Positions 1 to 35,826 of a stretch of 35,826 nucleotides of DNA are shown one piece after another (the first letter of the stretch is position 1; each line of letters begins with the position of its first letter). The position numbers and the translations under genes were made by a program. The DNA is taken from positions 1 through 35,826 of the forward strand of contig JAJYBC010000004.1 in the NCBI GenBank assembly GCA_021779255.1, written 5' to 3'. A model generated the notes under the pieces. The model did not search any database. It saw only the letters and a program-made list of their open reading frames with translations, and was not told the DNA's origin. Origin of the DNA: a bacterium (GTDB lineage Bacteria > Patescibacteriota > Minisyncoccia > CAIUEV01).

Positions 1-1286
1 AAAGAATAGCTATTGAGGTGGAAGAGTGCCGTCAAATTGGTATTGAAGTTTTACCACCTTCAGTCAATAAAAGTTTCGGTAATTTTACGGTGGTTGATGA
101 AGGACAAAAAACGCTGATTCGTTTTGGGCTTAGAGCCATTAAAAATGTAGGGGAAAATATTGTGGAAGAGATTGTTAAAGAGCGAAAAAGGGGAGGAGAA
201 TATAAAAACGTCAGTGAATTTCTTAAACGAATTAATCATAAAGATTTAAATAAAAAATCCCTAGAAAGCTTAATCAAGGCAGGCGCGTTAAAAGATTTTG
301 GTGAAAGAGGACTGCTGATGGCTAATTTAGAGAAATTTTTACAATACCATAAGCAACAAGCTCAAAAAGGAAATGCCGTCCAAGGTTTGTTCGGAGAAGA
401 AGTCGACGGTATTACCCTACTTGAAGCGGAAAAAATACCGGTTGATCAAAAATTAATTTGGGAAAAAGAACTGCTAGGATTATTTATCTCAGGGCACCCT
501 CTGGATGACTTTAAAGACAAATTGGACGAGTTTACAGTCTCTGTCTCAAAATTAACTTTAAAAGACGACCGCAGATCAGTGAGGGTGGCAGGAGTAATTG
601 GAAAAGTAAAAAAGATTCAAACTCGAGCAGGTGATTCAATGGTTTTTGCCGAGATCGAAGATTTTAAAGGAAAAGCGGAGCTTATTATTTTTCCGAGAGT
701 TTTTCAAGAGAATCAAGAATATTGGATTGCGGGATTAAAAATTGTGGCAGAAGGAAAAATTTCCACTAAAGATGAAAGTGTGAAAATTCTAGTTGATAAA
801 GTCTACGAAATAAAAGATTTTATGAAAATGCTAACTGAGAATAAAGTTGATAAAGAATACGAAAGAAAAGTGGAAAAAGGAGAATTTTGGAAAGAAAAGA
901 GGAATTTTTATGCTAACAGAAATAAAGGGCAGCAAGGTTTTTCAGAAAAAAAAACGGAGTTAACGCAAATAGACCCGAGAGAATTGGTCTTGCTTAAAAA
1001 ACAAATTGCCAAAAACGAAAATAAGCAAAAAGAAATTATAACCAAAGGTAAAATTTTTCTTTTTTTGGACAAAACGATTAATTTTGAAATTATAGTCCCT
1101 CGAATTAATATAACTTTGTCTAATTCGGTCAGAGGAGAAATACCGGTAATTTTGAAAATAAAAAATGATGAAAAAAATGCTGAGAAAGAGCTTAGGACAG
1201 CCTTTTCTGTAAAATTTACTAACAAATTAAGACAAGAACTTTTCGATATTTTAAGTGAAGAAAGAGTAAAATGGGAGAAAGAATAA
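1..1286 (+). CDS. dnaE: DNA polymerase III alpha subunit, C-terminal part (truncated by window start)
   Basis: Typical PolIIIalpha C-terminal region: 'GIEVLPPSVNKSFGNFTV', 'IRFGLRAIKNVGENIVEEIV', 'EKELLGLFISGHPLDDF', then OB-fold; reading frame open at window start. Confidence 0.93.
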   Translation, partial: RIAIEVEECRQIGIEVLPPSVNKSFGNFTVVDEGQKTLIRFGLRAIKNVGENIVEEIVKERKRGGEYKNVSEFLKRINHKDLNKKSLESLIKAGALKDFGERGLLMANLEKFLQYHKQQAQKGNAVQGLFGEEVDGITLLEAEKIPVDQKLIWEKELLGLFISGHPLDDFKDKLDEFTVSVSKLTLKDDRRSVRVAGVIGKVKKIQTRAGDSMVFAEIEDFKGKAELIIFPRVFQENQEYWIAGLKIVAEGKISTKDESVKILVDKVYEIKDFMKMLTENKVDKEYERKVEKGEFWKEKRNFYANRNKGQQGFSEKKTELTQIDPRELVLLKKQIAKNENKQKEIITKGKIFLFLDKTINFEIIVPRINITLSNSVRGEIPVILKIKNDEKNAEKELRTAFSVKFTNKLRQELFDILSEERVKWEKE

Positions 1287-1312
1287 CCTAAAATTACTTA
1301 TAAAATTATCTC

Positions 1313-1609
1313 ATGTACTATCGCGCTAGGCGTATTTCTAAATTAGGTCTTAACCTTGGTCAACAAATGAAAAAAAAGTTTCTTTGGCGAGCGATTAAAG
1401 CTGGTCAAGCTTCTTCTCTTTATCAAAAATTAAGTCAAGAAATTAAGGAGTTAGGAGGAGCGGAAATGATTTCTTATGCTGATAATATTCTTAAAATTCG
1501 TGTTTCTTCCGGTTTGCGAAGGCAAGAAATTAATTTAAGAAAAGAAAAGATTATTTTAGAATTAAATAAGGCTGGGATGGAAACGAAAGAAATAAAGATA
1601 GTAATGTAA
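1313..1609 (+). CDS. DUF721/DciA-like small protein
   Basis: 98 aa, fold and position resemble DUF721 proteins ('ILKIRVSSGLRRQEINLRKEKIILELN'); weak family signal. Confidence 0.5.
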   Translation: MYYRARRISKLGLNLGQQMKKKFLWRAIKAGQASSLYQKLSQEIKELGGAEMISYADNILKIRVSSGLRRQEINLRKEKIILELNKAGMETKEIKIVM

Positions 1610-1649
1610 ATAAATTTTCAAAGACCGATAAATAATTAATTGTATTTTT

Positions 1650-2741
1650 ATGCTGTATTTTTTAAGCTTGATTCTCGGTCTGATTATAGGGAGTTTTTTA
1701 AATGTGCTTATTTATAGAACGGAGAAAAATCTTAGTTTGGGCGGTCGATCTTTTTGTCCTAGATGTAAAAAACAACTTTTTTGGTACGATAACATACCAC
1801 TTTTTAGCTATCTTTGGCTTGGGGGCAGATGTCGGTTTTGTCATAAAAAAATCAGTGTCTGGTATCCGATAATAGAGATGACTACAGGCTTAATATTCCT
1901 AGAAAGTTTTTTCTTTTTGTTTAATAATTGGTGGAATAATTGGCTGGATCATTATTTTTCTTTAGTAGGGGGGACTATTTTATTGGAAAAAATAGGTTGG
2001 GGGATCTCATTATCTGATTTAGACAGTGGACTAAAATTGATGGAAATTATTTTTATTTTTTTAATTTTAGCTATTCTTTTCTCCATCTTCGTTTATGATT
2101 TAAAATATATGATGATTCCTGATTATTTCAGTTGGTCGGGTATTGCAATAGTTTTTGTCTATAATTTGATAGCCGATATTCTACTTCTAGTATCAGTTTT
2201 TACCCAAAAAAATCAGCTTTTAATTCTTAAAATTAAAGATTTAGCTGACAAACAAGGACAATTGACTGTTGGTAAGGGTGAATCTTTCCTTTCGAGTTTT
2301 GGCTTGGCTGAAGAAACTTTTTATGCCAAAATGCTATATTTGAAATCGCTTTTTAGTCAATCTCAAATTTCTGCAATAGTTGGTGGTGGTTATGATAATT
2401 TAATTTTTGCTCCAGAAAGGCACCCTTATTTTTCTCTTTTTTGGCAGACCAGAATGGGATCCGGCTTTTTGGCGGGTTTGGTTTTCGCTGGTTTTTTCTT
2501 TTTTCTCGTTTGGGTGAGTAAGGAAACTTGGATGGGAAAAGGAGACATAAAATTAGCTTTTTTGCTAGGTTTTTTATTGGGTTTTATTAAATCAATTTTA
2601 GCTTTTATGTTAGCCTTTGAATTGGGAGCAATAGTAGGTATTGGTCTGATGGTTTTTGGTCGGGCCAAAATGAAAACAGCCCTTCCTTTGGGGCCGTTTC
2701 TGATTCTGGGAGCGGTAGTTACGTTGTTTCTAACGGGATGA
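1650..2741 (+). CDS. pilD: Prepilin peptidase (A24 family) with an inserted segment
   Basis: 'GLIIGSFLNVLIYR', CPRCKKQ and CRFCHKK zinc pairs, 'GKGDIKLAFLLGFLLG' aspartate motif; ~80-residue insertion between TM segments. Confidence 0.9.
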   Translation: MLYFLSLILGLIIGSFLNVLIYRTEKNLSLGGRSFCPRCKKQLFWYDNIPLFSYLWLGGRCRFCHKKISVWYPIIEMTTGLIFLESFFFLFNNWWNNWLDHYFSLVGGTILLEKIGWGISLSDLDSGLKLMEIIFIFLILAILFSIFVYDLKYMMIPDYFSWSGIAIVFVYNLIADILLLVSVFTQKNQLLILKIKDLADKQGQLTVGKGESFLSSFGLAEETFYAKMLYLKSLFSQSQISAIVGGGYDNLIFAPERHPYFSLFWQTRMGSGFLAGLVFAGFFFFLVWVSKETWMGKGDIKLAFLLGFLLGFIKSILAFMLAFELGAIVGIGLMVFGRAKMKTALPLGPFLILGAVVTLFLTG

Positions 2742-2749
2742 TATGTTAC

Positions 2750-2832
2750 GCAAAAAGCTTCCATAATATTTTTTGAGTGAAGAAGTCACCCTGCTAGGGG
2801 CACACTCAAAAAATATTATGGAAGCTTTTTGC
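2750..2832. repeat. Long perfect hairpin (30-bp arms, 23-nt loop); likely bidirectional terminator between convergent genes
   Basis: gcaaaaagcttccataatattttttgagtg / cactcaaaaaatattatggaagctttttgc; loop aagaagtcaccctgctaggggca. Confidence 0.9.
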
Positions 2833-2889
2833 TTTCGAGAAGGTATCTAGGAATAAAAAAAGGAGGAGGTATAAAGACTGACCTTGCGG

Positions 2890-3411
2890 TTATTCTTCGG
2901 TAGCTGTTTTCTCTGTACAGCTGTTATTTTCCTCAGCATTCTCTTCTATTGGTGGATTATCGGCTGAATATTTAATGGGGTCAACGCATTCTTCACCATT
3001 GGTAGCAGTCTCCGGGCTACAATAAATGTATTCACATTCAGCTTCACCTTCCTCACAAGAAAGTTTGGCCGGACATTCGTCTTTTTGCGCGTTGCAAAAA
3101 GGAATGTTTTTGGCGTTTTTATGAATTAACTTATAATAACTGGTTTGTTCTGCCGGATCTTTAGAGCAAGTGGTATCTTGTTCTGGATCACAAGTGTAAA
3201 TAAAACAAGCCTCCGTGTAGGGATCACAATCTTGCTCGGCGGAAATAATATAATCTTTGTTGATGATGATCCGCCAAAAAGTTAAAGAAACGGAACCGAT
3301 GAGAAGTAAAGAAAAAATAATTAAAAACAACTTACTTGCTAGCGGAGAGTGATTAAGCTTATTAATTTTTTGCCGATAAGTTTCTTTAAATGGGATTTTA
3401 TTATTGATCAT
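2890..3411 (-). CDS. Single-TM Cys-rich extracellular hypothetical protein
   Basis: N-terminal TM 'LFLIIFSLLLIGSVSLTFW' followed by an acidic, Cys-rich tail. Confidence 0.65.
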   Translation of the reverse strand: MINNKIPFKETYRQKINKLNHSPLASKLFLIIFSLLLIGSVSLTFWRIIINKDYIISAEQDCDPYTEACFIYTCDPEQDTTCSKDPAEQTSYYKLIHKNAKNIPFCNAQKDECPAKLSCEEGEAECEYIYCSPETATNGEECVDPIKYSADNPPIEENAEENNSCTEKTATEE

Positions 3412-3459
3412 TTTTGTTTTTTGAAAAATTACAAAAAGCGACTGACTTGGTTAAAAAAA

Positions 3460-4461
3460 CTAGGATAAACCGATTTTTTTCTTTACATCAGATAATGTTT
3501 TAAGGGCTATCTTTTCTACTTTTTTAGTGCCTCGATTTAAAATTTCTTGTAATAATTTCTCGTCTTTAACAATTTTTTGATATTGTTCTTGAATAGGCGA
3601 TAATTCAGCTATAATAGCCTCTGAGACTTCATTTTTTAAAAAACCGTAACCTTTGTCAGTGAGTAATTTTTCTATTACAGATTGACTTTTGCCGGAAAAA
3701 ATTTGATAGAGAGTTAACAAATTTTTTATACCGAGTGAAGCTTTTTTGAAAAGCAACTCGTTTTTATTGTCAGTTACGGCTCGCGCTATTTTTCGACGAA
3801 TAATTTCCGGCCTGTCGGAAAGAAAAATAGCGTGGTCGGCTTTTTGAGAAGCGATACTTTTGCTCATTTTTTGAGTTGGATCGTCTAAGCCCATAATGCG
3901 AGCACCTTCTTGGCGGATAAGGGAACGGGGGAGTCTGAAAGTTTGACCAAAGATAGAATTAAATCTTTTGGCAATATCCCGAGCAATTTCCACGTGTTGT
4001 TTTTGATCGTCGCCAACTGGGACTAAATCAGTCTGATAGAGTAAAATATCGGCTGCCATTAGAACAGGGTAATTGAGTAATCCGGCGCCAACGCTTTGCC
4101 GATTTTTGGCTTTGCTTTTGTATTGAGTCATCTTTTCCAACCAACTAACAGGAGTAATGCAATTAAGAATCCAAGCTAATTCGGTGTGAGCGGGGACTGT
4201 CGATTGAACAAAAATAGCTGATTTTTTTGGGTCAAGGCCACAAGCCAAATAAAGCGCCACGGTCTGTTTTATCTGCTTTTTGAAATCGACCGGCTTGATG
4301 GCTTCTGGGATAGTAATAGCGTGTAGATCAACGACGCAAAAAATATTGTCGTATAAATCTTGATTTTTGGCCCAAACCTTAAGAGCGCCAATATAATTGC
4401 CGATATGTAGATCGCCAGTAGGTTGAATGCCAGAAAAAACTCGTAATTTTGGTTTAGTCAT
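3460..4461 (-). CDS. trpS: Tryptophanyl-tRNA synthetase
   Basis: 'FSGIQPTGDLHIGNYIGAL' HIGH region; 'KMSKS' motif; 333 aa. Confidence 0.96.
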   Translation of the reverse strand: MTKPKLRVFSGIQPTGDLHIGNYIGALKVWAKNQDLYDNIFCVVDLHAITIPEAIKPVDFKKQIKQTVALYLACGLDPKKSAIFVQSTVPAHTELAWILNCITPVSWLEKMTQYKSKAKNRQSVGAGLLNYPVLMAADILLYQTDLVPVGDDQKQHVEIARDIAKRFNSIFGQTFRLPRSLIRQEGARIMGLDDPTQKMSKSIASQKADHAIFLSDRPEIIRRKIARAVTDNKNELLFKKASLGIKNLLTLYQIFSGKSQSVIEKLLTDKGYGFLKNEVSEAIIAELSPIQEQYQKIVKDEKLLQEILNRGTKKVEKIALKTLSDVKKKIGLS

Positions 4462-4568
4462 AGCAATAAATGATTATGCGACATTGTCTTTTTTGAGATA
4501 ATATTATTATAATATAGCAAAATAAAAAATCCAAGAGAGATTAAGGACATGATAAAGACTGGTCAAAC

Positions 4569-4594
4569 AAAAAAGCCTCTCTTTGAGAGGCTTA
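4569..4594 (-). terminator. Intrinsic terminator
   Basis: aaaagcctctctttgagaggctt; minus-sense hairpin followed by T-run. Confidence 0.8.
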
Positions 4595-4629
4595 AAATAC
4601 TTAAACAATATAAAAGGAGTGATATTTTG

Positions 4630-5232
4630 CTACCTGTCAACTAATTTAATGCTGAGATTTCGGCCATTGCGGTAATTATTTTGAGCGATGCCAAAATTGG
4701 CTATTCTTTCTTCTCCCCAGTAAAAACCGCCACTTCTAGTTGAAATTATCTTCAAATAAAAATCTTTGGAGACAAAAAGATGTCCACCTATGATACCCAA
4801 GTTTTTGCCACAACCGGGAGCCCATTCCCAGTTGAAAAGAGCGTTACTTTCAGAGAAATCGGTCTCCAAAGGGGAAAATAAAAGAATTCGAACGGCGTAA
4901 TGTGTGTAGTTGTGAATATTGATAGTAAATAACTCTTCGCAACCACCGCCATGCCGATTACAACCTTTGTAAGCTCGATTGCGAGCCTTATCGAAGGAAC
5001 TGTTTGACCCCCATCCAGTAGCTCCCGTAAGGATATTTCCAAAGACTACTCCGTAATGATAACACATCTCAGACCGGTCATTTTCAATAAATTTAGCGAT
5101 ATACTCCAATTTTCCTCTAATTCTATCGCGATTTTCTTGATCATTTTCGGCAATAGCATTTTCTAGCCATAGTCCACCGAAAATTATCACGAGCAGTAAA
5201 ATTGCCGATAAAAATGTCGCTTTTTTCTTCAT
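4630..5232 (-). CDS. Secreted hypothetical protein with DUF4189-like flavour
   Basis: Signal peptide/TM 'FLSAILLLVIIFGGLWL'; 'GWGSNSSFDKARNRAYKGCNRHGGGC'. Confidence 0.5.
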   Translation of the reverse strand: MKKKATFLSAILLLVIIFGGLWLENAIAENDQENRDRIRGKLEYIAKFIENDRSEMCYHYGVVFGNILTGATGWGSNSSFDKARNRAYKGCNRHGGGCEELFTINIHNYTHYAVRILLFSPLETDFSESNALFNWEWAPGCGKNLGIIGGHLFVSKDFYLKIISTRSGGFYWGEERIANFGIAQNNYRNGRNLSIKLVDR

Positions 5233-5317
5233 TTAACCTTACCTCCCTGGATTGTTAAGTAGCCTGTGGTGCTGTTTTTATCACATTTATATTTTGGTAG
5301 CAAATAAAAATTTAATA

Positions 5318-5380
5318 TAAAACAAAAAATCCGCTTTTACACGGATTTTTTGACAGAACTCAACTTAGTACAAGACTCTG
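5318..5380 (-). repeat. Repeat A copy 1: terminator-bearing interspersed repeat
   Basis: taaaacaaaaaatccgcttttacacggattttttgacagaactcaacttagtacaagactctg; intrinsic-terminator hairpin when read minus. Confidence 0.9.
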
Positions 5381-5419
5381 GATTATCACCCACTAGCAAC
5401 ATATATTTTTTTGAGAATT

Positions 5420-5451
5420 TGTCAATAGCGAAATATTAAAGAATCCTCAAC
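5420..5451 (-). promoter_or_regulatory. Repeat P copy 1: promoter-like element with TTGACA -35
   Basis: Minus sense GTTGAGGATTCTTTAATATTTCGCTATTGACA; homologous to five other P copies. Confidence 0.65.
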
Positions 5452-5477
5452 ATTTTGAAAAAACCAAAAAAACTTTC

Positions 5478-5564
5478 AGAAACCGGCTAAAACGCTTGAC
5501 AAAAGCGTTCTTTTCTAGATAATAAAGGGTTGCGATCAAGGAGGGAAATCGCAACCAAAAGCGA
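5478..5564 (+). promoter_or_regulatory. Repeat C copy 1: promoter, operator-like palindrome and hairpin leader
   Basis: AACGCT-TGACAAA-AGCGTT overlaps the -35 TTGACA; GATAAT -10; GGTTGCGAT..ATCGCAACC hairpin with AAGGAGGG in its loop; 85/87 match to 7386-7472. Confidence 0.8.
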
Positions 5565-5587
5565 AGAAACTTAACAGGGAGAAGTAG

Positions 5588-6922
5588 ATGAATATTATAA
5601 TCAGAAAAGCGAAAAGAAGTGATTTTGAATGGGTAGAGCAACTTATGCAAGATGCTCTTGAGGCGTATTATGGTGGCGATCATCGAGCACACGCAAAGCG
5701 TATCTTCGATGCACATATTGCGGGTGGGATCGATCGTCTAGGTTTTTTTTCTTCGGAACAACAAATGTTTATTGCCGAAGTAGATAATGAATATGCAGGA
5801 TTAATTCATTTAGTTGGTAAACGTCAATCAACATATAAAATTAGTCCACTTATTGTGATTCCAAAATTCCAAGGCAAGTTTGGTCTGGGGAGTAGGCTAC
5901 TTGAGTATGCTATAACTTATGCAAAAGAGCGCTTGGCGCGTCAAATCTATTGTACGGTAGCAGAACAGAATGTTGTAGCTTTTCAATTTTTCCTTCGCAA
6001 GGGATTTGTTAGAGCTGGAAAATCGGACAGTCATTATAAAGATGGAGTAACAGAAATAATGCTTTACAAGCCTATATACAAAGCAAAAGACATTGTGTCC
6101 TTAGACCGATTTCATATTTCTGTGTTGCCATTTGATGAAAAAAACATAGAGATAAAAAAACAGGTCGGTGAGATCTTGCTCGAAAAGTTACAAGGCTCAT
6201 TCGATGGTATCGATAAAAGCTGGGTAGAGGCTTTATTTGAGGGTTATAGACGAAGAAAGACTTTCGATATTAACACCAAATACAAGCTTATTTTTCTCGC
6301 TACTGATAATAGTGGAAAGGTCATTGGCGTGGCAGGTGCAACGCCGAAAAAAGGAAACCCGATCAAAATAATGCCCTTTATAGCAACTAATGAGATTGCA
6401 TTTGAAGCGTTATTGATTGATATTCCGCACCAATTAGTATCGTATGGCCACAAACTTTATATTCACATAAGTCCAACTGCCAATGAAGTTATCTCTCTCC
6501 AACGATTAGGGTGGAAGTTGGATGCAGCTTTGCCATCTGCCTATCATAGTGGTATTATAACTCAACAATGGAGCCTAGATATAGGAGAAAAAACCATGAG
6601 AACTATGAGAATCAAAAGAAGGTTTTATGATTTGATTCAAGAAGGCAAGAAGACACTAGAAGTCCGAGTTGGTTATGATACAATTAATCGTATTCAGATC
6701 GGTGAATATATTCGTCTAGTGACTCATACGGGAAGTTTTGAAATAAAAGTTAATGATATTAGAAAATATCAAACTTTCGAAGAAATGCTCAAAGTGGAAC
6801 ACTGGAAACAAATTGTACCCGATGCAAGATCACTGAAAGAAGTATTCTCTTTATTCAAACAGATTTATCCTTCACATAAAGAGAAACTTGGTGTAGTCGT
6901 GCTTGATTTTGCTCAATCGTAG
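5588..6922 (+). CDS. GNAT acetyltransferase with C-terminal ASCH domain
   Basis: N-term GNAT 'SPLIVIPKFQGKFGLGSRLLEYAITYAKE'; C-term ASCH-like 'RFYDLIQEGKKTLEVRVGYDTINRIQIGEYIRLV'. Confidence 0.8.
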   Translation: MNIIIRKAKRSDFEWVEQLMQDALEAYYGGDHRAHAKRIFDAHIAGGIDRLGFFSSEQQMFIAEVDNEYAGLIHLVGKRQSTYKISPLIVIPKFQGKFGLGSRLLEYAITYAKERLARQIYCTVAEQNVVAFQFFLRKGFVRAGKSDSHYKDGVTEIMLYKPIYKAKDIVSLDRFHISVLPFDEKNIEIKKQVGEILLEKLQGSFDGIDKSWVEALFEGYRRRKTFDINTKYKLIFLATDNSGKVIGVAGATPKKGNPIKIMPFIATNEIAFEALLIDIPHQLVSYGHKLYIHISPTANEVISLQRLGWKLDAALPSAYHSGIITQQWSLDIGEKTMRTMRIKRRFYDLIQEGKKTLEVRVGYDTINRIQIGEYIRLVTHTGSFEIKVNDIRKYQTFEEMLKVEHWKQIVPDARSLKEVFSLFKQIYPSHKEKLGVVVLDFAQS

Positions 6923-6949
6923 GAATAATTCAAAAAAAGATTTAGCTAG

Positions 6950-6976
6950 AGCCCATTTGAAAAATCAAATAGGGCT
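6950..6976. terminator. Intrinsic terminator between convergent genes
   Basis: agcccatttgaaaaatcaaatagggct followed by T-run. Confidence 0.8.
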
Positions 6977-6979
6977 TTT

Positions 6980-7321
6980 TTATTTTATTAAATCCAGTTT
7001 AATGCCAATTACTCCATAATTTTTTTGGGCATCTTTTGAATAGAATGTTTCAATTTCTTCTATCAATTCTTTTTTTGATTTAGCACCAAAAAGGTCTGGC
7101 GAAAAGTCAGAAAATAAATCTTTAAAAGAGGAATATCTGTACAAGGCTCTTATTCTAGTTGTAGTCTTTTTGCTCGAGTCTTCGATACAAGTAAACTCAA
7201 TTTGATCTCCAACACTAAGTTTCTGTCGTTTTTCATCATATAATCTTGCTTCAATAGTTTTTTCCCCACTGGCAATCTTTTTGAAGGGACTGGTGGCTAA
7301 TCTCATCTTATAAAAAGACAT
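6980..7321 (-). CDS. ASCH domain protein
   Basis: 'PFKKIASGEKTIEARLYDEKRQKLSVGDQIEFT'. Confidence 0.8.
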   Translation of the reverse strand: MSFYKMRLATSPFKKIASGEKTIEARLYDEKRQKLSVGDQIEFTCIEDSSKKTTTRIRALYRYSSFKDLFSDFSPDLFGAKSKKELIEEIETFYSKDAQKNYGVIGIKLDLIK

Positions 7322-7385
7322 AATGTTTGTTTTGAGAAAATAAGTTTATGTGATTATATTAAAGACAAAATTTTAAAAAAGTGCA

Positions 7386-7472
7386 AGAAACCGGCCAAAA
7401 CGCTTGACAAAAGCGTTCTTTTTTAGATAATAAAGGGTTGCGATCAAGGAGGGAAATCGCAACCAAAAGCGA
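7386..7472 (+). promoter_or_regulatory. Repeat C copy 2: promoter, operator-like palindrome and hairpin leader
   Basis: Same architecture as 5478-5564 with 2 substitutions. Confidence 0.8.
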
Positions 7473-7527
7473 TCTTTGAAATTTTTGTGCCATATTTTTG
7501 TGCTATCAAAAAAGGAGGGCGTTTAAG

Positions 7528-8106
7528 ATGAGCGGTCAGTTTCTCAGTTGTCTCAAAGAAGCGCCTCAAAGATTGGTGGCGCAAGCGGTTAATTTGTCGA
7601 ATTGGATTTATCAATTCAGAACAAGAATCACAAAGGTGCTGGTTTTTTTCGCCATTTATTCTTTGTATTCTTGGGTGATTAACAATCCGGTTTGGCTCTA
7701 TGTAGTCAATCATTTTGGCTACGTGGAAGGAAATTTAATCATGATGGCCACAGCTTTCCCGCATAATTTCTTTTTGTTGTACGTGTATAACAAGTATCAG
7801 AAAGATTTGTTGGAAGCGAAAGCTATCGATAAAGCAAAATCAAGATTGGCTAACTGGGTGGGAAAATACAGTAAATTTTCCCATGGTTTGTCGAGTTTAG
7901 CCGAAAAAGATGTTTTTGTTTTTCTTTTTTTCTCAATAGCCGAAGACTCATTTATCACAACCATTATGTTGCGAAAGGGAAGTTTTGAGCCTTTTGAGAA
8001 AAGGGATTACCAAATATTTTTGGCCAGCACAGCCTTTAGTTGCTTATACTGGGCTGGACGTAACTTGGTGTTACTGATTGCGCTTAAATATCTGTTTAAT
8101 TTTTAG
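7528..8106 (+). CDS. Hypothetical membrane protein
   Basis: ATG at 7528 after aaaggaggg Shine-Dalgarno; several hydrophobic segments. Confidence 0.6.
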   Translation: MSGQFLSCLKEAPQRLVAQAVNLSNWIYQFRTRITKVLVFFAIYSLYSWVINNPVWLYVVNHFGYVEGNLIMMATAFPHNFFLLYVYNKYQKDLLEAKAIDKAKSRLANWVGKYSKFSHGLSSLAEKDVFVFLFFSIAEDSFITTIMLRKGSFEPFEKRDYQIFLASTAFSCLYWAGRNLVLLIALKYLFNF

Positions 8107-8130
8107 GGCGGTTATCAAACGATAATCGCC
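8107..8130. terminator. Intrinsic terminator
   Basis: ggcggttatcaaacgataatcgcc followed by T-rich tract. Confidence 0.75.
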
Positions 8131-8131
8131 T

Positions 8132-8866
8132 TTATTTTTTGCCGAACAAAAAGGCGCATTTTTCGCCGTAACTGGGAATATACACGTCAGATCGTATAAT
8201 TTCTCGAAACTTTTTTTCCAAGATTTTACGAATAATACTGACCATATCAATGTAATAGCCATTGGTAGTTGAGGCACCGGCTTGAATGCCGATCCAGCCG
8301 TCTTCCTTTAAAACTTTATAGGAGTAGAAGATAATTTTTTGAAAGAATCTTTCGAATTCTTTTTTATTACGACGTCCAATGGGCACGTCAGTTAAATCGC
8401 AAACAATACCATCGAATTTGTGTTTGATTTCTTTGGAGTGAGCTTTTAAATAAAAATAAGCGTCGCCAATATATAAGTTGACATTGGGCTTGTCGAAAAC
8501 TTTTTGAGCCAGTGTTTTTTTGCAGGAATTGACTACTTCTACATCCAAGTCAATAACGATAACTTTGGCTTTGGGACTTTGGTGGTTAATTTCCTCGGCC
8601 ACATAGCCGTCGCCTCCACCCAAAATTAGAATATTTTTATCTTTTTTGTTTAGCAGGCGAAGTATTTCCCGATCGTACAGCTGATGGTCTTTTTCGGAGG
8701 TTTGAATAATCTCGTCGATGATCAGACACTTACCAAATTTTTCCGTTTCGATGATCTGGATTTCTTGAAAATCCGATTTTTTCTTTTCTAATTTTTGCTT
8801 GATTTTTATTTTTTTTAGCGCACCAGTGCTGTAAATTGGCAGATAAAAATATTTGTCCGAGATCAT
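8132..8866 (-). CDS. Spermidine synthase-like (SpeE family) methyltransferase-fold protein
   Basis: 'ILILGGGDGYVAEEINHQSPKAKVIVIDLDVEVV', 'DGIVCDLTDVP'. Confidence 0.85.
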   Translation of the reverse strand: MISDKYFYLPIYSTGALKKIKIKQKLEKKKSDFQEIQIIETEKFGKCLIIDEIIQTSEKDHQLYDREILRLLNKKDKNILILGGGDGYVAEEINHQSPKAKVIVIDLDVEVVNSCKKTLAQKVFDKPNVNLYIGDAYFYLKAHSKEIKHKFDGIVCDLTDVPIGRRNKKEFERFFQKIIFYSYKVLKEDGWIGIQAGASTTNGYYIDMVSIIRKILEKKFREIIRSDVYIPSYGEKCAFLFGKK

Positions 8867-8980
8867 AAAAGATAAAACAAAAAAATAAATGGCCACTTAT
8901 GTGACGGTAATTTATTTTAGTACAAAAGAAAAAAACACGCCATGAGGTAGCTGGCAGAAAATTTGAGCGTACTTAACTTA

Positions 8981-9043
8981 TAAAACAAAAAATCCGTTTT
9001 TACGCGGATTCTTTGACAGAACTCAACTTAGTACAAGATTCTG
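8981..9043 (-). repeat. Repeat A copy 2
   Basis: taaaacaaaaaatccgtttttacgcggattctttgacagaactcaacttagtacaagattctg. Confidence 0.9.
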
Positions 9044-9061
9044 AGTTGTACTCTCGAGCTT

Positions 9062-9376
9062 TTAAATGTCAGCGGTGGACTTCTTCGCTTTACTTTTGAG
9101 TAGTTCACTGAAAGCATTGTCAATGTCAATATCGTAATGCGACGCAAGCCCCATAACATTGATAATAAGTTGGGATATCTCCCTGGCAAGAAGCTTTTTA
9201 TCGGCTTTACGCTCCCAATTTATTTTGTTTCCAATTTGCTCAAAAAGAGCAACTTCTGTTACTACTTCACCCAGCTCTTCTGTGATGGCAGCAAGAATCT
9301 CTAAGGGTTTTTGATTTTTAATGCCCATTTTTTTACCTCTAATTAGTGCTTTCGATTGTGCCAATTTTATTTCCAT
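9062..9376 (-). CDS. MazG-like nucleotide pyrophosphohydrolase
   Basis: 'EILAAITEELGEVVTEVALFEQIG...EISQLIINVMGLASHYDIDIDNAF'. Confidence 0.75.
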   Translation of the reverse strand: MEIKLAQSKALIRGKKMGIKNQKPLEILAAITEELGEVVTEVALFEQIGNKINWERKADKKLLAREISQLIINVMGLASHYDIDIDNAFSELLKSKAKKSTADI

Positions 9377-9472
9377 ATTTAGACTTTAATAAGTTAATTA
9401 CACTATATTATAGTATAAACAATCGATTCTGACGAGTCTTTATTTGTATTTTTTGATTTTTAAAAAATAAAA

Positions 9473-9495
9473 AAGCGCTCATTTTTTCAGAGCGC
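9473..9495 (-). terminator. Intrinsic terminator
   Basis: gcgctcattttttcagagcgc; minus-sense hairpin followed by T-run. Confidence 0.65.
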
Positions 9496-9500
9496 AATGC

Positions 9501-10211
9501 TTAAAACATATACGGCACAATCTTTCTCATCAATAGACGTTGTTCATCTGATGGTTTGTGGATAATACCAAAACTACTATACTCGGAATAGTCTAGCCCA
9601 GACTCTACTAGTCTCATTACCAAGGGATATTCCATTGCGTTATGCTTATAGCTCTCGTCAAAACCTCCTATATTTGCAATGTCGGAAGTTTTCATAAGCA
9701 TAAAGTTTCCCCGAGGTAACCGCATCGTTACGTCAAAATGAGGATTTACAAATTGAACAAGATTCATACATTCTTTAATCAAAGCCTTCGATTTTTTATA
9801 TCCCGGCCAATTGAAAATTTCCTCTTTTCTAGTTAAACTAAGATCCCAATAAGGTCCAATTAAGCTAACTCCGAGTTGTTCGAGTTTTGAGATAGACTTA
9901 CTTATGCAGCTATGCTCAAAGAAAATTACATCGGAATCAACTTTTAGAAAATATTTGCTTAAAACCATTGCAAGTATTTGGTTCATTGCAATAGTATCAT
10001 CAAAATTTTCTGAGTTTGAAATTATTGAAAGTTTTTTCTTTGTCTTTAATTGACAAAGATATTCGGAAGTATCATCTTCTGATGCATTATCAACCACAAT
10101 CAGATCAAACAAAATATCGTTATTAAAGTAATACATGGAATCAATAGCGTCTTGAAGCCATTTGCGTCTATTTCCATGTGTAGACATACCAATAGTTATT
10201 GAATTATTCAT
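9501..10211 (-). CDS. Family 2 glycosyltransferase
   Basis: 'LIVVDNASEDDTSEYL', 'FLKVDSDVIFF', 'GGFDESYKHNAMEYPLVMRLVESG'. Confidence 0.85.
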   Translation of the reverse strand: MNNSITIGMSTHGNRRKWLQDAIDSMYYFNNDILFDLIVVDNASEDDTSEYLCQLKTKKKLSIISNSENFDDTIAMNQILAMVLSKYFLKVDSDVIFFEHSCISKSISKLEQLGVSLIGPYWDLSLTRKEEIFNWPGYKKSKALIKECMNLVQFVNPHFDVTMRLPRGNFMLMKTSDIANIGGFDESYKHNAMEYPLVMRLVESGLDYSEYSSFGIIHKPSDEQRLLMRKIVPYMF

Positions 10212-10257
10212 CCCACTAGTCCTCTTAAAATTCTGACATTTCCATTCCTTCCATTTT

Positions 10258-10500
10258 CTAACAAGACGGACTGCCTGATTTCAACACAGCCCTTTCTATG
10301 CCATGCTTCTCTATAACTTGCTCTAAAACAAATTGAGCGCCTTTAATGTAAGCCAAGCTAAGATCTTTTCCTGATTTACTAATTACTTTGGCTGAGCCAT
10401 TTAAAACATTTTCTCCGTCTCCACCATAAATTTCACAAGATGGTCTAGGCGTTTTTAGTCCAGCCATAACCTCGGGACAAATGGCTATCGATTGACCCTT
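10258..10500 (-). pseudogene. DUF523/TudS-like remnant, truncated at both ends
   Basis: Minus-frame 'GQSIAICPEVMAGLKTPRPSCEIYGGDGENVLNG...VLKSGSPSC*'; N-terminal Cys motif absent; stop directly after SPSC. Confidence 0.75.
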
Positions 10501-10532
10501 TAAAAAAATATTTTAAATTTATTGCTTAATAA

Positions 10533-10594
10533 AAAACAAAAAATCCGCTTTTGCGCGGATTCTTTGACAGAACTCAACTTAGTACAAGATTCTG
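10533..10594 (-). repeat. Repeat A copy 3
   Basis: aaaacaaaaaatccgcttttgcgcggattctttgacagaactcaacttagtacaagattctg. Confidence 0.9.
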
Positions 10595-10599
10595 GTTCG

Positions 10600-11199
10600 T
10601 CATCCACTTGGAAGTGGATCATTACTTGAGAAATTGTCAAATTTTTGTATTTTATATTTTGGAAAAATATTTTTTAAAGTAGTCATCTTAAAGAAAGAAT
10701 CAACCATCTTCTCTGTTTCTTTGTAGTCCAATTTTAATTTTTTTGCTTCATTATAAATTAATAAATGAATTAATTCGTGAGTAATAGTCTCATTTGCTTC
10801 TTTAATATCTTTATTGGTGGCTGTTCTCAAATCAAGGGTATTGGGATATTGAAATTGTCCCTGTGGTCCGTAGAAAGAAATGTAACAATTGTAGCTGCTT
10901 TTTATTTTTAATCCTAGATCTTCTAAAATTTTGAAAAGTAATTTCTCTTTTCCTCTCCACTCCTTTTCTATTTTAGTAGTCATCCCCGCATAAAGATCAT
11001 AACAATAAATTTTATCAAATTCTTTCGTTATTTCTGCAACAAAAAGTCTTTTTTTGTCTTTGTTTCGTTCATATATTTTAGCGTAGAATTTAGGTAAAAA
11101 AATAGGAAAATCATTATCAAGAAACCACTGATATTCTTCATAAAAATTCACCAATCTATTTTTTTCTTTAGCTTTTGAGTATAAAAATTGTATTTTCAT
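10600..11199 (-). CDS. Putative zinc metallopeptidase (HExxH, minigluzincin-like)
   Basis: 'ETITHELIHLLIYNEAKKLKLDYKETEKMVDSFF'. Confidence 0.65.
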   Translation of the reverse strand: MKIQFLYSKAKEKNRLVNFYEEYQWFLDNDFPIFLPKFYAKIYERNKDKKRLFVAEITKEFDKIYCYDLYAGMTTKIEKEWRGKEKLLFKILEDLGLKIKSSYNCYISFYGPQGQFQYPNTLDLRTATNKDIKEANETITHELIHLLIYNEAKKLKLDYKETEKMVDSFFKMTTLKNIFPKYKIQKFDNFSSNDPLPSG

Positions 11200-11235
11200 A
11201 CTCAGTATTGTAACCTAAAATAAAGAAAAATAAAA

Positions 11236-11279
11236 ATCGGTCAAGGCTTCATGTGAAATACATTTTTGCCTTGACCGAT
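11236..11279. terminator. Intrinsic terminator downstream of the radical SAM/PqqD pair
   Basis: 12-bp perfect stem atcggtcaaggc / gccttgaccgat. Confidence 0.75.
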
Positions 11280-11284
11280 AAGTT

Positions 11285-11542
11285 TCAAAAAAAATTTGAA
11301 TCATTCAATATTAATGCAATAGAGATAACCTCTTTTGATGGATTCTTTATCTTTGGAAAAGTATCTTTGACTAATTGCCCTATTTTTTTTAAGCTTTTTT
11401 TCCCTGTCATTTGATTAACAATAAAAGCTCCAACTTCGTTAAAAGTCAAGATTCCTTTACCTTGAAAAAAACCTATAAAATTATCGGTCTCTTGTCTGAT
11501 TTTAAAACGACAATTTATTTTAGGAATAAAATTTTCGTTCAT
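11285..11542 (-). CDS. PqqD-like RiPP recognition element protein
   Basis: 85 aa from internal ATG at 11542, overlapping the radical SAM stop (ATGA); 'GKGILTFNEVGAFIVNQMTGKKSLKKIGQLVKDTFP' matches the PqqD pattern. Confidence 0.75.
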   Translation of the reverse strand: MNENFIPKINCRFKIRQETDNFIGFFQGKGILTFNEVGAFIVNQMTGKKSLKKIGQLVKDTFPKIKNPSKEVISIALILNDSNFF

Positions 11543-12549
11543 GACAATCTCCTTTGTTTTTTTGAAATAAACTCGTCTGGAGCGTACAAACCACCATCGT
11601 AGCAAGAAGCGGAACACCCACCACCACAGAAGTCGTTGCATTTTCGGCATTTTATCGGCAACCATTTTAGAGATCGAAAGTGAGTTAATCGATTGACCCA
11701 TATTTCAGTCAAAGGAGTTTCTAATATATTGCCATAACTTCCTTTAGCAATAGAACAAGAGCGGATATTCCCTTTATGATCAACGTGCCCGAAACCTGTG
11801 CCTTGCCAACAGCTAATAACATAATCATGAAACTCAAAGGGTAGTAAGCAAAGAGGGAAAGAGTCGCCAAAACTGGCTCGAATACCTAATTTTACCCTTA
11901 TTTTTTTTAAAAGAGGAAATACTGACAAGTATTCTTTTAAAGAAAGTTTAGCTTTTTCCCAGTCTGACCTGGCTCGACCATAGGGAGTTAAGCGTCCTAC
12001 GTTGATTTCATCTATTTCTAAGTTATTTTCTTTTAGCCACAGGCAAGTATCGAAAACATGTCGATAATTATTTTTCGTTAAGGTGTAGAGAATAGAAATA
12101 CCGATATTATTTTCTATACAAGTTTTGATTCCATGGATAGCTGATTCGAACGATCCTTCTTTTTTTGTTATTTTATCATGAATCTCTTTCGTACCATGTA
12201 AGGATATGGCGCCACCAATAATTCTGTTTGCTGCTAATTTTTTAGCCACATCCTTGTCTATATGAGTTCCATTTGAAACAAAAGACAAGAAGAAATCCAG
12301 CGAATTGGCATATTCTAGGAGTTCTTGCCAGTAGGGATATACAAAAAATTCTCCTCCAAAAAATCTAATTTCAAAGACCTCTGCCTCGGCAAGTTTGTTT
12401 AAAATAGAAATTGTTTGATTCAACGGAGGATGACCTAAGATCTGAGAGTTTATTTCAGAATTAAAGCAGAATTCGCAAGCCAAATCGCATACTGGACTTA
12501 CTTCAAAATTTACCGAAAGAGGCGCCTTAAGGGATATTAACTCATTCAT
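11539..12549 (-). CDS. Radical SAM/SPASM peptide maturase
   Basis: CDLACEFCF (CxxxCxxC), 'FFGGEFFVYP', C-terminal cluster motif 'CRKCNDFCGGGCSASC'. Confidence 0.9.
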   Translation of the reverse strand: MNELISLKAPLSVNFEVSPVCDLACEFCFNSEINSQILGHPPLNQTISILNKLAEAEVFEIRFFGGEFFVYPYWQELLEYANSLDFFLSFVSNGTHIDKDVAKKLAANRIIGGAISLHGTKEIHDKITKKEGSFESAIHGIKTCIENNIGISILYTLTKNNYRHVFDTCLWLKENNLEIDEINVGRLTPYGRARSDWEKAKLSLKEYLSVFPLLKKIRVKLGIRASFGDSFPLCLLPFEFHDYVISCWQGTGFGHVDHKGNIRSCSIAKGSYGNILETPLTEIWVNRLTHFRSLKWLPIKCRKCNDFCGGGCSASCYDGGLYAPDEFISKKQRRLS

Positions 12550-12574
12550 TTTTCCTCCTTAATAAAGAGCTACT

Positions 12575-12603
12575 AGGGGTGAGTATAATTTTATATCACC
12601 CCT
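12575..12603 (-). terminator. Hairpin between the precursor peptide and the radical SAM gene; possible attenuator
   Basis: aggggtga...tcacccct, 8-bp stem with further AT pairing inside. Confidence 0.6.
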
Positions 12604-12619
12604 TAGATGAAGAATCCTT

Positions 12620-12748
12620 TTACTTACAGCAGCGACAAGTGCATTGTCCTGCACATTTAGCTGTGGTTGTTTCTGTGGGTGTAACTTTTGGGTAGTTGTT
12701 TTTTAGTATACTAAATCTTGCCACAGAAGCTTTTTTTGAATTTTTCAT
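12620..12748 (-). CDS. Putative Cys-rich RiPP precursor peptide, 42 aa (below ORF-track cutoff)
   Basis: MKNSKKASVARFSILKNNYPKVTPTETTTAKCAGQCTCRCCK*; AAAGGAAA Shine-Dalgarno-like site upstream; directly upstream of radical SAM/SPASM and PqqD-like genes. Confidence 0.8.
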   Translation of the reverse strand: MKNSKKASVARFSILKNNYPKVTPTETTTAKCAGQCTCRCCK

Positions 12749-12773
12749 TCCCGTTTCCTTTCTTTCTGGATTT

Positions 12774-12790
12774 GCGCTATTTTATAGCGC
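12774..12790 (-). promoter_or_regulatory. Palindrome in the precursor leader region
   Basis: gcgctattttatagcgc, 7-bp perfect arms. Confidence 0.5.
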
Positions 12791-12858
12791 ATTGATTGTT
12801 AGATTGTCTGTTAAGGTGCTGGTTGTCTTGTTTCTATTTCTAAACCCAATTTATATTT

Positions 12859-12890
12859 TGTCAATCACGAAATCTTAAATAATCCTCAAC
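12859..12890 (-). promoter_or_regulatory. Repeat P copy 2: promoter-like element upstream of the RiPP precursor
   Basis: Minus sense GTTGAGGATTATTTAAGATTTCGTGATTGACA. Confidence 0.65.
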
Positions 12891-13002
12891 TTTTCTAAGT
12901 GTTATGTATAATTTAGCATCGCATCTTTGTTTTTGCTTTTGGAAAATTTATGGTAAAATATTTTTATTAGGGAAGAGGACTAAAATTTTATTTGAAATTA
13001 AT

Positions 13003-13632
13003 ATGGGATACGAAAACTTTAAGCCTGTTAAGTCTGAAAAAGTAGCCGATGAGATGAATAACAAGCAAGAAAAAATAGAAAAAGATGAATTTCTTGATGT
13101 TAGAACGGAGAGAGTTTTGGATGAAAAGATGGCTGAGGATTTGATTAAAGTTCAAGAAAAAGCTTTGCCACCAGATAAAGATCCTTTGGACGATAGAATC
13201 AGCGAGGAAGAGTTTCGAGAGCTTATCAAAGATCCAAAAGTGGTTTTGTGTGTTTTAGAGAAAGATAAGGATATAATAGGGTATGGATTCGCTAGGCCTC
13301 TTAAAGATGCTATTGATGATATAGCGAAGTACGATCCTGAAATTTTAAAAACGAAACTAACCAAAGAAGAAGAAAAAGAAATTTATTATGGAGATACCAT
13401 AGCTATTTTTCCTGAATATAGGAAATTTGGCCTTGGCGCTGAACTTCTTAAAAATATTTTTCAAGATTTACGTAAAATAGGAGTTAAAAAGGTCACTTTT
13501 CACACAAGAGCTAGTAGAAAAAGATTTACTCCATTAATGAAAGATTCTTTCGAAAAAGAATCTTTATCTAGGCAAATAGATAATTTTCTAAATTCTGGTA
13601 TAAAGATAGATTATCTGGAAATAGAGTTGTAA
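13003..13632 (+). CDS. GNAT family acetyltransferase
   Basis: 'YGDTIAIFPEYRKFGLGAELLKNIFQDLRKIG'; likely start at Met 13003. Confidence 0.75.
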   Translation: MGYENFKPVKSEKVADEMNNKQEKIEKDEFLDVRTERVLDEKMAEDLIKVQEKALPPDKDPLDDRISEEEFRELIKDPKVVLCVLEKDKDIIGYGFARPLKDAIDDIAKYDPEILKTKLTKEEEKEIYYGDTIAIFPEYRKFGLGAELLKNIFQDLRKIGVKKVTFHTRASRKRFTPLMKDSFEKESLSRQIDNFLNSGIKIDYLEIEL

Positions 13633-13666
13633 AATAGAGTAAATATAAAAATATAAATAAATAATT

Positions 13667-15382
13667 TTGGATTACAATACGTTAGAAAATTTGGACGGAG
13701 GGTGTCTATCTGTTGCAAGCGATCCTTTAATTCTTTACTCTCACATTCCAGTAATCATAATTTCTTTACTGTTTGGCTTTTTTGTTTTGTTAAAAAGTAA
13801 AAAATTAATAACTGGAAAAATCTTGTTTTCTATTTGTTTGACTTATTCACTTTGGGCGATTTTTGATTTGATAGTTTGGACACAGTTTAGTTTTAATAGG
13901 TTATTGATTTTTCTTTGGGGATTTCAAGATATGCTAAGCGTTCTTTTATTTGTTTTGACATTATACTTCATTTATGTTTTTTTGGAGAAAAAAGATATCT
14001 CAATAGTAAAAAAATTATTTATATTCCTACCTATTTTGCCAGTTATTTTTCTTACTCCAACAAGACTAGGAGTGAATCTATTTTACACTAGTACTTGTGA
14101 AGCAGGAGAGAGTGATATATACATGAAATATCTTTTGTTTCTTCAGCTTTTTGTAAGTTTTTGGATAGTATCTCTTTTTATATCGAGATATAGAAAATGC
14201 TATGATTTTGATAACAAAAAACAGATAAAATTACTTGCCCTTGGCACAGGTTTTTATTTGTTAATGATATCCATTGTTGCTATTGCTACAAATGTATCAA
14301 ATAATTATTCTATAGAGCTCTATAGTCTGTTTAGCATAGTTCCTTTTTTGAGTATACTTTCATATTTGGTTATTAAATATCAGGCGTTTGATATTAAGGT
14401 AATTGCAGGGCAATTTTTAATTGTTTCACTGTGGATCGCGGTTTTTTCCCAATTTTTTATCGTACAGAGTAGCTTTAACTTATGGATAACAATCGTAGAA
14501 TTAGCTATTATTACTGTCTTGGGGTGGTTTTTGTTTCGGTCGGTCAAGCAGGAAGTCCAGACGGCGGAAGAGCTGGGGATTGCGTCTAATCGGTTGCAAG
14601 GCTTAAATAATAAATTGCGCGAGTTGGATCAAGCCAAATCCGAATTTATTTCCATCGCTTCACATCAATTGCGTACACCATTAACATCGATTAAAGGCTT
14701 TTCCTCACTCATCTTGGAAAATACTTTTGGCCGATTGCCGGCTAAAATTAAACAACCAATTGAAAATATCTTTGTGAATAACGAAAAACTGGTTCTATTG
14801 GTGGAAGATATGTTGAATGTTTCGCGTTTGGAAGCGGGCCGATTGCAGTATGATCTGGAGGAAACAGAGGTCTTGCCGTTGGTTAAAAAAACGGTGGATA
14901 ACTTGCGTCTTTATGCTAAAAGTAAAAAGTTAAAAATGCAACTACTTGAGTCGAAAGAAAAGTTGCCTTTAATTTTGGCGGACCAAAGAAAATTAGCGGA
15001 AATTATTGCTAATTTAATTGATAATGCTATTAAATATACCCCTCACGGACAGATTGAAATTATCGTGGAAAAATTTAAAAAACTACAAAAGGTGGGTATT
15101 GGCAAAAATCCGGGGATTTTTAACGGTAGCTGGATTAAAATTCAAGTCAAAGATACAGGCATTGGTATGACCAAAGAAGAGACAAAATCTATTTTTGAAA
15201 AATTTCAACAAGGTCCCGTTGACCAAAGAAACAGTTTACAAACGGTCGGTACGGGCTTGGGTGTTTTTATCTCGCGTCAAATGGCGGAGGCCATGAACGG
15301 TCATCTTTACGCCGAGAGCGCTGGGCTGGGGCGGGGAAGCGCCTTCATCTTGGAACTGCCAGGATTGAAGGGAAAAAGGTGA
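13667..15382 (+). CDS. Membrane sensor histidine kinase (TTG start)
   Basis: Multi-TM N-terminus; H-box 'FISIASHQLRTPLTSIKG', N-box 'NLIDNAIKYTP', 'DTGIGMTKEE', 'GTGLGVFISRQMAEAMNG'. Confidence 0.93.
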   Translation: MDYNTLENLDGGCLSVASDPLILYSHIPVIIISLLFGFFVLLKSKKLITGKILFSICLTYSLWAIFDLIVWTQFSFNRLLIFLWGFQDMLSVLLFVLTLYFIYVFLEKKDISIVKKLFIFLPILPVIFLTPTRLGVNLFYTSTCEAGESDIYMKYLLFLQLFVSFWIVSLFISRYRKCYDFDNKKQIKLLALGTGFYLLMISIVAIATNVSNNYSIELYSLFSIVPFLSILSYLVIKYQAFDIKVIAGQFLIVSLWIAVFSQFFIVQSSFNLWITIVELAIITVLGWFLFRSVKQEVQTAEELGIASNRLQGLNNKLRELDQAKSEFISIASHQLRTPLTSIKGFSSLILENTFGRLPAKIKQPIENIFVNNEKLVLLVEDMLNVSRLEAGRLQYDLEETEVLPLVKKTVDNLRLYAKSKKLKMQLLESKEKLPLILADQRKLAEIIANLIDNAIKYTPHGQIEIIVEKFKKLQKVGIGKNPGIFNGSWIKIQVKDTGIGMTKEETKSIFEKFQQGPVDQRNSLQTVGTGLGVFISRQMAEAMNGHLYAESAGLGRGSAFILELPGLKGKR

Positions 15383-15385
15383 GAA
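15306..15385 (+). repeat. Repeat B copy 1 (in the 3' end of the histidine kinase gene)
   Basis: 80 nt identical to 20326-20405. Confidence 0.95.
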
Positions 15386-15430
15386 AGAGAAGATATAAAG
15401 ACGAAGACAAAAAATAAAAATCGAACCTAG

Positions 15431-15451
15431 ATCCCGCATCAAGTGCGGGAT
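15431..15451. repeat. REP/RPE-like palindrome
   Basis: atcccgcatcaagtgcgggat. Confidence 0.7.
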
Positions 15452-15520
15452 GACAAAAAAGGTCAAGCCGGAGGAGCGCGATGGAATAGTTGACGTAAAA
15501 TTAAGAAAAAAAATAAAAAA

Positions 15521-15552
15521 GGTGAGGATTATTTAATATTTCGCGATTGACA
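15521..15552 (+). promoter_or_regulatory. Repeat P copy 3: promoter for module 1
   Basis: ggtgaggattatttaatatttcgcgattgaca, then aagaaataagtttattgtag. Confidence 0.7.
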
Positions 15553-15618
15553 AGAAATAAGTTTATTGTAGAGTGAAGTGAAACAGCAACTTAACAATTC
15601 AAAAAAGGAGATAAAAAC

Positions 15619-16722
15619 ATGCTTAAGTGTCAGAGTAAAGAAGAAAAAAATTGGTTTTCGATTCAGTTAAAACCCGTTGGAAGCGCATGCAATATCAATT
15701 GCAGTTATTGTTACGTAAAACCCTTTCGAACCGATAGATTAAGTATAATGTCAGAGGAAGTATTGTCAAGAACGATAAAAAGTTGTTTAGAGTCATCTCT
15801 AAAACCAACATTCACTTGGCATGGAGGAGAGCCTCTTTTGGCGGGAAGCGAATTCTTCCTAAAAGCAACAAAAATAATGAGGATGTATCAAAAAAGGAAA
15901 ACACCAATTAAAAATATTCTTCAGACAAACGCAACACTAATTACCCCTTTGTTGGCAAATATTCTAAAAGAAAACAAATTCTCTGTTAGTGTCAGCTTAG
16001 ATGGTCCTGAAAAAATTCATGGGATTCATCGAGTTGACAATAAGGGAAAGAATACCTTTCATAAGGCTATGAAAGGTATTGATAACCTTGTTAAGGCTAA
16101 AATAGTTCCTTCTGTTGTTTGCACAGTTACTCAAGCAACATTAGCATACGCAGAAGAAGTTTTTGAGTTTTTAGTGAGTAAGGGTTTCAAACAGATAAAA
16201 TATAGCCCCGTATTTGATTCCTTTTCCGATAATTTTAGCATAACAAGTGATGAATGGTTTTTTTACTTAAAAAAAGTTTTTGATAAGTGGTTAGAGATTG
16301 CCAATCCAGAGATACATATTAGAGAGCTTGATGAGGTTATCGTTTGGATTCAGAAGGAAAAGATATCACTTTGTTCCGCTGATAAAACTTGCTTAAACTG
16401 GGTATCTGTTGATCCAAAGGGGGATCTTTATCCTTGTGAATATTTAAGATCGACTTACTCCCATGGTAATATTTTGTCGCTGGATTTGATCGATATTGTA
16501 AGAAAACCAACGTTTCTTAAATTCAAAAAAAGTTTTTATATAGTACCTAGAAAATGTCGAGACTGTGAATTTTATTTATTCTGTGGAAACGGTTGCCCAG
16601 CTACGAGAGTCTGCGATGGAAAATTATCACATAGTGGAGTATATGTTTATTGCGATGAAAGAAAAAAGCTATATCTTTATATAAAGAAAGTTTTCGAGAA
16701 AGAGCTTTGCTCTGGTTTGTAA
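15619..16722 (+). CDS. Radical SAM/SPASM maturase (anSME/GrrM/FxsB-like group)
   Basis: 'KPVGSACNINCSYCYVKPFR', 'FTWHGGEPLLAG', 'SLDGPEKIHGIHRVDNKGKNTF', C-terminal 'CRDCEFYLFCGNGCP'. Confidence 0.9.
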   Translation: MLKCQSKEEKNWFSIQLKPVGSACNINCSYCYVKPFRTDRLSIMSEEVLSRTIKSCLESSLKPTFTWHGGEPLLAGSEFFLKATKIMRMYQKRKTPIKNILQTNATLITPLLANILKENKFSVSVSLDGPEKIHGIHRVDNKGKNTFHKAMKGIDNLVKAKIVPSVVCTVTQATLAYAEEVFEFLVSKGFKQIKYSPVFDSFSDNFSITSDEWFFYLKKVFDKWLEIANPEIHIRELDEVIVWIQKEKISLCSADKTCLNWVSVDPKGDLYPCEYLRSTYSHGNILSLDLIDIVRKPTFLKFKKSFYIVPRKCRDCEFYLFCGNGCPATRVCDGKLSHSGVYVYCDERKKLYLYIKKVFEKELCSGL

Positions 16723-16746
16723 GGTTTAAAGAAAGGAGGGAAAGTC

Positions 16747-16911
16747 ATGAATAAGCGTATGTTTATTCTTCGTGTTTTGAAAGATATTGTGGATAAAACC
16801 ACAAAACTTGATGTTGAAGATTGGCGCGGTTCAGGCTATAATTGGATAAAATGCCAGAGTCAAAACTTAATAGCTGGAGCTGGTCAAAACTCAGATCAAA
16901 CAAACCCCTAG
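16747..16911 (+). CDS. Small peptide, 54 aa; candidate radical SAM substrate
   Basis: MNKRMFILRVLKDIVDKTTKLDVEDWRGSGYNWIKCQSQNLIAGAGQNSDQTNP*; strong Shine-Dalgarno aaaggaggg; 24 nt after the radical SAM stop. Confidence 0.7.
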   Translation: MNKRMFILRVLKDIVDKTTKLDVEDWRGSGYNWIKCQSQNLIAGAGQNSDQTNP

Positions 16912-16934
16912 AAGAAATAATTTTTTAGGGGTTC
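16903..16934. terminator. Intrinsic terminator overlapping the small-peptide stop
   Basis: aacccctagaagaaataattttttaggggtt. Confidence 0.75.
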
Positions 16935-16935
16935 T

Positions 16936-17844
16936 TTATTTTAAAGGAGAATCAAGCAAAGAAAATTCTTTATTTTTTGTATCTAACAAAATTTTTGCGC
17001 CAATAGGAAAAATCAAAAAGTTTTTTGAATGGTGGCCAAAATAATCCACTTTTATTATAGGAATATTTAAATCATAAGTTATTTGAGTAATTATTTTTTT
17101 TAGTTCACTCTTTTTAAGATTTGTCTCTATGTGGCCGATGACAATTCCCGCTATTTTATTTAAAATACCGGATAATCTTAATTGATAAAGTTGGAATTCA
17201 ATACTTGCTATACTTTCGTCTATGTCTTCAAAAAAAAGGATAGCGTCTTTTAAATCCGGACAATATTTTGTTTTTAACAACGAATTAATTACAAATAAAT
17301 TTCCTCCAATTAGTTTTCCTTTGGCTTTGCCATCTTTAATAATATTCATACTGTTCGGATAAGATATTTTTTTATTAGTAGAGGAATACTCTAAAAGATT
17401 AATAAAAAAAGAAATGGTTTTTTTATTATAGCTTGAAAGATCTTTTAAATTTGGACCATGAAAGGTGAGAAGTCCCGTTTTTTTGTAAATTGCTAAAAGC
17501 AAATATGTAATATCACTAAATCCAAGAATAATCTTTGGATATTTTTTGAATAATTTATAATCAATATGTTCCAGTATTTGGTTAGTTGAGTCTCCACCAA
17601 GAGCACAGAAGATGGCCTTTACCCGCTCCCTTCTTAGCATTTCATGAAGATCATCAACTTTCTCTTCTATGGCACCTGCGGAATTTCCAATTCTTTTATT
17701 AATATTTTTCCCCTGAATTATTTTAAAACCTAAATCAGTAAGAATTTTTTTCCCTTCATCCAATTCTTTTTTGAAGCCAAAAGTAAATCTGGATGGAGCT
17801 ATTAGTCCTATTTCATCACCCTTTTTTAGTTTTTCGGCTTTCAT
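16936..17844 (-). CDS. S66 family LD-carboxypeptidase / MccF-like protein
   Basis: 'GDEIGLIAPSRF', 'AIFCALGGDSTNQILEHIDY', 'ILGFSDITYLLLAIYKKTGLLTFHGPNL', 'KLIGGNLFVINSLL'. Confidence 0.88.
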   Translation of the reverse strand: MKAEKLKKGDEIGLIAPSRFTFGFKKELDEGKKILTDLGFKIIQGKNINKRIGNSAGAIEEKVDDLHEMLRRERVKAIFCALGGDSTNQILEHIDYKLFKKYPKIILGFSDITYLLLAIYKKTGLLTFHGPNLKDLSSYNKKTISFFINLLEYSSTNKKISYPNSMNIIKDGKAKGKLIGGNLFVINSLLKTKYCPDLKDAILFFEDIDESIASIEFQLYQLRLSGILNKIAGIVIGHIETNLKKSELKKIITQITYDLNIPIIKVDYFGHHSKNFLIFPIGAKILLDTKNKEFSLLDSPLK

Positions 17845-17922
17845 AAATCTTATTTAAAAATTTAATCTGTATCTCTTTTATATCTTAATAATAGCAAAAT
17901 GAAAAGAGTAATTGAAAATAAG

Positions 17923-17999
17923 ACGCCGAGAGTACCGGGCTGGGGCGGGGAAGCGCCTTCATCTTGGAACTGCCAGGATTGAAGGGAAAAAGGTGAGAA
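17923..17999 (+). repeat. Repeat B copy 2
   Basis: acgccgagagtaccgggctggggcggggaagcgccttcatc... to gtgagaa. Confidence 0.95.
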
Positions 18000-18023
18000 T
18001 TTTTTAATATTTCATGATTGACA
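17993..18023 (+). promoter_or_regulatory. Repeat P copy 4: promoter for module 2
   Basis: gtgagaattttttaatatttcatgattgaca, then gagaataagtttattatag. Confidence 0.7.
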
Positions 18024-18105
18024 GAGAATAAGTTTATTATAGGATTAAAGTAAAGAAATTTTTATCTTTGATGTTGTTGCTTTTATATTCTAATCCAATA
18101 GTTAA

Positions 18106-19356
18106 ATGACCAGTAAACTTTTTTTAAAGAAAAAACCGACTTTGCAAGATTTGCAACAATATGTAAGGGCTTTAAATAAAGAAAGGGGGTTCAAAAATAC
18201 TTTAAAAAGTAGTTTTGTTCATCTAGTAAGCGAAGTTGGGGAGCTAGCTAAAGAATTTCAAAAAAGCGATCAAAATAAGAAAGAAATAGGCTTTGAAATT
18301 GTAGATATTCTCATCTTTCTTCTGGATTTGGCTAACCAAAATAATGTTGATTTAGAAAAAGCTTTTCGAGAGAAAGAAGAAATAAATAAAAAGCGTCCAT
18401 GGAGAGAAATAGAAAACAAAGAGCTTCCTGCTAAAAATGAACTCATAAAATTTAATTCTAAAAATCATTTTTTTAACATATCTAATGATAAAATTCCTTT
18501 TCAAGAAATAGTCAAAAAGACAAAAGTTCCTTTGTCAGTTATCTTGCAAATAACAAGAGAATGTAATTCAAATTGTATTTTTTGTAGCGAAAAAGGAAAT
18601 AAAATACCCGACCCGACATTAGAAGAATTAAGAATAATAAAAAATAATCTAAGAGGAGTTCGTCGTGTTTTTCTTTCAGGCGGGGAGCCTCTCCTAAGAA
18701 AAGATTTATTGGAAATTGTAAATTTATTTAAAGACGAATTTATTATAGGTCTTCCTACGAATGCTATTCCCAACAAAGAATTAGCTAAAAAATTATATGG
18801 AAAAATAGCTTTTGTAAATGTTGGTTTAGAGGGACCCAGATCCATTACAAATAAAGTAAGGGGTGATTATGACAAAATCATGTCAGGGATTTTAGCTTTT
18901 AAAAAAGCTGGGATTCCGATATCTCTTACGGCTGTTGTCTTAAAAAGTACTATTAAGACATTAAAACATACTTGCCAAATTGCCGATGTTCTAGAGGCTG
19001 GAAAGCTGAAACTTATTATGCCTATTAGAAAAGGGAATGCATTGAATATGAAAGAAGAAGAATTTATCTCTAACGAAGATGCAAAAAAATTATATTCTTT
19101 CTTAATTTTAGAGAAAGAAAAGTGTGGATGGAAAATTCCTATAAGAATGACGCTCTGGGAACCAAAAAACGAAGGTTATTCAATACTAGTTTATCCAAAC
19201 GGAGATACTTTTGCATGGCCAGTCTACAAAGAAAAAGACAAAGTTAGTTATTTAGGTAATTTAAAAAAAATGACTATTGAAAATATCTGGAAAAGGTACC
19301 CATACAAAGAAAACCATCTGGCAAAGTACCTCGGAAAAAGTATAAAAACTCTATGA
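18106..19356 (+). CDS. MazG-like domain fused to a radical SAM domain
   Basis: N-term 'HLVSEVGELAKEFQKS...EIVDILIFLLDLANQNNVDLEKAF'; C-term radical SAM 'ITRECNSNCIFCSEKG', 'VFLSGGEPLLRKDL'. Confidence 0.85.
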   Translation: MTSKLFLKKKPTLQDLQQYVRALNKERGFKNTLKSSFVHLVSEVGELAKEFQKSDQNKKEIGFEIVDILIFLLDLANQNNVDLEKAFREKEEINKKRPWREIENKELPAKNELIKFNSKNHFFNISNDKIPFQEIVKKTKVPLSVILQITRECNSNCIFCSEKGNKIPDPTLEELRIIKNNLRGVRRVFLSGGEPLLRKDLLEIVNLFKDEFIIGLPTNAIPNKELAKKLYGKIAFVNVGLEGPRSITNKVRGDYDKIMSGILAFKKAGIPISLTAVVLKSTIKTLKHTCQIADVLEAGKLKLIMPIRKGNALNMKEEEFISNEDAKKLYSFLILEKEKCGWKIPIRMTLWEPKNEGYSILVYPNGDTFAWPVYKEKDKVSYLGNLKKMTIENIWKRYPYKENHLAKYLGKSIKTL

Positions 19357-20102
19357 TTACAAAAGAAAAAAATTTATTCTTTCTTCAGAAGAAAAAAAAT
19401 AAAATTGTGTCTTTTGATGTTGAATGGACAAAAAACTACAGAATCAAAAAAGGTAATAAGTCTTTTTGTTTTTCTTTGGTTTTTTTTGATAATTTTTCTA
19501 AGAAGCTAGTTAAAGAAGAAGACATTCGCTTTGGATTTCAAATGGCATATGCTCAAAATTTATTAGAAATAAAAAAAATAACAACGTTGGCGGAAGAAAA
19601 ATTATCTTTTTTTTTGAAAAATAATTTTTTATTTATTGGTCACCAATTATGTAGTGATCTTAGTGTCTTAAGAGCTTATGGTTCACAAAGTCACAATTTG
19701 ATTAAGCTACAAAAAATATGGAAAAGAAGAAAATCACCTAATTACTCGAGGTTATTTGACTCAAGATTTGATATAAAAACCTTGAAAAATAAAAGTCGAA
19801 GGTTAGTCGATGTTTGTGAAGAATTAAACTTGATTGTCACACAACCAGAATTGAAAGGATCTTCGATGACTTCTATGCAAAATAATTTTTATAATACGAA
19901 AGAAAAACTACTTTACGAAAAGATAGCCGTACTAAACATCAGACACTCTCTATCGACTGGATTAATTTATTTACTATTAACAAAAAAAATAAAATGGTTA
20001 AGAAAAATAAATGTCAACCAGATTCTCTATAATAATATTAAAGATGATTTTTCCTATATCAATTCTCCGGAATTTATTCAACTATTAGATGAAAAACAAT
20101 AA
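19353..20102 (+). CDS. Putative DEDD-type (RNase H-like) 3'-5' exonuclease, divergent
   Basis: 'KIVSFDVEWT' ExoI-like, 'FLFIGHQLCSDLSVLRAYG' ExoII-like; overlaps upstream stop by ATGA; final catalytic Asp not obvious. Confidence 0.5.
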   Translation: MITKEKNLFFLQKKKNKIVSFDVEWTKNYRIKKGNKSFCFSLVFFDNFSKKLVKEEDIRFGFQMAYAQNLLEIKKITTLAEEKLSFFLKNNFLFIGHQLCSDLSVLRAYGSQSHNLIKLQKIWKRRKSPNYSRLFDSRFDIKTLKNKSRRLVDVCEELNLIVTQPELKGSSMTSMQNNFYNTKEKLLYEKIAVLNIRHSLSTGLIYLLLTKKIKWLRKINVNQILYNNIKDDFSYINSPEFIQLLDEKQ

Positions 20103-20114
20103 ATCTTAATCTGT

Positions 20115-20322
20115 AAGATTTAATAATCAAATATTTAAAAAAAAATCAGGCGTCGGACATTTTGCATTAATAATAGGTTTTAACAATAGAAACAAGAAAG
20201 TTTTGATTGGAGATTCTGAGCCACCCTTTTTTAAACAAACATCTATTAAAAAAATTATGCAAGCTACTTCTAATAATTTTGATGGAATAAAAAGAGGTTT
20301 TTATTTAATATCTAAAAAATAG
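20115..20322 (+). pseudogene. C39-like papain-fold peptidase remnant
   Basis: Frame reads RFNNQIFKKKSGVGHFALIIGFNNRNKKVLIGDSEPPFFKQTSIKKIMQATSNNFDGIKRGFYLISKK*; His/Asp half only, no start and no Cys half. Confidence 0.5.
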
Positions 20323-20325
20323 GAA

Positions 20326-20405
20326 TTTACGCCGAGAGCGCTGGGCTGGGGCGGGGAAGCGCCTTCATCTTGGAACTGCCAGGATTGAAGGGAAAAAGGT
20401 GAGAA
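20326..20405 (+). repeat. Repeat B copy 3
   Basis: 80 nt identical to 15306-15385. Confidence 0.95.
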
Positions 20406-20429
20406 TTTTTTAATATTTCACTGTTGATC
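20399..20429 (+). promoter_or_regulatory. Repeat P copy 5
   Basis: gtgagaattttttaatatttcactgttgatc; a further TTGACA..TAGACT pair lies just downstream. Confidence 0.55.
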
Positions 20430-20491
20430 TATTTTTTTCTCTTTATTTGACAAATTTTCAAATAATGGTAGACTACCAGTGGTTGGTAATC

Positions 20492-20555
20492 TAGGGTCTT
20501 GTACTAAGTTGAGTTCTGTCAAAAAATCCGTGTAAAAGCGGATTTTTTGTTTTTA
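20492..20555 (+). repeat. Repeat A copy 4 (inverted relative to copies 1-3)
   Basis: agggtcttgtactaagttgagttctgtcaaaaaatccgtgtaaaagcggattttttgtttt. Confidence 0.9.
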
Positions 20556-20616
20556 GTGAGAAAATACAAATTATGTAATAGACTTAAATAAATAAAGAAG
20601 GTTTAAAATTAATGAT

Positions 20617-21261
20617 TTAACCCTTTTGAATTCCAGCTTTAGGAACTCCTGAAAGAAAAAAGAACATACCTGCCAAAGTGGCTATAAATATTGCTATCCA
20701 AGAAGAGTTTTCCTCAAAATCGGGAAGATATAAATACAAAAATTCGAAATGAAGATATACAAGTTCTCCGATAATCAGCAAAAAAAATACCAATACTTTA
20801 TATAATACGACTGCTATAAAAACAGTAAATGCAAGTCTTGCGACTAATTTTTTATTGTACCGCCAAAAATTTTCTCCAGGTTTTTTGGTTGTAAAAAGCG
20901 TAATTAAAGATAAAATAAAAGATGCTATAAACAATAAAGAATTTGGATCGATCCGATTATTAATGATCTCGTTGATATTTTTCAATGGATATATAAAATA
21001 TATCCATAACGACGAAACGATAAAAAAAGCCAAATAGGCACTATTAATTTTTTTTCTTTCAGAATAAAGCTCGACAGCGAACATTAGAAAAAATCCGATA
21101 GCTAAAAAAGGCATAATTTCTTCTAAGGAAGTGTCATCAAGGTTCATCCAAAATTCGCAGCAACCACTTGCATGCATTGCAATAAGAAAAAACCCTATAA
21201 AACTAGATATGGTAAGAGGAAAGCGGAGGAATGTTTCAAGGGCTTTTGAAACAGCTTTCAT
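20617..21261 (-). CDS. Multi-TM hypothetical membrane protein
   Basis: 214 aa with several hydrophobic segments. Confidence 0.65.
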   Translation of the reverse strand: MKAVSKALETFLRFPLTISSFIGFFLIAMHASGCCEFWMNLDDTSLEEIMPFLAIGFFLMFAVELYSERKKINSAYLAFFIVSSLWIYFIYPLKNINEIINNRIDPNSLLFIASFILSLITLFTTKKPGENFWRYNKKLVARLAFTVFIAVVLYKVLVFFLLIIGELVYLHFEFLYLYLPDFEENSSWIAIFIATLAGMFFFLSGVPKAGIQKG

Positions 21262-21264
21262 TGT

Positions 21265-21606
21265 TTATTGTTTGTAATAAAAATAATAATAGAGGAATTC
21301 TTTAATTCCAGGAGCTTGGGTGCTCCTAGCTTTTAAGTCTTTTCTGTATTGAGTATACAGTTTAAGCGGATTGTTAGTGTCTTTAAAATTTTCCAATTCA
21401 ACGCTAGCAAGCCATTTATAATAAGCGGCGGAGGCTCTTATGACATCTTGAAAAAAAGACCAGAAATTCATTGTCAGATTTTGCCACCAGCTTCTTGCAT
21501 TAGCAGTGATTTCAATTAAATAGAGACTTTCTCTTGGGGTATTAAAAGGGTACTCAAAATTTACTTTTATTTCTAAGTTTAATTTTTCTTTCTTTATCAA
21601 GTTCAT
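21265..21606 (-). CDS. Hypothetical protein, likely cotranscribed with 20617-21261
   Basis: 113 aa ORF, 3 nt from the downstream gene. Confidence 0.5.
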   Translation of the reverse strand: MNLIKKEKLNLEIKVNFEYPFNTPRESLYLIEITANARSWWQNLTMNFWSFFQDVIRASAAYYKWLASVELENFKDTNNPLKLYTQYRKDLKARSTQAPGIKEFLYYYFYYKQ

Positions 21607-21707
21607 ATTTTTTATAGATTATTTTTTTATATCATAAATGATGCAAAAAAGAAAAGCAAAAATATTTTTAGATTGAAAAGTTTAGCTCATTCCGATATTT
21701 ATTTCCT

Positions 21708-21780
21708 GCCGAGAGCGCTGGGCTGGGGCGGGGAAGCGCCTTCATCTTGGAACTGCCAGGATTGAAGGGAAAAAGGTGAG
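21708..21780 (+). repeat. Repeat B copy 4
   Basis: 73 nt identical to the corresponding part of copy 1. Confidence 0.95.
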
Positions 21781-21806
21781 GATTATTTAATATTTCACGG
21801 TTGATA
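21777..21806 (+). promoter_or_regulatory. Repeat P copy 6: promoter-like element upstream of the tRNA-like gene
   Basis: gtgaggattatttaatatttcacggttgata; TATTAT at suitable spacing. Confidence 0.6.
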
Positions 21807-21837
21807 TATTTTTTTCTTTTTGCTATTATCCCTTCGA

Positions 21838-21910
21838 TGTGGGGGTAGCTTGGTGCAGACCTTGGCTCGTCAACCATAGGTCTGGGAGTTCGATTCTCCC
21901 TATCTCCACA
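21838..21910 (+). tRNA. tRNA-like cloverleaf with non-canonical D and anticodon arms
   Basis: tgtgggggta/tatctccaca 10-bp stem; canonical T-arm gggagTTCGATTctccc; agacc...ggtct arm; mini D-arm gcttggtgc. Confidence 0.45.
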
Positions 21911-21991
21911 TCTGATCTGTACCCCATAAATTAGACACAAAGTCCGGTTTTCTTTTGTTAAAATTAATAATTAATCAATTAACAAAAGAAC

Positions 21992-22429
21992 ATGAGAACT
22001 GTGTTTTCGAAAGAGGATATTCTCCTATTGAGACAAAATCCCTGTGTCTTCAGTTGCACTGAAAATTCAGTGAACTACACTTACGAATTCAAAAAACGGG
22101 CTTTAAAGTTGCACAAAGAAGGGGTGACAGCCAGAGAAATCTGGAAACGATCGGGTTTTGAAGTGGACAAATGGAAGCCATCTTACTTTCGTTATGTTTT
22201 AAGAGACTGGAAAAAAATTGTAAAGAAGCGTGGAACAGAAGGACTCTTAAAGCTTGGTGGTGTACAATACGACAGAGGGCCCAACAATACACCAAAAGAC
22301 AAAATCAAGCGATTAAAGCTCCAAGTTAAATACCTTAAAGCTGAAAACGATTTTTTAGCCAAACTCCGGGCCAAAAGAGCGGAGTCAAACTCAGGCCTTG
22401 CGAAAAATACAGAATCTTTAAAGAATTGA
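21992..22429 (+). CDS. IS3-family transposase OrfA
   Basis: 'YTYEFKKRALKLHKEGVTAREIWKRSGFE' HTH and C-terminal coiled coil. Confidence 0.85.
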   Translation: MRTVFSKEDILLLRQNPCVFSCTENSVNYTYEFKKRALKLHKEGVTAREIWKRSGFEVDKWKPSYFRYVLRDWKKIVKKRGTEGLLKLGGVQYDRGPNNTPKDKIKRLKLQVKYLKAENDFLAKLRAKRAESNSGLAKNTESLKN

Positions 22430-23259
22430 AAATCGATGTAGCTGTTCTTTGTGAACTGACAAATGTTTCCAGGAGCGGATACTACAAGTGGTTAAAGACA
22501 GCCGACCAGAGAGATAAAGATCATGAGGATTACTTGAAAATTAAAGAAGTCTTCAACAACGGCAGAGGCAAATGGGGCTGGAGAAGCATCAAAATGAGGC
22601 TTCCCAAGATGAACCACAAGAAAATACAGCGAATTATGAGGAAATACGGGTTACTAACTAAAGTCAGAAGAAGAAATCCGTACAAAGCAATTATGAAGAA
22701 AAGGTTGGAACACAGAGTATTCTCAAACAAATTAGAAAGACAATTCCGCCAGATCGTTCCTTTTAAGGCTTTCTGTACCGACATTACTTATCTGCCATTC
22801 TTGCAAAGATTTGTTTACTTAGCGGTAGTGAAAGATATTGCCAGTGGTGAGGTAGTAGCCTGGAATGCCTCGCTTTACCTTGACATTTCCTTGGTTGTGC
22901 AAACGGTAAGGGATATGCCACAAAATCTTTCTCAGAATGCTATGATCCATTCCGATCAAGGTTTTCACTACACTAATCCATCATATATTAAAATTGTGAG
23001 AGAGACTGGAATGATTCAGTCCATGTCCGGCAAGGGAAACTGCATAGACAACGCGCCCATAGAGTCCTTTTTCGGTCATATGAAGGATGAACTGGAATAC
23101 CAATCATGTAGATCCTTTCAAGAACTTCACTTGAAAATTCTAAAATATATGAGATACTACAATTGCGAAAGAAAACAATGGACAAGAGAAAAGATGGCCC
23201 CAGTTGAATACAGGAAACATCTTCTGACTCGATTAGAAGGGAGTGGGAAGGGGGTTTAA
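22426..23259 (+). CDS. IS3-family transposase OrfB (DDE integrase core)
   Basis: 'FCTDITYLPF', 'MIHSDQGFHYTNPSY', 'IDNAPIESFFGHMKDE'. Confidence 0.93.
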   Translation: MKIDVAVLCELTNVSRSGYYKWLKTADQRDKDHEDYLKIKEVFNNGRGKWGWRSIKMRLPKMNHKKIQRIMRKYGLLTKVRRRNPYKAIMKKRLEHRVFSNKLERQFRQIVPFKAFCTDITYLPFLQRFVYLAVVKDIASGEVVAWNASLYLDISLVVQTVRDMPQNLSQNAMIHSDQGFHYTNPSYIKIVRETGMIQSMSGKGNCIDNAPIESFFGHMKDELEYQSCRSFQELHLKILKYMRYYNCERKQWTREKMAPVEYRKHLLTRLEGSGKGV

Positions 23260-23328
23260 AAAGTGTCCACTAAATGGGGTACACATCATAATAAAACGAC
23301 TTTTTTACACATAACATTTTTAAAATTT

Positions 23329-23568
23329 ATGTATTATGTTTACATATTAAAAACAGCTGATAAGAGATATGTGGGATATTCAAGCAATCTAAAAAGGCGT
23401 ATAGATGAGCATTCTAAAGGCAAAGTATCTTCTACAAAACATAAAAAACCTATTGAATTAATTTACTATGAAGCTTACCTAAAAAAAGAATCAGCTCAAA
23501 AACGTGAAAGAAATTTAAAAAAGTTTGGATCAGCTTATAGTTCCCTGACAAAGCGTATAGATAAATAA
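23329..23568 (+). CDS. GIY-YIG domain endonuclease (UPF0213-like)
   Basis: 'YYVYILKTADKRYVGYSSNLKRRIDEH'; likely start at Met 23329. Confidence 0.88.
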   Translation: MYYVYILKTADKRYVGYSSNLKRRIDEHSKGKVSSTKHKKPIELIYYEAYLKKESAQKRERNLKKFGSAYSSLTKRIDK

Positions 23569-23590
23569 ATGCGGGTGTAGTTAAGTGGTA

Positions 23591-23610
23591 CCTGCCTGCC
23601 GGTAGGCAGG
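23591..23610. repeat. Palindrome in the D-loop of the tRNA-like gene
   Basis: cctgcctgccggtaggcagg. Confidence 0.85.
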
Positions 23611-23626
23611 TAACGGCGGTCTCCAA

Positions 23627-23650
23627 CCCCGCCCTTCGTGAAGGGCGGGG
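23627..23650. repeat. Palindrome covering the anticodon-to-T-arm region of the tRNA-like gene
   Basis: ccccgcccttcgtgaagggcgggg, 11-bp arms. Confidence 0.85.
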
Positions 23651-23779
23651 CGATTCCCTCCACCCGCGCTTGTTAAATATTATATATTGATCAAATTAAA
23701 CAGATAAAAAGTTTTCCCTAATTTCGTCAAAATTGGCAAAAGTATTTTTTTAATATATTATTTTTTTAAAGATTCCCCA

Positions 23780-23861
23780 TTTTTTTGATTTATTTTAATT
23801 TTTAGTAGTAGAGAAGTTTCCCTGCCGAGGGCACACTAACGATTCAAAATAAATCAAAAAA
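23780..23861. repeat. Long AT-rich hairpin with the conserved loop also seen at 2750-2832
   Basis: ttttttgatttatttt / aaaataaatcaaaaaa arms; loop contains agaagtttccctgccgagggcacact. Confidence 0.75.
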
Positions 23862-23904
23862 TACTATAAAAAATTTAATAAAAATAATAAATAAACAAAA
23901 CAAA

Positions 23905-24273
23905 ATGAAAAAAACAGTTCCCAAAGAAGTTCCTAAAGAGAAGAAAGATTCTCTCAATATGGTTGTGCTAGTATGGCTTTTAACTTTTCTCAGCGCTCCA
24001 ACCATTAACACTTTAGTACCGGCCTTTTTTACCCCTGGAGAGAAAACAGTTGATTGGGCAAATGTTTTGCAAGAAATGACCCTGTCTTTTTTTGAGTTAG
24101 CCTTTATAACTCTTTCAATCTCTTTTATTATCAGTCTCTTCGGCAAAAAAGAGTTTCCCAGCCTTTTCAAGGATAGTTTATTGCGTTACACTTTTGTTAT
24201 CGCCAGTTTAATTAACGTGGTTTCAATTATTATGACTCTTTTTTGGTTTTTTGAATCAGAAATAATCAGTTAA
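23905..24273 (+). CDS. Hypothetical membrane protein
   Basis: 122 aa with three hydrophobic segments. Confidence 0.55.
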   Translation: MKKTVPKEVPKEKKDSLNMVVLVWLLTFLSAPTINTLVPAFFTPGEKTVDWANVLQEMTLSFFELAFITLSISFIISLFGKKEFPSLFKDSLLRYTFVIASLINVVSIIMTLFWFFESEIIS

Positions 24274-24287
24274 AATAATTTTCTGAT

Positions 24288-24701
24288 TTATTCTGTCCAA
24301 CGGTTACAAACCTCTGAAGAAGAGACGCATTTGCCGTTGATATTAAGAACTAACCAGTTAGAAAGATCCGAGCTTTTAAATCCCGGCAATTGACCTGTTT
24401 CTTTGTAAACAGACAGAATCCAATTACCGATAATTTTTCCTAATTCATCAAGGCTTAGATCTTTACCGTAAGATCCTTTATAAAAATTCTTTGGCACACC
24501 CATTGAATCCAATTTTTTAATTCTTTCAGCTGTATTATTGCCTTTTTCCGATTGCTTCTTGTTCTTCTTTTTTTTACTTTTCAATTTAGCTTCGGCTTTC
24601 ATAATACTAAGACCAATCTGTTCATTAGAAAAAGACAAAGATAAAGGCGTCAAAAAGCTGAGAGATAAAATTATTGCGCTAAAAATCAAAAATTTCTTCA
24701 T
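24288..24701 (-). CDS. Exported hypothetical protein
   Basis: Signal peptide 'FLIFSAIILSLSFLTPLSLSFS'. Confidence 0.6.
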   Translation of the reverse strand: MKKFLIFSAIILSLSFLTPLSLSFSNEQIGLSIMKAEAKLKSKKKKNKKQSEKGNNTAERIKKLDSMGVPKNFYKGSYGKDLSLDELGKIIGNWILSVYKETGQLPGFKSSDLSNWLVLNINGKCVSSSEVCNRWTE

Positions 24702-24812
24702 AAAATATACTGAAAAATCACTTCAAACTTAACCCGCTATTTTATCTCTTTATTTGATCTTGTCAATAGTTGTGCTATGATTATTGTAGTTTTAACTCTC
24801 TAAAAATTATTC

Positions 24813-26681
24813 ATGCTTAAAAATCTTATTCGACGAGAACTGCGAAGAATTATTGAGGAAAACGAAATCGTTCGTGATTTTTCGGTTGATTTTACAGTGG
24901 AAAGACCGGCTGATGAGCAATTTGGTGATTATTCCAGCAATCTAGCTATGCTTTTAGCCAAGATTTTAAAAAAAAGACCGATGGAAATCGCCAAAGAGAT
25001 TTCAGTTGAACTCCACCAAAAATTAAATTTTGTCGAAAAAATTCAAATTGAAGCTCCCGGTTTTATTAATTTTTATCTCAAAAAAAAAGTTTTTTTTGAA
25101 GAACTAAAAAAAATTAAAACCGAGGGAGAAAAATACGGTTCTGTCTTAAAGCAGAAAAATTGTAAAATTCTTTTGGAACATACCAACGTCAATCCCAACA
25201 AAGCTCTGCACGTTGGTCATTTACGTAGTGCTTGTCTGGGCAATTCGTGCGAAAAAATTCTGCGTTTTTTAGGTTACCCGGTAGAGACAGAATATTATGT
25301 TGACGATACCGGCGTCCAAGTGGCCATCTCCGCTCTCGGGATAAAACAGCTTTCTCTAGAACCTTTGCCTGAAGAGAAATACGATCATTACGCTGGTCGA
25401 GCTTATGTTGAAGCTATGCAGACTTTAGAGGAAAAACCCCTGATGGAAAACGAAAAAAATAAACTTTTAGAAACTTTGGATAAACAAACAGGAAAAAATT
25501 TAGATTTTCTCAAAGATTTTGTTCAAAAAGTACTTCAAGCTAATCTTTGGACGGTAGAACAATTTGCTATCGATTATGATCTTTTGGTTTGGGAAAGCGA
25601 TATTTTACAAAATCATTTTTGGCAAGAAACCTTTGAAATTTTGAAAAATAATCCCCAATTTCAACTAATAAAATCTGGCAAAAATAAAGGTTGCTGGGTA
25701 CTTAAAAATCAAGAGAATCAGGAAAAAGTTATTGTTAAATCTAACGGTAATTTAACTTATACGGCTAAAGATTTGGCTTATCATTTTTGGAAATTTTCTC
25801 TTTTGAAAGCCGACTTTAAATATGCTAAATGGACAAAAAATAGTCAAAAAAAATCGCTTTGGACAACCTCCCAAGAAGGAAAAAGTTATTCTGAATTTGG
25901 CAAAGCCGATCGAGTGATTAACTTTATCGACGGTCGACAAAGTTTCCCTCAAGAAATTATTCGCAATTGTCTCCAAGAGATTGGCCAAGAAAAAAAAGCG
26001 GAAAATTTCTTTCACATTGGCTATGGTGTCGTTTCTTTAGCCCCCAGAACTGCTCGAGAAATAGGACTCGAACTCTCAAATAGCAAAAAACAGTATGCTA
26101 TGTCCGGCCGAAAAGGATTTGTCTTTTTAGCCGATGATTTACTGGAACTATTGGATAAGAAAATCAAACAAAAATATCCTGAAGGAGAAAATTCCAGAGA
26201 AATAGCTGTTTCCGCTATTAAATATTTTATGTTAAAACATAATACTTTTAGCGATATTGTTTTTGACCATAATCAAGTCTTAGATCTTTACGGCAATACT
26301 GGACCTTATTTACAATACGCCTTTGCCCGCTCCAACAAAGTTGTCAATAAATCTTTAAATCAAAAAAAATTGAGTGAATTATCTTTTAATAATTTTAAAC
26401 ACATTGAACTCAGCTCGGAAGAAACTAAGCTTCTTCGTTGGATTATTCATTTTCCTGAAATTGTTGCTGAAGCCGGAAAACAATACGCACCCAATTTAAT
26501 TTGTGCCTTTTTATTTGAACTGGCCAGCCGTTTTAATACTTTCTATAACAAAAAGCCTATCCTCAAAAACAAAGAAGGGGAGGAGGTCACCAGTTTTCGT
26601 ATACTGATAACCATCGCGACTGCTCAAATTTTAAAAAATGGCTTAGCTCTTTTGGGTATTAAAACTTTGGAGAAGATGTAA
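24813..26681 (+). CDS. argS: Arginyl-tRNA synthetase
   Basis: 'HTNVNPNKALHVGHLRSACLGN'; 622 aa. Confidence 0.96.
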   Translation: MLKNLIRRELRRIIEENEIVRDFSVDFTVERPADEQFGDYSSNLAMLLAKILKKRPMEIAKEISVELHQKLNFVEKIQIEAPGFINFYLKKKVFFEELKKIKTEGEKYGSVLKQKNCKILLEHTNVNPNKALHVGHLRSACLGNSCEKILRFLGYPVETEYYVDDTGVQVAISALGIKQLSLEPLPEEKYDHYAGRAYVEAMQTLEEKPLMENEKNKLLETLDKQTGKNLDFLKDFVQKVLQANLWTVEQFAIDYDLLVWESDILQNHFWQETFEILKNNPQFQLIKSGKNKGCWVLKNQENQEKVIVKSNGNLTYTAKDLAYHFWKFSLLKADFKYAKWTKNSQKKSLWTTSQEGKSYSEFGKADRVINFIDGRQSFPQEIIRNCLQEIGQEKKAENFFHIGYGVVSLAPRTAREIGLELSNSKKQYAMSGRKGFVFLADDLLELLDKKIKQKYPEGENSREIAVSAIKYFMLKHNTFSDIVFDHNQVLDLYGNTGPYLQYAFARSNKVVNKSLNQKKLSELSFNNFKHIELSSEETKLLRWIIHFPEIVAEAGKQYAPNLICAFLFELASRFNTFYNKKPILKNKEGEEVTSFRILITIATAQILKNGLALLGIKTLEKM

Positions 26682-26712
26682 TGGATTATTTAAATTAAAC
26701 TAAATATGTTAT

Positions 26713-27762
26713 TTAAGCTTCCCGATCTTCTTCTTCTTTAGTCTGAATAGCTGTGTAGATTTTTTCAACGATTTCTTTTTCTATTTCAGGATGATCTTTA
26801 AGAAACTTTTTGCTAGCTTCTCCTCCTTGACCAAGTTTTTGCTCTTTAAAGGAATACCAAGAACCTTGCAAATTGATAATGTCCATTTTAGCAGCTGTAC
26901 TAAGAACATCTCCCAAACGAGAAATTCCTTCATTGTACATTATATCAAATTCGGCTGTCCTAAAAGGAGCTGCGACCTTATTTTTAACAATTTTCGCCTT
27001 AACTCGATTACCAATTACTTCTTCACCTTTTTTAATTTGAGCCGCTCGACGAACTTCTATTCTCACTGAGGAATAGAATTTCAAAGCTTTGCCTCCGGGA
27101 GTAGTTTCCGGATTACCCATATAAACCCCAATTTTCATCCTAATCTGATTAATAAAAATCAAAGTAGTATTGTATTTAGAGGTTATAGAAGTTAATTTTC
27201 GAAGAGCTTGCGACATTAAACGAGCTTGCAGACCGATTTGAAAATCTCCAATATTACCGTCTATTTCAGCTTGAGGGGTGAGAGCTGCCACGGAATCGAC
27301 GACGATTAAATCTACACCTCCTGAAACTGCCAAGGCTTCGACAATTGCTAAAGCTTGTTCTCCCGCGTCAGGTTGAGAGATAAGAAGATTGTCAATGTCA
27401 ACCCCAATTCTTTTAGCATATTCTGGATCGAGAGCATGCTCAGCATCGATAAAAGCGGCTACGCCACCTCTTTTTTGGACATTAGCCACAACGTGCAAAG
27501 CTAAAGTCGTTTTTCCGCTAGATTCGGGGCCATAAAGTTCCACGATTCTTCCTTGGGGCACCCCGCCCACTCCTAAAGCGATATTCAGAGAAATAGACCC
27601 TGTCGGTATGGAGTCGATATTGACTCGACGCGCCTCGCCTAATCTCATAATAGAACCGTCTCCGAATTGTTTTTTTATTTCTTTAATTGTTCGATCGAGT
27701 TGTTGCTCCACTGAACTGGATCTTTCTCCTTCCGGAATAACTTTTTTAGAGTTTTTAGCCAT
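26713..27762 (-). CDS. recA: Recombinase RecA
   Basis: '[39 protein letters not shown]'. Confidence 0.98.
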
Positions 27763-27840
27763 AATCTTAGATTAAGAATAATTAGAAAAAACAGTTTTTT
27801 AGTATTTTAATATAAGTCGTAAACTTCTTATCAAACTAAC

Positions 27841-28095
27841 ATGAAAAAAAAGAAAAGAGTATTTATTTGGCCATTAGTGTTTTTAATTAAAATTTATCAA
27901 AAATTGTTTTCACCGGATAACAGTTTTTGGGGTAGAAGCTTAGGTTTAAAAGTCTGCCGTTTCAGACCAACTTGTTCTAACTATGCTCTTCAAGCGTTGG
28001 AAAAATACGGTTTTTTTAAGGGAATTTGGTTATCAATTAAGCGTTTTCTTCGCTGTCATCCTTGGAATGCTGGTGGAGATGATCCGGTAAAATAA
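27841..28095 (+). CDS. yidD: Membrane protein insertion efficiency factor
   Basis: 'CRFRPTCSNYALQALEKYGFFKGIWLSIKRFLRCHPWNAGGDDPV'. Confidence 0.95.
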   Translation: MKKKKRVFIWPLVFLIKIYQKLFSPDNSFWGRSLGLKVCRFRPTCSNYALQALEKYGFFKGIWLSIKRFLRCHPWNAGGDDPVK

Positions 28096-28176
28096 TATTC
28101 TTTTTAGGGGTTATTGTGCTTTGCCGAGACCTTCTCTACGAATATCTTTACGGTTTGTCCGCGCTGTTTATATGTT

Positions 28177-30714
28177 TTAAGCAGGGTCATCTTCTAAATA
28201 ATTCAGACTCTTTATTATTTTATTTTTAACCTGTTCATCCGGAATAATTTTTCCTTCCAAATTTAGTAAAATATTTTTAGCTTGAGCAATTTTTTCTTTT
28301 GCTAAAATAATTTCGCCGTTAGATAAATTTTGGTAACTTTGAGTTAATAAATTAATTATTTCACTTCTTCTTTCCCAAGAAAGGATTTTTTCTTCTTGAA
28401 ATAATCGATTACTCAAAGTGATTAAGCTTTTACAAGAAGTTTTAATAGCGAAAGAAATTTCTTTCGTCTCCGATTCGTCTAAATTTTGCTGTTGCCAATG
28501 ACCGTCAGCCGATAAAAAATGATTGCCCAAATCCAAATTAGCTAAATCAATGGAACTGTTAATCGTCTCACCGTCCAACTTATATTCGATCTCTCCTTCT
28601 TTCAAATCGGATGATTCCTGCCAAATATCAGCTTGAGGGGTAATAATCTGCCAATCCAGATATTCTTTTTGATCAATAGGAGAAGTCACTTTCAGTAAAT
28701 TAGAATAGTGTTTATTGGTAATTTGAACTTCCGGCAAATAATCAGAGTTTTGGTTTAAAGCTATTTCGTAAGTTAAACTAACTCCTTCATCGAGATTGTC
28801 TTTTGTTTCGACGGAGGCATAATCATCTTCTTCATTGGAATGCCAAAAAGCTGTTTTGACTTCTCCTTTTTGCTCTCCCAAAATATTAATTAAAAATTTT
28901 TTAGCTGTTTCTTCAATAGCAAAAGGAAAATCAGCTAGCAAAAATTTTTGTTCTTTATTCTCATCCACCAAGTATTGACTATCTGGAATAGTTTGGTTAT
29001 TTTCACTCAAAATTTTCCCCTTTTCGTCTGTAATTTCCCATTTAGCTTTTCCTTGGGTACTGATAATCAAATGTCGAAAAAGTTGAATGGCCATCGATGG
29101 TTTATAAGCAATCCCCAATTGATCAAAAATTTTTTTTTGACCTAATTTAAACAAATTGCCATGATTGCTTTTTAAAAAAAGATTTTCTTTAGTAATTTTA
29201 TTGTTAGCAATGGCACTTTGAGTAGGAACTGTGCCGTCTCCCGCTTGACTATCTGGAATAGGCACTCGAGGATTGGGAATGCCATCTTCCCATCCCTCTC
29301 CCAAGGAAAAACTTTGAACTTTAATAGTTTCTAAGGTTTTTTGATCATTACCGGCTAAAAAGCTGTTTTTGGTTCTTCTCTGAATAAGCGCTAACTGGCT
29401 GTCTAATTTTTCTAAAAAAGGATTTTTAATTTTTTGATTTGTATAAGCAATTTTTTGATTATCTTCAGCTTGAATTAAATAATCGTAAATGGGCATCATT
29501 TCGCCAATTGAAGGGAAATTTTGACGAATATAACTCAAACGATTCCAGTTTTCTTCTTGATTCTTCAAATACCAAAGATAAAGATTTATTGGCCATTTTT
29601 TTCCTAAAAAATCCCCTCCTTCCCAGATAGAATATACTTCACTTGAACCCAGATGAGGTGTGCCGGCCGTAATCAACTGATCGACATCATCTTGATATTC
29701 ATCGCCTTGAATATAAGCTCGTGCCACTAAACCACCCATGCTGTGAGCCACTAAATTAACTTGTAAATGACCGCTTTCTTTTTTGGCCCTTTCGATTTCT
29801 GTTTTTAAATATTTCTGGGCAATTTCTTCGCAGGGAAGACGCCAATCGTAGAAACTCCAAAACAAGTTTTGACCCGCGCTATAACCTGCTAGTTTAAAGG
29901 CTTCGGTAATATACCGGTAAGAAGTCGTCCCGACTGGAGTAGGTAACCAAATATCACTGGCTTGATTGTTTAGCAAACGGAAACTGAAGCTGCCACCAAT
30001 GCCCGGTAAAAGAATAACCGGAATAGGCCCTTTATTTTGCCAAGGATCATAATCAAAGTTACCCGAAATCCAATTGCCTTGGCCGGTGGAAGTTTTTGGT
30101 TTTTCCTCCGATCCCCACCAGTTATTTTCCGCTAAAATTTGTCCTGTTGATTTATTTTCCAAAGAGATACTTTCATTTTGATAAATTTCACAATCTTGAA
30201 CTGTCACCGAGCTGGTCCAGATTCTAACGGCGCTAACCCTGTTTCGACGAATAACACCTTTGGCTAAACTGCCTTTCCCTTTAATCGTTAACGCTGGAAC
30301 CATCGCAATATCTTGATTGCCTCCGCCATTTTCTAAAATAAAATTTTCCATAGTTATCTCACTGGTAGCTGTAGAATTAAGAGAATAACTCAGAGAAAAT
30401 TTTGCCTCCGAATTATTTTCGGCCGTGAAACGAATTTTTTTATCTTGTTCTCCTATAGCTTTCAACTTTCCTATCACAAAAATCATTCCGCCATTTTTTC
30501 CGGCAATCGTTGTCCCCGGTTTAATAGTAAGTGTAGCGTTTTGTTCAATATTAACTCGGACTCCGTCTAAAATAACTGTCCCTTCCCAAGCCGTATCCTG
30601 ACTAATAGTCAATATACCACCATTAATAACTCTTTCTTCCTCGGCTTTGCTCACAAACGGAAAGAAAGAACAGACCATCAATAATGCTAAAATAATTTTT
30701 TGATTAAGAAACAT
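28177..30714 (-). CDS. Secreted protein with N-terminal beta-helix and alpha/beta-hydrolase (LCAT/PGAP1-like lipase) domain
   Basis: 'GTTIAGKNGGMIFVIGKLKAIG' repeats; 'VILLPGIGGS', 'NLVAHSMGGLVARAYI' GxSxG. Confidence 0.85.
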   Translation of the reverse strand: MFLNQKIILALLMVCSFFPFVSKAEEERVINGGILTISQDTAWEGTVILDGVRVNIEQNATLTIKPGTTIAGKNGGMIFVIGKLKAIGEQDKKIRFTAENNSEAKFSLSYSLNSTATSEITMENFILENGGGNQDIAMVPALTIKGKGSLAKGVIRRNRVSAVRIWTSSVTVQDCEIYQNESISLENKSTGQILAENNWWGSEEKPKTSTGQGNWISGNFDYDPWQNKGPIPVILLPGIGGSFSFRLLNNQASDIWLPTPVGTTSYRYITEAFKLAGYSAGQNLFWSFYDWRLPCEEIAQKYLKTEIERAKKESGHLQVNLVAHSMGGLVARAYIQGDEYQDDVDQLITAGTPHLGSSEVYSIWEGGDFLGKKWPINLYLWYLKNQEENWNRLSYIRQNFPSIGEMMPIYDYLIQAEDNQKIAYTNQKIKNPFLEKLDSQLALIQRRTKNSFLAGNDQKTLETIKVQSFSLGEGWEDGIPNPRVPIPDSQAGDGTVPTQSAIANNKITKENLFLKSNHGNLFKLGQKKIFDQLGIAYKPSMAIQLFRHLIISTQGKAKWEITDEKGKILSENNQTIPDSQYLVDENKEQKFLLADFPFAIEETAKKFLINILGEQKGEVKTAFWHSNEEDDYASVETKDNLDEGVSLTYEIALNQNSDYLPEVQITNKHYSNLLKVTSPIDQKEYLDWQIITPQADIWQESSDLKEGEIEYKLDGETINSSIDLANLDLGNHFLSADGHWQQQNLDESETKEISFAIKTSCKSLITLSNRLFQEEKILSWERRSEIINLLTQSYQNLSNGEIILAKEKIAQAKNILLNLEGKIIPDEQVKNKIIKSLNYLEDDPA

Positions 30715-30832
30715 AACGATAAAATTAGATTAATTATTCATCTTTGAGCTCTTTTCAATTTCTTTGCCCTATTTAAATTAAAATTATTAATGGTAGTAAG
30801 AGAAAGAACCATACTACGCCTCCGCCTCAAAA

Positions 30833-31309
30833 TCAATTGCATTCCAGATACATCTTTCCGGCTTTTTCGCCTTCTTCAAGCGAACTAAACCAAACTTTAT
30901 TTTCCTCTTTGATCTTTTTAGCAAAACGACAATCGACCGAATAAAATTTTTGACTGTTACGACTCCCTACAAATTTTTTCTCATTTTGATTGTTGTTATT
31001 ATTCAAAGAATTACTATTATCACTGTCCGAATTTTCCGAAAGTTCATTGGCAACCGCTGTTTGACTATTATCGTTAGGTTCATTCAAAGTTTGTAAAATT
31101 CGATTGATTTCTTCGTTTGTCAGAGTTTCCGTACTGTTTTGAAAAACCGCATCCAGACAAATTTCTCTTTGCCAATAGATTCCTCCGGCTAAACCGATAA
31201 TGATACCCGATCCCAAGAGAACAATTCGCCAGAATAATTTTATCCAAAGATTCCACTCAAAAAAATAATTATTAGCTTCTCTTTTTTCCTTTTCCGTTTT
31301 TTTACTCAT
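30833..31309 (-). CDS. TM protein with C-terminal Ada-like metal-binding domain
   Basis: TM 'IVLLGSGIIIGLAGGIYW'; 'FVGSRNSQKFYSVDCRFAKKIKEENKVWFSSLEEGEKAG'. Confidence 0.65.
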   Translation of the reverse strand: MSKKTEKEKREANNYFFEWNLWIKLFWRIVLLGSGIIIGLAGGIYWQREICLDAVFQNSTETLTNEEINRILQTLNEPNDNSQTAVANELSENSDSDNSNSLNNNNNQNEKKFVGSRNSQKFYSVDCRFAKKIKEENKVWFSSLEEGEKAGKMYLECN

Positions 31310-31442
31310 TGGGCTAAAAAAATTTACAAATAAAAAAATCTTGCCGTCAGTATAGCAAGATGATTATTAAAAACTTATAAAAACATTCTAAAAAAATCCT
31401 CAACAATTTTTATATAAAAACGCACAGAATAAACTTTTACTA

Positions 31443-32612
31443 CTATCCGCCTAGGGGTAGATTAGACGGAGCCGGCGCTCTTTTACTATCAATATGAGGA
31501 ATAGAGGGAACCTTGACAGTCGGAGAAGGAAAATGGTAAAGAGTTGCCAATTCTTCTATATTAAAAGGATTAGCCGTTCCTTGCATATCTCGATCCTGTA
31601 ATAATTTAAAAAGACGCCTAGTGCGAAATTCTTTTCTGGATTTGCCTAGAAAATAATTGGCCGTGCTAGTGTAATATTTATCAGTCATGAAAGCGTTAAA
31701 ACTCGAATCGAACATTTTCATCGCGCCGGAAATGGCCGAAGAAACGATTCCGTTAAAAACTTCTTTGCGAGCAATATAAGCAAAAAGAATTTGCGTGTCA
31801 TAAGCCGGTTTAGCCATTTTATAGTGGATCGCCTTCAATAGCTCCAACTCATGAAAAGGTAAGATTTTCATGAAATTTCCTTCTTCGTAGCTGGAAGAAG
31901 CTGATAAATTATATTTATCCAGGATTTTCTGAATGGCTTCATCGCCTTTTTTTCGCCAACTTCCATCGCTCAATCCTACTTGAACTTGATAAATTAAGTT
32001 TTCCCCCGATCCCAAAGTGCCCATAGTTTCAAAAATCACGGCCAAAGGATCAATCATTTCTCCTTCTAGTTTATCTTCCATCTGAGGATAAGTATTAATT
32101 GGCTGGCAACCATCCCGATCTAAAATCATCTTAGCCCCCCACATTGTCCACTGTTCATCAGGAATAGTTGCCGGCAAATGATTAAAATAATCATCTTTGG
32201 TTTCGCGAATTTCCACGTTGGGAAATTGACCGTAAAAAGCTTTTTCAACCAGTCTGACTGCTCGTCCCGGTGTTAAAACAAAAAATCTTATTTCACCTTC
32301 CAAACTCACAATTTCAAAAGAAAAAAAATCTTGAAAACGGCCAAAAGTTATTTTTTGATACTCTGTAATTGTTCGGCCGGCGCCCATCAAAGTGGCAAAA
32401 ACATTTTCCATCAATTTAGGATTGGCTATTAGATCTTTGGGAATTTTTATCTCCAACAAAGTTAAATTGATTTCCTCTCCAAAATAAATAACATTAACAG
32501 CATAAGCGTTCCAAATCGGCCGAAAAATGGAATACAGAACTAACGGCAGAAAGAGCCACCAAGTATATTTTATTAACAAAAACACAACCAGAAAAACCGA
32601 AACTTCTGCCAT
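31443..32612 (-). CDS. CPR-type membrane-anchored T4SS-associated-like protein
   Basis: N-terminal TM; C-terminal 'LATLYHFPSPTVKVPSIPHIDSKRAPAPSNLP' motif. Confidence 0.55.
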   Translation of the reverse strand: MAEVSVFLVVFLLIKYTWWLFLPLVLYSIFRPIWNAYAVNVIYFGEEINLTLLEIKIPKDLIANPKLMENVFATLMGAGRTITEYQKITFGRFQDFFSFEIVSLEGEIRFFVLTPGRAVRLVEKAFYGQFPNVEIRETKDDYFNHLPATIPDEQWTMWGAKMILDRDGCQPINTYPQMEDKLEGEMIDPLAVIFETMGTLGSGENLIYQVQVGLSDGSWRKKGDEAIQKILDKYNLSASSSYEEGNFMKILPFHELELLKAIHYKMAKPAYDTQILFAYIARKEVFNGIVSSAISGAMKMFDSSFNAFMTDKYYTSTANYFLGKSRKEFRTRRLFKLLQDRDMQGTANPFNIEELATLYHFPSPTVKVPSIPHIDSKRAPAPSNLPLGG

Positions 32613-32705
32613 TTTATAAATTTATTTTTTGAAACTATTTTCTTATTTTTTAATTTTATACTATTATTTAAAATAAGAAAAGAGCTAAAATTTGTTTTTA
32701 TTTTT

Positions 32706-33380
32706 ATGGAATTTGATGTTATCACTATTTTTCCCGAAATTTTAAAATCATACTTAGCCGAGGCTCAAATTGGTCGCGCCATCAGAAAAAAATTGATCAA
32801 AATAAATATTCATAACCTAAGAGACTACACTTCCGATAGACACAAAACTACCGACGATATTCCTTATGGAGGTGGAGCAGGTATGATTATGAAAATTGAA
32901 CCGATTTTTAAAAATATCCAAGCTCTTTTGAAGAAGCAAAAAAAAAGATCAAAAACACGAATAATTCTACTCAGTGCCAAAGGTCAACTTTATAATCAGA
33001 AAAAAGCGACTCAATTGACCAAAAAATATGATCGTCTAATTTTTATTTGCGGTCGCTACGAAGGCGTCGACGAACGAGTAGCTCAAAAATTAGTTGATGA
33101 AGAAATATCCATCGGACCATATGTTTTAAGCGGAGGAGAATTGGGCGCACTAATCATTATCGATTCCGTTACTCGTTTATTACCGGGAGTTTTAGGCAAT
33201 CAAGCGTCGTTAAAAGATGAATCATATAACAATGACCAGACTGAATATCCTCAATACACCAGACCGGAAAAATTTCAAGATTGGTCGGTGCCTAAAGTTT
33301 TACTGAGTGGCAACCCTAAATTAATAAGCCAATGGAGAAAATCAAAACAAAAAAATTTCAAGACTTTAATTAAAGAATAA
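32706..33380 (+). CDS. trmD: tRNA (guanine37-N1)-methyltransferase
   Basis: 'DVITIFPEILKSYL', 'DDIPYGGGAGMIMK', 'ICGRYEGVDERV', 'GPYVLSGGELGALIIIDSVTRLLPGVLG'. Confidence 0.97.
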   Translation: MEFDVITIFPEILKSYLAEAQIGRAIRKKLIKINIHNLRDYTSDRHKTTDDIPYGGGAGMIMKIEPIFKNIQALLKKQKKRSKTRIILLSAKGQLYNQKKATQLTKKYDRLIFICGRYEGVDERVAQKLVDEEISIGPYVLSGGELGALIIIDSVTRLLPGVLGNQASLKDESYNNDQTEYPQYTRPEKFQDWSVPKVLLSGNPKLISQWRKSKQKNFKTLIKE

Positions 33381-33409
33381 ATTGTAATTTTTATCATTTA
33401 AATAGAGCA

Positions 33410-34093
33410 ATGCCCAACAAAATAAAGAAAATAGGATTTAACTTACTATCTCTAATCATAGCCACCGTCTTTTTATCTTTAACAGCTAGAGCAGCAACTG
33501 ACATCGGAATAGAAAATCCTCTAAAATTCGAAACGGTTGACCAAGTCTCCACATCCGTTCAAGAATACTTACTCTATTTGGTTGGCGGTATTGCTATTGT
33601 TTTCATCGCTATTTCCGGAATTTTATATATTGTTGGTGGCGCCACTCAAAATGATAATTTAATCAGTCTTTCTAAAAAAGCTTTAATTGGAGCCATCGTC
33701 GGTCTGATCATCGTCGTTGGAGCCAAGATAATTTTAGATGAACTTTATTATATCATAGCCGGTCAGAGTAAAGACCTAACTCAACTTTCAGCCAGTCAAA
33801 TCGTCTTACGAATCATTAATTTTCTCTTGGCTATTGTCGGAACCCTCTTTTTGATCAGCATGCTGGTCGGTGGCGTTTGGTATTTTATGGGTGGAGTTGA
33901 TGAAAGCAAGGTTGAGTTGGGAAATAAAACTCTTACCGCCAGTTTAATCGGCATTACTATTGCTCTTTCAGCCTTACTAGTTATTCGTCAGGTGGAAAAA
34001 ATTATTGGAGGCGGTGGAGCACAACCGACCGGATACCTTATGGAAAACCATAAAACCTTAAAAAACAGACCTGCAATAAATATTTTTAGCTAA
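33410..34093 (+). CDS. VirB2/TrbC pilin-like membrane protein with duplicated domain
   Basis: Signal peptide, two TM-pair units: 'LLYLVGGIAIVFIAISGILYIVGGATQND' and 'FLLAIVGTLFLISMLVGGVWYFMGGVDES'. Confidence 0.7.
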   Translation: MPNKIKKIGFNLLSLIIATVFLSLTARAATDIGIENPLKFETVDQVSTSVQEYLLYLVGGIAIVFIAISGILYIVGGATQNDNLISLSKKALIGAIVGLIIVVGAKIILDELYYIIAGQSKDLTQLSASQIVLRIINFLLAIVGTLFLISMLVGGVWYFMGGVDESKVELGNKTLTASLIGITIALSALLVIRQVEKIIGGGGAQPTGYLMENHKTLKNRPAINIFS

Positions 34094-34125
34094 AATATTT
34101 CTTTTTAATTCCATAAATTAATTCT

Positions 34126-35220
34126 ATGTCTAATCTTCAATTCTTTCGGATCAACGAGGAACCTTTAGCTCTTGAAAACCTTGATTTACAAGATAAAAAA
34201 GTACTAGTTCGCGTCGATTTTAATTGCCCCGTCAAAGATAACAAAGTAACGAATAATTATCGAATCAGAGAAAGCTTGCAAACCTTAAAAAATCTGTCAG
34301 AAAGAGGTGTTAAAAAAATCACTCTCATTACTCATTGGGAAAGACCGGAAGGCAAGTACGATCCAGCTTTTAGCTTAGAGCCGATTCGCCAAGAGTTGGA
34401 AAATCTCTGGGGAGAGAAAGTTATTTGTCCCGCCTTCATATCCGATTTTAACCAGTATTCTCAAATAATTTCCAAACAAGAGACCAAAATTGTGATGTGG
34501 GAGAACATTCGCTTCTGGCCAGAAGAAGAAAATGGTGAGGCCACTTTTAGTCAAGCTTTAGCTCAAGATCAAGATCTTTTTATCAACGAAGCTTTTAGCG
34601 CCAGTCACCGTAAACACGCTTCAATCGTTGGTATAACCGAGTTTTTACCTTCCTACGCCGGTTGGCATTTAGCGGAAGAAGTTAAAAAAATTTATCATCT
34701 GGTCAATAAACCAATTAACCCCAGCATAGCTATTGTCGGTGGCGCTAAAATTGAAACCAAAGTGCCTGTATTGGAAGAACTCGGTCAAGATTATGATCGG
34801 ATTATTTTAGGTGGAAAAATTTCCCTCGAATACGAAAATTCCGAGCTGGCTAAGAGCGAAGCTCTTTGGACCAAAAAAGTCACTTTGCCTAAAGATTATT
34901 TAGGAGAAGAAAAAATGGATATTTCCGAGGAAAGCGCCCAAATTTTTGCCGGTTTTATTCGTCAAGCCAAAAAAATCCTCTGGAACGGACCAATGGGTAA
35001 GTTCGAGTCAGTCGAGTACCGAAAAGGTAGCGAAATCATAGCTAGAGCTATCGCAGAAAATCAATCGGCCGAAAGATTAATTGGCGGCGGCGATACTATC
35101 GCTCTTTTGGAAATATTGGATTTGCAAAATCAAGTTGGTTTTACTTCTACCGGTGGAGGCGCTATGCTAGAATACATCGCTAAGGGCACATTACCAGGAT
35201 TAGAAAAACTAAGCTACTGA
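34126..35220 (+). CDS. pgk: Phosphoglycerate kinase
   Basis: 'KKVLVRVDFNCPV', 'FINEAFSASHRKHASIVGI', 'ILWNGPMGKFE', 'GGGDTIALLE'. Confidence 0.96.
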   Translation: MSNLQFFRINEEPLALENLDLQDKKVLVRVDFNCPVKDNKVTNNYRIRESLQTLKNLSERGVKKITLITHWERPEGKYDPAFSLEPIRQELENLWGEKVICPAFISDFNQYSQIISKQETKIVMWENIRFWPEEENGEATFSQALAQDQDLFINEAFSASHRKHASIVGITEFLPSYAGWHLAEEVKKIYHLVNKPINPSIAIVGGAKIETKVPVLEELGQDYDRIILGGKISLEYENSELAKSEALWTKKVTLPKDYLGEEKMDISEESAQIFAGFIRQAKKILWNGPMGKFESVEYRKGSEIIARAIAENQSAERLIGGGDTIALLEILDLQNQVGFTSTGGGAMLEYIAKGTLPGLEKLSY

Positions 35221-35278
35221 TTAATAATTTATTCAAGAATACTGCCTTTGTTAGCACTATTGTCATCACCCGATCCAA

Positions 35279-35826
35279 TTATTTGGCTATTTTTTCCAGT
35301 TTTTTACTAATAAAATCTTTGGTTCTTTTGGCTTTTTCTTCTTTCTTTTGACTAAGAAACTCTGCAAAAGCGTCGGTTAAACGGACAATATTTTCAACTT
35401 TTTTTTCTGTCGCCGTTCGATGAATTAACGAATTCTCTCGCATTAATAATTCCAAATCAAATAAATCGCAATAGCGCATATACGCTCCGAACTTATCTTC
35501 ATAAATTTTTTGCAAAGCTTCCTTCTCAGGCACTGAACCAAATTTTTCAATTTCTTCTTTAGCCATTTGAAGTAAAATTTTGCCCAATTCATCTCGACTA
35601 ATATTTTTCAATCGATCGTCAATCAAGCTATATTCCGCATTATCGCCAGAGGCATATCTTTCTTCAAAATTATAAAAACGAATATTTTCCGTAATCGTTA
35701 AAATATATTCGCGAAAGTCAATTCTTTCCTGATCGGTTACTCCGATAAGTTTACTGAGAGATTTTTTCATTTCTTTTTCGTAACGATCGTAGACATCTTG
35801 GCTACTGGCCAAATTGTCAATCGGCT
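35279..35826 (-). CDS. Hypothetical protein, probably continuing past the window end
   Basis: Alpha-helical, charged; ORF reaches the right edge region. Confidence 0.5.
   Translation of the reverse strand, partial: PIDNLASSQDVYDRYEKEMKKSLSKLIGVTDQERIDFREYILTITENIRFYNFEERYASGDNAEYSLIDDRLKNISRDELGKILLQMAKEEIEKFGSVPEKEALQKIYEDKFGAYMRYCDLFDLELLMRENSLIHRTATEKKVENIVRLTDAFAEFLSQKKEEKAKRTKDFISKKLEKIAK

Follow-up and report, generated by a model that had tools for sequence, protein, structure and literature searches.

The window, as the whole analysed stretch of 35,826 nucleotides from a patescibacterial contig is called here, most probably carries a four-gene RiPP cassette, A-B-C-D, in which the PqqD-like protein C would present the precursor peptide A, the radical SAM/SPASM enzyme B would modify the core of A, and the HExxH protein D would trim its leader. 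Gene content, gene order, the co-inheritance of the A–D parts, purifying selection on A and a natural fusion of B to C are direct observations. The cassette is present in eight widely separated genomes of Patescibacteria, including that of the window, and its enzymes are intact in seven of them. The RiPP-type layout given in a preliminary description of this DNA (a small Cys-rich peptide, a radical SAM/SPASM gene and a PqqD-like gene) thus recurs in orthologous loci of other Patescibacteria; its left end at 11285, however, had to be moved, since the cassette reaches further and a fourth gene, D (10600–11199, minus strand), had been missed.

Gene A (12620–12748, minus strand) encodes a Cys-rich precursor of 42 residues, MKNSKKASVARFSILKNNYPKVTPTETTTAKCAGQCTCRCCK, with the leader motif VARFSILK and the core KCAGQCTCRCCK. 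The translation is exactly that quoted previously, including the five cysteines in the last 12 residues, and the Shine-Dalgarno-like site mentioned there is the AAGGA at 12756–12760 of the minus strand, 7–11 nt upstream, as read from the sequence. Small open reading frames are common by chance and A matches no Pfam or NCBIfam family, so that a chance frame, with B as an orphan radical SAM enzyme next to it, had to be considered. However, among stop-terminated frames of at least 25 codons with at least five cysteines in the last 12 residues, one occurs in the window, where Markov copies have 0.017 on average, the Cys-rich terminus of A thus being more than chance. Moreover, orthologues of A occur in six further genomes (G248, G423, G393, G564, G602 and G967), where the core hardly varies and third positions change silently. 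A back-translated pattern of the core, run against two class samples (384 and 381 genomes), matched in four genomes besides that of the window, i.e. the new loci of G564, G602 and G967 together with G248, whereas the reversed control pattern gave 0 matches in both samples. Orthologues and control searches rule out the chance frame, and, judged by this conservation, the 42-aa ORF is a real gene.

Alignment of the seven intact peptides revealed the common core K/R-C-x-G-[Q/E]-C-T-C-[R/K]-C-C-K, in which C32, G34, C36, T37, C38, C40, C41 and K42 are invariant, position 35 is Q or E and position 39 is R or K; in the leader, K6, V9 and F12 are invariant. Variation in the DNA of A is mostly synonymous: the last 12 codons of the window's gene show 6 synonymous and no non-synonymous differences from those of G423, and 7 and 1, respectively, from those of G248. 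The Thr-rich stretch TPTETTT, earlier placed near the cleavage region, is indeed found in the window's peptide but is not shared, its relatives mostly having TPMRxAT or KKMRLxx there. Known RREs bind the leaders of their precursor peptides and, by analogy, the leader strand V-A-[K/R]-F-S-[V/I]-L is likely the binding strand for C.

Five genomes (the window's own, G248, G423, G564 and G602) show the order A-B-C-D. In G967, A is followed by a fused B–C protein of 460 residues (L113:3378-4760) and then by D. The G424 locus reads B-C-D, its contig starting inside the peptide gene, and in G393, where B and C are deleted, A and D remain together with a short piece from the SPASM end of B. Gene D therefore lies downstream in 8/8 loci, as G424 has B-C-D, G393 keeps D and the other six are complete. 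A conserved Cys-rich small ORF was sought beside the six orthologous maturases outside the window's genome, the preliminary description having made its reading depend on one: an intact peptide with the shared core lies directly upstream in five of them (G248, G423, G564, G602 and G967), while at the sixth, in G424, the core is recognisable but apparently shifted by one base at the contig start, which may reflect decay or an assembly error. A search of the phylum sample with B returned one orthologue, 74% identical, in G248; G393 was found by a search with gene D; and the contig scan assigned G248 to a Falkowbacteria MAG (L053), G424 to Wolfebacteria (L054) and G423 to Peregrinibacteria (L055). 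The start of B in G423 falls inside a scaffold N-run; GC-rich oxidoreductase genes (L055:1-2013) are joined to the cassette via an N-run, a possible scaffolding error in this MAG. In G602, a transposase-like gene (L112:5672-6661) lies immediately upstream of, and divergent from, the gene for the peptide.

Gene B (11539–12549, minus strand), preceded by the Shine-Dalgarno sequence AAGGAGG and following A as previously described, encodes 336 residues with the features of a radical SAM/SPASM peptide maturase: the motif CX3CX2C at residues 21–28, GGE at residues 65–67, and matches to the Pfam domains Radical_SAM (5.9e-19) and SPASM (3e-5), both over the gathering score. Seven SPASM cysteines are seen in the window's B, of which 247, 265, 301, 304, 308 and 312 are invariant, while 316 is variable, being Arg or Gln in four orthologues; loss of this last cysteine in L054 is not read as decay, since it is missing from G564, G602 and G967 as well. 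Among solved structures, the best relatives of B include SkfB, SuiB and CteB, which are peptide maturases, SkfB and CteB being thioether makers. Against the NCBIfam peptide-maturase families, including those for sactipeptides and ranthipeptides, B passes no cut-off and stays far below every one (at best 97 bits vs 650), its highest scores being to WgkB and to the cofactor-type SPASM enzymes NirJ/AhbD/MftC. B very likely modifies the A peptide.

The ATG of gene C (11285–11542, minus strand, 85 aa) overlaps the stop codon of B as ATGA, just as described before, and a PqqD-like partner is found in all six orthologous maturase loci, once (G967) fused to the maturase. All seven C members match PF05402 (PqqD), the best at 8.7e-7; the window's own C does so at 0.0012, which falls short of the gathering score (19.6 vs 23.4). 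The AF2 model of C is weak (pLDDT 54) and found no fold match with Foldseek, its predicted strands and helices following a PqqD-like order. The assignment of C as the leader-binding partner is supported by these sequence relationships, and the strongest argument for C serving B is its fusion to B in G967.

Gene D encodes a zincin-like protein of 199 residues in which H141, E142, H145 and E163 are invariant among the eight D proteins, the invariant Glu lying 18 residues past the second His, as in gluzincin peptidases. D thus has the HExxH-plus-Glu signature of gluzincin-type zincins. Its AlphaFold2 model (pLDDT 88.9) gave no significant match in the fold search of solved structures, the nearest being M1 metallopeptidases and YbeY, and D is accordingly placed in no particular peptidase family; the weak sequence matches are to SprT-like/zinc peptidases. 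D is the best candidate for a leader peptidase in the cassette, and this putative role is held to be probable. HEXXH proteins in RiPP clusters that were once annotated as peptidases have proved to be ketoglutarate oxygenases (PMC12636437), and by that precedent D might be an iron/alpha-ketoglutarate enzyme acting on the peptide by hydroxylation or oxidative cleavage. This is considered unlikely, however: the eight D proteins gave 0 matches to the mod_HExxH (alpha-ketoglutarate HEXXH hydroxylase) family of NCBIfam at E 0.1, and both the peptidase-leaning matches, weak in sequence and not significant in fold, and the gluzincin-like Glu point the other way.

It would be about equally improbable that D is a self-protection protein or an unrelated passenger. 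D does have a promoter-like box of its own behind a terminator-like hairpin, it survives in G393 despite the deletion of B and C, and distant homologues (L068–L071) stand without radical SAM neighbours; yet D follows the cassette in every locus, and in L002, L022/L065 and L066 its homologues adjoin unrelated Cys-rich peptides and other radical SAM genes. Such Cys-rich peptides, e.g. RCSFCECKCDCTYCPCSVCKI, were seen at L022:3501-3662 and 2985-3452 (minus strand) and at L066:1226-2124 (plus strand). Leader trimming is the putative role given to D below. The last residues of the window's D differ from those of all orthologues, and a 65-nt direct repeat of 95% identity (8979–9043 and 10530–10594) ends near the 3' end of the gene; D may therefore have been re-ended by recombination.

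The intergenic regions of the cassette are structured. The hairpin formerly reported after A was confirmed as a stem-loop at 12575–12603 (minus strand), and a strong hairpin occupies the A–B gap in 5/5 loci folded, although the sequences are unrelated. Between C and D, a terminator-like hairpin with a folding energy z of -6.5 is followed by a T-rich run (11236–11279, minus strand); a hairpin is found in this gap in 8/8 loci and is terminator-like in most. A TATAAT/TACAAT-like box stands just ahead of the ATG of D in the window, and a TATAAT-like one in most loci. From these elements it is likely that D is transcribed separately and, because of the hairpin behind A, that the precursor is made in excess over the enzyme. 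The region upstream of A (12815–12900, minus strand) contains TTGACA (12864–12859) and presumably acts as the promoter; part of it (GAGGATTATTTAA...TTGACA) is repeated in the window ahead of two further radical SAM genes. A further repeat (15309–15385, 17923–17999 and 21711–21790) comprises the 3' end of a histidine kinase gene and a downstream promoter-like stretch, copied before other genes.

The maturases of the window, L054, L021 and L055 group in a single clade (100/99), and the fused radical SAM–RRE proteins of other Patescibacteria fall outside it. Those of G248 and G423 are 91% identical, even though the two genomes belong to different candidate phyla in NCBI naming (Falkowbacteria and Peregrinibacteria). 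In G248, the cassette lies between 150-nt inverted repeats that are unique within that genome and that, like the L055 flanks, fold as attC-like TAAC...GTTA hairpins. Such hairpins flank the L021 and L055 cassettes, with core boxes only partly of consensus type, and stand beside small gene units at L055:2104-2200, 4650-4747 and 5445-5565, L021:971-1055 and 3492-3576, L100:399-483 and L105:6750-6876. With a covariance model of four of these sites, one further, independent site was detected in G424 (82 bits), along with weaker ones in G423; the genomes of the window and of G393 had none, nor did the stretches of G564, G602 and G967. The 91% identical cassettes of Falkowbacteria and Peregrinibacteria and the hairpins flanking them suggest recent horizontal spread, a transfer that is well supported. 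Vertical inheritance within the family was rejected, as three other sampled genomes of the window's own family lack an orthologue of B, and so was a virus-borne origin, no close relative being found in viral contigs (L057 is a distant match of 33%). A canonical integron was likewise rejected: no canonical integrase accompanies the hairpins of L055, L021, L100 and L105, the window's genome (G000) gave no R1 match and IntI-model matches only under the cut-off, as did 14 control genomes, and no IntI passed the cut-off in the relatives either. The recombinase beside the attC-like site of L105 (5031-5906) was discarded as a candidate, since by eye it seems to lack the IntI-specific insert.

In about ten other loci of Patescibacteria (L002, L003, L022, L023, L025, L028, L029, L031, L033 and L038), the radical SAM protein has a C-terminal tail of RRE-like pattern; a short ORF, in most cases rich in Cys, follows it, and most of these loci also have an HExxH gene close by. 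Since hhalign of the PqqD set with the fused maturase of L002 gave no match, homology of these tails is argued from pattern likeness only. Systems of radical SAM enzymes and Cys-rich peptides appear to recur across Patescibacteria as an accessory trait. Near a radical SAM gene in L005, an 80-aa ORF (2952-3194) includes a hydrophobic segment and has CSSCASCDGGDGGGGGCGSAGCS as its tail. The window itself holds a second candidate RiPP operon (15619–16911, plus strand), in which a radical SAM/SPASM gene of anSME/GrrM-like type (2e-73 to TIGR03942, under the cut-off) precedes by 25 nt a 54-aa ORF (16747–16911) that has AAAGGAGGG upstream and a terminator-like hairpin behind it; its peptide contains DWRGSGYNW and had no convincing homologue among 141 relatives. 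Further along (18106–20102, plus strand), a gene fusing a MazG-like domain to a radical SAM domain (416 aa) overlaps a second, exonuclease-like gene (249 aa). A tRNA-like sequence at 21838–21910 (plus strand) was called by neither ARAGORN nor Rfam at gathering score.

The proposed pathway would begin with A, made in excess by means of the hairpin behind its gene. The PqqD-type RRE of C would bind the conserved leader strand xVA[K/R]FS[V/I]L[K/R] and present A to B, which would modify the C-terminal core KCxG[Q/E]CTC[R/K]CCK, and D, a separately transcribed cytoplasmic HExxH zincin, would then remove the leader. The five cysteines and the presence of SkfB and CteB among the closest solved relatives make Cys thioether cross-links the most likely product, a prediction offered with modest confidence. 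Neither an exporter nor an immunity gene was seen in the cassette loci, and the absence of an exporter leaves room for an intracellular product. Rather than a secreted antimicrobial, the product could then be a peptide-derived redox or metal-binding factor on the model of PQQ and mycofactocin, a proposal that bears on the product's role alone and is compatible with the four-gene reading. The metal-binding-like appearance of CTCRCC and the leaning of B towards NirJ/AhbD/MftC would fit such a factor, whereas the NCBIfam scores are far below cut-off and a patchy, horizontally moved distribution would be expected of an accessory trait more than of a core cofactor, so that the proposal is put forward tentatively. 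A more comprehensive version, in which an undescribed RiPP family of Patescibacteria travels as a ~2.3-kb pathway with its peptidase between attC-like hairpins and yields a cross-linked five-Cys product serving as an intracellular metal/redox factor, is speculative and, taken as a whole, rather unlikely.

The cassette is small, complete and recurrent in distant lineages, and the roles of its parts can be tested in the laboratory with natural variants, in which the RRE is fused or discrete, Q/E and R/K are swapped or the maturase is lost. It also offers a handle on the exchange of accessory traits among Patescibacteria, reduced and mostly uncultured organisms whose peptide natural products have hardly been described in the open literature searched, where no report specific to this peptide-maturase family was found.

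As B reaches no NCBIfam peptide-maturase family, the system seems to represent a new RiPP family built on a radical SAM enzyme and an RRE. Neither C nor D matches a named RiPP partner over threshold, and none of the SCIFF/PapB and other named ranthipeptide models of NCBIfam is passed, nor does the precursor match any. The fused loci of other Patescibacteria (L003, L023, L025, L028, L031 and others) share the functions, the phylum and a nearby HExxH gene; however, their RRE-like tail is within the maturase, their peptide lies downstream and is unrelated in sequence, and their clade is separate from B. The WgkABC cluster likewise combines a precursor, a SPASM maturase and a discrete PqqD-related protein, and B and C match the WgkB and WgkC models, but at 97 vs 650 bits and 16 vs 110 bits, respectively, and the core of A lacks W-G-K. 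PqqA-PqqE-PqqD and MftA-MftB-MftC resemble the cassette in placing a discrete PqqD-type chaperone beside a SPASM enzyme and a small peptide, and in having a pathway peptidase, yet the window's precursor is Cys-rich and not Glu/Tyr or Val-Tyr ended, and B scores 57 bits against the PqqE cut-off of 381 and 92 against the MftC cut-off of 265. The SkfB and CteB (SCIFF maturase) systems have in common with it a radical SAM/SPASM maturase, an RRE and an adjoining small Cys-containing precursor; in contrast, the window's B is short (336 aa), its RRE is discrete, its precursor carries five cysteines in a C-terminal CxGQCTCRCC core, its proteins miss the cut-offs of TIGR03974 and NF047865, and the SCIFF precursor model is unmatched. 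The cassette appears to work like a ranthipeptide/sactipeptide or PQQ-type pathway while lying outside the cut-offs of every named family.
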